Virus record (IMG/VR): IMGVR_UViG_3300022538_000288
Coordinates: 1 to 44,061 of that record
Strand: one strand, 5' to 3'
Length of the DNA stretch: 44,061 nucleotides
Origin: a virus
The position numbers were made by a program, and so were the translations under genes. The notes beneath the pieces are model-generated. The model worked only from the letters and a program-made list of their open reading frames with translations, did not search any database and was not told the DNA's origin. Positions 1-44,061 of the stretch are shown piece by piece; the stretch's first letter is position 1; each line of letters starts with the position of its first letter.

Positions 1-141
1 GACAATCAAATCAACTATGTCAAACTTCCAGTTCATTTTTGCCTCCAGAACTTCCACCATTTGCGTTCATAACATCTAAAAGATTCACCTTCTGCTATAC
101 CGTGAAAGCCGTAAGGCGTGTTGGAACGGCATTGTCTTTGC
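1..141. repeat. Terminal direct repeat, left copy (circular closure)
   Basis: The first 141 bases are identical to the last 141 (43921-44061). The repeat runs through the 5' end of the lysozyme-like gene and the 45-residue gene upstream of it, with no break in either reading frame. This is what a circular assembly graph leaves when it is written out linearly with one k-mer of overlap. 141 is the largest default k-mer of a common metagenome assembler, so it is probably not a physical phage terminus. Confidence 0.95.
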
Positions 142-170
142 CACCATTTACAATCTTTGCATTTTTTCAT
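33..170 (-). CDS. 45-residue Cys-rich small protein
   Basis: Unrecognised micro-gene. The product starts MKKCKDCKWWQRQC, so a CxxC pair and a third Cys sit close to the N-terminus and a fourth Cys at residue 33. The C-terminus is rich in Trp, Lys and Arg (KWWKFWRQK). This suggests a small metal-binding knuckle, but no family can be named. Its TGA stop overlaps the ATG of the lysozyme-like gene by four bases (ATGA) and its last codons contain the GGAGG Shine-Dalgarno of that gene. It follows the 123-residue gene after 4 bases. The tight coupling is the main support for the gene. Confidence 0.65.
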   Translation of the reverse strand: MKKCKDCKWWQRQCRSNTPYGFHGIAEGESFRCYERKWWKFWRQK

Positions 171-174
171 TTTA

Positions 175-546
175 TTAACTCTGGGTTCTCGTGGATGTTG
201 GTTCTTTAACTTTCTGTACCATTTCCCGATGACCTTTTTCGGCTTCGTCCCAAGTGAAATATCTGTTCATTTCTTGGTCGAGCAGCCCGCCGAAAACCAT
301 CGTTTCAAACAACAAGGGTGGCCCTTCACCGAAGCTATGGTCGAGACCCAAAAAAACAGTTGATACAAGAACAGGTTGCCATTTTTTCACTCTAAGCAAT
401 TTGCCCAACCAAAATTTCCATCGAGGAACATCTATGCTGGTTTTTGCTATGTGCCTGTCTGTATTTGTTTCAAACCAACTCGCCCACTCCATTACGCTAA
501 CAGCTTTGGGTTCGTGGCCTTCCAGAATATATTTATCGTTGCTCAT
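175..546 (-). CDS. Conserved phage hypothetical protein (123 aa)
   Basis: I recognise this from general memory as a recurrent phage hypothetical type: a central stretch VSTVFLGLDHSFG followed by LLFETMVFGG and a C-terminal YFTWDEAEKGH. These conserved blocks probably form one small soluble domain, but its function is unknown. There is no signal peptide or membrane segment. The start is an ATG at 546 that overlaps the stop of the upstream gene by four bases. It belongs to the first part of the leftward operon, downstream of the ParB-like gene. Confidence 0.75.
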   Translation of the reverse strand: MSNDKYILEGHEPKAVSVMEWASWFETNTDRHIAKTSIDVPRWKFWLGKLLRVKKWQPVLVSTVFLGLDHSFGEGPPLLFETMVFGGLLDQEMNRYFTWDEAEKGHREMVQKVKEPTSTRTQS

Positions 547-890
547 TCATCAAACTCCTCCCTGTACCGCTTCTGGTGCAGGGCCTTTAGTCGCTGGTTG
601 ATTTTGTCAATTGATTTGGCAATATCGCCCATCAAAGCGCGATACGTTTTTTCGGTTAAGTGCTGTTTTTCTTCATACCACCTGCGAAGCCAGTACCAAC
701 CATCCCTGCCGCTGCATACCACCCGCGAACTGAGCAACCCAACTACGGTCGCCATATCAGAATGGCCGTGTTTTTTGTAGTAATCTATGCGGTCAAGAAT
801 GTATTTCTCTCGTGTTTGAGCCGGGGCGTCCGGGTCGTGAATACTGTTGGGTATCTGACCGCCATATTCGGGAAGTACTTGTGTTTCCAT
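543..890 (-). CDS. Hypothetical protein (115 aa)
   Basis: I do not recognise the family. The product is soluble and charged, rich in Tyr, Arg and Lys in its second half, with a predicted helical C-terminus (DIAKSIDKINQRLKALHQKRYREE). Its stop overlaps the next start by four bases, so it is translationally coupled to the 123-residue gene. The 3' end of the gene contains one copy of a hairpin (560-583) that recurs at 34899-34930 and 39467-39490. The upstream gap to the ParB-like gene is 15 bases, with a weak purine-rich Shine-Dalgarno. Confidence 0.65.
   Translation of the reverse strand: METQVLPEYGGQIPNSIHDPDAPAQTREKYILDRIDYYKKHGHSDMATVVGLLSSRVVCSGRDGWYWLRRWYEEKQHLTEKTYRALMGDIAKSIDKINQRLKALHQKRYREEFDE
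560..583. repeat. Dispersed hairpin repeat, copy A
   Basis: CCCTGTACC and GGTGCAGGG flank the six-base loop GCTTCT. The nine-base arms pair with one T-G wobble. The copy lies inside the 3' end of the 115-residue gene. Copy C (39467-39490) has the same arms with the loop as its reverse complement, and copy B (34899-34930) has closely similar arms and a longer loop. Confidence 0.6.
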
Positions 891-905
891 CTTTCTTTCT
901 CTTTG

Positions 906-1235
906 TTAATTTAGGACAACCGCTTTTATCTTTTCCCACTCAAGAAACTCTGCTGCTAAATATCTCCGGTAGCCAAAAACTAAATAATATAGACCACCAT
1001 CAATTCCATCTTCCTTTAAGAGTTCATCGGGCACGTCAAGTTGCCTTACGCCTATACACTCAATTTGCCCGCACGCTTTTAGCGAATCCATCAGCTCCTT
1101 GAGTGATTCTTTGACGGCTTTGATTTTTCGTTGTTGGACTAACTTTAGAAGGCTTTGACGGCTAAGCACATCGGGGAAAATCCGAATTTGATTAAGGCTT
1201 AACAGCTTGCCTTCTTTGATACCTTTCTTAGCCAC
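906..1235 (-). CDS. ParB/sulfiredoxin-fold domain protein (109 aa)
   Basis: The second half reads GQIECIGVRQ, then YYLVFGYRRYLAAEFLEWEK, then IKAVV. This is the ParB N-terminal-like pattern (GQ-x-x-P/I-hydrophobic, G-x-R-R-hydrophobic-x-A, hydrophobic-x-A-x-V). The ParB C-terminal DNA-binding part is absent, so it is a stand-alone domain. In phages such proteins act as nucleases, NTP-binding regulators or adaptors for methyltransferases. The start is a GTG at 1235, four bases after GGAG. It is the first gene of the leftward unit and lies back-to-back with the attP/integrase segment, a usual place for early or lysogeny-control genes. No HTH is visible. Confidence 0.65.
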   Translation of the reverse strand: MAKKGIKEGKLLSLNQIRIFPDVLSRQSLLKLVQQRKIKAVKESLKELMDSLKACGQIECIGVRQLDVPDELLKEDGIDGGLYYLVFGYRRYLAAEFLEWEKIKAVVLN

Positions 1236-1253
1236 TTTTCTCTCCTGTCAAAA

Positions 1254-1297
1254 TAGGTAAAGATTTTGCTTGACAACCCCCTGTGAAGTTAGGTAAA
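1254..1297. promoter_or_regulatory. Repeated TAGGTAAA operator candidate
   Basis: TAGGTAAA occurs at 1254-1261 and again at 1290-1297, 36 bases apart. The first copy sits just upstream of the ParB-like start and the second overlaps the -10 box of the rightward integrase promoter. A regulator bound here could act on both divergent transcripts. This is inferred from position and repetition only. Confidence 0.4.
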
Positions 1298-1299
1298 CT
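1270..1299 (+). promoter_or_regulatory. Sigma70-type promoter reading into attP/integrase
   Basis: TTGACA at 1270-1275 and TAAACT at 1294-1299 are separated by 18 bases. A transcript would begin near 1306 and run through the tRNA-derived attP segment into the integrase at 1422. Confidence 0.5.
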
Positions 1300-1313
1300 A
1301 CGCCCTTTAGATA

Positions 1314-1398
1314 AGCCTCATAATTGACCAGCCTTCCAAGCTGGGGACACGAGTTCGACTCTCGTTACCCGCTGTGAAATGGGTGGAATAATGAGGCT
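1314..1398 (+). other. attP: Phage attachment site (attP) in a tRNA-Gly(TCC) 3' half
   Basis: Bases 1328-1373 match the 3' half of a tRNA-Gly. They give an anticodon arm CCAGC-CTTCCAA-GCTGG (anticodon TCC), a variable region, a T arm ACGAG-TTCGACT-CTCGT with the TTCGA loop, and the acceptor strand ending ACCCGCT. No 5' half (D arm, 5' acceptor strand) is present, so this is not a complete tRNA. Integrases of this class commonly recombine in the 3' part of a tRNA gene and restore it on insertion. A 12-base inverted repeat (1314-1325 and 1387-1398, 11 of 12 matching) flanks it. The integrase starts 24 bases further on. Confidence 0.85.
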
Positions 1399-1421
1399 AA
1401 AGCCTTAAACAAACGGGGGCT

Positions 1422-2270
1422 ATGATGTTTCAGGCGTTTGGCCAGAGCAAGCTGGCAGGGACGCCAATCTCCGCCTCGCTAAAGGAGTGGAGGAGCCACA
1501 TAAAGCGGTTCTCACCGCGAACGCAGGAACACTATACAATGGTCTTGCGGCGGTTCGGGGAATCTCTGGATATTACGGTTCTTGAGGAGCTTCGACCGCA
1601 GCAGATAGAAAAATACATAAATTTTCTGCTGTCCAAAGGGGTCAAAAACAGGACTTGCAACGCCCACCTGACAGCCATAAAATCCTTCTGCGGTTGGCTG
1701 GCTCAAAACTATAGCGTTCCCAATATCGGCGTGGGGTTCTTAATGCTCGCCGAAGACCCGCCTAAACAAAGGGTCTTGACCTCAGAGGAATATCAGAAAG
1801 TCTTGGCGGTCTGCAAGCCATACGAGGCCGATATGATAAAATTCTTAGGTCATACCGGCCTGCGAGTCACAGAAGCCGTCAGTTTGACCTGGGGCTGTTT
1901 TGACCCGCCCTTAACCAAGATAACCCTCACAGGCAAGGGCAGGCGCCGCAGAACCGTACCCTTGAACGATACCTGCCGCGAAATCCTCAAAAAATATCCT
2001 CGTGGTACACCTGAAACACATTTGAACTTTTTAAAGAGCGACCGAAAATGCTTATATTGGCAATGCCAAACATTGGCATCTAAAGCTCATATTCGACCGT
2101 TTGGCCCGCACGCCCTGAGACATTTCTTTTGCACCGAATTAACTAAGCAAAATGTCCCAATGGCAAAAGTCTCCAAAATTATGGGCCATTCGTCAATTCG
2201 TACAACCGAAAAAATCTATATGCACTTAACAGAGAGCGATCTACTGCACACTACCGACTGTCTGGATTAG
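1422..2270 (+). CDS. int: Tyrosine site-specific recombinase (integrase)
   Basis: It catalyses recombination between attP and a host tRNA-Gly gene through a covalent 3'-phosphotyrosine. Residues 20-105 form the SAM-like core-binding domain, and 115-275 the catalytic domain. The catalytic set is visible: Arg148 (in GLRVTE), the Lys172 region, His230 and Arg233 (HALRHF), His256 (MGHSS) and Tyr266 (KIYMH). At 282 residues it is of XerC/D size, without the extra arm-binding domain of lambda Int. The start may be ATG 1422 or ATG 1425; GGGGG precedes both. It is the main rightward gene and lies directly beside attP. Its 3' end overlaps a convergent gene by 20 bases. Confidence 0.97.
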   Translation: MMFQAFGQSKLAGTPISASLKEWRSHIKRFSPRTQEHYTMVLRRFGESLDITVLEELRPQQIEKYINFLLSKGVKNRTCNAHLTAIKSFCGWLAQNYSVPNIGVGFLMLAEDPPKQRVLTSEEYQKVLAVCKPYEADMIKFLGHTGLRVTEAVSLTWGCFDPPLTKITLTGKGRRRRTVPLNDTCREILKKYPRGTPETHLNFLKSDRKCLYWQCQTLASKAHIRPFGPHALRHFFCTELTKQNVPMAKVSKIMGHSSIRTTEKIYMHLTESDLLHTTDCLD

Positions 2271-2451
2271 CCTCTTTCTCTGCTTTCAGCCGGTCGATTT
2301 TCTTCTGGCCGTCTTCCTCAACTAAAATTCTTATGGAATCGTGGGGCTTGCGGTCTTCCAGTTCTGCCAGTTCATTTGCAATCCGCAAAACTTCTCGGTA
2401 ATTGTCATTGCGGAAATTAAGAACTGTTCTGTTTTCGTATTCACTACTCAT
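2251..2451 (-). CDS. Small charged protein beside the integrase (66 aa)
   Basis: I do not recognise a named family. The product is highly charged and predicted helical (NYREVLRIANELAELEDRKPHD, then KKIDRLKAEKEA). It has no signal peptide or membrane segment. Size and position next to the integrase would suit a recombination directionality factor or a small regulator, but no HTH or ribbon-helix-helix motif is clear. A GGAG Shine-Dalgarno lies six bases before the ATG. The stop lies inside the integrase 3' end, so the two genes converge with a 20-base overlap. Confidence 0.6.
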   Translation of the reverse strand: MSSEYENRTVLNFRNDNYREVLRIANELAELEDRKPHDSIRILVEEDGQKKIDRLKAEKEANPDSR

Positions 2452-2474
2452 ATTTATCTCCTTTGTTGCAACTT

Positions 2475-2503
2475 ACTATAGTCATCGGCAGAAGTCAATT
2501 AAA
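2475..2503 (-). promoter_or_regulatory. Minus-strand promoter for the 66-residue gene
   Basis: On the minus strand TATAGT (2480-2475) is a good -10 box. A weak -35 box TTTAAT (2503-2498) lies 17 bases upstream of it. The predicted start lies about 15-20 bases before the GGAG-ATG of the 66-residue gene. The segment 2504-2611 holds only a small AGCCC-GAAA-GGGCT hairpin (about 2538-2551) without a T run. Confidence 0.4.
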
Positions 2504-2611
2504 TTATTAGCTTTTTTTGGGTTTTTTCGCAAATAAGCCCGAAAGGGCTGATTTTAGGCAAAAAACAAGGATTTTCGGTGTAAATTTTTTAGGGAATCCT
2601 ACACATTTTGC

Positions 2612-2640
2612 TTGTAAAAAGACCTTGGTTTTGGTAGAAT
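2612..2640 (+). promoter_or_regulatory. Sigma70-type promoter for the PEP-CTERM gene
   Basis: TTGTAA (2612-2617), a 17-base spacer and TAGAAT (2635-2640) stand immediately before the gene. The predicted transcription start is 2646-2648, which is at the ATG itself. No Shine-Dalgarno is present. The mRNA would therefore be leaderless or nearly so. Confidence 0.55.
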
Positions 2641-2647
2641 ATCATTT

Positions 2648-3229
2648 ATGAAATCAGCCGCTTTTTTGTCCATTTTAATCCTTGCCTTGCCCGCTGCCGG
2701 TGTGATTGTAAACATCGAGGCCGATAATTATCCTTTTGAAACCCCTATAAGCGACAGCTTTGAATTTATCACATTACGCGCACCAGCCTATGCAGGTTTC
2801 GGGGGAGAGGTGGTTGCCGTCCAGTCAACTCATACTATGCAGCTTCTGGGCGAGAAAGTCCTGGGCTACTCCTGGGACAACGAGTTCTGGGGTAACAGTG
2901 TAAGGTTTCGAATTAGCTTCGATGGTTTCGCCAAAAGTTTAAGTGTCAAGATGATTGGCAAAGAAGGTTCTTTGAAGGGCGTAACTGTCTTGGACGCTTA
3001 CAATGCAAATCACGAGTTAATCATTTCTGTCAATAAAAAAGCTCAACCCGGAATTGTAACCTTTCGGAGTACCGAGCGCGAAACCTACGACATAGCTTAT
3101 TATGAGCTATACAGCGAGCGAGCCATTGCCTTTGACGATATAACGATTGACTACCAACCTGTCCCAGAGCCGGCGACAATCCTGTTGCTAACTCTTATGA
3201 TGGTTTGCTTGCGGCGTTTACATATCTAA
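2648..3229 (+). CDS. Exported PEP-CTERM protein (phage-encoded)
   Basis: A 193-residue protein with an N-terminal Sec signal (MKSAAFLSILILALPAAG). The middle (20-170) is rich in beta-strand-like stretches and resembles the beta-sandwich bodies common in this class. It ends with the sorting tail PVPEPATILLLTLMMVCLRR: the VPEP motif, a hydrophobic helix and a basic end. In hosts with exosortase this tail anchors or sorts proteins to the envelope or extracellular polysaccharide. No exosortase is present in the phage, so the host's would be used. It has its own promoter and stands apart from the leftward operons, the hallmark of a moron gene expressed in the lysogen. A lysogenic-conversion or superinfection-exclusion role is inference. 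Confidence 0.85.
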   Translation: MKSAAFLSILILALPAAGVIVNIEADNYPFETPISDSFEFITLRAPAYAGFGGEVVAVQSTHTMQLLGEKVLGYSWDNEFWGNSVRFRISFDGFAKSLSVKMIGKEGSLKGVTVLDAYNANHELIISVNKKAQPGIVTFRSTERETYDIAYYELYSERAIAFDDITIDYQPVPEPATILLLTLMMVCLRRLHI

Positions 3230-3269
3230 AAAACACTTCCTCGATTTATTGTCAATTGTTTTGCAGTAC

Positions 3270-3308
3270 AAAAAAGCCAGGCCTCATAAACACTGCTGGG
3301 CCTGGCTT
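3270..3308 (-). terminator. Rho-independent terminator of the lysis-like operon
   Basis: The ten-base arms AAGCCAGGCC (3274-3283) and GGCCTGGCTT (3299-3308) pair perfectly. On the minus strand the stem is followed by six T. It lies 25 bases after the DUF6765 stop. The same stem lacks a T run on the plus strand but could still slow transcription of the convergent PEP-CTERM gene. Confidence 0.8.
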
Positions 3309-3332
3309 CGGAGGAGGGTTATGATGAAAAGC

Positions 3333-4085
3333 TTATAGAGATTTTATGAAATCCGCCAGGTGGAGTCGAGCAGCTTTTATGAAATCAACCTTGCGTGGTT
3401 TCAATTTGCTATACCGAACATCATCACCTGACAATCGGCATAGTGCCTCTTTTCGCTGGTCGTAGTCATCTATCCCAAAGATTGTTTCCAGCTTTTCGGC
3501 TATCTGCGGCCAAGCCGCAGTTTTGCTTTTGGCATATCGCCATAGATGGCCGTAAGTGGCCGCTGCACAGCTCATCGCACGAACCCGATTGTCGATATGC
3601 TGCTTTGTCCGGGGGTCGTACCACTCGGCATTTACAATATCCGGAGCCATTCCCATATCGGTATGGCCTACATTCGGCAAAGGTCTCGGAATGTATGAGA
3701 ACCAATAGCAAGCATTACACTTTTCTTCCCAGCCGGTGAATCCTTGATGGCTGAATGTATCCTGTAGGCCGTGAAGGGCAATTCCAAATCGGATCGGATC
3801 GTCAATTGCCACATCAATTAAAGCCTTGGCACGCTTGCTGTTCTGCTTGACCATCCATAACTTTTCGCCTGGGATAAAGTGAAACGGCACCAGAACCGAT
3901 AACTGAATCTGTCTGTCCTTCCAGTTGCCCAAGATGGCCGATTGGGTCTGGATGCCGTAAAGGTCGGCTTTAGTCAAGTCATCTGTGTACTGGTCTGCCC
4001 AGGCAATTATTTCAGCAGTCTCAGCGCATATCCCGACTTTCCTCGCAAGGGCATAGGTCAGGTAAAAATGAATGTCCTTTTGCAT
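3333..4085 (-). CDS. DUF6765-like protein with phospholipase-like metal residues
   Basis: A 250-residue protein beginning MQKDIHFYLTYALARKVG, with AWADQYTDD at about 29-36, LHGLQDTFSHQGF at 104-116 and GHTDMG at 140-145. The spaced His/Asp pattern (Asp4/His6, Asp31/Asp35, His105, Asp109, His113, His141) resembles the zinc-binding layout of the phospholipase C/S1-P1 nuclease fold, and I assign it to DUF6765 from memory of that family. Enzymatic activity is not established. The start at 4085 is fixed by a TAATG overlap with the preceding micro-gene; an ATG further upstream lies in that gene's frame space. It closes a four-gene cassette with a holin-like protein, so a role in lysis, possibly membrane phospholipid attack, is inferred. 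Confidence 0.65.
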   Translation of the reverse strand: MQKDIHFYLTYALARKVGICAETAEIIAWADQYTDDLTKADLYGIQTQSAILGNWKDRQIQLSVLVPFHFIPGEKLWMVKQNSKRAKALIDVAIDDPIRFGIALHGLQDTFSHQGFTGWEEKCNACYWFSYIPRPLPNVGHTDMGMAPDIVNAEWYDPRTKQHIDNRVRAMSCAAATYGHLWRYAKSKTAAWPQIAEKLETIFGIDDYDQRKEALCRLSGDDVRYSKLKPRKVDFIKAARLHLADFIKSL

Positions 4086-4255
4086 TACGCCGCTGTTTTG
4101 AAAGCGCTGTAAGCCTTGCCCAGCTTTGTTGCCATAGCCACGGCTTCCTGTTCTGTGGCCTCTTTGAGCCAATTAACGATTGCCTCAATTAAAAGAGGTA
4201 TCAGTGCTGTAATTAACTGCGATAAAATTGCCTTCCAATCAATATTATTCGACAT
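4085..4255 (-). CDS. 56-residue hydrophobic micro-protein
   Basis: The product reads MSNNIDWKAILSQLITALIPLLIEAIVNW and ends with a soluble helix. One hydrophobic segment spans about residues 9-29, with acidic and Trp residues at its ends, as in short holins or phage membrane peptides. The stop shares bases with the DUF6765 start (TAATG). The start lies within the 3' end of the coiled-coil gene, 15 bases before an AGCAGCAAG-type purine stretch. The overlap on both sides strongly suggests a genuine gene. Possible pinholin or accessory lysis peptide, not recognised. Confidence 0.65.
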   Translation of the reverse strand: MSNNIDWKAILSQLITALIPLLIEAIVNWLKEATEQEAVAMATKLGKAYSAFKTAA

Positions 4256-4442
4256 CTTGCTGCTCCTTCCCGTCTAATAAGTTTTCAATACGGACTTTTC
4301 TTCTGTAAATCATTTTGCCAAGCCTATCGAGGTTTTTCCGAAGGTCCTCACAGTCGGCATTAGCAACCATCAATTGACGATTGAGTTCACGCACTTTTTC
4401 ACGCTCAGCTTCGAGTAATTTTGGACGTTCACTTTCGGGCAT
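4245..4442 (-). CDS. Short coiled-coil protein (65 aa)
   Basis: A highly charged helical protein (ERPKLLEAEREKVRELNRQL, then CEDLRKNLDRLGKMIYRRK) with heptad-like Leu spacing. No membrane segment or signal is visible. The ATG at 4442 is chosen with GGAG ten bases upstream; a TTG at 4448 is an alternative. It overlaps the holin-like gene upstream by 14 bases and the 56-residue gene downstream by 11. In size, coil and position it resembles the o-spanin or Rz-like components of other cassettes, but it has no N-terminal membrane anchor, so that label is not supported. Confidence 0.6.
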   Translation of the reverse strand: MPESERPKLLEAEREKVRELNRQLMVANADCEDLRKNLDRLGKMIYRRKVRIENLLDGKEQQDVE

Positions 4443-4698
4443 TTTCAATTGACTCCTTCAGGTCGTCAATTTTATCTGATAGATTTTGATACTGTATCGT
4501 TGTCAGTTTTAGTACATTTTCGATACAATCCTCAACTCCCTTATGCCGTTCATCGCAAACATCCCGAAATACAACATCATCGCTGCAAACGTGCTTTTTC
4601 GGGTGGCTGGTGTGCTTCCTTAAAGCCTCATAGACCCCGATTATCGCAGCAAAGATGGCGATTATCGCACCAACTAAAACCTTCAAAAACATATCCAT
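4429..4698 (-). CDS. Holin-like membrane protein (89 aa)
   Basis: One hydrophobic segment (residues 4-23, LKVLVGAIIAIFAAIIGVYE) is followed by a basic stretch and then an acidic helical C-terminal half with four Cys-containing positions (CSDDVVFRDVCDERHKGVEDC). A single-TM protein with a charged tail at the head of a compact cassette is compatible with a holin or a membrane anchor for a lysis complex. No family match can be claimed. The ATG at 4698 has AAGG about six bases upstream and follows a minus-strand promoter at 4749-4721. Confidence 0.55.
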   Translation of the reverse strand: MDMFLKVLVGAIIAIFAAIIGVYEALRKHTSHPKKHVCSDDVVFRDVCDERHKGVEDCIENVLKLTTIQYQNLSDKIDDLKESIENARK

Positions 4699-4706
4699 CT
4701 TCGACC

Positions 4707-4749
4707 TTGACTTTCCTGAGCTAATACGTTAGTGTTTAGCCGTGAACAA
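4707..4749. promoter_or_regulatory. Overlapping divergent promoters
   Basis: Rightward: TTGACT (4707-4712), a 17-base spacer and TAGTGT (4730-4735). Leftward on the minus strand: TTGTTC (4749-4744), a 17-base spacer and TATTAG (4726-4721). The two overlap by about 15 bases, so one polymerase would block the other. They would feed the lipoprotein pair on one side and the holin/DUF6765 cassette on the other. Confidence 0.45.
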
Positions 4750-4763
4750 AAAGCAAAAATTCA
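4735..4763 (+). repeat. 29-base imperfect direct repeat, copy 1
   Basis: This copy starts TTTAGCCGTGAAC and is about 26 of 29 identical to 5174-5202, which contains the start of the 85-residue membrane protein. Here it opens a 13-codon reading frame (GTG at 4742, TGA ending at 4783) whose first six residues MNKKQK equal those of the 85-residue protein. That frame ends by overlapping the lipoprotein ATG (ATGA), so it may act as a leader peptide or be the remnant of a duplicated gene start. Confidence 0.6.
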
Positions 4764-4779
4764 TCACAGGAGCGGAAAA

Positions 4780-5124
4780 ATGAAAAAAATAATTATTACC
4801 ATCTTAGCGTGTTTGTGGGCGATGCTAAGTTCTGGATGTGAGGGGACTACGTATTATGGCACCTACAATCCCGCCACCGATGAGAATGCTTATATTGCTC
4901 AGGGCATCAATAATTTTCTTGCTGGTTTGGCTCAACAACAACAGCCGAAAGATAACTATCAATGGTTCGCGCCACAAGGCGATTTTGTTGACCGGCCCGA
5001 TGGTAGTTATCGCTGGAACGCATTCAAGCAGCGATATGAGTATATTGGACCTAATGTATATCAGCGACAGCAACTTAATAATCAACAGCAATTACTCTAT
5101 GAGTTAAGACGTCTAAACGAATAA
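4780..5124 (+). CDS. Small lipoprotein (114 aa)
   Basis: The N-terminus MKKIIITILACLWAMLSSGC is a lipoprotein signal with a lipobox (L-S-S-G-C) and Cys20 as the predicted lipidated residue. The mature part is rich in Tyr, Asn and Gln (YYGTYNPATDENAY, LAQQQQPKDNY, QRQQLNNQQQ), with little regular structure. The ATG at 4780 follows AGGAG by eight bases; an in-frame ATG at 4732 would bury the signal peptide. It reads against the leftward flow together with the next gene. A lysogen-expressed envelope role (exclusion, or Rz1-like lysis) is possible but unproven. Confidence 0.75.
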   Translation: MKKIIITILACLWAMLSSGCEGTTYYGTYNPATDENAYIAQGINNFLAGLAQQQQPKDNYQWFAPQGDFVDRPDGSYRWNAFKQRYEYIGPNVYQRQQLNNQQQLLYELRRLNE

Positions 5125-5173
5125 GGATGCTTGATTGATTTTTTAACTTTTCAAAGAACAAAAAGTAAGGTTA

Positions 5174-5202
5174 TTTAGCTATGAACAAAAAGCAAAAAAT
5201 CA
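5174..5202 (+). repeat. 29-base imperfect direct repeat, copy 2
   Basis: The counterpart of 4735-4763. It covers the last six bases before, and the first seven codons of, the 85-residue membrane protein. Confidence 0.6.
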
Positions 5203-5438
5203 CCCTTTGGTTCGGCATCGCTGTCATAACTGTAATGGCTTTATTTCCACCCACAGACCGTGCAATGGGCTATTATCATTATTCTGGCCGAGCTTCCGAT
5301 GTATGGCATTCTGGTTATACTTTTCTTTTAATTGCATCACCTTCACAGATAGCATTTACTAAACTTTTTATTCAATGGTTCGTTATAGCAAGTATCACAA
5401 TAGGTCTTTTTGTAACATTCAAAATTCCAAAGAAGTAA
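5181..5438 (+). CDS. Two-helix membrane protein (85 aa)
   Basis: Two hydrophobic segments are visible, at residues 7-24 (ITLWFGIAVITVMALFPP) and 60-80 (FIQWFVIASITIGLFVTF). They are separated by a 35-residue aromatic loop with HYSGRASDVWHSGY. The C-terminus is basic. It resembles small inner-membrane exclusion or antiholin proteins only in topology. It is probably co-transcribed with the lipoprotein 56 bases upstream. The Shine-Dalgarno is weak (AAGG, distant). Its stop abuts the convergent stop of the 1298-residue gene with no gap and no terminator between them. Confidence 0.65.
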   Translation: MNKKQKITLWFGIAVITVMALFPPTDRAMGYYHYSGRASDVWHSGYTFLLIASPSQIAFTKLFIQWFVIASITIGLFVTFKIPKK

Positions 5439-8400
5439 TTATCGCAATCCTGCTTTTTTCTTTTCTTCAGAATTTAACAAGTTTTTAATGTATTTCATAA
5501 ATCCAGATTCGCCTGTTCTTTTCTCGATATATTCTCGACCGCCCTTTGTTGACCAGACACCGCTGAAAATGCCTTGAACCAAATCCTGCGGGTCTTCCAT
5601 CTTAAACAAAAGCCGCCCACGTCTGTCTTTCACGCCGCCTTGACTATAGGCAATAATCGCATCGACCATTCGTGACCATTGAACTCCACCGGGCATCCCT
5701 AATCCCCACGGATGTAATACTCCTGGGCCATATTTGATAAGTTCATTTCGTAACTTTCTCCAACTTCCGGTTTCTAAAACATCCTTCAGTCCTTTAGCAA
5801 ATCGACCGGCAGTTTCAATTGGTGATGTAAGGCCTGCCGCACTGCCAAGCCATTGGCCCGTAAAGTATTTTATAATAGGGCTTAACCAAAGTTCAGCAAA
5901 AGGTATTGGTGGTCGTTTCCAGCTCCAAACTTCTTTGTTTGCTCCCTTTTTGGCAATGGCAGCGAAAACAGATGCAGCGGCCAAAAACCTGAGAACCGTC
6001 CAAATGGTGTATAATTTGCTATCCGGCGGCGTGCCTGTTCTGCCGGCCCATTCTTTTAGTGTGTTCATTACCTCATAAGCAAAGGTTTGATATGGTAAAG
6101 TAGTTTTTATAGCAACCGACCTCAAAAGAGCGGGCTTGTCCTCATCGTTATACATACTCTGGGTTTTGGCCCCACCATCAGAGGCATAATTTTTCAGGGC
6201 TTCGCCGGTTAGACCACGTTTTGCGCCGTGTAAATGAGCTGCCCTGATTGATGTTCCTGTTAGTAACTTCTCAAGTTGCTCAAGAAAATAGGTAGATATA
6301 TCTCTTGCTAATTCTGTTGTTGTTCTGCGAAGTTTGACTGTTTCACCGATTAGATTTTGAGCGTCTTGATGAGTAATTCTGCCCTGCTTTGCAGATTTGA
6401 CTATGTATGAATAGTAATCCTCTGCGGCCTGTTTTCTTATACTTGGTTTGAGCCATTGATAAAATCCTTTGGTGGTATTTACCGTACCATACCGTCCGAC
6501 AGTCAGAGCTAAAGAACTTGTCTGCGTCAGAAGGTTCCAAGAAAAATTAAGCGGGAATACGGCCAAGTTTCTTATTTGATTAAACCATCGCATCCCTTTT
6601 TGTGTTTTAGGCATTTGTGTAAGTTGTAAAGACCTGTCCAAAGCTGGTGTGATACCGGCGTAAGCCTCCGCTGTCCAATTCCCTAAATATTTGGCTGGTT
6701 TATCATAGCCCATTGCTTCAAGTTGCTGAATAAAGGCTTTGTTGTTCTGGATTATCGAAGTGTTGAAAATATCCTTTGCCGCCGTTACAAGATAGCTCTG
6801 AGCCAATTCAACGGCAGACCGAACTCTCTCCTCATAAGGAATACCTGCCTCTCTCGCCATCTCTCTGGGGTTAAAGGGTTTGTTGGGCTTGATATAATCG
6901 GGCAAATCGGCCATCTTTGAAATAACCTGTTCGGGCTTTTGGCCTCTCATCATTAGGCGTTCCCAGATAGTTACATCCCTCAATATATGCGGTGAATAAT
7001 TGCGCCGATAAGGTATTGGGTCTTGGTCCCGCATCTTTCTTGCCTGATTCTGCTCCTCAATCAAATCATCGTAGAACTTTCGCAACTCCATCGCCTGCTT
7101 TACGACACTTGGCTTTACGGCCATTGCCTTGATAGTTTTATCGCTCAAGACTTTTTTGATGGGTTGGTTTCTGTCCTCTTTGGCTATCTTCTCCAAAACC
7201 TCATTGATTTGAGCATCCTCTTTGGTCCCCCGCTTCGTCTGGAATACCTTTTTCAACTGGACAGATTTTTCTTTTATGTATTCGAGCTTTTGCTTACTCA
7301 TCTCTCTGGTCGGCCAGAGGACATATCTCTCAACAGCCCCGGCCTGACCTTTTGTATGGACTTTTTCCTTTATGCTTAAAGCTCCGTCAATCTGCTGGAC
7401 AGACCTTGTAATATCCTGTCCAAGTGGATAGATATTTTGAAATTTGCCGTATTGAGAAAACTCCTCGGGCGCATAAGTGCCGGCTTTTCGCACCGCCAAA
7501 AGAACCTTGCCGCCCTTAGTCATTCTTACGGAAACACCCTCTTTTTGAGCGACTTGATAGAGTTGTTTTCTTAGTTGGACTATTCTCTTGTTTGCCTGCT
7601 GCGGTGTTATTTTCCCTGCCAGTCTTTTGCCATTGATTACTCGTATCGCTTTTTGAATATCCCTGATTTTCGATGTTTCGGGTAATTGCTTCGATTGGAA
7701 ATAATCGAGATGTTTATTAAAGGCCGGACTTTCAGTTCCTAACTCGGCACCCACTTCAACTTCCCCTTCAGCCATTGCTTCTGGCTCGGTGGGTTCGGTT
7801 TGAACTTTTTGCCAAAACGCTCGTAAATCGGGCAACTTGCCTCTTGTTTCTTGTTTGATAAACCCGCTTGCTTTTAAGGCAATAACCTCATCTTTAGACA
7901 ATTTTGTCCTTCTTACAAAGGCTTGGGGTGTTTTGATTTTTCTTGCTTTTTCCGCAAGAGATTTAAGCTCTGCTGGTATTTTTTCCTCCTCGGCCTCCTC
8001 TACAAGTTTGACTGGCTTTTTCTCTGCTGCGATTTCTGGGGTTGGGGTAGGCTCGGTCGGAGTTATGGCCTCTGGCTTAACTGCTGCCTCAACAGCAGGG
8101 GCAACGCCTTCGGGGGGTATCACAGCAGGGGGTTTTTCAATCTGGGGCATCGTGGGCTGTTTTGCTCTCAAAGGTCGCTGGATTTCGGCAAGTTCGGCGT
8201 CCATCGCAGCTGCATCAGCATCGAAACGGGCCTGCATTTCGTCATATTTGCCCTGCTGGACTTCTCCCGACACATTATCAAGTTCCTTGTCGATTTCGGC
8301 CTTGTGTGCCTTGCTCAAATCGGGGCTTTCTTTTACGGCGGTGCGGATTTTCTCTACACGCTGCAATTTCTGGTCGTTTGAGACCATTGAGCCAGCGGCC

Positions 8401-9335
8401 CCGGCAGTAGAGAACATCCCCGCCATTGTCATCTCCATAGGCCCACCGGCAGCCATTGATTCAGCGATATTCGCAAGCCAGGGTTGGCTCCTATCGGTAA
8501 AAACCCACTGCCAGAAATTGCGGTTAAGCTCTTGGCTGCCTTCCTCGGCTGTACCCCGGAAAAATGCCTTTGTCGATTCCCAGAGGATTTTAGGTAATCC
8601 GCCAGCAACTATTTTTCTGAAATTTCTCAAAAGGCCTAATTTCCGGCCTAAAGTCCATTGCTCGATTGCGGCTTCACCCGTTCCCGTTAAAACCGCCTGT
8701 GCCATAGCTGGCAACGGTTCCGTTCCCTGCTTTCTGGCATCGGCATAAACTTCGCCAGATATAGGCACCCCCATAGCGGTAATGCCCCATATTGTTCCAC
8801 CCGTCATAGTGCCAAGTATGCCCTCCAACATTAAAGGCGATGACTCTACCAGTCCTTGAAGGAGATTTTGCGGCTTCGTAACATACTCGTTTAGAGTCCT
8901 CAAATAACCCAGATTCGGTGCTATTTGAATGGCCTCTTGTGGATTCTGGTCGTAATACTCCTGAACACCCCCCAGCATCATATCCGACCATTCTTTCATC
9001 TTGTCAGAGTGGCTTTGCCAGAAACGAGTGAGTGCTGGGAAAACAGGTCTTTCCTTTGCCTTTGCCCCCGGCTCTATAAACTCACCCGCCATTTTAGATA
9101 AGCCGGCAAGTTGCTTGACCATCATTGTCCCAGCGCGGCGATAACCGTGCTTGACTGCCTGAGTTAGTGATTTTCTTTCTGGCGAAAAATCTAAATCTTT
9201 CAAACTCGCCTTGGGTACAAAACCGACTGGTGGTGCAGATGGGTCGGCAATGGGCGGCAAACCGAAATCAAACTTTGGCTCATCCAAAACCAGTCGTGGT
9301 TTAGCGGGTTGGTCTAAAACTAACTTCGGCATCAT
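5439..9335 (-). CDS. Giant internal virion/ejection-type protein (1298 aa)
   Basis: The largest gene, last in the late module. The N-terminus carries a short duplicated motif (KLVLDQPAKP, RLVLDEPKF). Residues about 140-200 and 300-330 contain Gly/Ala-rich hydrophobic helices. A Pro/Glu/Ala-rich linker lies at about 390-470. A helical C-terminal half follows, with a membrane-like stretch LRFLAAASVFAAIA near residue 1120. Very large proteins with a low-complexity linker and amphipathic helices at the end of podovirus late operons are usually ejected with the DNA (T7 gp16/P22 gp16 role). A fused 'large polyvalent protein' domain is possible. No lysozyme motif is recognised. Its ATG overlaps the upstream stop (ATGA). 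Confidence 0.7.
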   Translation of the reverse strand: MMPKLVLDQPAKPRLVLDEPKFDFGLPPIADPSAPPVGFVPKASLKDLDFSPERKSLTQAVKHGYRRAGTMMVKQLAGLSKMAGEFIEPGAKAKERPVFPALTRFWQSHSDKMKEWSDMMLGGVQEYYDQNPQEAIQIAPNLGYLRTLNEYVTKPQNLLQGLVESSPLMLEGILGTMTGGTIWGITAMGVPISGEVYADARKQGTEPLPAMAQAVLTGTGEAAIEQWTLGRKLGLLRNFRKIVAGGLPKILWESTKAFFRGTAEEGSQELNRNFWQWVFTDRSQPWLANIAESMAAGGPMEMTMAGMFSTAGAAGSMVSNDQKLQRVEKIRTAVKESPDLSKAHKAEIDKELDNVSGEVQQGKYDEMQARFDADAAAMDAELAEIQRPLRAKQPTMPQIEKPPAVIPPEGVAPAVEAAVKPEAITPTEPTPTPEIAAEKKPVKLVEEAEEEKIPAELKSLAEKARKIKTPQAFVRRTKLSKDEVIALKASGFIKQETRGKLPDLRAFWQKVQTEPTEPEAMAEGEVEVGAELGTESPAFNKHLDYFQSKQLPETSKIRDIQKAIRVINGKRLAGKITPQQANKRIVQLRKQLYQVAQKEGVSVRMTKGGKVLLAVRKAGTYAPEEFSQYGKFQNIYPLGQDITRSVQQIDGALSIKEKVHTKGQAGAVERYVLWPTREMSKQKLEYIKEKSVQLKKVFQTKRGTKEDAQINEVLEKIAKEDRNQPIKKVLSDKTIKAMAVKPSVVKQAMELRKFYDDLIEEQNQARKMRDQDPIPYRRNYSPHILRDVTIWERLMMRGQKPEQVISKMADLPDYIKPNKPFNPREMAREAGIPYEERVRSAVELAQSYLVTAAKDIFNTSIIQNNKAFIQQLEAMGYDKPAKYLGNWTAEAYAGITPALDRSLQLTQMPKTQKGMRWFNQIRNLAVFPLNFSWNLLTQTSSLALTVGRYGTVNTTKGFYQWLKPSIRKQAAEDYYSYIVKSAKQGRITHQDAQNLIGETVKLRRTTTELARDISTYFLEQLEKLLTGTSIRAAHLHGAKRGLTGEALKNYASDGGAKTQSMYNDEDKPALLRSVAIKTTLPYQTFAYEVMNTLKEWAGRTGTPPDSKLYTIWTVLRFLAAASVFAAIAKKGANKEVWSWKRPPIPFAELWLSPIIKYFTGQWLGSAAGLTSPIETAGRFAKGLKDVLETGSWRKLRNELIKYGPGVLHPWGLGMPGGVQWSRMVDAIIAYSQGGVKDRRGRLLFKMEDPQDLVQGIFSGVWSTKGGREYIEKRTGESGFMKYIKNLLNSEEKKKAGLR

Positions 9336-10177
9336 TCCTCAATTCTGTATTTTTTGCCGTTGCGTGTTACCTTCCATACACCATTTTCCAAAAAGGCATC
9401 GGGATATTCGGGGTAAGGAGATTGCTCTTGGCCTGCTTGAGCGCTCACGCTCGGAGCTTGTTCTTGACCGAAAGCAGAAGGTTCAGCGAATTTCTGGAAT
9501 CTCTCTCCGGCCTCAGTTTGGTATCTTTCGAGCCAGATTTTATCAAATTGTCGAGTTGCACGTTTTGCTGATGTTTTGTATTGCTTTGTTGCCTGTTTTA
9601 TGTAAGCTCTTTTCGCGGCGTGGTACGCCTTACTGCCGTAAATCCTGTCGTACCAAGTGCGTTTTTCCTTTGGTTGGCCTTCTATCACTTTGTCAAAAAG
9701 TTCGTTGTGTTCCGGCCCGATTACCTCTGGGAAATCCTTTTGTCGTATCTGCATCAATTCATTGTGCAGATTATCAAGGTCTCGCTGGATATTGGCTTGT
9801 AATCCTTCGTCTCCCAATTTTTCTGCTTTTGTAACTCCTGTCATAGCTCGATTGATGTCAGCCATTACATCTTTGCTTGTGCGGACTTTTGGCTGTTGGC
9901 GCTGTGTTGTTAAGGCTCTTGTTGCCTCTGTTCTTGCCCTCAAATTCTCTGCTCGCAGACCTGCCAGCGGGTCCATAAGTTTTCCCGCTAACTGCTGGCC
10001 GAAATCCGTTCTCAATTTCGGCGCTTGACCCTCAAAGCCGCCTCTGGCCCAGTTGCCGATGTCCTGCAAATCGCGTGTTTGTTGTTGTCTCTGCTGCTGT
10101 TCTAATATGCCGCCCAGAAGATTCTGAATAAAACCAACTGTGCCAGCGTATTTATTCGGCTCTTGAACTACTTGCAT
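9332..10177 (-). CDS. Probable internal virion protein (281 aa)
   Basis: Helical and Gln/Arg/Ala-rich throughout (LEQQQRQQQTRD, RAENLRARTEATRALTTQ), with a basic middle region (AKRAYIKQATKQYKTSAKRATRQ). It ends in a short beta-like tail GVWKVTRNGKKYRIEE. There is no signal peptide. Composition and location between two other large virion-type genes suit an ejection or portal-associated component. A GGAG Shine-Dalgarno precedes the ATG by eight bases. The stop overlaps the start of the 1298-residue gene, so the two are coupled. Confidence 0.6.
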   Translation of the reverse strand: MQVVQEPNKYAGTVGFIQNLLGGILEQQQRQQQTRDLQDIGNWARGGFEGQAPKLRTDFGQQLAGKLMDPLAGLRAENLRARTEATRALTTQRQQPKVRTSKDVMADINRAMTGVTKAEKLGDEGLQANIQRDLDNLHNELMQIRQKDFPEVIGPEHNELFDKVIEGQPKEKRTWYDRIYGSKAYHAAKRAYIKQATKQYKTSAKRATRQFDKIWLERYQTEAGERFQKFAEPSAFGQEQAPSVSAQAGQEQSPYPEYPDAFLENGVWKVTRNGKKYRIEE

Positions 10178-10234
10178 CTTGTTAAACTCCTTCTGGTCTC
10201 ACCTTTTTCAAATTTTTTGTAATCCAAATAGCGA

Positions 10235-11362
10235 TTAAGTATACATACCACCCCCTGGCAGTGGCGATGTAAGTCCAGGTACGGTGTTCATACCAGCCCA
10301 CGGTGTGCCACCACCACCTGCAAACCAACCACCTAATCCACCAAGCACATTACCTACACCACCCATCAATGGATTTATTCCACCAGCCCCTACAAAAGCA
10401 CCCAAAGCGGGCATCATTTGACTGCCTAATCCTTGTGCCCCTTGCTCAAGATAAGGCGTCATAGGCGGTTGTCCGAGTGCCGTTCCCAAAAATTGCTGCA
10501 GGTAAGGATTCGCCCAGGGTTGCGCTTGCTGCCATTTTGCGTATTCCCCGCCAAGTTGCTCGCCTGTAATCCCTCTTTGCTGGCCGCCGATGTTCATCAT
10601 TTGACTTAGCATATCCGTACCCATCCCGCCGACTTGACCGGCCTGTTGCAAGACACTTCCCGGCAGGCCGGCAAGCTGCATCGCCTGGCCTACCCCTGCC
10701 TGTTGTCTGCCTTTCTGGGCTTCTGAGCCACCGTATATGTAACTCGCTAACTCGGCTCCTAAGCCAGCAGAGAGCCTCTGACCCCCCCTGGCAAGCTCTC
10801 TGTAGCCTGCACCACCTTCGCCGCCTGAAAAATACTTTTCGGCAATCGCAGGCATTACATCCTGTTTGTAAATATCCATACCGAACTGGCGGGCCGGCTC
10901 GAGCGATTCCATCAGCATTTTCGGGTCGAACGGCTGAAGGACGTTTTGGAGCGTCTGTTCGGCTGTCCCCATAAATCTGCCCGGCGCCCCCGGATCAGCT
11001 TGCCCGAGAATATCACCGAAATACTCCATCCCGCCCGTTGCTATCGGTGTAAGTCCGCCCGCAGCACCAAAGCCCGCCTGCTGTAAAGGTGAAACTCCGG
11101 GAACTGTTTGGCCGGCGTATGGTGTAATACCCTGCCCTATCTGCGGGCCAATCCAGTCGGTAAGTTGCTTGAAAAGGTCCCGGACCCCCGTACCCTCATA
11201 AGGGTCAACGTATTTGACTTCTGTACCGCCGCCGCCCTTATAGCAACAGGTTCGACCCCAGAACGAATAACTATTGAGTTTCGCTTGGAGTTTGTCCGAC
11301 CACTCCGGCGTCAGGCTCGGATTTCTGGCTTGTGCTATCGGATTCATCGTTTGATTCCACAT
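10235..11362 (-). CDS. Gly/Gln-rich virion-associated protein (375 aa)
   Basis: The N-terminal 50 residues are polar (MWNQTMNPIAQARNPSLTPE). The rest is dominated by Gly, Gln, Ala and Met in short repeats (GGLGGWFAGGG, QQAGQVGGMGTDM). A lone Cys-Cys pair and GGGG occur near residue 40. The pattern is typical of flexible internal virion proteins upstream of ejection genes. No enzymatic motif is seen. The start at 11362 has GGAG seven bases upstream and lies inside the previous gene, giving a 92-base overlap in another frame. Confidence 0.6.
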   Translation of the reverse strand: MWNQTMNPIAQARNPSLTPEWSDKLQAKLNSYSFWGRTCCYKGGGGTEVKYVDPYEGTGVRDLFKQLTDWIGPQIGQGITPYAGQTVPGVSPLQQAGFGAAGGLTPIATGGMEYFGDILGQADPGAPGRFMGTAEQTLQNVLQPFDPKMLMESLEPARQFGMDIYKQDVMPAIAEKYFSGGEGGAGYRELARGGQRLSAGLGAELASYIYGGSEAQKGRQQAGVGQAMQLAGLPGSVLQQAGQVGGMGTDMLSQMMNIGGQQRGITGEQLGGEYAKWQQAQPWANPYLQQFLGTALGQPPMTPYLEQGAQGLGSQMMPALGAFVGAGGINPLMGGVGNVLGGLGGWFAGGGGTPWAGMNTVPGLTSPLPGGGMYT

Positions 11363-11789
11363 CTGTTTTCTCCATTCTTATTTCCTTCGACCGCTTCCAA
11401 CCGGCTTTCTCGAAACTCTTTGGGCGGGTTGTTGTCATTACGAGCTTCTTTTTTAACTCGGGTCCGGTCGGCAAATTCAAAAGAAACTCCGCACCCTTTT
11501 CCAAAACATCACCGTTTTTCGATTGGTATTCACGGTCGAGCGATGATAAACGAACGTAAAAACACGCCTCTATCACATCAACCGTAGCCCAGAGAACGCC
11601 CTTGATTTTGTTATCTATTTCCACAAGGACATAAAGTAAGGTCGTGGGGCTTCGTGCAAGCAGGGGGCCAAACTGGTAAATCCGGTCAATAGTATCGGAA
11701 TCAATCCCCTCGACTTGCTCCAACAAATACCTTGGTATCCGTGTGAAGTCGTAGAATCTCATAAAGTGCAAATCACTAAATTCAGGCAA
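11271..11789 (-). CDS. GNAT-like acetyltransferase (172 aa)
   Basis: A hydrophobic strand pair LLYVLVEIDNKIKGVLWATVD leads to a helix and then VMTTTRPKSFEKAGWKRSKEI, which resembles the C-terminal strand-helix of GNAT folds, where the substrate end is typically xxRPxxFxKxGF. The classical acetyl-CoA loop (Q/RxxGxG/A) is not evident. The last 35 residues are disordered and acidic (VESNDESDSTSQKSEPD). The start is a TTG at 11789 with AAAGGA upstream; an ATG at 11762 is an alternative. It overlaps the ATP-grasp gene by eight bases and the next gene by 92. Acyl transfer to a virion or host component is inference. Confidence 0.5.
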   Translation of the reverse strand: MPEFSDLHFMRFYDFTRIPRYLLEQVEGIDSDTIDRIYQFGPLLARSPTTLLYVLVEIDNKIKGVLWATVDVIEACFYVRLSSLDREYQSKNGDVLEKGAEFLLNLPTGPELKKKLVMTTTRPKSFEKAGWKRSKEIRMEKTDVESNDESDSTSQKSEPDAGVVGQTPSETQ

Positions 11790-13092
11790 TTTTTAATCCT
11801 TTTATTCTTTTCTCGGCATCTGCAAGACCGTCTGTCCGATGTTGTAAGTAAGAGCAGACTTTTAGCTTACCAATTGCGTTATAGAGTCGGCCCCAAGCCT
11901 CTGCCAAACTCTTGCCCCTTGCCGTTACTATCCCTAAGATTCCATCGGCGCCGGCGCACTTCAGTTTGCCGACATCGCTGTAAACATCCTGCGCCCAGAA
12001 GAAGGGGTAATCTTTCAGGCCGCCGACAATTGAGACATCCTTTGCGTAGTTGCGGCGCAGAAGCGGTATATCGTAGGGATAGGGCGGTATCGAAATCCTC
12101 TGACTTGCGGCGTAGCCATCGTGAAACTCAACGTCAAAATCCTTCAAAAAGAAATCCGACAGCTTGCCCTTGAGCAAGGTCAAAAGACAGTAAATAGCAT
12201 CATAGCCGAACCTCGGCGTCCATTCCAAAAAGTAGGCTTTACCATCTTTGATAATGCAATTGGCATCACAAGGCCCGATATAGCCTTTCGATTTCAAATA
12301 GTCTGCCATTTTCGTCATCGGGCCGGTGAGCAGACCACGAGTCTTTTTTATCCATATCGTGTTACTCTGGCTGCCTATCGCCGGTCCCAAATTGGCATCC
12401 ATAAGCCTTTTGCTTTCGATAGTGTGGTTAAAGTGTCTCGGGCCTTGCTCGCCAATCCAAACCTCCGTTGAGACTTCGGCGCCGTCAATCTTCTTTTGGA
12501 GGATGTATTCGCATTTATCACTAATGCGGACGAGCCACTCGTCCAGCATCTTAGTTATCAGTTCGCCGGGGAATTTCTCAACGTAGGTCAAATCGAGGTC
12601 CTGGTTGCCCTCCGGCTTGAAAACCCACAGGTCTTTTCTCCTTTGCAGGAACTTGGCACCATCTTTGAGGGTCTTGAACTCGTGAAATTCCGGTATCGCA
12701 AATCCCATTTTCTCGGCCGTTTTAATTCCTCTAACGCGCTTGAGTTCGATTGCTTCGGTTACATTTAAGGCGCCGATAACCTTGTGGTCTTTTCGCAGCT
12801 TTTCGGCTACCGGCCCGAAAACGCTGGGACTGCTGTTCTTTAGCCCGAAGATTTTTAACAAGGTGGCATCCTGCTTGGTCTTTTCGTTCGGGCGGGTAAT
12901 ATCGAAAACGACAATCTCCGCTTTTTTCAGCTCTCTTTTCAAGTCCTTGACCTTTATCTTGGGGACAATACCATCGTAGTTGTGCCTGTACTGCGGGCTG
13001 TGCAGGTAAATCCCAGCATCCACGCCTTCCCGCCGAAGCCGCCAAACAATCGGTAAACTTTCGCCTGAATTACTCATAAAAATAATCTTCAT
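11782..13092 (-). CDS. ATP-grasp ligase, GARS/PurD-like (436 aa)
   Basis: The N-terminal domain MKIIFMSNSGES resembles the glycinamide ribonucleotide synthetase (GARS) N-domain. It is followed by an ATP-grasp core: LWVFKPEGNQDL (about 150), YILQKKIDGAEVSTEVWIG with the conserved E-x-S-x-E-x-W, NHTIESKRLMDANLGPAIG, and YFLEWTPRFGYD at the metal site. The family joins a carboxylate to an amine or thiol with ATP. Real PurD belongs to purine synthesis, but here the gene sits between a fibre and virion genes. Modification or cross-linking of a virion or surface molecule is therefore more likely, though unproven. The start at 13092 is fixed by a TAATG overlap with the fibre gene. Confidence 0.8.
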   Translation of the reverse strand: MKIIFMSNSGESLPIVWRLRREGVDAGIYLHSPQYRHNYDGIVPKIKVKDLKRELKKAEIVVFDITRPNEKTKQDATLLKIFGLKNSSPSVFGPVAEKLRKDHKVIGALNVTEAIELKRVRGIKTAEKMGFAIPEFHEFKTLKDGAKFLQRRKDLWVFKPEGNQDLDLTYVEKFPGELITKMLDEWLVRISDKCEYILQKKIDGAEVSTEVWIGEQGPRHFNHTIESKRLMDANLGPAIGSQSNTIWIKKTRGLLTGPMTKMADYLKSKGYIGPCDANCIIKDGKAYFLEWTPRFGYDAIYCLLTLLKGKLSDFFLKDFDVEFHDGYAASQRISIPPYPYDIPLLRRNYAKDVSIVGGLKDYPFFWAQDVYSDVGKLKCAGADGILGIVTARGKSLAEAWGRLYNAIGKLKVCSYLQHRTDGLADAEKRIKGLKIA

Positions 13093-15752
13093 TAGGGTAT
13101 AGTCGTATATCCTGTAATAAGACCGCTGGTTACTGTTATCGAATTGCAATCGCCGCTACCGCCGCCGAATGTTAAAGTTGCACTGCTTCCTGATACATCG
13201 CCAACAGTATAGGCATCGGCTTCGCAGCTTGTTCCGGCATCTAATGTACCACTAACAAGATTGCCTGAAAAGTAACCGTCTTTCCAGTATATTGGCTGCG
13301 CCCCGCCCCGACCTAAATCTACTGTATCTCCTGCCCCGACAAAACAGGAATTATCGGAGTCTAAGTAAACCTGCACAAGAGTTCCGCTTGCGTTCTCTGC
13401 TTCCAGATATAAATTCGCTCCGTGATTGTAATTGTATAAATGGAAGTCATTAGTACCGGTAGCGAATATCTTGCATTCTTCCAAACTCCCCAATGCAATA
13501 GGTATATTATCATACCCAATAATAATTCCTTTTCCAGCTGACCTTAGCCTACCTGCTCCGTCTATTTGCCATTTAGTAGTAGGTGTGTTGTCAACAACAC
13601 CCGCTCCACCTGTGGTAGCGGTCTGAAAAAGGATTGAGGAAGAACCTATGCCTGTAGAAATACCAGAGGCAATAGTCAGGTTTCCACCTGCTTTATTAGC
13701 TTGTCCTGATGTTGCCCCGCCTGCATTTATTGTCAGTCCAAGACCTTCGTAGGTAGAGGTTGTTCGCCTGCTCACTCCAAGTATTCTTGCAGTATCGCCA
13801 TCAAAAGTTAAGTCTCCAGTTAAAGTAGTCGCACCTGCACCGAGAGTGCTATCAAAAGTAACTGCATCTGAAACGTGTAGTGTTCCTACAACTTCTAATT
13901 TAGCATCGGGGTCAGTAACTCCAATACCGACATTGCCATTACCTAAAATTGTTATACGAGAAGTGCCACTTGTCCCCAGTGCAAGTTTAGCATCTCTTCG
14001 ATTCAAAAAAATAATATCTTCATTGCCAGATGATGAATTTCCAAGATACCAAAGTTGTTGGTCGGGATTGCCACTACCATCTGATTCATAGCCTGTAATT
14101 ACTGCACAGGCATTTACGTCATCAGCAGGATTTTGAATAATTAGTTGCCCTGCGTGGTGTGAACCAACTATTCCAGGAACATTTGCTTTAATATGAAATA
14201 CAGAGTTTGGTGAACTTGTTCCGATGCCGATGTTGCCACTTTCTGTTAAAACTAAAGCATTTACGCCCCCTGCCTCTGTCCCTAAATGCATAAAATCATA
14301 GGTACTGTTCCAACCTATCCCGCTCCAATTACCAGCTCCACTTGAATCACCAATAACAATTCGGGGATTACCACTATCTATTACCCATATATCACCAGCA
14401 ACTTCTAACATAACCCTTGGAGTCGCCGTCCCAATTCCAACCTTATCTGTATATCCGGCAGCATTAACTACAAGGGTAGGAGAGTCTACGACTAAACTAT
14501 CAAGAGTAGTCGCACCCGCAGCTAAAGTGCCGGAAAAAGTCGCATTGCCATTTTTCAAAATTGTTAAGGCGTTTGCCCTGTTGACATCGTCCGCCCCTAT
14601 CCCTATCTCAAATAATGGGTCTGTCGCCTGCCAACTGGTCGCCGCCCCGCCGCCGACATTAAATCTTCCAAAAACAGCAGTGGCATAACTTTCAGCATTT
14701 GTTCCTACGCCTGCTGCCAGACCAAAGCGTCCATACGCATACGTGTCCCAGTTTATCGCAAAGCTGCCTGCCCCTCCGGCCTCTGTATCAAAATTAAATG
14801 CCGCACTTCTGTCGCCACTTGCCCGCGCCCCATCACACGCTGCAAAACTCGAACCTCCATCTGCCATTGTATCGAGGCCAGCTGCAAAACTGTACGTTCC
14901 TATATCAGCAACAGCCCATTCGTCTCCTGTTACTTCTCCAGCCCGAAAAGCACGCTTCGACGGTATCCACATCAAGCGTATACCAGCACCAACGGCAGGA
15001 GTAGTACCTGTTGTGCCATCACTCCAAATAGTGCCATCGCCAGTGGCCTTTAAGACGTTGGCCGTAAGCGTACCTGCCGTAGCAAAACCGCCTGCCGTTA
15101 AAGTTGTCCCATCAAACGTTAAATTGGCATCATCTACCAAAAGCCCTGCGGTTGAAGCGTAAGGAACTCTGCCGGAGGTAAGACCGGAATCTGTGATATT
15201 AGCAAAGGTCGGGCTTGCGGTTGTCTTAACGGATTGGTCGAACCAATCGCCGAGGTCGGCAATTTGAGCCACAAGTTCTGAAAGAGAATCTACTTCAGAA
15301 GTCGCTCCGCCGGATATAGCCACAAGGCCGGTATAGGCACTCACATCGGCTTCCAGGCCCCCTCTTTCGTGGTCTATGGCCGTTGCCTGCCAGGCCCCGG
15401 TAGCTATCGTTCCTAATGCCGTTATGTTCGTTGTGGCAGACCAGCCAACGTCCGTGCCATCGCTTCGCAGGATATAACCCGATGTTCCCAATTCAAGCTC
15501 GGCCCAGTTCGGGTCGGAATTGCCGTAAATCAGAGAGCCTCGCGATACGCTGTTGGCTTCGGCATCCCCGTGAGCGGTAGATAGGATATTATGTCCTTCG
15601 GCGGCAGCGGTATCATCGACATATTGCTTATTGGCCGCATCACAAGGGTCTGTCGGCGTAGCGACATTCTTTATTCGCTGGCCGCCAGCATCGTGGCCGA
15701 AAGCTACACTGCAACACATCAACAAGTAAATTATGACGATTCGAAAGACCAT
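13092..15752 (-). CDS. Tail-fibre-like protein with a Sec signal peptide (886 aa)
   Basis: The N-terminus MVFRIVIIYLLMCCSVAFG is a signal peptide (cleavage after AFG). It is followed by GGQRIKNVATPTDPCDAANK, the usual start of phage tail fibres. The body contains repeated fibre motifs such as GIGTATPRVMLEVAG, GIGTSSPNSVFHIKA and GIGVTDPDAKLEVVG (consensus GIG-T-P-x-x-x-L-x-V), plus LTFDGTTLTA units. The C-terminus is a Gly/Ser/Thr-rich beta region with two Cys. The likely function is host binding. A TTG four codons upstream (15764) is another possible start and adds GNK without removing the signal. The signal peptide on a fibre is unusual. Confidence 0.8.
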   Translation of the reverse strand: MVFRIVIIYLLMCCSVAFGHDAGGQRIKNVATPTDPCDAANKQYVDDTAAAEGHNILSTAHGDAEANSVSRGSLIYGNSDPNWAELELGTSGYILRSDGTDVGWSATTNITALGTIATGAWQATAIDHERGGLEADVSAYTGLVAISGGATSEVDSLSELVAQIADLGDWFDQSVKTTASPTFANITDSGLTSGRVPYASTAGLLVDDANLTFDGTTLTAGGFATAGTLTANVLKATGDGTIWSDGTTGTTPAVGAGIRLMWIPSKRAFRAGEVTGDEWAVADIGTYSFAAGLDTMADGGSSFAACDGARASGDRSAAFNFDTEAGGAGSFAINWDTYAYGRFGLAAGVGTNAESYATAVFGRFNVGGGAATSWQATDPLFEIGIGADDVNRANALTILKNGNATFSGTLAAGATTLDSLVVDSPTLVVNAAGYTDKVGIGTATPRVMLEVAGDIWVIDSGNPRIVIGDSSGAGNWSGIGWNSTYDFMHLGTEAGGVNALVLTESGNIGIGTSSPNSVFHIKANVPGIVGSHHAGQLIIQNPADDVNACAVITGYESDGSGNPDQQLWYLGNSSSGNEDIIFLNRRDAKLALGTSGTSRITILGNGNVGIGVTDPDAKLEVVGTLHVSDAVTFDSTLGAGATTLTGDLTFDGDTARILGVSRRTTSTYEGLGLTINAGGATSGQANKAGGNLTIASGISTGIGSSSILFQTATTGGAGVVDNTPTTKWQIDGAGRLRSAGKGIIIGYDNIPIALGSLEECKIFATGTNDFHLYNYNHGANLYLEAENASGTLVQVYLDSDNSCFVGAGDTVDLGRGGAQPIYWKDGYFSGNLVSGTLDAGTSCEADAYTVGDVSGSSATLTFGGGSGDCNSITVTSGLITGYTTIP

Positions 15753-16057
15753 TTTGTTACCCAAGCTCCCGATTCTTTCCTTTGTACTGTTAAGTTGTTT
15801 CCACTAAGATAAAATCGCCAATTACCATCATCACCGACTAAACTGCCCGTTGGTACGAGTTCAGCAATGTCCGGCTTAATTCGATTCAAAAGCCAGTTCA
15901 CCCTCTTGGCTACCTCCGAATAATTACTTTCCGAGTAGATAACCAACTCTTTAAGAAACTTTTTAAGGTCATCGCCATCGACAGATTCCAGAAATCGCTG
16001 AAACTTATCGCTCGGCTTATATACAAGAAAATCCTCTTTCTCCTTGAGTTTCTCCAT
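15731..16057 (-). CDS. Small tail-region protein (108 aa)
   Basis: The helical N-terminal two-thirds (FQRFLESVDGDDLKKFLKEL, KRVNWLLNRIKPDIAEL) is joined to a C-terminal beta module GNWRFYLSGNNLTVQRKESG that ends KWSFES. This terminal module is common in phage tail-fibre connector or hub-adjacent proteins. The start lies directly after the tail-hub stop and the end overlaps the fibre start. No signal peptide is present, in contrast to its neighbour. It may link hub and fibre. Confidence 0.65.
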   Translation of the reverse strand: MEKLKEKEDFLVYKPSDKFQRFLESVDGDDLKKFLKELVIYSESNYSEVAKRVNWLLNRIKPDIAELVPTGSLVGDDGNWRFYLSGNNLTVQRKESGAWVTKWSFESS

Positions 16058-18130
16058 TTAGATAATCCTGCCCGCCGGCTCAAAGTATGGCACAATGGCA
16101 TGTATTCTCGGTCTATTACTTACAGCATTATTTGTGATTTCTATTCGATGAAAATCGCCGACAGCACCACATTCCGCCCGTTTCCAGACTTTATCTCTGC
16201 TCGTGCCGGTTTCCGTACAGGCGATTTCCTTTGTTTGATAAGAGTCTGATTCGGAGTTAAGGTAAAACTTCACATCGAAAGATGCGCCGGAGTCTTTATC
16301 TATCAGAAAATCAATCCATCCCAGTCTTGCCTGTCTGCCCTCCTCAACATAGGGGTTCATTCGGCACATCTTGGCCTGAAATTCGATAGCTTCACCATCG
16401 TCCGCGCCGCTATCATTGAGTACATAAATCTTGCCGTCCTGAGAACCCATAAGTGTAGTCGGATAGCCGGACTGCAGGCTCTTTTCGTCCCAGGACCAGT
16501 CGATGTCCTCCCAGGCATCAGACAGGTCCCAGGTTACATCGGATTCGAGCGCAGAGTATCCCAGAACGTGAATCGGCAAGCTGTAAGTAGAAAAGCTGTT
16601 GTCGTCATAATTGAGTACAATCGCACTATCACAGTATGTATTGCCGTCTGCGTGCGCCGAGGCCTCCGCCGAGGCATAGGAAATCCAGGCTTGTATTTCC
16701 TCATCCAGGACCAAACCGTAGCAATAGGCAACAGAGTCTATATTCCAATCGAGTACGAAATTCGGGATTTTCTCGTCAATCCCGTATGCCTCACGGCCGT
16801 CTGTGCCGATAAGTTTGGTAGGGCCGACCCCGAAAATCTCGTCACTAAAGGCAATCAGCGACATTGTTGCATAGCAACCTTCGACCGCATCTATCCTGTC
16901 CCATCTGAACGGCTCATCAGCATCGCCCGTATAGGCAAATTCCCAGACCGAGCGCTCAAAAACGACGATGAGTTTATTGCCGATAAAGTCGGCCGCTACA
17001 ATCCACTCATCCGTAGGGGCATCCTTATAGCTGGCGTTTTTCCAGGTATTGACATCGAGCACATCGCACCATCTTGCCCTCTGCCGGCAAGTTCCATCGC
17101 CTGTTTCGGTGATGTTAAAGATTACGAGCCGGTTCTTTATGGCGAATATAAGCAAACAGCGCGTAATGTCGTTGTCGGGACCGCCTTCTACATCAAGGTC
17201 GATATGCAGACGGGTCAGATAACTGCCATCGTACTTTTGAATGGGGTCGTTGTTGTTTGTAAAATATGAGACCTCCCGCCAGTTTTCGACCCAGAAGAAG
17301 TTTGTGTTATCGCCGGTAAACTCGTCATCGGTATTAGCGCCATCGGCTATCCCTGCGATATTGGAATGGTCGCCCTGCTCATATAAGACTTCGGTATCCG
17401 CAAAAGTGCCGGTTACAGAGCCACGCTGAAAAATAATCGTCCCCGCAGCGTCATCATCAGCCAAACTACCGGTATCGGATACTACCGCTGCCACCGTCCC
17501 ATAGGCGGTGCCGCCGACATTCTCAACTATTTCATCTGCGGCCGGTGTCCAGTTCTGGCCTGTCGTACCCTTAAATCTCAACTTGTTGTGGGTAAGGTCA
17601 GTAAGGGGTTCCTGAGAGGCCGTTCCTGTGGCATCATCGCTGACCCAAGTATCCGTGATTTTGAAAGCACTGGCACTGACTTTAGTTATGGCATAAGTAC
17701 CATTGTAATTGGTCGTTCCGCTTATCGTTACAATGTCATAGTCATCAAAGCCGTGCGAAGCCGCTGTCACCTGAACCTCACCGCCGCCGGCATCGGCAAA
17801 GGCGGTGATTGTTTTGTTTGTACTGCGCAAGTCCTCGGTTATATATTTATTGACCCGGGCGGCGTCCATCACCATAAGCTGCTCGGTTGCGCCGGAGTAC
17901 CAGTTGAAAATTCCCATCACCGGGTCGGTCTTTAGTGTAGGCGCCTTCGTGGCGGTATTGACGTGGACAATCTGGCCGAAAAGAGAGTAGCCCCTGCGCT
18001 TCTCCAGAACGCCTTTTCGCAGATGACAGTCATGCAGGGTCTCAAAGCCGTCCTTCGGCGAAAGCCAGGGCTCGCGCTCGGTGGTTTTACCGTAACGCAT
18101 ATCGAAAATTGGATAGGGCTTGAAAGCCAT
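16058..18130 (-). CDS. Tail hub/tubular-type structural protein (690 aa)
   Basis: The N-terminus MAFKPYPIFDMRYGKTTERE is followed by CHLRKGVLEKRRGYSLFG. This is the pattern of podovirus tail-hub proteins (T7 gp12-like), where a G-x-x-x-x-R-x-G-Y segment begins a beta-propeller-like body. The body has many beta strands and Trp-rich loops (FFWVENWREVSYFTNNNDPI, WEFAYTGDADEPFRW). It contains an Ig-like insertion near residues 130-190 (VTISGTTNYNGTYAIT). The C-terminus is a beta-sandwich. It builds the DNA-ejection channel. The start at 18130 has a GGAAAAG Shine-Dalgarno. An in-frame ATG at 18193 lacks such support. Confidence 0.75.
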   Translation of the reverse strand: MAFKPYPIFDMRYGKTTEREPWLSPKDGFETLHDCHLRKGVLEKRRGYSLFGQIVHVNTATKAPTLKTDPVMGIFNWYSGATEQLMVMDAARVNKYITEDLRSTNKTITAFADAGGGEVQVTAASHGFDDYDIVTISGTTNYNGTYAITKVSASAFKITDTWVSDDATGTASQEPLTDLTHNKLRFKGTTGQNWTPAADEIVENVGGTAYGTVAAVVSDTGSLADDDAAGTIIFQRGSVTGTFADTEVLYEQGDHSNIAGIADGANTDDEFTGDNTNFFWVENWREVSYFTNNNDPIQKYDGSYLTRLHIDLDVEGGPDNDITRCLLIFAIKNRLVIFNITETGDGTCRQRARWCDVLDVNTWKNASYKDAPTDEWIVAADFIGNKLIVVFERSVWEFAYTGDADEPFRWDRIDAVEGCYATMSLIAFSDEIFGVGPTKLIGTDGREAYGIDEKIPNFVLDWNIDSVAYCYGLVLDEEIQAWISYASAEASAHADGNTYCDSAIVLNYDDNSFSTYSLPIHVLGYSALESDVTWDLSDAWEDIDWSWDEKSLQSGYPTTLMGSQDGKIYVLNDSGADDGEAIEFQAKMCRMNPYVEEGRQARLGWIDFLIDKDSGASFDVKFYLNSESDSYQTKEIACTETGTSRDKVWKRAECGAVGDFHRIEITNNAVSNRPRIHAIVPYFEPAGRII

Positions 18131-18244
18131 TATGCTTTTCCTCTGGAATGCGGAGCTATAATAGGTTTTATTTGTGTTTGTGGCATTTAGCATCCTATCT
18201 TAACTATCAAATTCTACCCCAGACCACATAATCGTTTGCTCTCC

Positions 18245-19018
18245 TTAATAACCCCATACTTGCCAATAAACTCCTGTGCAACCGGTTGCAACGGAAATTA
18301 TTACTGTGGTTTTGCTTAATGATTGAATCTTTGCTTCATAGCGAGTAGCAGTATCGTCTTCCATTGAAGTTGCCGAAGCAGAAACAACATCATTAGGAAA
18401 AGCAGTACCAAAAGTTACTGTCTGAGAACCAACTCCTGCTTTATATCCTTGTTTGAATATCAAACCACCCGCGAAGGTATGACTTTCACCACCACTGTAT
18501 GCAGGGTCTGCACCTGCTGTTATCTGGTCATCTACATATTTCTTATTGGCTACTTCGTAATTGGCGTCAGGGGCGGCACTCGGAGTGGACGGAAATTGGT
18601 CGAAAACGAAGTCATCTTCAATTTTAGCCGCCGTTACCTGATTATCAGCAATGTGGGCGGTATCTATTGAGCCGTCAACATACTGGTCGCTGTCAATAGA
18701 ATCATCCGCCATCTTGGCAAGTGTTATATTGGCATCAGCTATCTTTGCCGTTGTCACATTAGCATCGGCTATTTTAATGGTAGTTACGGCACTATCAGCA
18801 ATGTAAGCAGTTACACAAAAATTTGCATCGTGAGTGCCATCGGTCGGAAAGTTGTGTTCTTCGCCAAGAGCCGTTTCTAAGGCCGCCCAGTTCGCTAAAA
18901 TCTCTGGATTAGATGACCGAAGCGATGTGCTCGCAGCGGGTTTGTCTTTGTCCCAGGCACCTATAAACCAAGGCGACCAAGCAATCAGAATTATCAAAAT
19001 AAAAGTTGTTCTTTTCAT
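18245..19018 (-). CDS. Fibre-like protein with a signal peptide (257 aa)
   Basis: A signal peptide MKRTTFILIILIAWSPWFIGA leads to DKDKPAASTSLRSSNPEILA and NWAALETAL, a start frequent in phage tail fibres. A short tandem repeat follows: VTTIKIADANVTTAKIADAN, ITLAKMADDS, STAHIADNQVTAAKI (a trimeric coil-like module). The C-terminal part (YSGGESHTFAGGLIFKQ to the end) is a compact beta domain with QTVTFGTAFPNDVV, as in C-terminal adhesion tips. One Cys pair may form a disulfide after export (ATGCTGVYW). No signal peptide is expected for a cytosolically assembled fibre. Confidence 0.75.
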   Translation of the reverse strand: MKRTTFILIILIAWSPWFIGAWDKDKPAASTSLRSSNPEILANWAALETALGEEHNFPTDGTHDANFCVTAYIADSAVTTIKIADANVTTAKIADANITLAKMADDSIDSDQYVDGSIDTAHIADNQVTAAKIEDDFVFDQFPSTPSAAPDANYEVANKKYVDDQITAGADPAYSGGESHTFAGGLIFKQGYKAGVGSQTVTFGTAFPNDVVSASATSMEDDTATRYEAKIQSLSKTTVIISVATGCTGVYWQVWGY

Positions 19019-19028
19019 TTTAGAACCC

Positions 19029-19610
19029 CTAAAAGCCGGTAATCTCTAATACCGCAGCGTTCGTTATTGTGGTTGGGCAGATACCGATTTTCTTCGAGCC
19101 GCAAATATCCACCGCCCATTCGGCGATATAATTTCCTGTCGGACTCATAGTTGAGGCGGTTTTGTGCCAATTTGCATTGCTTTCGACAAGAGTGTCAGCA
19201 TATTCGTGGCCGCTCGTGGTCGCCGTCTGTCCCCCCGTAGTGAAAGTCAAGGTCGCCACGCGGTTGTAGTGGTCATTATCCCCGTTCATCAGAAATACAT
19301 CGAAAACAGAAGTGTCTCCATCAGTCGTTGAGCTGCACCGAATCCTTACGACATTCCACTTGGTATCAATGCCGTAAGATACATTATTGGCATCGCTGCT
19401 GAGAAAAAGGGCGGCGGTCCGGTTTGTTGACGTTGGTGTGGTCGCACTTGCGGTAAAAGCGGTCTGCGACTGCCACTCATCCTGCAAGGTATGAACTTGC
19501 CCCGGCTCGACCTTTGAACCTGCCTTGTTAAGGGTGTAGATTCCTTCATACCCAAAACATACAGCGACAAAGACCAACATAGCCAAAATCAGAATTGCTT
19601 TATTTTTCAT
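19029..19610 (-). CDS. Secreted beta-rich protein of the tail region (193 aa)
   Basis: A signal peptide MKNKAILILAMLVFVAVCFG is followed by YEGIYTLNKAGSKVEPGQ. The remainder is Thr/Ser-rich and beta-predicted (WNVVRIRCSSTTDGDTSVFD, VATLTFTTGGQ, VLEITGF). Two Cys occur in the mature part, in ICGSKKIGICPTT. I do not recognise the fold. The start at 19610 has AAGGA six bases upstream; an in-frame start at 19667 would bury the signal peptide. The repetition of signal-bearing products in neighbouring genes suggests one functional set. Confidence 0.7.
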   Translation of the reverse strand: MKNKAILILAMLVFVAVCFGYEGIYTLNKAGSKVEPGQVHTLQDEWQSQTAFTASATTPTSTNRTAALFLSSDANNVSYGIDTKWNVVRIRCSSTTDGDTSVFDVFLMNGDNDHYNRVATLTFTTGGQTATTSGHEYADTLVESNANWHKTASTMSPTGNYIAEWAVDICGSKKIGICPTTITNAAVLEITGF

Positions 19611-19623
19611 TTTGATTCCTTTC

Positions 19624-21150
19624 TTATTTTTTACGGTGCAAAATGATATATTCCTTGCCACCGCCATACCTGCTACGCAAACTCCTTATTTCATCAAAAT
19701 ACGTCTTTTTGCGTATGTTTATATGTCCCCCTGTAAACCAGTGTGTTCCAGCGGTGGGCAAAACACCCCCAGTTAAAACATCCACATTAATCCTATGAAT
19801 TAACTTTTGATTATTACCTCCATCAAATATCGTTTCTGAAGGGCCTGAACTGCTTGACATAATTACACAATCTGTATTATCAAGGTATATTTCAGCGAAA
19901 CTTGCGCCACTTGCACTTATCACTTGTGAAGCTGTTGACATTGTAGTTTCGGTATCATCGGGGGGGAAAACTACAAATCCCGAGGCCGTGCTGCTAATTG
20001 GTACTAATGGACAAATTAACGTTTCTACATTTGCATCATTCGTCCAATTTAGATGTACCGTTATTCCAATACCATTTGAAGTGATAGTCGTGCCGATAAT
20101 CAGATTTAATATATCATTCACATCATTACCATCACCATCACTGCTCCAATCGGCATTAGCATCAACTACCATATAAATTTCACTATCTTGATGCAGTTCA
20201 CCTAAAGCAACATTAGCTGTATCATCCATCGTTCCTTGCGAGGTGTCATTTATATATAAAGTGGGATTAGTATTTAGAGCTAATCCAGTACCATCATTAG
20301 GCCAATGAGGTTTGCCATAAGTAGTCCATTGAAAATCCGCTTCTCCTATTGGCTTCCAAGCTATAGCTTGCTCAATTTCTGAAACATAAAAAATAGTTTT
20401 TGCTCCCTCCCCTGCGATAACAGTGTGCGTCCACGGAATGTAATTACCTGCTGTTTGAAGAACATCAACAATATCGTGTCCCATTGCAAGACCATCACCT
20501 GCCAAAACAGTATTAGGGTCGCCATTCCCATCTGTATCAAAAGAATGTATGCCCCATATTTCGCAAGAACTGGAAGTACGGTTAGTAATTCTAAGTATTC
20601 TATCAACCGATGTGCTTGTAGTTGCGACCGCAATTTCATATACCATTGTACCGTAAGAAGAAAAATCCAGATTCGTAATATCAAGTTCACCGTTCAATGA
20701 ATTTGGGTCTCCGCTAACGCCTAAATCAACATCAACATCATCAGCACGGGTTGAAACCGCTAAAAAAATTAGATGGATTCTATTGTGCCCGTTTGGGATT
20801 TCCCATTCCAAGTACTCATCCTGTGAATTTATTGCGCCCCCATTCCAACCTGAATATGAAAAAGAACTGGAACCGCTATGACCTGCTTTTCGGGAATAAT
20901 CTTGCCACTTCGCTGGCCGTACAATCCCAAAATGTGCTTCCTCCATTGGATAACACTTCTTCGCTTCTGCTGAAGTATAAGGCCAAGTAAATGCCTGACG
21001 CCAATAATACTCTCCATCATCATCCGCTGGAATATAAGCCCAGTACAAACCCTCATAGAAGATATCTCGTACTATAACTGGCTGTATTGTTTTGGCTTGG
21101 CTAATAGGATTAAAGAACAAAATTAGAAGCAAAAACAGTATCTTTTTCAT
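19624..21150 (-). CDS. Large secreted protein of unknown function (508 aa)
   Basis: A signal peptide MKKILFLLLILFFNPISQAK is followed by a domain rich in Trp and Tyr (YEGLYWAYIPADDDGEYYWR). After that comes a beta-sandwich-like stretch EYLEWEIPNGHNRIHLIFLA with RVDVDLGVSG-like strands. The remainder alternates strands with Asp/Asn-rich loops (DANADWSSDGDGNDVND), which may bind calcium. The C-terminal 80 residues include GAGFVVFPP-like and THWFTGGH strands. No catalytic motif is identified. The start is fixed by GAGG eight bases upstream, overlapping the connector stop. It may be a receptor-binding, depolymerase-scaffold or surface protein. Confidence 0.65.
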   Translation of the reverse strand: MKKILFLLLILFFNPISQAKTIQPVIVRDIFYEGLYWAYIPADDDGEYYWRQAFTWPYTSAEAKKCYPMEEAHFGIVRPAKWQDYSRKAGHSGSSSFSYSGWNGGAINSQDEYLEWEIPNGHNRIHLIFLAVSTRADDVDVDLGVSGDPNSLNGELDITNLDFSSYGTMVYEIAVATTSTSVDRILRITNRTSSSCEIWGIHSFDTDGNGDPNTVLAGDGLAMGHDIVDVLQTAGNYIPWTHTVIAGEGAKTIFYVSEIEQAIAWKPIGEADFQWTTYGKPHWPNDGTGLALNTNPTLYINDTSQGTMDDTANVALGELHQDSEIYMVVDANADWSSDGDGNDVNDILNLIIGTTITSNGIGITVHLNWTNDANVETLICPLVPISSTASGFVVFPPDDTETTMSTASQVISASGASFAEIYLDNTDCVIMSSSSGPSETIFDGGNNQKLIHRINVDVLTGGVLPTAGTHWFTGGHINIRKKTYFDEIRSLRSRYGGGKEYIILHRKK

Positions 21151-21151
21151 A

Positions 21152-22180
21152 TCAGAACCTCGGACTTGTGCGTTGGTTTACACTTTTTTGTCTTATGTCT
21201 TTTCTGCCGATTAAGGTTTTAAGATGCTCATAGACCGGTCCTGCCTTTGCCAAACGCTCATCATCAGCCTTTTCTTCCAGAATCAAAATCGCGGCGCCGT
21301 AGGCAATTAGCCGTCCCCATTCCGGCAGTAAAACGGCGGTATCGCCTGATAAGGCGGTGGGCTTTTCTATCGTCCGGGCCTTGAACTCGAAGATGTCATT
21401 TGCCTTGGGGCGAAGGTGGAGGACCTCGCCGCTCAACAGGGCCGCTTCCGGCCTGTTTCTTGAACTGTTAAAGTGGTCGGTAAAGGTTTTTGTGACCCCG
21501 GAGGCGTCCAGTCCGGTCGTTCCGGGTACAAAGCCGCCCGAGTCCGTACTCATTGCCGTTACATAGCCCATACAGGCGTTGCTTGAGCTCTCGTTAGATA
21601 GACCCTCAACCGCCTTGGCGGCGGTATCGTAGCCGGTGGCGTTGCCGCCAGCCTCTACAATCGAAATCGTGCCGTCTGAGTCGATTTCAAGCCGCCAGGC
21701 ACCGTATTTGTTCTGTGGAATGGTATCGCCGGAAAGTGCGGTCTCTGCGGTAGCCTTGGGGTAGGAATAGTTCTGGGTTCGATACGAAAAGGCACTACTG
21801 GCAACGGCGGCCTTACTCGATGAGCCAATTGCCAAACCCGGGTCGGTTATGGAGTAGGCGCTGCCGGTATCCTTCGGGTAAAGGTCAAAAAACTTCTTTG
21901 TGTCCTGATACAGCGTTATATTTGAGCCGTTTATTGTTACCGGCTCTTTGAGCTTCAGGACGGTATCTGCTACATCGTACTCGCCGTCATCATCGACAGA
22001 GGTAGCCTGCGTGAGCCAGTCTTTTAATTTCTCCGGCTCACACTCAAGGGGAAAAGTATTCTGGTAGTAGTCGTTTATCTCATTGTCAATATCGTCATTC
22101 GATTTCTGCGAGGTACTTAACAGGCCGGTTATAGTCCGGACTTTCGTCCGTATATCGGATAAGTTCCAAGTTAAGGCCAT
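21152..22180 (-). CDS. Head-tail connector/adaptor protein (342 aa)
   Basis: The N-terminal region MALTWNLSDIRTKVRTITGL with the helical NDDIDNEINDYYQNTFPLE is the adaptor pattern seen in podoviral connector proteins that close the portal. Residues 60-250 are variable and beta-rich (YSITDPGLAIGSSSKAAV). The C-terminal helices (LPEWGRLIAYGAAILILEEK, YEHLKTLIGRKDIRQ) resemble those of gp4/gp6 head-completion proteins. There is no signal peptide. It lies directly before the signal-bearing genes and after a terminator that ends the 901-residue gene. The GAGG Shine-Dalgarno is five bases from the ATG. Confidence 0.7.
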   Translation of the reverse strand: MALTWNLSDIRTKVRTITGLLSTSQKSNDDIDNEINDYYQNTFPLECEPEKLKDWLTQATSVDDDGEYDVADTVLKLKEPVTINGSNITLYQDTKKFFDLYPKDTGSAYSITDPGLAIGSSSKAAVASSAFSYRTQNYSYPKATAETALSGDTIPQNKYGAWRLEIDSDGTISIVEAGGNATGYDTAAKAVEGLSNESSSNACMGYVTAMSTDSGGFVPGTTGLDASGVTKTFTDHFNSSRNRPEAALLSGEVLHLRPKANDIFEFKARTIEKPTALSGDTAVLLPEWGRLIAYGAAILILEEKADDERLAKAGPVYEHLKTLIGRKDIRQKSVNQRTSPRF

Positions 22181-22202
22181 TTTTCTGCCTCATAATCATC
22201 TC

Positions 22203-22234
22203 AAAAAAGGGGCGAGCGGTTAAACCCGCCCCTT
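22203..22234 (-). terminator. Terminator after the 901-residue gene
   Basis: AAGGGGCG (22207-22214) and CGCCCCTT (22227-22234) form an eight-base stem. On the minus strand it is followed by six T. It lies between the 901-residue secreted gene and the connector, so it would shut down or reduce flow from the head genes into the tail genes. The connector and tail genes may need their own promoter or read-through. Confidence 0.75.
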
Positions 22235-22252
22235 AAAATTTTTATTACGGCA

Positions 22253-24958
22253 TTACGTCAGTTCTGTTGTTCTTGATACTTCGTACCAGTGTGAACCGTT
22301 ACTAATAAAAGTAATCACCATATATCTTGCCGCAGTGGTTCCACAAGTTACCGTTCCCGCAGAGGAAACCAATGTGGCGTGGAATGTAATTACTTCGTCG
22401 GCAGTACCTGCAGTAGTAAATACAATAGTTATCACATCACCAGCCGTACCAGCTCCGGAAAAGGTAATTTGCTGGTCTTCATTATCGTTCGGAGTATCTG
22501 TATAAAGATTCGACAAACCAACCGTTAATGTAACCGCTGCGCCTGGAGTAAGCGCTGAAGCCGCAGAAGATAATTGAACCTCTCCCGTCTTATTCGGAAG
22601 AGTAATAGTTCTATCGGCAGTCGGGTCTGTTGGTGTAATAACGGTTTCAAAAGCGTCAGCACCTCCGGTAGCGCCTTCAAATATCAACTGGTTCGTACCG
22701 CCCCAGATAGAATCTGCGGCATCAACATTATTAGTAGCTAAAGTTGAACCGATTAAAGCGCCTGTACTATTCGGTAAAGTTAATGTGATACTACTACCTA
22801 CATCGGCTACCGCCAATATGGTATAAGCAGCATTGGCCGTTGCACCGTCAAAACTCATTGGGGTTGCACCTGCGATTTTGCCGGTGAATGTAGTAATATC
22901 GCCGATAGCATCGCCAAGAGTGGTAGCGGCAGCGGGAAGTGATAAGCCACCGGAACCTGCCGTAACTGTAGTAGTTCCGGTAGATGCGCCGTCTCCGATT
23001 ATAATTGTTTTTGCGCCTGTACCACCAGTTCCGAAATTGATGGCATTGATACCTGTTCCAACGCCAAGATTAACAGTTTTAGCTCCGTTGCCAGTTCCGA
23101 GGTCAAGTTGCATAGCTGCACTGGACTCGCCAAACTTCATAGTTCCGGTTTGTGCAGCATTGCCAATCGTATAGGTAGTCGCAGCGACACCATCAACAGA
23201 AAAATTACCTGTACCGGCCTTAAGAGCGAGAGACGATGCTACACTATCACTACCAATAGTAATAACTTGAGCGGCAGTCCCACCGTCTCCGATATGAATA
23301 GTGTGCGCCCCGACTCCAGTACCCAAACTAAGGTCTGTCATTGTAGCGGTTGATGCACCGATAGTTATTGCCGCCGTCTGTGCCGCATCTCCGATAGTGA
23401 TTGTAGAAGCCGCTACTCCTTGAATGTCAATATCGCCAGTACCGGCTTTAAGATTTAATGCACTTGCACCAGTCTCGTTACCAATAGTAATGACCTGTGC
23501 AACGGCATTTGCGCCAATACCGAATACGCCTGCCGAAGTCATAGTAATTGCGTCTGTGGAAGTAAGACTTAAATCGCCAGTACCGGATTGTACTGTAGTA
23601 CCTGAAGTTGTGTTTGTACTGCCTAAAGTGGTAGCTTTAACACCGCCGCCTGTGGCTATATTTATGGTTTGTGCCGTATTGTCAGTTGCAATGTTCATAG
23701 CGCCCGTGCCGCCGCCGATTGTAACTGCGGCGTTGGTAGCAGCGTTAATGCTCGTAGTGCCCGCTACGGTCAGTCCCGTCAGCCCTGATGCAACACCGGC
23801 TGAAGTAACGTCCCAGGTAGTAGTATTTATCGCAAGGGTGTCCGTGCCAACGCCAATAGCTATTGCAGGAACATCACCGTTTGTAAGTAAGATTGAATTT
23901 TCATAGCTTGTCCCGTCAACATCATAGGCCTGGATAGCCAGTGTTTCCGCCGTAGTGGCACTTGCCCTAATCGCAGAACCGGTCAGAAATGTAAGTCCCG
24001 TAAAACCGGAACCCAAGCCGCCGCTGGTAATGTCCCAGCCCGTAGTATCAATCGCTACAGTACCGGAACCGCCACCAATAGAAGTTGCACCGGAAGAACT
24101 GCCCGTATTGATATTCACCGCATAATTCGAGGCATTGTTAAAAGAAACTATCCCGCCGGTTTGTGTAATGGCACCGGTGTTATTCAACGCTCCCGTATTG
24201 GCAAGAGTGCCGGTATTTGTAATGCCTGTCGCACCCGTAACCACACCTGCGGTAGAAACATTCAATCCGCCACTGCTGACTATACCTAAAGTGCTGGTTG
24301 CAGAACCAAGTGCAATAGCAGGGACAGCTCCGTTTAACCACGACAATACATTCGTATAACTGGCAGTAGCAGTAGTATCCCAAACCTGAATTGCTGACGC
24401 CTGTGCAGTTACTTCACTGCTTTGGAGATATATGCCATTGGCCATTACAATATCGCCTGTTACACTGCCACCACTAAATGAGCCTGCATTGGCAATCCAC
24501 GACAATGCACCCGCACCGTCTGTCCCCAAAACGTAACCATTAGTTCCAATATCAATAGGAAGTGTAAAAACAAGATTACCAGACTGATTACCAGCGGATA
24601 ATGTAGTGTAAAACGTTGCACCTGCACTTTCCATCAGTTTCACAGATGGTAAAGTTGGTATAATAGAACCGAAATCAAAGGTTGTAACGCTTGTATCCGA
24701 TGAAAGTGTTACCGTATTACTGGTGAAGGTGAAAATCAATCCCTCATCGGCTTCGTTCCATTCCATAGCGCCGTTCGTCAAATTGTCGATAGTAAGGCCA
24801 TTGGCGAAGGTGTAGATGTTGCGCTCGTCACCGTGAATGTCTCTAAGAAGCCTGTCCAATCGTTTCGGATTGCTGACGTTGCCATAGTTGATTCTCTGAG
24901 TAGCAAAGGCGGGGATTGCGATGGCTACTATCAAAAGTAGAAAAACTAATTTCTTCAT
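22253..24958 (-). CDS. Secreted repetitive adhesin/fibre-like protein (901 aa)
   Basis: A signal peptide MKKLVFLLLIVAIAIPAFA (cleavage after AFA) is followed by a globular head with NPKRLDRLLRDIHGDERN (30-47). A long beta-solenoid-like body follows, made of short hydrophobic steps of the type ITIGNETGASALNLKAGTGD. Residues 490-534 and 565-610 are near-copies (VITIG then LKAGTG then QGVAA/DGVAA, TIG). The C-terminal 100 residues are a separate beta domain with a Cys pair. It lies between capsid-type genes and the connector, where head-fibre or decoration proteins often sit, and it ends at a strong terminator. The Sec signal makes cytoplasmic head decoration hard to explain. Confidence 0.8.
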   Translation of the reverse strand: MKKLVFLLLIVAIAIPAFATQRINYGNVSNPKRLDRLLRDIHGDERNIYTFANGLTIDNLTNGAMEWNEADEGLIFTFTSNTVTLSSDTSVTTFDFGSIIPTLPSVKLMESAGATFYTTLSAGNQSGNLVFTLPIDIGTNGYVLGTDGAGALSWIANAGSFSGGSVTGDIVMANGIYLQSSEVTAQASAIQVWDTTATASYTNVLSWLNGAVPAIALGSATSTLGIVSSGGLNVSTAGVVTGATGITNTGTLANTGALNNTGAITQTGGIVSFNNASNYAVNINTGSSSGATSIGGGSGTVAIDTTGWDITSGGLGSGFTGLTFLTGSAIRASATTAETLAIQAYDVDGTSYENSILLTNGDVPAIAIGVGTDTLAINTTTWDVTSAGVASGLTGLTVAGTTSINAATNAAVTIGGGTGAMNIATDNTAQTINIATGGGVKATTLGSTNTTSGTTVQSGTGDLSLTSTDAITMTSAGVFGIGANAVAQVITIGNETGASALNLKAGTGDIDIQGVAASTITIGDAAQTAAITIGASTATMTDLSLGTGVGAHTIHIGDGGTAAQVITIGSDSVASSLALKAGTGNFSVDGVAATTYTIGNAAQTGTMKFGESSAAMQLDLGTGNGAKTVNLGVGTGINAINFGTGGTGAKTIIIGDGASTGTTTVTAGSGGLSLPAAATTLGDAIGDITTFTGKIAGATPMSFDGATANAAYTILAVADVGSSITLTLPNSTGALIGSTLATNNVDAADSIWGGTNQLIFEGATGGADAFETVITPTDPTADRTITLPNKTGEVQLSSAASALTPGAAVTLTVGLSNLYTDTPNDNEDQQITFSGAGTAGDVITIVFTTAGTADEVITFHATLVSSAGTVTCGTTAARYMVITFISNGSHWYEVSRTTELT

Positions 24959-24993
24959 TTCTTTTTCTCCTTGGTTTTCGCATTGACCTCAGC

Positions 24994-25152
24994 TTACTTT
25001 TTGGCCTTGGCTTTCTTTTTGGCCTTGGCTTTCTTTTTGGCCTCGAGCTTGTCAATGCGTTCCTTTAACTGTGAATTTTCATCTGCCAAATCACCCAAGT
25101 AATTCATCAACTCCCTTGGATGCTTGACAGCCCATAGGGTCGGTTTTTCCAT
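24994..25152 (-). CDS. Micro-protein with a Lys/Ala histone-H1-like tail (52 aa)
   Basis: The product is MEKPTLWAVKHPRELMNYLG, then an acidic helix, then a Lys/Ala tail KKKAKAKKKAKAKK at residues 39-52. The tail is encoded by an 18-base tandem repeat. The ATG at 25152 has AGGTGG five to six bases upstream. It lies between two clear genes on the same strand, where a second frame would otherwise be favoured. The tail resembles H1-like phage and bacterial DNA-condensing proteins, so a DNA-binding virion or packaging role is plausible; it is inference. Confidence 0.6.
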   Translation of the reverse strand: MEKPTLWAVKHPRELMNYLGDLADENSQLKERIDKLEAKKKAKAKKKAKAKK

Positions 25153-25175
25153 AATTCCACCTCATTCCCCACTTT

Positions 25176-25556
25176 TTAAGTCGCGGGGCCTAATCGTGTG
25201 ATGACAAAGCGATAGCGCATTCCGGCCTGTTGCATACTTTTGCCTTCCGCTGCACCCGCGACATACTTTGTGATTGGATGAGCAAGTTTTTCGAGGTGCT
25301 CAACTACACTTAGAGGCAATTCGTGTTTCCCGCCGCTGATAAGCCTGAATTTCCTTACAGAGTATCTCTTAACTACTTTACCCTGCCCGTCTAACTTCGC
25401 CGGTCTGCGAAAAACAAAGGGGAAATCAGTGCCATCAGTAAGACCTCGGTGGTAAATCTGCACCGCAATCAAAGGGTCATCTTTGTCGGCCGCTAACTTA
25501 GGCTCATTATCCGGTGGTTGAGCCTGCTGTTTGGGTTTTGTCGCCGTCTTTGCCAT
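25176..25556 (-). CDS. Head-region hypothetical protein (126 aa)
   Basis: A basic, Lys-rich, disordered N-terminus (MAKTATKPKQQAQPPDNEPK) is followed by a beta-rich domain (AVQIYHRGLTDGTDFPFVFR, YSVRKFRLISGGKHELPL). Such domains appear as head-completion or tail-terminator neighbours downstream of the capsid gene. No specific family is named. The AGGA Shine-Dalgarno is seven bases before the ATG. It is followed after 23 bases by the 52-residue basic gene. Confidence 0.6.
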   Translation of the reverse strand: MAKTATKPKQQAQPPDNEPKLAADKDDPLIAVQIYHRGLTDGTDFPFVFRRPAKLDGQGKVVKRYSVRKFRLISGGKHELPLSVVEHLEKLAHPITKYVAGAAEGKSMQQAGMRYRFVITRLGPAT

Positions 25557-25605
25557 CAGTTTATCCTTTCAAAAATATAGTGCGGACAACGAGCCCACAC
25601 TATGA

Positions 25606-26262
25606 TTAGCCAATATCGCCAATGTCCTCGCAGCGAAGGGCGCGGTAAGCCTCGACATAGACAATCTTGTCGTTCCCTATCATTGTTGCGCCTAAGGTGA
25701 TACCGAGACCTTTGTTGGCTACGATGTTTTCCTCGCGGCAAATGAAGACGTTGGTAGTGTCATCGGTAACTGTCTCGCCGGGGGTTGTCGGCCAGGTTGG
25801 TTCTGTGCCAAGAACATCGTTACTTGTTATACACTCATAGACATAGCCGTTATGTGTGTTTGGCCGATAGACAGTACCAACAGCGGTCGCGCTTCGGGCG
25901 GTGGGTTGGGTATCGCCAGCGGTGAAGTCCGAATCGACTGTTACTTTCTCGTCTATATCTGTCGAAGGATTCGGAATCAAGACCTGCGGTGACTTGGCGC
26001 CGTCATAAGCAGAAATACCTTTGGCGGCGGTGTCATTGTAGCTTAGAGTACCATCCTTGTCCCTATTTATACCATACTCCCAACTACCAGTTTCTGACTC
26101 ATCGCTGTCTTCCATCATCTCACCAAACCAAGTAGTTACCTGGGGAAGTGAGCTTGTATGAGACATAACTGTAACCACTGCCTTTTTTGGAATGAATCCG
26201 AGGTCGAGATCATAGTCGGCGTTTCCGCTTTTGAGCCTGATTATCACACGGTCGTGAATCAT
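25606..26262 (-). CDS. Capsid-associated decoration-type protein (218 aa)
   Basis: An N-terminal strand region (HDRVIIRLKSGNADYDLDLG, IPKKAVVTVMSH) and a Gly/Thr-rich middle are followed by an inserted module GTVYRPNTHNGYVYECITSN with TEPTWPTTPGETVTDDTTN. That module is a widespread carbohydrate-binding-like or Ig-like element (Y-x-C, W-P-T) of phage head and tail proteins. The end (VYVEAYRALRCEDIGD) closes the first domain. It lies directly after the major capsid gene, the usual position of a decoration or head-stabilising protein. There is no signal peptide here. Confidence 0.65.
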   Translation of the reverse strand: MIHDRVIIRLKSGNADYDLDLGFIPKKAVVTVMSHTSSLPQVTTWFGEMMEDSDESETGSWEYGINRDKDGTLSYNDTAAKGISAYDGAKSPQVLIPNPSTDIDEKVTVDSDFTAGDTQPTARSATAVGTVYRPNTHNGYVYECITSNDVLGTEPTWPTTPGETVTDDTTNVFICREENIVANKGLGITLGATMIGNDKIVYVEAYRALRCEDIGDIG

Positions 26263-26353
26263 AATTGTTTTCCTTTCAATTCAATTTTTACATTCAAATT
26301 TCAAAACTACGTCCTTTTCATCACTCCTGCCGTAAATCAACTCGCGCTTGGGA

Positions 26354-27322
26354 TTACGTCCGTTTGGTGACCTTCAAAATCAGGATGTTGTTGTCGTTAA
26401 GGAGTCGACAGATGTTCATAAATTTCCAAGCTGCCGTCTGTCTTTGGTTGCCGGGGTCGGCAGAGCCGGCTGAACCGCGAGGATGAAGAATCAGGCTTGC
26501 GTTGGCTTTCCTCAAATCGACAACACCGTAGGCGTTCTTGGCGATAAACGGGATGTAGTAGTAATCACCTGCAGTTGACGGAAATGCCGATGATGCGTCG
26601 CCGTCTTTGTGGGCAAGCGTAGAGGCAAGGAACCTGGCCTCGTTTACACTGCCTCTTTCGGCCTCCAAAACCCCCGTCTGACGGGGATATTCGGATGTGT
26701 TTAGAAAGCCTGAGACCTTCTTCAAATCGGAGTTGAGCTCGGTGTGCATAATCGCCCAATAAGCGGCCTGAATCGGGCTTGTTCCCTGACCGACACTTGC
26801 CTTTATCCTCGGTGCAATCTCCTGAGCATCGTTGTTTTGCAGGGTGTTGGTAACCTCGTCAATATCGGTTTCGTTCAATACCGTTGTGTTACCTGATGGG
26901 CCGGCGTCTGCTGTTATCGCCGATGCACTTGTCACAAGCACATTCCTTATCAGCTCATCTTCGGTGCGGTGCATCTGGTCGTTAAGCTCGCTTACAGCGA
27001 CATTCAGAGCCTTATTCTCACAGGTAAATTCGAGGACGTCGGTAATGAGGACCCAACCCATATACTGGGCTACAGTGGCGCGAATATCCTGCTTGGACAG
27101 AGTTTTGCCCGGAGGTGTAACACCTTCGATAATCTGCGTTGTTGCGGTTGCAAGCTGGGCGAAACGTCTCCAAACTACAGTCTTACCGCGACCAGCGGGT
27201 AAATTCGCCCGCTCAGCAAACAAACCGTGAACCAACTTCGGCTTGTTGCGAACCAGCAATAGCTTAAAGAAGTAAGCATTGACCGCTGGCGTAATAATAG
27301 ATGTCGTGGTCATATTATCCAT
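26354..27322 (-). CDS. Major capsid protein, N4-gp56-like family (322 aa)
   Basis: It builds the icosahedral head. The pattern LVHGLFAERANLPAGRGKTVVWRR at residues 30-53, then TEGVTPPGKTLS-like text (ITEGVTPPGKTLSKQ, here IIEGVTPPGKTLSKQ), then VAQYMGWVLITDVLEFTCEN, matches the N4-gp56 capsid family that I know (GKTV-R, TEGVTP-G, IxATVxQYGxxxxxTD). This family has an HK97-like fold. The start at 27322 follows AAAGG. It lies between scaffold and decoration genes, the usual order. The length is close to the short end of the family. Confidence 0.85.
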   Translation of the reverse strand: MDNMTTTSIITPAVNAYFFKLLLVRNKPKLVHGLFAERANLPAGRGKTVVWRRFAQLATATTQIIEGVTPPGKTLSKQDIRATVAQYMGWVLITDVLEFTCENKALNVAVSELNDQMHRTEDELIRNVLVTSASAITADAGPSGNTTVLNETDIDEVTNTLQNNDAQEIAPRIKASVGQGTSPIQAAYWAIMHTELNSDLKKVSGFLNTSEYPRQTGVLEAERGSVNEARFLASTLAHKDGDASSAFPSTAGDYYYIPFIAKNAYGVVDLRKANASLILHPRGSAGSADPGNQRQTAAWKFMNICRLLNDNNILILKVTKRT

Positions 27323-27339
27323 TGGTTAACCTTTCTTTT

Positions 27340-28095
27340 TCAAATGTTGGCCCCTTGTTCGCGAGCGAGTTTTATAAACTCATCGTCCGACATAGCGGCA
27401 TAGCGTCCTTCGTCTGATAGAGCTGAACCGCCTTTGGCGGTACTTGAGGATTTCACTCTGCTCGCGTTCTCAACAGCCTCATCAATCACATCCTTGGCCT
27501 CTTTGGTTGTGACCTTCGTATCCTTGGTGTCTTTTCCAGCTTCTTTGCGCTGATGATGTAATTTGGCAATCTGGTAAGCGGCCATCTGGGGATTGCGACT
27601 GTTTGCGATTGTTGTGAGAAGGGCCGGGTTTGCTTTAATTGCTTCAGCTAATGGTTCGGCATAGATACCTGCTCGTATCTGCTCGGTAGTACCGACCATC
27701 TGTGGATAATCCGGATTCTCCTGAAAAAACCGAAGCTGCCCTAACTGAACGTTAAACTGGCCGGCAAAGTAATCGTTGATTGCGCGAAGCTGTTTTTGAG
27801 TCGGCATATCATCAGGGTCGTTAGGGTCAAGACCGACCTCTTTGTAGATATCAAAAGCATCCTGAGCCGGCGCTTGAACTGCAGGTATATTCGCCCGCAT
27901 AACTGCCATATTGTCGATGAGGTCTTGAGTTGTCTTTTCTGCGGCCTTTAACTTGGTGTTTACTTCCTCAAAGCGCCCCATAGGGACAGTTTCTTGTTTG
28001 CCCGTAGCTTGCTTGTCTTCACCAGCTTCGCCGGCGGGCTTTTGACCTTCATCTGTTTGAGCTTCTTGGTCTTCTGTTTCGTCTGGTTTACCCAT
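27340..28095 (-). CDS. Scaffolding protein (251 aa)
   Basis: It is highly charged, acidic at the N-terminus (GKPDETEDQEAQTDEGQKPA), then helical with coiled-coil character (MGRFEEVNTKLKAAEKTTQ), with a Pro-rich interruption, and again helical and basic towards the C-terminus (KLHHQRKEAGKDTKDTKVTT). It ends with a Ser-rich segment and a terminal helix YAAMSDDEFIKLAREQG, the capsid-binding helix-loop type. It immediately precedes the major capsid gene. The start at 28095 follows GGAAAG; an in-frame ATG at 28155 is less likely. It would direct procapsid assembly and leave the mature head. Confidence 0.8.
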   Translation of the reverse strand: MGKPDETEDQEAQTDEGQKPAGEAGEDKQATGKQETVPMGRFEEVNTKLKAAEKTTQDLIDNMAVMRANIPAVQAPAQDAFDIYKEVGLDPNDPDDMPTQKQLRAINDYFAGQFNVQLGQLRFFQENPDYPQMVGTTEQIRAGIYAEPLAEAIKANPALLTTIANSRNPQMAAYQIAKLHHQRKEAGKDTKDTKVTTKEAKDVIDEAVENASRVKSSSTAKGGSALSDEGRYAAMSDDEFIKLAREQGANI

Positions 28096-28200
28096 AATCC
28101 ACTTTCCTTTCCTCAGGACCGGCTTCGACCTGATATGAGTGCTCGGCGAGGGCACTCGGATTTAACGCCTTAGCCGCGTTTTTTAATTTCTGCGGGCAAC

Positions 28201-28236
28201 AAAAAAGGCCGTGTGAAGGTGTGGCTCCACACAGCC
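28201..28236 (-). terminator. Terminator downstream of the small-gene cluster
   Basis: GGC/GCC and GTGTG/CACAC arms enclose an inner perfect hairpin GTGTGG-CT-CCACAC (28219-28232). On the minus strand six T follow (28206-28201). The segment 28096-28200 between this and the scaffold start holds the scaffold ribosome-binding site (GGAAAG) and nothing else that I can identify. Confidence 0.6.
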
Positions 28237-28288
28237 GATTTTTGTTCTTACGATGACCTTCAGCCCGTCAGCCGTCAGTCAAACCCGA

Positions 28289-28408
28289 TTATTCACTTTT
28301 TAATCCCGACCAATATATGTCCCAAATCCTGTCGGCCCTTTCAAAATCTCCTATACGACAGGCCGAATACCACAAATTTATCAACCATATTTGCTGCGAA
28401 GCACTCAT
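28289..28408 (-). CDS. 39-residue micro-protein
   Basis: MSASQQIWLINLWYSACRIG is followed by DFERADRIWDIYWSGLKSE: Trp-rich, amphipathic, with no clear membrane span. The start shares bases with the stop of the 115-residue gene (TAATG), so it is translationally coupled. That coupling is the reason for calling it real. Family unknown. Confidence 0.5.
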   Translation of the reverse strand: MSASQQIWLINLWYSACRIGDFERADRIWDIYWSGLKSE

Positions 28409-28755
28409 TAGTAAATTATTGGTAATCCCTGAGCTTCTCTCGCTATTGACTCGATTATAGGTGCTGTTTCAATGGGCTGAATCGGGGCATCCGGCGGCAA
28501 TACCCATACCTCTTTCAACTCGCCTGTCTTATTATCAACCCGCCAGCACATAGTATTCAACATCTTCGGCGGCTTCTTTGCTCGTGGCGAAACTACCATC
28601 CTCAACTGCTCACCGTTGGCAAACCAAGCGGCCGTAACGAGAATATAGTAAGGCTCGCGGCGGTGCTTGTTCTTTTCAATGGCCTCCTCGACCTTATTTT
28701 CAAGCACCTGCGCCATCGAAGGTATCAGCTCCCCAACCTCAATCGTTCTCGGCAT
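28408..28755 (-). CDS. Conserved phage hypothetical protein (115 aa)
   Basis: The middle block YYILVTAAWFANGEQLRMVV then SPRAKKPPKMLNTMCWRVDN is one I recall from several phage genomes. It is followed by an acidic, Pro-rich tail (WVLPPDAPIQPIETAPIIES). The protein is soluble with one Cys. It lies between portal-side and capsid-side genes. It overlaps the upstream 61-residue gene by 17 bases and is coupled to a micro-gene downstream. Confidence 0.7.
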   Translation of the reverse strand: MPRTIEVGELIPSMAQVLENKVEEAIEKNKHRREPYYILVTAAWFANGEQLRMVVSPRAKKPPKMLNTMCWRVDNKTGELKEVWVLPPDAPIQPIETAPIIESIAREAQGLPIIY

Positions 28756-28924
28756 TTTTAAGACCCTTTCTTATTCGCTTAGCGTGCCGTTTCAATGCTG
28801 ACTGTCTTTCGGGATCATTCTGCCCTTCATCCCTAACCTGCGGCACTTCGTCTATCCTCAAATCCCTTGTCCGAAACATCCTTACCTCTTGGCCGCTTTC
28901 CAAAATCTGTTCGAGACTTTCCAT
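28739..28924 (-). CDS. Small basic protein (61 aa)
   Basis: A charged product, MESLEQILESGQEVRMFRTR, with a strongly basic C-terminus (ALKRHAKRIRKGLKNAEND). No membrane segment or known motif. It overlaps the HNH gene upstream by 92 bases in another frame and the 115-residue gene downstream by 17 bases. The Shine-Dalgarno is weak. The dense overlap on both sides makes this a moderate call. Confidence 0.5.
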   Translation of the reverse strand: MESLEQILESGQEVRMFRTRDLRIDEVPQVRDEGQNDPERQSALKRHAKRIRKGLKNAEND

Positions 28925-29189
28925 AAAGCCGTCCGTAAAGGATTATCGCTAACCTCGCCAGAATCTTGTTGCGTACAGCCTCATAAGACCAGTGTTTCTT
29001 CGCATGACACCACAGACACAATGTCCTGCCATTATCGACCTCGTAAATCAAATCCGGTCGTAGATACTTCGGTTCGATATGGTGAGAATCCAAAAGCTCC
29101 CTGTCCAGCTCGCCACAACCAGGTTCTGTGCACACCCAACCATCCCGAATTTTCACGTTCAAAGACCATTCTTTTAGCCTTTCGTCCAT
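28833..29189 (-). CDS. HNH endonuclease (118 aa)
   Basis: Two Cys pairs, CTEPGC (about residue 20-25) and CLWC (about 59-62), flank SHHIEPK, which is the His-His of the HNH motif. The Asn of the motif lies in DNGRTLCLWC and the terminal His in AKKHW. This gives a zinc-braced beta-beta-alpha metal finger. The start at 29189 is fixed by a TGATG overlap with the upstream micro-gene; an earlier in-frame start is not needed. In many phages an HNH gene adjoins the terminase and portal and takes part in DNA packaging, which is the likely role. It has a 92-base overlap with the next gene. Confidence 0.85.
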   Translation of the reverse strand: MDERLKEWSLNVKIRDGWVCTEPGCGELDRELLDSHHIEPKYLRPDLIYEVDNGRTLCLWCHAKKHWSYEAVRNKILARLAIILYGRLYGKSRTDFGKRPRGKDVSDKGFEDRRSAAG

Positions 29190-29341
29190 CAAGCAGCAGA
29201 AACCATAACCTTGCGTAGCCGTCCGCAATTAGGACACTTCCTTTTCTTTGCTGAGTACTCATACATCCGAACTTGCTTACCTCTACAGTTCATTCTCACC
29301 GAACATCTACAGAAGATACGACCAGCGGTATAATCTTTCAT
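29189..29341 (-). CDS. 50-residue zinc-ribbon micro-protein
   Basis: MKDYTAGRIFCRCSVRMNCR, then a linker, then KRKCPNCGRLRKVM. CxC plus C and a CxxC form a possible four-Cys zinc site. The start overlaps the portal stop (ATGA) and the stop overlaps the HNH start (TGATG), so it is coupled on both sides. Basic charge suggests nucleic acid or protein contact. No named family. Confidence 0.65.
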   Translation of the reverse strand: MKDYTAGRIFCRCSVRMNCRGKQVRMYEYSAKKRKCPNCGRLRKVMVSAA

Positions 29342-31230
29342 CTTTTCGTCATTCCTTGTGTACGCGGCCCTTTTTCGAGGGCTGCAAGCCTGTCAAGCAA
29401 ACCCATCACTTTGTCCCAGTCCATCTGGTCGAGCTCCTTCATAGTCTTAACCCGGGCCAATGCAGCGTCAGCGTGATGTTCCCCAACGTTGGCCTTGCGC
29501 TCTTCGGCGCGCCCGAAGTCGGCGGCCATTTTGGCCTGCTTCATCTGCTCAGTGGTTTTCTTTTCCTGTGCTTCCTCGGCCCGAGCTTGGGCCTGGGCCT
29601 GCTCACCTTGCTTGATTATCTGTTTGAATTTGTCCTTTAGCTGTAATGGCATAAACTCAAAAATGACAGACCAGGGGATTGGGGCTTCGTCTTTTTTAAG
29701 CTGCCTCAACTCAACATAGGCCATCTGCCGCTGGGTCTCGGTTAAAATGCCCTCCTGCGGCACAATGTCATAGTCGTTTAGGTCGTCACTATAGAATTGC
29801 TGCACCGGCGGCTCGTTGATTATTCTAAGGATTTTGTGGGGTCTGTAATTGGCCTGAATCATCTTAATCAGCTTGAAACCAAGCTGCTTCTTGCTGAACC
29901 GCAGATTGTCAAATAAATCCTGCAGAGCAACCAGGCCGGCACCCTGCCGGAGCTTCAACAGATAACCCGATACCTGCGCATTTAATTCCTCGGTGCCGAA
30001 CATCGACTCATTGACGCCGGCAATCAGATTGATGAACTCTTGAAGGTCGTGGTTTAATTGAAATAGACCAGCTGGAATATCCGCTGATTGTTTGAACTCA
30101 ATCTTGCCCCACTTGCCTTCTTTAACCCAGATACCTTTACCTTGCCCGCTGGCGTGGATGTCATCTTTATCGACTAAGGTCCCTTCCTCAGCTATCATTC
30201 CAGAGGACACCTGACTGTCAATGATATCAAGGATTTTAGAGATTCGCTTGGAGACCTCTCGCTGCGGGTCCCGAAGCGGGCGGACCTCGCCTTGAAGTTT
30301 TTTCGACATATCGTCATATTCAGGATACCAGAAGCCAGCCACCAGAATATGTGGATAGTCGTCAATCTTGTTCGGGTCTGGACCGCTGCGGACTAATCTG
30401 CCGTTTACAAAACAGTCAAGTTCAACCGTGTCCTTGTACTCATCCCAGCTAACGAGCTGCAGGGGATATCGGCTCATCAATTCCTTTAAGAGCTTTTGTG
30501 TACCCTGCCATTCAAATTTCTGGCCGGATTGACGATTGCCGACCATCTTGATTTTCTTGGTTGTCCGTTTCCAAAAGGCAGAATAATTGGCCCTTGTACC
30601 ATCTTCTCGCCCTCTACCTTTATAAGCTGAAAACGGCAGCATTTCACCACCTGGCTGCTTGGCGTATTCTTCGATGAGCTTCCCCTTGCCCAGCAAAAGG
30701 GTCTTAATGTCCTCTGTGAGCATACCCTCCTCGTGAATAATGATGTACTTGCAGTCGGATAGGTCTCTTTTGAAAAAATGCGGGTCCAGAAGGAATTTGT
30801 TGTATGGCTTGCGGGCGAACTGAATGTTTCCTTGGCGGTCGAAGTAAGGCTCAACCAAATTGGCTCCGGTAATCACAGCACCCATCTCAAAGGCATCACT
30901 CATTACCTCATAGCCGCGCTTGTTCTCCATCAGGGGCATTACCACGCCAGTTAGTTGGCTTGCAACCTTATCATCTGAACCTTCACTGGGGCCAATTTTC
31001 AAGCTAAGGCGGTTCCTCCGCTCATAACCGGTAATCATCTTTACAATTCGGCGAGTGATATTGAAGTTGAGAACCTCGCGGTCTGCATCACGGAAATACT
31101 GCTTGTCCTCCTCCGTCCAGGGGTCGTCAATTACATACTTAAAGTCTTTGTGGGCCTCAGACATCCAGGGAAACCACAAATCATAGGCGTTGTTAAACGC
31201 AGACTCGAAATCTTTTTCTTTGTCGTCCAT
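29338..31230 (-). CDS. Portal protein (630 aa)
   Basis: It forms the dodecameric portal at one capsid vertex, through which DNA is packed and ejected. The N-terminal portion FPWMSEAHKDFKYVIDDPWT and FNITRRIVKMITGYERRNRL follows the P22-type portal pattern. Then come EVMSDAFEMGAVITGANLVE and NKFLLDPHFFKRDLSDCKYI, the wing/stem region, and a long helical C-terminus rich in Gln, Ala and Lys (EQAQAQARAEEAQEKKTTEQ, barrel-like coil). The size of 630 residues suits podoviral portals. It starts immediately after the preceding stop. Confidence 0.85.
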   Translation of the reverse strand: MDDKEKDFESAFNNAYDLWFPWMSEAHKDFKYVIDDPWTEEDKQYFRDADREVLNFNITRRIVKMITGYERRNRLSLKIGPSEGSDDKVASQLTGVVMPLMENKRGYEVMSDAFEMGAVITGANLVEPYFDRQGNIQFARKPYNKFLLDPHFFKRDLSDCKYIIIHEEGMLTEDIKTLLLGKGKLIEEYAKQPGGEMLPFSAYKGRGREDGTRANYSAFWKRTTKKIKMVGNRQSGQKFEWQGTQKLLKELMSRYPLQLVSWDEYKDTVELDCFVNGRLVRSGPDPNKIDDYPHILVAGFWYPEYDDMSKKLQGEVRPLRDPQREVSKRISKILDIIDSQVSSGMIAEEGTLVDKDDIHASGQGKGIWVKEGKWGKIEFKQSADIPAGLFQLNHDLQEFINLIAGVNESMFGTEELNAQVSGYLLKLRQGAGLVALQDLFDNLRFSKKQLGFKLIKMIQANYRPHKILRIINEPPVQQFYSDDLNDYDIVPQEGILTETQRQMAYVELRQLKKDEAPIPWSVIFEFMPLQLKDKFKQIIKQGEQAQAQARAEEAQEKKTTEQMKQAKMAADFGRAEERKANVGEHHADAALARVKTMKELDQMDWDKVMGLLDRLAALEKGPRTQGMTKR

Positions 31231-31467
31231 TTATTTATGTACGGGAATGTTATCGACAGTAATTTCCTTCAAGTCATCAAGCGGATAGGGGAGATTATAA
31301 GTCCAACAGCCCTCTCTTATGAAAATCTCAAAACCACAGGGACAGTTGAGTTCTTTAGGCAGCCTGTCACCACCCTCAACCGTTACGCCGTGCGGAAGGC
31401 CGCAATCAGGGCAGTGCCACTTGATAACGTGAGTTGTCGGAGCTATTGTTAGTTCGTACTTTGGCAT
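31231..31467 (-). CDS. Zinc-ribbon protein (78 aa)
   Basis: CPDCG (residues about 19-23) and CPCG (about 42-45) give the four-Cys ribbon. The second half is acidic (LDDLKEITVDNIPVHK). It is a stand-alone metal-binding module next to the portal and may guide packaging or bind the nuclease. The stop directly precedes the portal start. A strong terminator lies just upstream (31516-31481), so this gene is the first of a new transcription segment. No strong promoter box is clear. Confidence 0.65.
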   Translation of the reverse strand: MPKYELTIAPTTHVIKWHCPDCGLPHGVTVEGGDRLPKELNCPCGFEIFIREGCWTYNLPYPLDDLKEITVDNIPVHK

Positions 31468-31480
31468 TTTTTCAGCAAAT

Positions 31481-31516
31481 AAAAAAACCCGACAGTTCTT
31501 TGTAGAACCATCGGGT
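31481..31516 (-). terminator. Strong rho-independent terminator
   Basis: ACCCGA (31487-31492) pairs with TCGGGT (31511-31516) and the inner GTTCT (31495-31499) with AGAAC (31504-31508), with a TTGT loop. On the minus strand seven T follow. It closes the terminase-side operon before the portal segment. The bases 31517-31570 hold no other feature. Confidence 0.85.
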
Positions 31517-31570
31517 CATTCTTATGGTCGAGAGTAGACTCGATTTACTTAACTAAATTGTAAAATAGCG

Positions 31571-31777
31571 TCAAAGTCTTGGTTTAACTTCGATTATCGT
31601 ACCATTTTTGATGTCTCCGGTGTGAATGGCGAAATCTATCGTAACCTCCATTCTGATAGTCCCATACTGCATTAGAGCTGCCTTTTCTCTAAGGTTCTTG
31701 AGGATACGCAGCTCATCAAGTGTGGGTATTATATCAGAATGCTCATCTGAAGTCAAGATGTTTTCTTGGCCGCCCAT
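31571..31777 (-). CDS. Small acidic hypothetical protein (68 aa)
   Basis: It starts [20 protein letters not shown], then DELRILKNLREKAALMQYGT, then beta-like MEVTIDFAIHTGDI. No motif is recognised. AGGTGG lies three to four bases before the ATG. The start overlaps the end of the SEC-C gene by one base. It is the last gene before the terminator at 31516. Confidence 0.6.
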   Translation of the reverse strand: MGGQENILTSDEHSDIIPTLDELRILKNLREKAALMQYGTIRMEVTIDFAIHTGDIKNGTIIEVKPRL

Positions 31778-31980
31778 TATCCACCTGTTTTATTCCAGCA
31801 ACATTTCTTGAACTTTTTACCGCTTCCGCAAGGGCAAGGCTCATTACGGCCAGCCTTAAAGACTTTCACGCTTCTTACAAGTTTACTCCGCAACGACACC
31901 TCGGCGGTGGCTAAGGCGTCTTTCAAAGACGGATGTGGCTTTGTTTCGATATGTCCATCGTAATACTCAGTGGTACTCAT
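31777..31980 (-). CDS. SEC-C zinc-motif protein (67 aa)
   Basis: The C-terminal [18 protein letters not shown] is a complete SEC-C motif (C-x-C-x8-C-C type), as at the end of SecA and many small proteins, where it binds zinc and contacts SecB, ribosomes or nucleic acid. The N-terminal part is helical. In phages such short proteins have no established role. A role in recruiting the host export machinery would fit this phage's many exported proteins, but this is speculation. GGAG lies nine to ten bases before the ATG. Confidence 0.8.
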
Positions 31981-32252
31981 TTTGCGTTCTCCTGTGCTTT
32001 CTTGACGGCTTCAACGGCGCCGGTTATCTGCTTGTGGGCAACAGATGTTACATCGCGGCTTTCAACGTGCTTACGGGGCGGCCGGGGCGAACTTACTCCT
32101 GCATAGAAGGGGTTGTAATCGCGAAGACCGCCTATAAGGTCGTGCGGCTGAACAGCTCTTAGATATGCAGCATAGCTTTGCTGCTGTTGCTGTTGTTGTT
32201 GCAATCGTGCGTGCTCAAAAGGATTCATAAAGCTTCCGTCAATTAGTCCCAT
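31977..32252 (-). CDS. Poly-Gln protein (91 aa)
   Basis: A run of eight Gln (QQQQQQQQ) follows [18 protein letters not shown]. Then come Tyr/Ala and Pro-rich segments ([15 protein letters not shown]) and a helical end ([18 protein letters not shown]). Mostly disordered. Small proteins of this form, with NPFE near the N-terminus, are sometimes virion-associated. It overlaps the SEC-C gene by four bases and belongs to the terminase-side cluster. Confidence 0.55.
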
Positions 32253-32264
32253 TTTTCTTTGCCT

Positions 32265-32426
32265 TCACTTACTAAGGTCAATTAAAGAACATACCGCACC
32301 TTTGGGTGTTATATCCTTGCCCGCCCTTTTTAGAGCAACTATATGAGCTCCCCAAGGGCCAAATACTGAGATAAATTGTTTTTCACCTTTAGTTGGCCTG
32401 AGGCGTTTTCTTCTTCGAGGTTTCAT
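32265..32426 (-). CDS. 53-residue basic micro-protein
   Basis: MKPRRRKRLRPTKGEKQFIS, then VFGPWGAHIVALKRAG and a short C-terminal part with one Cys. Strongly basic at the N-terminus. The start overlaps the stop of the upstream gene (ATGA) and a small gap of 12 bases follows. It is probably a DNA- or RNA-contacting protein; the family is unknown. Confidence 0.6.
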   Translation of the reverse strand: MKPRRRKRLRPTKGEKQFISVFGPWGAHIVALKRAGKDITPKGAVCSLIDLSK

Positions 32427-32668
32427 TTCTTTGCCTTCAAATAAGCTCTGCCAATTCTTTTCAGGCTCTTTTCCGTACTGTCTTTCCCGTCCAGCTTGAA
32501 CAAATCGCCGTGCCGCTCATTCCACAGACCGACCCAATCCCGAACCCGATAAGCCGACCAGTTATCACCAAACGCCCACTTGAGACAATCGTCAATCTCC
32601 TCGGCCGGCACACCTGCCTCAGCGAGCCAGCGAGGTAAGTTACCTTTGAATTTAGCTGTTCGTGGCAT
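32423..32668 (-). CDS. Hypothetical protein near the terminase (81 aa)
   Basis: MPRTAKFKGNLPRWLAEAGV, then EEIDDCLKWAFGDNWSAYRV and DWVGLWNERHGDLFKLDGKD: a compact Trp-rich helical domain with a basic end. No family is named. The start at 32668 has GAGGTG six bases upstream; an ATG at 32704 would overlap the lipoprotein and lacks a Shine-Dalgarno. Confidence 0.6.
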   Translation of the reverse strand: MPRTAKFKGNLPRWLAEAGVPAEEIDDCLKWAFGDNWSAYRVRDWVGLWNERHGDLFKLDGKDSTEKSLKRIGRAYLKAKK

Positions 32669-32678
32669 CTTATTCACC

Positions 32679-32978
32679 TCACTTGTTGGGGTTGTTAGGG
32701 TCAACCTTATAAATTACTTTGGGGCCACCAAAAAAAGTAGCGTTACTTATTAAGTCCCCATCCATAATCGCCTTGCTTTCAATCTCTGTGACCCTTCTGT
32801 TGAGCTCATCGGTCGCCCTTGCCAGTATAATCAGGTTGTAGGCCAACCTTGAATCCTCACTATCCCCATACTGTGCGGCCCACTGCTGCGGGTTTGGCTT
32901 AAAAACCGATTGCGTCTTGTTGACCTCGTTGCAGCCAACAATCGCCAGCAACATTACTATGATAATTAACTTTTTCAT
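32679..32978 (-). CDS. Phage lipoprotein (99 aa)
   Basis: A lipoprotein signal MKKLIIIVMLLAIVGC with lipobox (A-I-V-G-C; Cys16 predicted lipidated) is followed by NEVNKTQSVFKPNPQQWAAQ and a helical segment LAYNLIILARATDELNRRVT. The mature part is short and helical. It begins one base after the TerL stop with a GGAG Shine-Dalgarno. An envelope lipoprotein in the packaging module is unusual. It may assist virion exit, lysis or exclusion; there is no sequence evidence for a specific role. Confidence 0.75.
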   Translation of the reverse strand: MKKLIIIVMLLAIVGCNEVNKTQSVFKPNPQQWAAQYGDSEDSRLAYNLIILARATDELNRRVTEIESKAIMDGDLISNATFFGGPKVIYKVDPNNPNK

Positions 32979-32979
32979 T

Positions 32980-34416
32980 TTACGGTCTCCTGTGTCGTGC
33001 CCATATTTCCTTTGCTTCCTCGGCGGTCATACCTGCTTTTGTCAAGCCCTTTTTAACGGCCATACTTGCGTATCTTACCATATCTGCGCCGTGGTCTGTA
33101 CCGTCTTTTTCCGGTACATCGGTAAAAACAGGGTTGTCCTCTGTACTCATCTGCTTGTTTTTGTGGGCGTGATAACCCTCTAAACATTCAATTAAACGGG
33201 CGCAGTTGGTCTTGTGAAACCGGCATCTGTCAAGAAACTTGAGGGTGCGCTGGATACCATTACTCACCCGATGTTCTCTTGGCAAAGGCTTCGCGTTGTA
33301 TTTGAACTCCCTTAATGTATCAAGAGCCGATTGGCCGGTTATTACCTTTGTTGCGTTGCTGTCCATATCACAAGGCACAATAATCTCGCCGTATCTGTAA
33401 CCGTACTGTTTTTCGTATTCATCGAACAGCTCGACATAGCTTTCTATGCCCAGACCGGAATCCTCGTAATAGTTGATGAAGTTCACATTACCCTCTATCT
33501 CCTGAAGGAAACCGATCGCTGTGGTGTAGCCGATATCCTCAACGATGTGGACCGGATAGTGTGGGTTGTAATCCAGCATATCACTTATGCGGTCCTTCTT
33601 TCGTAGCTCGGCCATCTTTTTGCCGTAATATGAGCCTTCGGCGCCCTTTTCCGATATTCCGCCCAAAACTCGAACCCGGTACTGGTCCGAGTCTTTGCCG
33701 TACTTTAGGCGGATCCGCTGCTCATACTCACGGCCATAAACACCTGGGATAATCTGCCCACCTGCTTTGAAGTTGGGTGTGTCCGTGACTTTTATCTGTA
33801 TATGATTCCAGGTCGGGTCTTTTAGGGCCGCCGGGAAATCACCGTATTTGCTTGTCGGGTTGCCAATTGCCAGAACCCTCTTAAACGGCGCCCCGATATG
33901 CTCAATCGCCCGCCAGATCTCCGGCAGGATCGCCGCGGCCTCGTCAAGAATGATTAAGACGTGCTTATTGTGAATACCCTGGATCCTGGTGGCCTCCTGC
34001 GTCACCGTGTCCGGCCTGGTCGATATGCCGGTCGCGTACCATATCACCCCCGTCTCTGCCTGCATATCGAGCATTATCGTTGTGAGCTTGCCACCTAACG
34101 GCACCCGGGCGTTTGTGTGAGCTGCACGGATTTCACGCCATAAAAGATTTTTGACCTGATGGCCGGAAGGGGCCATCGTTACTACAGTAGATGGATAAAA
34201 ACAGGTCAAAAACCACAAGGCCAATCGGCCGGCTGTATAGGTCTTGGAGACGCCGTGTCCCGCACCCACAGCCGTTCTCTCGTTGTCCCGGACCGAAGTA
34301 CTCACTTCTTTCATTTTGCCCCACAGGTGCTCTTTCTTGACATCGAGGGCGTGCGTCATATACCAACTGGGGTCTTTGCGACCCCGTTCAATAAATTGCA
34401 GGATTTCACTACTCAT
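32980..34416 (-). CDS. terL: Terminase large subunit (478 aa)
   Basis: It packages DNA into the procapsid, with an N-terminal ATPase and a C-terminal nuclease. The Walker A-type loop GAGHGVSKT is at 51-59. The Walker B strand HVLIILDEA is at 152-160 with the catalytic Asp158/Glu159. GNPT is at about 189-192. The C-terminal RNase H-like domain shows EDIGYTTAIGFLQ, VPCDMDSNA and THGAD-like GTDHGADMVRYASMA. The length is close to that of typical short TerLs. It overlaps the TerS stop by eight bases. The subclass (headful or cos) cannot be decided from this sequence alone. Confidence 0.92.
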   Translation of the reverse strand: MSSEILQFIERGRKDPSWYMTHALDVKKEHLWGKMKEVSTSVRDNERTAVGAGHGVSKTYTAGRLALWFLTCFYPSTVVTMAPSGHQVKNLLWREIRAAHTNARVPLGGKLTTIMLDMQAETGVIWYATGISTRPDTVTQEATRIQGIHNKHVLIILDEAAAILPEIWRAIEHIGAPFKRVLAIGNPTSKYGDFPAALKDPTWNHIQIKVTDTPNFKAGGQIIPGVYGREYEQRIRLKYGKDSDQYRVRVLGGISEKGAEGSYYGKKMAELRKKDRISDMLDYNPHYPVHIVEDIGYTTAIGFLQEIEGNVNFINYYEDSGLGIESYVELFDEYEKQYGYRYGEIIVPCDMDSNATKVITGQSALDTLREFKYNAKPLPREHRVSNGIQRTLKFLDRCRFHKTNCARLIECLEGYHAHKNKQMSTEDNPVFTDVPEKDGTDHGADMVRYASMAVKKGLTKAGMTAEEAKEIWARHRRP

Positions 34417-34855
34417 CCTTCATTGCCTCGTGGACGGCTCCTGCCAATGACATTGTTCCCTTAAATTTCTTGGTAATACGCTGCCGAAGTGCGTTAAACT
34501 CCCGTATCGCCCCCAGTTTAGCCCCAAAATCTGCGTTTTGAGTGATGAGAAAAGCCAACTGCTTGTCAACGTGCGCCTCGTTCAAAGATACCCTTTCAAG
34601 CAGTTCATTGATGTAGGCCAGAATATCAGTATTTTTCAGTAGGTTGCGGGCTGAGTTTGCCGCCGAATTATATGCCCCATGCTTGCTTAAGTTTATGTCG
34701 TAGGCTTCAATATAAGACTGAACACCGTTACCAAAAAACTCCCGGGTAGTACAGAAAAGTTCGCAGAATTTCCGTTGCTTTACATTGAGTGTGGCCTTGG
34801 CTGATTTCTTCTTGACAGGCTGTTTCTTTGTCTTTTTAGATTTAGCCCGCTTCAT
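34409..34855 (-). CDS. terS: Terminase small subunit (148 aa)
   Basis: The helical KQRKFCELFCTTREFFGNGV then SYIEAYDINLSKHGAYNSAA and SARNLLKNTDILAYINELLE is the Terminase_2 (TerS) pattern: an N-terminal HTH that binds pac or cos, followed by a coiled oligomerisation part. A Lys-rich tail precedes it (MKRAKSKKTKKQPVKKKSAK). It lies directly upstream of TerL. The start has GGGG immediately upstream. A hairpin of the dispersed repeat stands about 45 bases before it. Confidence 0.85.
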   Translation of the reverse strand: MKRAKSKKTKKQPVKKKSAKATLNVKQRKFCELFCTTREFFGNGVQSYIEAYDINLSKHGAYNSAANSARNLLKNTDILAYINELLERVSLNEAHVDKQLAFLITQNADFGAKLGAIREFNALRQRITKKFKGTMSLAGAVHEAMKDE

Positions 34856-34898
34856 ACCCCCATACTATACCACTAAAAGGCTGAAAAGTCCAGAACTA

Positions 34899-34930
34899 CC
34901 CTGTACCAGACGCTTCGGCTCGGTACGGGG
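34899..34930. repeat. Dispersed hairpin repeat, copy B
   Basis: CCCTGTACC (34899-34907) pairs with GGTACGGGG (34922-34930) with one wobble; the loop is 14 bases. It is intergenic, between DUF5131 and TerS, and so lies in the leader of the TerS/TerL operon or in the trailer of the upstream gene. It has no T run. Confidence 0.55.
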
Positions 34931-34934
34931 CTAC

Positions 34935-35792
34935 TCAATAAGGCAACTCCCTATATCTCAAATCTTCCGGCCATTCGGCGGGATTGTGGCTGACTTTGCC
35001 GTTGATAGAAACCTGTTTGACAAATACTTTTGTTGTTGGATTATCAATGGAGTTGAAAGTTTCCATAAAATCGTTTAACGAAATAACTCTACGTCGAGGC
35101 CCGCTTTCGCAACCCAAAATAAACCAACCAATATCATCACAATACGGCTGGAAATCAATAGCTTCTAAAAGCGGCTCGCCCGATACAAACCGATGCGCCG
35201 CCGGTATCTGTAAAAGGTCAATGATTCGTTGTTCATATTTTGGAAGCTCAACTGATACGCCAAGCCAGAGATTGGGTAGGGGGTATGATTTGTAAATTGT
35301 ATGTTGTCCTTTTATTTCCATCATTGCGTCTCGGATTCTGGCACGCAAAGGATATTCGTCTTTGAAATACTCCGCCATTTTCTTCAGTCTTTTTGTCAAT
35401 ACTTGAAAATTGTGTTGCGGGCAGAGTGCTATAACGGCCATCACTTTATCTATAAACTCAAACGGCACTGATTCGTGGAATAAATCAGACATCGAGCAAA
35501 CGAATATCCGGCGGGGCTTGCGCCAATGCAGGGGTATATCAAGAGCTTTCTCATCACAATAAATTTCACCATTCCATTTGCCTATATTTGCTCCCCAATC
35601 CAAAACACTGGCATATTTTTTCCAAAGCGGCGTCTCTGAAAATGTGCCTTTAGGCCTCTGTGCGGCGCCAAGGCAAGCTAACCGATACGCCATTTTCTCT
35701 GCATAGCAATTCTGGCAGCCTTCGCTAACCTTTGTGCAACCAGCTACAGGATTCCACGACATTTCAGTCCATTCAATTTTTGTCTTAGCCAT
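34935..35792 (-). CDS. DUF5131 (phage Gp37/Gp68 family) protein (285 aa)
   Basis: The N-terminus KIEWTEMSWNPVAGCTKVSE with GCQNCYAE carries a three-Cys cluster (Cys19, Cys26, Cys29; C-x6-C-x2-C) characteristic of DUF5131/Gp37/Gp68. The family is common in phages and distantly resembles radical SAM enzymes in that cluster, although the fold relation is my inference. Further conserved blocks are FVCSMSDLFHESVPF, FQVLTKRLKKMAEYF, and LWLGVSVELPKYEQ with FVSGEPLLEAIDF. The function is not known. The gene follows the ASCH-like gene and precedes TerS. Confidence 0.85.
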   Translation of the reverse strand: MAKTKIEWTEMSWNPVAGCTKVSEGCQNCYAEKMAYRLACLGAAQRPKGTFSETPLWKKYASVLDWGANIGKWNGEIYCDEKALDIPLHWRKPRRIFVCSMSDLFHESVPFEFIDKVMAVIALCPQHNFQVLTKRLKKMAEYFKDEYPLRARIRDAMMEIKGQHTIYKSYPLPNLWLGVSVELPKYEQRIIDLLQIPAAHRFVSGEPLLEAIDFQPYCDDIGWFILGCESGPRRRVISLNDFMETFNSIDNPTTKVFVKQVSINGKVSHNPAEWPEDLRYRELPY

Positions 35793-35807
35793 TCCTATAT
35801 TCCTTTA

Positions 35808-36488
35808 TCAATCAGTCTTTGCGGGGTCATTCTGTATCCTTTTAAATTCAATTACCCACACTCGGGGATTTTTGTACCAGCCGAAGCCACGTTCGGCGTT
35901 GAGAGAATCCCAAAGGGCTTGAAACCAGCGCTTCGCTTTATAATCTGTATTGATTAATGGCATCATTTCTTGGTCACGTGGCCATCCTTCTTTTTGAACT
36001 TCTTCCTCGCTTATATCCTGCACCCTCTCTACCCTGATATTCGTTATCTCAAGCCAGATTCGGGCCGCCCATTTGGGCATAAAGATTGGTGAACGCCATC
36101 GTGCGTGCTGTTTGTTTTTGTCTTTATTTTGACGTTGCTTGGCATATTTTCGGGCTTTCTTGGTAAACTTTATACCTCCCGTTTTGTATTCAACACCATA
36201 GGCATAGCCACCACAGCCCAAAGCAAAACGCCCATATCTAAAAGTTTCCCGCACCCACAGCAAATCACCGACCTTGTATTTTGGCTTTTTAGGGTATCCG
36301 TGATAATCGGGGTCTTTAGAGTTCATAAAACACCAACTAATTATATGCCCGTCTTTATGAACAATAGGCTTGCAAATATCCCAAATAACGGGTGGCTGTG
36401 GCTTTATAACCCTTCTTGTCTGCGTCTTTCGCCCATCAAGAATCGCCCTTACGGATTTAGCCGAAAATATAATTGGCCTATCATTCAT
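35808..36488 (-). CDS. ASCH-like domain protein (226 aa)
   Basis: The start MNDRPIIFSAKSVRAILDGR and KTQTRRVIKPQ is the phage ASCH-like signature; ASCH proteins bind RNA or modified bases. The middle has GDLLWVRETFRYGRFALGCG and the end HARWRSPIFMPKWAARIWLE with WFQALWDSLNAERGFGWYKN. Such phage proteins commonly sit beside DNA methyltransferases and DUF5131, as here. The start is the ATG at 36488, which overlaps the terminal codon of the upstream reading frame (ATGA); a GTG at 36494 is an alternative. Confidence 0.75.
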   Translation of the reverse strand: MNDRPIIFSAKSVRAILDGRKTQTRRVIKPQPPVIWDICKPIVHKDGHIISWCFMNSKDPDYHGYPKKPKYKVGDLLWVRETFRYGRFALGCGGYAYGVEYKTGGIKFTKKARKYAKQRQNKDKNKQHARWRSPIFMPKWAARIWLEITNIRVERVQDISEEEVQKEGWPRDQEMMPLINTDYKAKRWFQALWDSLNAERGFGWYKNPRVWVIEFKRIQNDPAKTD

Positions 36489-36655
36489 TCCCACAGCCCT
36501 TTCTGCCCTTGCTTCTGCTCGGCAACGGACACGCCAGTATCAACGGCCTTTAGTTTTGGTATCGCAAATTTCTCTACATATTCTCTTTTCAGGTCAATCA
36601 TAATGTAATCACGCCGCAACTGTGCGGCTACCTTGCCAACCGTTCCCGTCCCGCA
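36485..36655 (-). pseudogene. Displaced C-terminus of the methyltransferase (+1 frame)
   Basis: Read in the +1 frame from 36655 this encodes CGTGTVGKVAAQLRRDYIMI, then DLKREYVEKFAIPKL, and ends QKGLWE with a stop overlapping the ASCH start. The first six residues are the missing SAM-binding motif I, and RRDYIMIDLKREYVE is the following beta-strand/helix of the methyltransferase family. Fifty-six residues follow the shift. An internal ATG at 36601 gives a 38-codon frame that should not be read as a separate gene. Confidence 0.8.
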
Positions 36656-37832
36656 GAAACATATCCAGGCAAACGCCTGGCCTCCATCCTGCGTTGCAGC
36701 CGCAATCGGTGTAGCCTTTCGGTATTGTTATTTTATTGGCTCTACCGTATTTCATAGATTGCGGGGTACACGCTCCGCTTTTTAGCCCGCCACTTTGATT
36801 ATCAGTATCGTATTTTTCATTTCCTTTTCCTTCTGCGCTTTCGTAAGAAACATCAAAGATTCTCTCTCTTGCCTTCCCGCACTTCTTACAGACAAATTCA
36901 GGGCAGCCCGCCAGAATCATCGGCTCGACCAGCTTTTCAGGAAACGTAGCAAAGTGCGCTTCGGGGCAAGCCTGGGTTGGTATAGTCCAGACACAACGCT
37001 TGTTGCGGCCAAGAGGTAATTTGTGGATGGGCGTACTCTCCCTAAAACCTGCATAGCCTGGCCTGTTTGCCTCCTTGCTGTCTGGCTTCGCCGCTGGTGG
37101 CACTATTGTCCCTGCAGCGTACCTGGGATGGCTTGTTTCGCTCTGTGGCTCATACTGCGGCTCGAACCAATACTTAAATCCCTGCCATAAAGAAATCTTT
37201 ACTCGTTTTTTCTTTCTAATGCCCCATTGCCAGTCAAGACTTTCTATGCCGCTCTTGTAATCTGGTGGCCTATCTGACACTTTACCATCAGGCCGGAAAT
37301 ACCAAAGAATATCATTGTTCTTTACAAAGAAAAAGACATACTCAAAATCGACAGTGAACCTGTCCTTTGCGCTCGACGGCATCGGGTTCGGCTTGTGCCA
37401 AACTATCACGTTCCGCAGAATCCAGCCTCGATTGACCATCTCGATAGCAAAGCGTTCGGGGATAAGGCAGAGGGATTTATCATAACCTTTAACACCAGGC
37501 CGGCCTTCACCTTCGTAATAATAACTACCAACGTTAGTTCCCTGTTTATAAGCCGCTCGGCTTCCAGCCCCGCTGCTCGTTCCGTAGGTATCTCCCAAAT
37601 TCACCCAGCATGTCCCGTCCTTGCGAAGCACACGAAAGACCTCATCGTAAACTGTGCAGAGCTTGTCGATATATTCCTCAAAGGTAGGCTCAAGGCCAAG
37701 TTGACCGGCAACGCCGTAATCCCGCAAAGCCCAATATGGCGGAGACGAAATACAGCAGTTAATCGAATTATCAGGAAAAGCCCTAAGCACTTCTCTGGCA
37801 TCTCCCACCAAAATCTGATTTACTGGCAGCAT
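36609..37832 (-). CDS. DNA methyltransferase (N4/N6 type), frameshifted at motif I
   Basis: Motif IV SPPYW at about 30-34 (ISSPPYWALRDYG) marks an N4-cytosine/N6-adenine methyltransferase of the permuted beta class. A conserved CPEFVCKKCG and CGCNAGWRPG zinc-like Cys set follows. Motif I should come at the C-terminus (F-C-G-T-G-T for SAM binding). In this frame the product ends abnormally as CLDMFLRDGNGWQGSRTVAA. One extra base in the AAA run of the plus strand (36657-36659) moves the real tail, CGTGTVGKVAAQL and onward, into the +1 frame, which stays open to 36485. The intact protein would be about 448 residues. A true mutation, an assembly error and programmed +1 shifting at TTT-C are all possible. 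Confidence 0.8.
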   Translation of the reverse strand: MLPVNQILVGDAREVLRAFPDNSINCCISSPPYWALRDYGVAGQLGLEPTFEEYIDKLCTVYDEVFRVLRKDGTCWVNLGDTYGTSSGAGSRAAYKQGTNVGSYYYEGEGRPGVKGYDKSLCLIPERFAIEMVNRGWILRNVIVWHKPNPMPSSAKDRFTVDFEYVFFFVKNNDILWYFRPDGKVSDRPPDYKSGIESLDWQWGIRKKKRVKISLWQGFKYWFEPQYEPQSETSHPRYAAGTIVPPAAKPDSKEANRPGYAGFRESTPIHKLPLGRNKRCVWTIPTQACPEAHFATFPEKLVEPMILAGCPEFVCKKCGKARERIFDVSYESAEGKGNEKYDTDNQSGGLKSGACTPQSMKYGRANKITIPKGYTDCGCNAGWRPGVCLDMFLRDGNGWQGSRTVAA

Positions 37833-38072
37833 CTATCTGCCCTCTGCTAATTCACGAGAAAAATGCACTTCTTTTCCAAGTATGTTTCTCATCAACATAT
37901 CATCAGGAATATCATCAGGAACATTCGGTTTTCCCGAAACAGACCTATGAAACCAACCTCTTTGCTCTCGCAATATCAAGACCGATTCAATTCCAGTATT
38001 CCTTTCATAAGTACACAAAGCATCATTCAATCTTACAAGGGCTCTATTAACTTCATTATCTGAGTGACTCAT
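37833..38072 (-). CDS. Hypothetical protein (79 aa)
   Basis: MSHSDNEVNRALVRLNDALC, then ERNTGIESVLILREQRGWFH and an acidic C-terminal half with DDIPDDMLMRN. Not recognised. GGAG precedes the ATG by eight bases. It abuts the methyltransferase start, whose Shine-Dalgarno (AGAGGGC) lies in its own 3' end. Confidence 0.55.
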   Translation of the reverse strand: MSHSDNEVNRALVRLNDALCTYERNTGIESVLILREQRGWFHRSVSGKPNVPDDIPDDMLMRNILGKEVHFSRELAEGR

Positions 38073-38075
38073 TTT

Positions 38076-38447
38076 TCAATCTCCTAATTTCCGGCCTAAG
38101 CCTGCGGTCATCGCCGCTACCTGCTTTTGGCGTTTATTTTGTATTGCCTGTGCCGTTTTTTGTCGGTACTCGAACAGTGGGCCGGCCGGCGGCTCTTTGG
38201 GGGTGGCCCAGATGATACGGTGCTGTTTTCTGGGGTGAAGCACGGCCAGCCACTCTCTTTTTTGGAGCGATAGGATTTTACGCTGGATTGTCCGGGCATC
38301 TGATTTGAGCAGCTTGGCGAGCTGGGCGGAGCTTTTGTAACAGCCTGCCGGCCACCGCATAATCTCGCTGATAAGCAGCGCCTCGAACCGGCTAAGTTCT
38401 GGATGTCTGAGTAGCCATTCATAGACCTTGATATATTGCTCCACCAT
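38076..38447 (-). CDS. Winged-helix DNA-binding protein (123 aa)
   Basis: The segment ELSRFEALLISEIMRWPAGC, then YKSSAQLAKLLKSDARTIQR and KILSLQKREWLAVLHPRKQH forms an N-terminal helix, a recognition-type HTH (S-x-x-x-L-A-x-x-L-x-x-D-x-R-T-I-x-R) and a wing. This is the winged-helix type of phage replication-initiator N-domains and MarR-like regulators. The basic Gln-rich tail is RQKTAQAIQNKRQKQ. It may open the phage origin or regulate the operon. It lies between the radical SAM gene and the 79-residue gene. Confidence 0.7.
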   Translation of the reverse strand: MVEQYIKVYEWLLRHPELSRFEALLISEIMRWPAGCYKSSAQLAKLLKSDARTIQRKILSLQKREWLAVLHPRKQHRIIWATPKEPPAGPLFEYRQKTAQAIQNKRQKQVAAMTAGLGRKLGD

Positions 38448-38451
38448 TTAA

Positions 38452-39333
38452 CTAATTCCATCCGTGACCGGCTTTTTCCTGAGCGAGTACTCGTCCTTGG
38501 TAATCCTGCCATTTTACTTTTTTGAAAATCGCCTTATGATTGACCCAGCGGGCAAAAGTTCGCTGGTACAGATCGCTTTTGTCAAAGGGCATTACAAACG
38601 GGTCAACACCTAAACCCCGGAGTGTTTCTACTCGAGACAAATCTTCTGCCCCTGTGGAATTGAACCCGATTAAGACGTAACACATTAGCTTGTAAGGTCT
38701 TATGTGCTTAGTGATTTTGCGTAGTTTTTCCTCGAGCATATCTCGAGGGTTGTCCCAGGCTATTTTAATCTGTTTGCGGTGTTGTAGAGTATTTAAGGCT
38801 TCGCACATTTCTCTTGTCAATAATCTGGCGTCAACGCCTTGGAAGTCCACAGGTTGTTCTTTGTTTCTTAACCAACCGATATGTACCCGCCATTCGAGCG
38901 CAGCAAAAAAGTTATTGTCCATTATGGTAATGTATTCACCTTTAGGGTTGAGTGGTTTCAAGCTAACCAGGCGAAACCGACCTTCTTTTTGATATACTAC
39001 ACACCAGGGACATCTGCGAATACACCCTCGAGTGAACCATACATAGGAAGTTTTACAATCAGGATAGAGACTATAATCATACTCAGCTAATTCCATTTTT
39101 ACCGATAACTGGCTTGTAACCTCAAACCCCGTTCCCCCGCAGATTGCTCTTTTCGGCACTTCGCTTTTGTCTGTGTAGTCAAATAGACTGCTGCAATAAA
39201 TGTGGTCGAATTGCCTATCTGTAAGCGGACTCCACCAGCCTACGGTATCGCCTCGTTGTTTATGGTACTGAGCAATCAGCATATAGGCGGTATTGAAGAT
39301 TTTGGGCTCTATGTCTATCAGGCCGATATTCAT
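38452..39333 (-). CDS. Radical SAM protein (293 aa)
   Basis: The [4Fe-4S] motif TRGCIRRCPWCVVYQKEG is clear, with Cys104, Cys108 and Cys111 (C-x3-C-x2-C). The N-terminal 80 residues (NIGLIDIEPKIFNTAYMLIA, then SSLFDYTDKSEVP) resemble a small Rossmann-like domain, as in the B12-binding relatives. DNNFFA and YVLIGFNSTGAEDL continue the TIM-barrel core. Radical SAM enzymes cleave S-adenosylmethionine to start difficult modifications of nucleic acids, proteins or small molecules. The substrate is unknown. No accessory SPASM domain is visible. The neighbours with Cys clusters (YkgJ-like, DUF5131) may form one module. Confidence 0.85.
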   Translation of the reverse strand: MNIGLIDIEPKIFNTAYMLIAQYHKQRGDTVGWWSPLTDRQFDHIYCSSLFDYTDKSEVPKRAICGGTGFEVTSQLSVKMELAEYDYSLYPDCKTSYVWFTRGCIRRCPWCVVYQKEGRFRLVSLKPLNPKGEYITIMDNNFFAALEWRVHIGWLRNKEQPVDFQGVDARLLTREMCEALNTLQHRKQIKIAWDNPRDMLEEKLRKITKHIRPYKLMCYVLIGFNSTGAEDLSRVETLRGLGVDPFVMPFDKSDLYQRTFARWVNHKAIFKKVKWQDYQGRVLAQEKAGHGWN

Positions 39334-39571
39334 TTTCTCTATCTTTTCTCTTATTTACTCTATGTTACGGCCTGAGGCCGTAGGTTTTGGGACTAACTCC
39401 CGATTTGCTTACGGCGTCAGACCGTAAGGTTGAACCGGATTTCACAAAGATTTCACAGGTTATCCACCCTGTACCAGAAGCGGTGCAGGGCCACTATGTT
39501 CCCGGCAGTCTTTCTTGAACGGCCTCAAGGGTTATTCGCAGTTCTTCTTTTTCATCCATCCAATTTGAGGG
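39334..39571 (-). other. Non-coding segment with hairpins and a DnaA-box-like site
   Basis: No convincing gene. It holds two related hairpins: TACGGCC-TGA-GGCCGTA (39366-39382) and CTTACGG-CGTCAGA-CCGTAAG (39408-39428). It also holds a nine-base direct repeat GATTTCACA at 39438-39446 and 39449-39457, a DnaA-box-like TTATCCACC (39460-39468, 8 of 9 to TTATCCACA), and hairpin copy C (39467-39490). Two very small frames (21 codons each, 39494-39617) lie at its right edge and are not called. It could be the replication origin or a regulated leader of the radical SAM gene. Confidence 0.4.
39467..39490. repeat. Dispersed hairpin repeat, copy C
   Basis: CCCTGTACC (39467-39475) and GGTGCAGGG (39482-39490) enclose AGAAGC. 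It is nearly an exact inverse of copy A. It stands in the non-coding segment between the YkgJ-like and radical SAM genes. Confidence 0.6.
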
Positions 39572-39895
39572 TTACTTCCTTGATGGTTGCTTCCGCTGCG
39601 ATTTTTTTCTTTGCCATAATTTTTCCTCTTTCTGTCTCAAACATAATTCGCCATTCGGATATTCTCTACACACCTTCGGCTTTGCCTTGTAGCCGTAGCG
39701 TTCGTGGATTAAACAAACACCAATTTCACCTCGGAGCTCAAACATTTCACAGGGGACGCTTGGGTCCCAGAGGCGTCCGAAATTGCGTCCATCGTTTGCC
39801 CTTTCTTTGAGTTCCGGGATATCCTCAAAGTCGCCGTTCTTCCAGAATGTTCTGCCAATAGTAAGACAACAAGCCCCACATCTTTCGCAGGCCAT
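39572..39895 (-). CDS. YkgJ-like Cys-cluster protein (107 aa)
   Basis: The N-terminus CERCGACC (residues 3-10) is the CxxCxxCC metal-binding cluster of the YkgJ family. It is followed by GVCLIHERYGYKAKPKVCRE and CLRQKEEK, which supply further Cys as in the family's typical Y/F-K-P-x-x-C-R-E-Y-P end. It probably binds zinc or an iron-sulfur cluster. The Lys-rich C-terminus is KLWQRKKSQRKQPSRK. GGAG lies nine bases upstream of the ATG. Its position, separated only by the non-coding segment from the radical SAM gene, could reflect a shared metal-dependent function. Confidence 0.75.
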   Translation of the reverse strand: MACERCGACCLTIGRTFWKNGDFEDIPELKERANDGRNFGRLWDPSVPCEMFELRGEIGVCLIHERYGYKAKPKVCREYPNGELCLRQKEEKLWQRKKSQRKQPSRK

Positions 39896-39909
39896 AGTGG
39901 GGGGTCTCC

Positions 39910-40191
39910 TTACACCTTTGATTTGGTTTTTTTCTTTTTTGGCATCCGTTTTTCAATGCGGTTAAGTTGCCTTCCACAACAGTCCATTTTGTTGCTTAGG
40001 CTTTCTGCAGTTTGTAAATTTCTCTCCAATAATCGAGCGATATAACAAAGCACAGGGAAGGACAATTTTTCCGTAGAAGTTTCTCTAAGATAATCACCAA
40101 GACTGGTTTTATCGGTAGTCACACTCCAAGTGAGGATTGACCTTCCTATTTCGATAAATGGGTATGAATTTTTGTCCTCTGTCTTTGCCAT
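39910..40191 (-). CDS. Hypothetical protein (93 aa)
   Basis: MAKTEDKNSYPFIEIGRSIL, then a helical middle with LSFPVLCYIARLLERNLQTA and a Cys pair CC, then a Lys-rich end KRMPKKKKTKSKV. No family is recognised. A GGAG Shine-Dalgarno precedes it and a 13-base gap separates it from the HNH-like gene. Confidence 0.6.
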   Translation of the reverse strand: MAKTEDKNSYPFIEIGRSILTWSVTTDKTSLGDYLRETSTEKLSFPVLCYIARLLERNLQTAESLSNKMDCCGRQLNRIEKRMPKKKKTKSKV

Positions 40192-40204
40192 TTTGGACTC
40201 CTTT

Positions 40205-40588
40205 CTATAATTGTTTTAAGAGGTTTTTCCGTATCAGCTTCAAAAATACTATCTGTGCTTCTTCGTTCATCATAGGTTTCGGGCCAGTTCGGATTTCCTC
40301 AATCTGGAGGATGAGCCAAGCGTAGTCTAAGCGGTTCTTCCGTAGCCATTTTATAATTCGAGCAGGGTACTTATGACATTTTCGGCAAACTCCAAGACCG
40401 TTTCGTTTGTCCCAGAAGCACAAGCGGCGCCAGTAAACCCGACCAATAAGATGGTGGGCGTCAACGACCTTCTCATCGTTGCAAATCGGGCAAATAAAGG
40501 GCGATCCCTGAAAAATGAGCAACGCCCACAATCGCAAACATTCAGCCTTTAATCTGTTCACCCTTGTTTGTTTGACCATAAAAATCAT
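40205..40588 (-). CDS. HNH/NinG-like recombination endonuclease (127 aa)
   Basis: CPICN (residues about 32-36) and CRKCHK (about 67-72) are the Cys pairs. DAHHLIGR supplies the His-His and NGLGVCRKCH the N and H. This is the Cys4-HNH nuclease form found in phage NinG/Rap-type recombination proteins. The start at 40588 is an ATG that overlaps the stop of the upstream micro-gene (ATGA); an earlier start lacks this coupling. It lies near the ERF recombination gene and may process recombination intermediates. Confidence 0.75.
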   Translation of the reverse strand: MIFMVKQTRVNRLKAECLRLWALLIFQGSPFICPICNDEKVVDAHHLIGRVYWRRLCFWDKRNGLGVCRKCHKYPARIIKWLRKNRLDYAWLILQIEEIRTGPKPMMNEEAQIVFLKLIRKNLLKQL

Positions 40589-40734
40589 TTTGTTAGTGCG
40601 TAATAAATGACATAAATCCAACTACAAATACCGTGCAGAATACACCACAAAATTGAAGCATTTTTTGCCCACGACAATATCATTGCCAATGCACAACCCA
40701 TACTAATTCCAACACTTGTTGAAGTATTTGACAT
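40585..40734 (-). CDS. 49-residue hydrophobic phage micro-protein
   Basis: MSNTSTSVGISMGCALAMIL, then SWAKNASILWCILHGICSWI and YVIYYALTK. The pattern SW-x-x-N-x-S-I-x-W-x-I-x-H-G-x-x-x-W-x-Y-V-I-Y-Y is one I recall from small membrane proteins in many phages. Two hydrophobic stretches can form a helical hairpin. The function is unknown. It overlaps the HNH start by four bases. Within the 85-base segment between it and the 111-residue gene lies a GC-rich stem (GGGCGG/CCGCCC with an inner GCCGGG-ACA-CCCCGGC near 40757-40798). Confidence 0.65.
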   Translation of the reverse strand: MSNTSTSVGISMGCALAMILSWAKNASILWCILHGICSWIYVIYYALTK

Positions 40735-40819
40735 TTTTCAAACCTTCCAACGAAGGGGCGGCACCTGCCGGGACACCCCGGCGTTTCCAGCACCGCCCTA
40801 TCCAACTTAGCTGCCGAGG

Positions 40820-41155
40820 CTATTTCTTTTTGGATATCTCTTTTTCGAGGGTGGTAATTCGTTTTTCGTGTTCAAAGACTTTCTTCTGTGCGTTGTTAAG
40901 CTCTTTGAGCGATTCTTTGTGTTTTTTTTCTAAATCTCGCTTTTCCTGCACAAGTTCGGATACTCGCTCCTCGAGCTCATCTGCCCTTGTCTTTGAAAAA
41001 CCAACTGAATGGCCGTTCGGACAATGCCATTCGCCGCCGTTTTTCCTCTTTGACTCGTATGTTAGAGTTGGGATTGCATAAACCACTCCACAGGTAGGAC
41101 AAACGCAAGGTGTGAGCAAAACATCATTAACGGTGCCATCAAAACTAAATCTCAT
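40820..41155 (-). CDS. Zinc-ribbon plus coiled-coil protein (111 aa)
   Basis: Two Cys pairs (CVCPTC at about 17-22 and CPNGH at about 45-49) make a zinc ribbon. The remainder (KTRADELEERVSELVQEKRD and onward) is a parallel coiled coil with regular heptads. This two-part layout is known in phage hypotheticals. The coil would allow oligomerisation of a nucleic-acid-binding ribbon. GGAG lies six bases upstream. It is the first gene after the structured leader. Confidence 0.75.
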   Translation of the reverse strand: MRFSFDGTVNDVLLTPCVCPTCGVVYAIPTLTYESKRKNGGEWHCPNGHSVGFSKTRADELEERVSELVQEKRDLEKKHKESLKELNNAQKKVFEHEKRITTLEKEISKKK

Positions 41156-41323
41156 ATTTGTCTCCTTTCAAAAAAGCGAGGCGGGCCGGATTTTCACCGG
41201 CGGGGGCCTTCAGCTCGCATCGGCAGCCCCACCTGGAGTCTAACTGACGACGTGTCTGGTCGCGCCGGATGCGATTCAGGACAGTGGTATCGCCACCGCC
41301 TCCGCCTCACTATTCACTTATCA
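41156..41323 (-). promoter_or_regulatory. Structured leader with mutually exclusive stems (attenuator-like)
   Basis: On the minus strand an outer stem GCGAG/CTCGC with an inner GCCGG-TGAAAAT-CCGGC is followed by TTTTTT (41175-41170) just before the GGAG of the 111-residue gene. The terminator's 5' arm (in GATGCGAG, near 41215-41222) is also the exact partner of TCGCATC (41274-41268), and extends to CCGATGCGA with a one-base bulge. TCGCATC can in turn be held by a third stem GCGAT/ATCGC (41294-41290 and 41275-41271). These three pairings exclude each other, as in attenuators and riboswitches. No known aptamer is recognised. Confidence 0.45.
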
Positions 41324-41395
41324 AAGGTGGGCCTACTTTGCTTCGTGAGAGGGGGGGGAGTCTCAGCCAGCGTTTCGGCCCGATATTCACTTATC
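41311..41395. repeat. 12-base direct repeat around the upstream gene end
   Basis: TATTCACTTATC occurs at 41311-41322 and 41384-41395, 73 bases apart. The second copy includes the stop codon of the 237-residue gene (TAA on the minus strand). Between them lies a run of eight G (41351-41358). The repeats could mark the boundary of an inserted regulatory segment or a protein site. Confidence 0.45.
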
Positions 41396-42104
41396 CAAAA
41401 ACAGGCACTTCCTTTGCGAAAATCCGAACCCCGGGTATCTCCATAGCAGCGTTTTTGATATTCCTGCCGTTCACAAACAAAAATACCCCTGGTAGGTTTG
41501 TTTGCCATACACTAATCTCTGCTGCTGTTGTCCCATCCTCATTTTCCGCTATACTCATTCGTTGTTGAATCTTAGATAAATCATTGAAGCAAAATTCGGG
41601 GGGTACTTTGGTAAAATCAACGACTTTGTAAACGGTCTGCTTGCGGGTCTTGGTCGTGTCGCGGGTCTCAAAAGAAGCTGGTCGGACAACAGGGGCGGTT
41701 TCCTCTTTGACTTTGTGGCCGGCGTCAGCGTGGGCCTGCTGGATTTTACGGCGCCTCTCCTCCTCTCTTTGGGCGGCCTCCTCAGCCTCCTGGTCTTTGC
41801 GGCGCTGCTCGGCCCGATAGTCCATTAGCTTCTGAGTGAGGATTCGCTTGGCCTCTTGGTATGGGGCGGCCACATTCTTAAAGTCGCCATTTATCAGTCG
41901 CAGCGACTCGTTGATAGGGGCGGTACGCTCCTTGCGCTTCTTCTCCACTTCACGCAAGCCGGCGGTGATTATGATTAGGCTGTTATTTACGCTGTCCGCG
42001 TCCGCTTGATTTTCGATTTCGAGCTTGTTGGCTTCGGCGAGCAGCGTTTGCGCCTGCGTTCGTAGCGGGGCCAGCATTTGCTCTGTCTGTCCGTTTGTTC
42101 CCAT
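41391..42104 (-). CDS. Recombination-associated coiled-coil protein (237 aa)
   Basis: Helical for the first 140 residues (TLLAEANKLEIENQADADSV, VEKKRKERTAPINESLRLIN, then RRKDQEAEEAAQREEERRRK). The K-x-R-K-E-x-T-A-P-I/L-N-E pattern is common in phage proteins next to ERF/RecT. A C-terminal domain (VYKVVDFTKVPPEFCFNDLS, then TTAAEISVWQTNLPGVFLF) is mostly beta. It probably assists the ssDNA-annealing protein. The start at 42104 has an AGGA Shine-Dalgarno, giving a 122-base overlap with the ERF gene in another frame. A start at 42077 would shorten the overlap, but the evidence for it is weaker. Confidence 0.7.
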   Translation of the reverse strand: MGTNGQTEQMLAPLRTQAQTLLAEANKLEIENQADADSVNNSLIIITAGLREVEKKRKERTAPINESLRLINGDFKNVAAPYQEAKRILTQKLMDYRAEQRRKDQEAEEAAQREEERRRKIQQAHADAGHKVKEETAPVVRPASFETRDTTKTRKQTVYKVVDFTKVPPEFCFNDLSKIQQRMSIAENEDGTTAAEISVWQTNLPGVFLFVNGRNIKNAAMEIPGVRIFAKEVPVFG

Positions 42105-42699
42105 TTTTTCGTCCTTTCAATATGGCTTGTTCAAAAAAATTACCTATCCTTTTAATGGCTTCCGGGCCTGTCATATCGCTGAATAGTTGGGCTGCCTCGG
42201 CCTTGATTGTGTCCCTGTTTGTTCCCTCCGGGTCCCGCCAGGTAGTTTGAAAAGTCGTCAGTAAGAATTGCTTGAGCGCTCGGGTGTGTGCGGTGTTGCC
42301 GGACCAGTCGCCGTTCATCCCCATACCACTGCCCCAGCCGACTAAGGTATAGCCGGTGTCCAAGTCCTCGATGCAATAAGCGCCAATCACCAATACCGCC
42401 TGACCTACTACCGCCACAATCGGCTGTATGCCCGGGGCCAAGTATGGCCGGATAACAAGACCCTCAAGTTCACACTGCTCACGATAGATTTGGAAGACCT
42501 GCTGGGCCTCGGTGAAGCGAAAGAGAACCTCTTGACTTTCCGGGTCTTTACATTCGCCAGTCGGGTCAACGGCGGGTACTCTTTCCCTGATGGCGGCGAT
42601 TTTCGCCAAAAGATGTCGCTTCGGGTCAAGTATCCGATGCCGTTTTCTACGGGTTGTTTTCTTAACCTTCTTAACCTTTTTGGGTTTTTTCTTTGGCAT
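41983..42699 (-). CDS. ERF-family single-strand annealing protein (238 aa)
   Basis: A basic head MPKKKPKKVKKVKKTTRRKR is followed by the ERF-type core: LFRFTEAQQVFQIYREQCEL, then GLVIRPYLAPGIQPIVAVVG and VLVIGAYCIEDLDTGYTLVG with WGSGMGMNGDWSGNTAHTRA and KQFLLTTFQ. The GxGMNxDWS-x-N-x-A motif resembles the conserved G-x-G-x-D-x-x-D-K-A of ERF proteins. It anneals complementary ssDNA in phage recombination and circularisation. The last 40 residues are low-complexity and encoded in the region shared with the next gene. AGAGG lies seven bases before the ATG. Confidence 0.75.
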   Translation of the reverse strand: MPKKKPKKVKKVKKTTRRKRHRILDPKRHLLAKIAAIRERVPAVDPTGECKDPESQEVLFRFTEAQQVFQIYREQCELEGLVIRPYLAPGIQPIVAVVGQAVLVIGAYCIEDLDTGYTLVGWGSGMGMNGDWSGNTAHTRALKQFLLTTFQTTWRDPEGTNRDTIKAEAAQLFSDMTGPEAIKRIGNFFEQAILKGRKNGNKRTDRANAGPATNAGANAARRSQQARNRKSSGRGQRK

Positions 42700-42704
42700 T
42701 TTTA

Positions 42705-42866
42705 TTACCTCTGCTTAAAAATTTTAGTACGGCGACATCTTCCGCAAGTCACATCAGGTTTATAATGCGTGAATTTTCCGTATATTTCCCCACAAGCAAA
42801 ATGGACATTATCAAGATACCCAGGTAACGGCCTTTTAACTGCATAATGTATTGTCTCTTTCTTCAC
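42705..42866 (-). CDS. 53-residue zinc-knuckle micro-protein
   Basis: MKKETIHYAVKRPLPGYLDN, then HFACGEIYGKFTHYKPDVTC and GRCRRTKIF. Cys at about 25, 41 and 44, with His, suggest a small metal site; the ends are basic. It starts with GTG at 42866, which overlaps the stop of the preceding gene (GTGA), with GGGGAG three bases upstream. It is separated by five bases from the ERF gene. A nucleic-acid-binding role is likely but unproven. Confidence 0.65.
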   Translation of the reverse strand: MKKETIHYAVKRPLPGYLDNVHFACGEIYGKFTHYKPDVTCGRCRRTKIFKQR

Positions 42867-43186
42867 AATCTCCCCTTTCTGGCTGCGTAGAAGGTGCTGT
42901 TTTCCAGATTGACTAAGGCGTAGTAATTGATTCCACCTTTACCTTTTTTAACTAAGTCTATGCAGAGGCCGATATTGATAAGCTGCCGGCGGAGCTCGTA
43001 AAGCCGTGCCTGGTACTGGTCGCCAATCTCCATCAAATCAGCAGTCGATACCGGCAGGCCGATTTTGTCCCGCACCTTAAACAGCTTCCACATCTCCATC
43101 GCCTGCCCTTCCAGGCGGAGCTCATCCTCTACCAACACAGAAGGATTGAGCAAAACCTCAACAAGTTCCATTTGACGTTCAACCAT
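42863..43186 (-). CDS. Winged-helix-like hypothetical protein (107 aa)
   Basis: MVERQMELVEVLLNPSVLVE, then GQAMEMWKLFKVRDKIGLPV, then TADLMEIGDQYQARLYELRR and LINIGLCIDLVKKGKGGINY. This suggests a winged-helix arrangement: a predicted HTH in the middle, then a beta wing with GKGG. It probably binds DNA. It overlaps the preceding gene by eight bases and the following micro-gene by four. Confidence 0.6.
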   Translation of the reverse strand: MVERQMELVEVLLNPSVLVEDELRLEGQAMEMWKLFKVRDKIGLPVSTADLMEIGDQYQARLYELRRQLINIGLCIDLVKKGKGGINYYALVNLENSTFYAARKGRL

Positions 43187-43391
43187 CTTTTATACTAAGC
43201 AGTTTTCCTTCAAATACTAAAATTTCTTCCTTTGTTGCTGGGCGGATATGAATGGATTTGTTATTTGCCAAATCTCTTTGCATAAAGCCCCAGTCGTATC
43301 TTTCGCCTCGCGTTGTATAAATCGAACTCATTACTGTATTGCTTTCAAAATAAAACTTTTCACCAATATAAATAAGTTCAACAGTTTCCAT
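43179..43391 (-). CDS. Hypothetical beta-rich protein (70 aa)
   Basis: METVELIYIGEKFYFESNTV, then MSSIYTTRGERYDWGFMQRD and LANNKSIHIRPATKEEILVF. It looks like a small beta domain with no Cys. An AGGAGG Shine-Dalgarno seven bases before the ATG at 43391 decides the start; an in-frame ATG at 43421 is less likely. It overlaps the 3' end of the lysozyme-like gene. Confidence 0.65.
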   Translation of the reverse strand: METVELIYIGEKFYFESNTVMSSIYTTRGERYDWGFMQRDLANNKSIHIRPATKEEILVFEGKLLSIKDG

Positions 43392-43956
43392 TTTTGAACC
43401 TCCTAAACCAGAACGGCACATTTTTTTTGAAGTTTAGATTTCCTTCGGGGTCGTCTTCGGGGGGTACATAACGGTCAGCAAGATATTCGATAAAATCTGT
43501 GGGCCTCCCTGCCCTCTCCCACCGTTCCCTGGTCTTGACGATTGTTGCAGCAGCCCAAGCCGCTTGAGTTTCTAAGTCTGTCCCCCACGCCTTGCCCTTG
43601 ACACCAAACTCTTTCCCGGACTCGCCGTTTTCAGACTTGCGAATTGCCAGAAGGATTAAGAAATCATCTCCAAAGCAGCCGTTTCGCTCGGCGGCCTTGC
43701 GAGTAAGCTGGCCGGAGAGACTACATTGATTCTCAGTGGGATGAGAACTGTTAGTCTCTCCGGCATTGGTGTCATTAAGGCCAGATTCGGGGCCGACTTT
43801 CGGGCCGGCCCCTTCACTGGCTTCGGAGGAGGGTGATGAAAAACCTTGCGTTGGTAAATCCGGTAAAGAAACTAAAAATGGTCTAACGGCGCAGCCGAGA
43901 AAAAAACCAATAATGACGGCGACAATCAAATCAACTATGTCAAACTTCCAGTTCAT
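43378..43956 (-). CDS. Membrane-anchored lysozyme-like protein (192 aa)
   Basis: The N-terminal helix at 8-28 (VDLIVAVIIGFFLGCAVRPF) would anchor it in the membrane or act as a signal-arrest segment. Residues 30-80 form a Ser/Pro/Gly-rich linker. From 97 the catalytic-type domain reads DFLILLAIRKSENGESGKEF with Glu109 as the likely acid, then ETQAAWAAATIVKTRERWER, then FIEYLADRYVPPEDDPEG and NVPFWFRRF. This resembles transglycosylase/lysozyme-type phage muramidases. The start at 43956 has GGAGG five bases upstream; an ATG at 43980 is in frame but lacks such support. Its 5' end is repeated at 1-36. It lies away from the holin-like cassette. Confidence 0.6.
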   Translation of the reverse strand: MNWKFDIVDLIVAVIIGFFLGCAVRPFLVSLPDLPTQGFSSPSSEASEGAGPKVGPESGLNDTNAGETNSSHPTENQCSLSGQLTRKAAERNGCFGDDFLILLAIRKSENGESGKEFGVKGKAWGTDLETQAAWAAATIVKTRERWERAGRPTDFIEYLADRYVPPEDDPEGNLNFKKNVPFWFRRFKNGNC

Positions 43957-44061
43957 TTTTGCCTCCAGAACTTCCACCATTTGCGTTCATAACATCTAAA
44001 AGATTCACCTTCTGCTATACCGTGAAAGCCGTAAGGCGTGTTGGAACGGCATTGTCTTTGC
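43921..44061. repeat. Terminal direct repeat, right copy (circular closure)
   Basis: Exact copy of bases 1-141. Removing one copy gives a 43,920-bp circle in which the minus-strand genes at 33-1235 lead directly into the genes ending near 43,400. Confidence 0.95.

Follow-up and report, generated by a model that had tools for sequence, protein, structure and literature searches.

Virion proteins with cleaved Sec signals are known from the filamentous phages (Inoviridae), in the form of pIII and pVIII, and the virions of these phages are extruded, non-tailed and membrane-assembled. The genes for pIII and pVIII have no relation to the signal-bearing genes described here. P22 and its relatives, the podoviruses (Lederbergvirus) that the present phage resembles in gene order, have appendages without signal peptides, and the 20 N-terminal residues of P22 gp7 that are removed by a host protease, according to its record, are not a signal peptide. 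Phage genes with signal peptides include the exported morons Lom and Bor of lambda; Lom, an outer-membrane beta-barrel (PMC12309495), adjoins tail-fibre genes but, unlike the genes reported here, it is a single gene and not a fibre. Nixviridae prophages of Porphyromonas gingivalis encode signal-peptide proteins that use the host general secretory pathway, and these are described as proteins of unknown function, spanins and capsid proteins, with tail fibres unmentioned in the text (PMC10367356). A signal peptide serves as a sign that a protein from a prophage region is not part of the virion; in the one statement found on this point, phage DGR proteins are said to be without signal peptides (PMC6199706).

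The window, the whole stretch of 44,061 bases of IMG/VR virus record IMGVR_UViG_3300022538_000288 that was analysed, is, judged by its portal, MCP, terminase and hub matches, a P22-like podovirus. Podovirus-type portal, MCP and terminase are matched (phrog_156, 4e-64; phrog_1357, 1e-40; phrog_2, 3e-23), and the gene series is that of P22-type phages, with terminase, portal, scaffold-like protein, MCP, adaptor and hub followed by ejection-type genes. The late operon lies on the minus strand, and an integrase is also encoded. Between the capsid and ejection-type genes stand A, an adaptor-like protein, B, C, D, the hub, a 108-aa protein and E (Table 1); in contrast to P22, five of these, A to E, have signal peptides. 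A profile of the hub finds a MW202512 protein annotated as a phage stabilization protein (2e-16) and homologous hubs match phrog_3287 (virion structural protein), and the hub is therefore a probable P22 gp10-type part; the window hub and P22 gp10 have no direct match. By profile, the adaptor-like protein weakly matches a protein annotated as a head completion adaptor. No isolate relatives were found at the level of the hub, terminase matches in the search for relatives were distant only, and Rfam and tRNA searches of the window gave no match.

Table 1. Features of the window. A slash marks the predicted signal peptide cleavage site.
Feature	Coordinates	Strand	Length	Description
Protein A	22253..24958	-	901 aa	Gly/Thr/Ala-rich repetitive appendage
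Signal peptide of A	24902..24958	-	19 codons	AFA/T; N-terminus MKKLVFLLLIVAIAIPAFA/TQR
Adaptor-like (head-tail) protein	21152..22180	-		No signal peptide; homologues match phrog_10775 tail protein
Protein B	19624..21150	-	508 aa	B slot of relatives holds LamG lectins with signal peptides
Signal peptide of B	21094..21150	-	19 codons	SQA/K; N-terminus MKKILFLLLILFFNPISQA/KTI
Protein C	19029..19610	-	193 aa	Predicted beta-rich
Signal peptide of C	19551..19610	-	20 codons	CFG/Y; N-terminus MKNKAILILAMLVFVAVCFG/YEG
Protein D	18245..19018	-	257 aa	Tail fibre: WDK N-terminal domain, IADAN shaft, gp53-like/R-pyocin-like foot
Signal peptide of D	18956..19018	-	21 codons	IGA/WDK; N-terminus MKRTTFILIILIAWSPWFIGA/WDK
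Tail hub/head-closure protein (P22 gp10-like)	16058..18193	-		No signal peptide in window; likely start 18130 (MAFKPYPIF)
108-aa protein	15731..16057	-	108 aa	No signal peptide in window; G006 homologue with signal-peptide-like start
Protein E	13092..15752	-	886 aa	Fibre, GGQRIKN start, GIGT-P repeats; phrog_9942 tail fibre
Signal peptide of E	15696..15752	-	19 codons	AFG/H; N-terminus MVFRIVIIYLLMCCSVAFG/HDA
Lipoprotein	32978-32679			Signal peptide call; fits lipobox
PEP-CTERM-like gene	2648-3229			Below cut-off
Integrase	1422-2270

The sequence-only reading proposed that five late products carry Sec signal peptides, and this is borne out: the reading frames of A to E are all present, and all five are called as Sec-type signal peptides by a rule-based caller that uses n-region charge, h-region hydropathy and the -3/-1 rule, also places the cleavage sites, and was calibrated on control regions of E. 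coli K-12. On E. coli K-12 proteins the caller found 18 of 20 that are exported and miscalled one of 52 that are cytosolic, and at internal Met positions of the window proteins it made no calls (0/143). Among ten other phages (P22, T7, lambda, Pascal and others) it called four of 281 genes of at least 150 aa, which from their annotations are lambda Lom, a spanin, an endolysin and one minus-strand ORF, with no fibre among them; signal peptides on 5 of about 14 long late genes of the window lie far above this rate. False calls occur in some cases at low hydrophobicity, as for the MQGVKL starts of loci L014 and L016. A to E have the basic n-region, the core of 8-18 residues and the small -3/-1 residues of SPase I substrates. 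The lipoprotein is the sole other call among the late-strand proteins tested, and a lipoprotein reading of A to E was rejected because it alone among the late genes fits a lipobox; in C a cysteine lies close to the cleavage site, but a lipobox is absent.

In A, B and D no in-frame ATG is present from the hydrophobic core to the mature domain, such that a product without the signal would not readily be made, and in C and E the only in-frame ATG lies inside the core, that of E lacking a Shine-Dalgarno sequence. Chance hydrophobic starts or wrongly assigned start codons, to which the absence of a Shine-Dalgarno sequence in E might point, were rejected on the caller controls and the lack of internal starts, and the caller error rates together with the pattern of signals in the clade described below make such an artefact very improbable. 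The signal-bearing genes are packed tightly or overlap with virion genes in the late operon (the start of E overlaps the 3' end of the 108-aa gene), and are therefore probably expressed late.

The same reading had seen fibre content in the IADAN repeats of D and in the GGQRIKN start and GIGT-P repeats of E, and both proteins have PHROG tail fibre matches. D further matches Pfam PF21882 (gp53-like C-terminal domain), its shaft repeats are 70% identical to a fibre of the Prochlorococcus phage P-GSP1 (a cyanophage), and its foot, which it shares with R-type pyocin and gp53-like tail fibres, matches R-pyocin fibres in a Foldseek search with the predicted structure (2.5e-5), the AlphaFold model being poor outside the foot. 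By these profile, shaft and predicted foot matches D is a real tail fibre; the control and outgroup fibres examined, unlike D, have no signal peptide. Slots homologous to E have signal peptides in loci L002, L003, L005 and L023. The N-terminal domain of A, INYGNVSNPKRLDRLLRD, is common to relatives with and without the signal, homologues of B were found neither by patterns nor by tblastn, and the predicted fold of C gave no confident PDB match. In the relatives, the LamG lectins of the B slot and the beta-helix proteins (A-type and other signal-bearing genes) all carry signals. The fibre, LamG and beta-helix matches suggest that the signal-bearing set consists of receptor- or glycan-binding appendages. 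No clear cysteine signature of periplasmic folding was found (1.11% versus 0.84%, with counts not more even), and disulfide use as a motive for export was set aside accordingly.

Scans of IMG/VR gave 80 loci with the capsid protein as query and 79 loci with the hub. In the hub tree, the signal-bearing loci fall into a single supported clade with 13 members, which takes one change, and the hubs of this clade share roughly 40-65% identity with that of the window. When genes of 100 aa or more are counted across distinct loci, 33 of 125 inside the clade have signal peptides compared with 2 of 537 outside, although the Fisher value for this contrast (1e-23) overstates independence since the loci are related. 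Among the capsid-centred loci, signals are present in those above 60% capsid identity and in some near 40%, and most of the distant ones have none, or scattered weak calls. The signal-bearing genes of the clade, which is known from sequence alone, are almost all of appendage types (tail fibre, LamG lectins, beta-helices), and the packaging, capsid and adaptor genes are without signals. Some clade members lack the signal on a given appendage, and export would thus not be obligatory gene by gene. Contamination with host DNA was rejected because the virion genes recur in the same order in the relatives.

Pairs of the same gene with and without the signal are, at the level of sequence comparison, the strongest evidence for the signals. 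Homologues of D without a signal start M-A-W-D-K (L003, L004, L005, L012) or nearly so (L017, L023, L028, L031-L033), and the D signal is placed exactly where these have Met-Ala. The signal peptide directly precedes (A)WDK in at least seven loci, and Met-Ala-WDK or near forms are present in about 15. The junctions are IGA/WDK in the window, WGA/WDK (L025), FA/AWDN (L035), WA/AWDN (L044), YSA/WDN (L037), CFA/GWDN (L040), FG/AFDR (L122) and LGA/FDK (L134), and predicted cleavage in L035, L044 and L122 would leave the Ala-Trp/Phe-Asp N-terminus of the signal-less type. Because the signal peptide ends exactly before (Ala)-Trp-Asp-Lys, cleaved D would share its N-terminus with the signal-less form. 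On the capsid tree the signal state of D changes at least three times, D alleles were likely exchanged between lineages, and gain and loss of the signal look alike in these data. For A, a signal peptide followed by INYRNVSNPRLL-type sequence is present in the window and eight distinct relatives (ten loci), diverged homologues with signals are found in L004, L013-L017, L020 and L023, and the homologue in L031, which starts MADKEIINYESVSNPDLL, has none. Homologues of C have signals in L003, L017, L005 and L025 and lack them in L004, L014, L016 and L020, and its C2 form occurs with and without the signal side by side. Relatives lacking the signal in frame, which had been proposed as grounds for discarding it, thus exist for several genes, and they mark the signal as a presence/absence module and not as a false one.

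The signal peptides diverge more than the domains they adjoin (mean identity 0.40 versus 0.58 for A, and 0.35 versus 0.50 for D), and while diverging they keep their charge, hydrophobicity and cleavage residues. Across the set the median core is 16 residues and the median cleavage position is residue 20, and most have A or V at -3 and A or G at -1. These properties bear on the idea that the signals are neutral relics of recombination with genes for host secreted proteins, with enough protein escaping export to supply virions. The modular coming and going of signals between close relatives would fit such an origin, as would the presence of LamG and beta-helix domains in bacterial secretomes; nonetheless, the retention of signals across so diverse a clade while the sequences diverge, and the absence from A, B and D of an internal start for a signal-less product, render it improbable. 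In sum, the signals are, on comparative grounds, functional-looking, conserved and clade-specific, and are carried by bona fide appendage proteins.

One relative, IMGVR_UViG_3300028837_001591 (G006), is an extreme case. Its hub starts MKRLIVFLLLCTTVFG/ADYEPYPIYN, whereas the hubs close to it start MAYKPYPIFD or MRYEPYPVYD, and the gene after the hub, of the 108-aa type, starts MRKTIIIFLLLTGICRA, which is also signal-peptide-like, such that in G006 the hub, the 108-aa protein, the fibres and C all have starts of this kind. The proposal that the cytosolic neighbours of the exported proteins have no signals thus holds in the window but not in this relative. A GTG codon lies just ahead of the mature part of the G006 hub and could start a form without the signal, in this single case. 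A signal on the hub is hard to reconcile with the sealing of DNA-filled heads in the cytoplasm, and the G006 pattern would fit assembly of the entire tail at a membrane, as expected if uncleaved targeting signals held the appendages at the inner membrane and tails were finished there. We regard such anchoring as unlikely, however, given the short cores, the consistent A/V-x-A/G cleavage residues and the coincidence of the signal end with the N-terminus of signal-less forms, which suggests that the signal is removed. Of the alternatives first offered for these proteins (surface proteins, completion of the virion outside the cytoplasm, or membrane anchors), export draws strong support from the conservation of the signals in the clade and the exact junctions, and anchoring is disfavoured by the short cores, the -3/-1 residues, nearly all of them small, and those same junctions.

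We infer from these features that A to E would be exported by Sec and cleaved by SPase I. The reading that we favour, at a probability of roughly 0.45, is that late-made appendages leave through Sec, lose their signals by cleavage and are added to virions once lysis has mixed the compartments. The appendage genes of the late operon (fibres, LamG lectins and beta-helix spikes) would encode genuine Sec signals, signal peptidase I would cleave the exported products, and folding and trimerisation would take place in the periplasm or at the surface, while capsid, portal, adaptor and, in most members, hub would be made and the heads filled with DNA in the cytoplasm. Lysis would then allow the exported appendages to bind finished particles through N-terminal domains that signal-less relatives also use. 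That exported products join virions is suggested by these shared N-terminal domains and by the lack of a second, signal-less copy of D in the window; the attachment-like N-terminal domain of D is conserved whether or not the protein carries a signal, and this suggests a binding partner common to both forms, although the role of N-terminal domains could be oligomerisation instead. Joining after lysis is feasible, since finished heads of P22 take up tailspikes in vitro. More tentatively, we put forward that this is a clade of tailed phages whose fibres, lectins and, in G006, hub may be exported by Sec, processed, and attached, in the periplasm or after lysis, to heads already filled with DNA.

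The main rival to virion joining is that the exported proteins are not virion parts but secreted proteins with fibre-derived domains, released or displayed late, that mask receptors (so that superinfection is blocked and progeny are not lost to debris) or act on host glycans by binding or degrading them. Receptor- or glycan-binding domains would suit this role, phages do encode exported surface proteins, such as lambda Lom in a fibre region, and the clade also has envelope-directed genes of the PEP-CTERM and lipoprotein kinds; the signal-bearing proteins of P. gingivalis phages are a further parallel (PMC10367356). We consider it less likely than virion joining, as each signal-bearing gene stands in a slot that in signal-less relatives holds its counterpart, N-terminal domain included, no signal-less D is there to act as virion fibre, and a late-operon position leaves little time for exclusion functions. 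Tight packing in the late operon and signal-less orthologues in the same slot likewise set these genes apart from Lom-like lysogenic-conversion morons.

For the PEP-CTERM-like gene of the window, the homologue in G003 scores above the Pfam and NCBIfam cut-offs, and this suggests a diderm host with an exosortase, perhaps of the planctomycete-verrucomicrobial group. Positions 4364-5707 of L028 contain what we take to be a planctomycete-like dockerin motif; a Pfam search of this region gave no match. A genome scan for relatives found two MAG contigs, one of them a phage-only contig in a Desulfobacterales bin, with a composition nearer to that of the window than to that of the bin. No exosortase was found in that bin, a search across its phylum gave only distant further matches, and no signal-bearing genes were found in the two short stretches of these that were checked.

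The sequence-only reading held that surface proteins, outside completion and anchors would each be new, which is too broad, since lambda Lom is exported from a fibre region; what looks new is the export of true fibres, and export as a clade trait. In the literature searched, signal peptides on tail fibres were nowhere described as a trait of a clade, which is weak evidence because the search was incomplete, with most subscription papers lying outside it. The accepted view is that tailed phages complete their virions in the cytoplasm, and a clade with signals on real fibres would break this rule; if the favoured reading is true, virion assembly would be split between two compartments. The clade would give a natural test of virion completion after lysis, with natural pairs of the same fibre, with and without the signal, on offer for experiments, and the annotation of host-range proteins in metagenomic phages would be affected.

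The hub (the P22 gp10-type head-closure protein) of genome G006 and the 108-aa-type protein encoded next to it are the only core tail parts observed with signal-peptide-like starts. A 218-aa gene, whose window counterpart follows the capsid gene, is triplicated in tandem at loci L013:1609-3648 and L015:7012-9035, and at L004:9290-10816 a multi-transmembrane protein, by eye resembling an O-antigen polymerase/ligase, is inserted in the late operon between the 901-aa appendage protein and the head-tail adaptor-like protein.

Features of the window and its relatives
Feature	Location	Strand	Character
PEP-CTERM-like phage gene	window 2648-3229	+	N-terminal hydrophobic signal, C-terminal PEP-CTERM motif
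PEP-CTERM phage gene of relative	L107:3343-3978		N-terminal hydrophobic signal, C-terminal PEP-CTERM motif
Enzyme-like protein	window 11782-13092	-	436 aa
Small lipoprotein	window 32679-32978	-	lipobox IVGC; terminase and portal genes to either side, in the late operon
Lysozyme-like protein (by eye)	window 43378-43980	-	N-terminal membrane segment
Hub	L115:2675-4831 (= G006:C1:22675-24831)		signal-peptide-like start
108-aa-type protein after hub	G006:C1:24828-26414		signal-peptide-like start

The enzyme-like protein is 64-73% identical to its counterparts in G003, G004 and G006 and has no match in Pfam, NCBIfam or PHROG; ATP-grasp-like motifs were noted by eye. A lipoprotein is also present in the terminase-portal region of relative L002 (1481-1777), and the lysozyme-like protein is possibly a signal-anchor endolysin.

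The G003 homologue of the window PEP-CTERM-like gene (31.7% identity) lies above the Pfam and NCBIfam cut-offs. An exosortase substrate encoded by a phage would be unusual.
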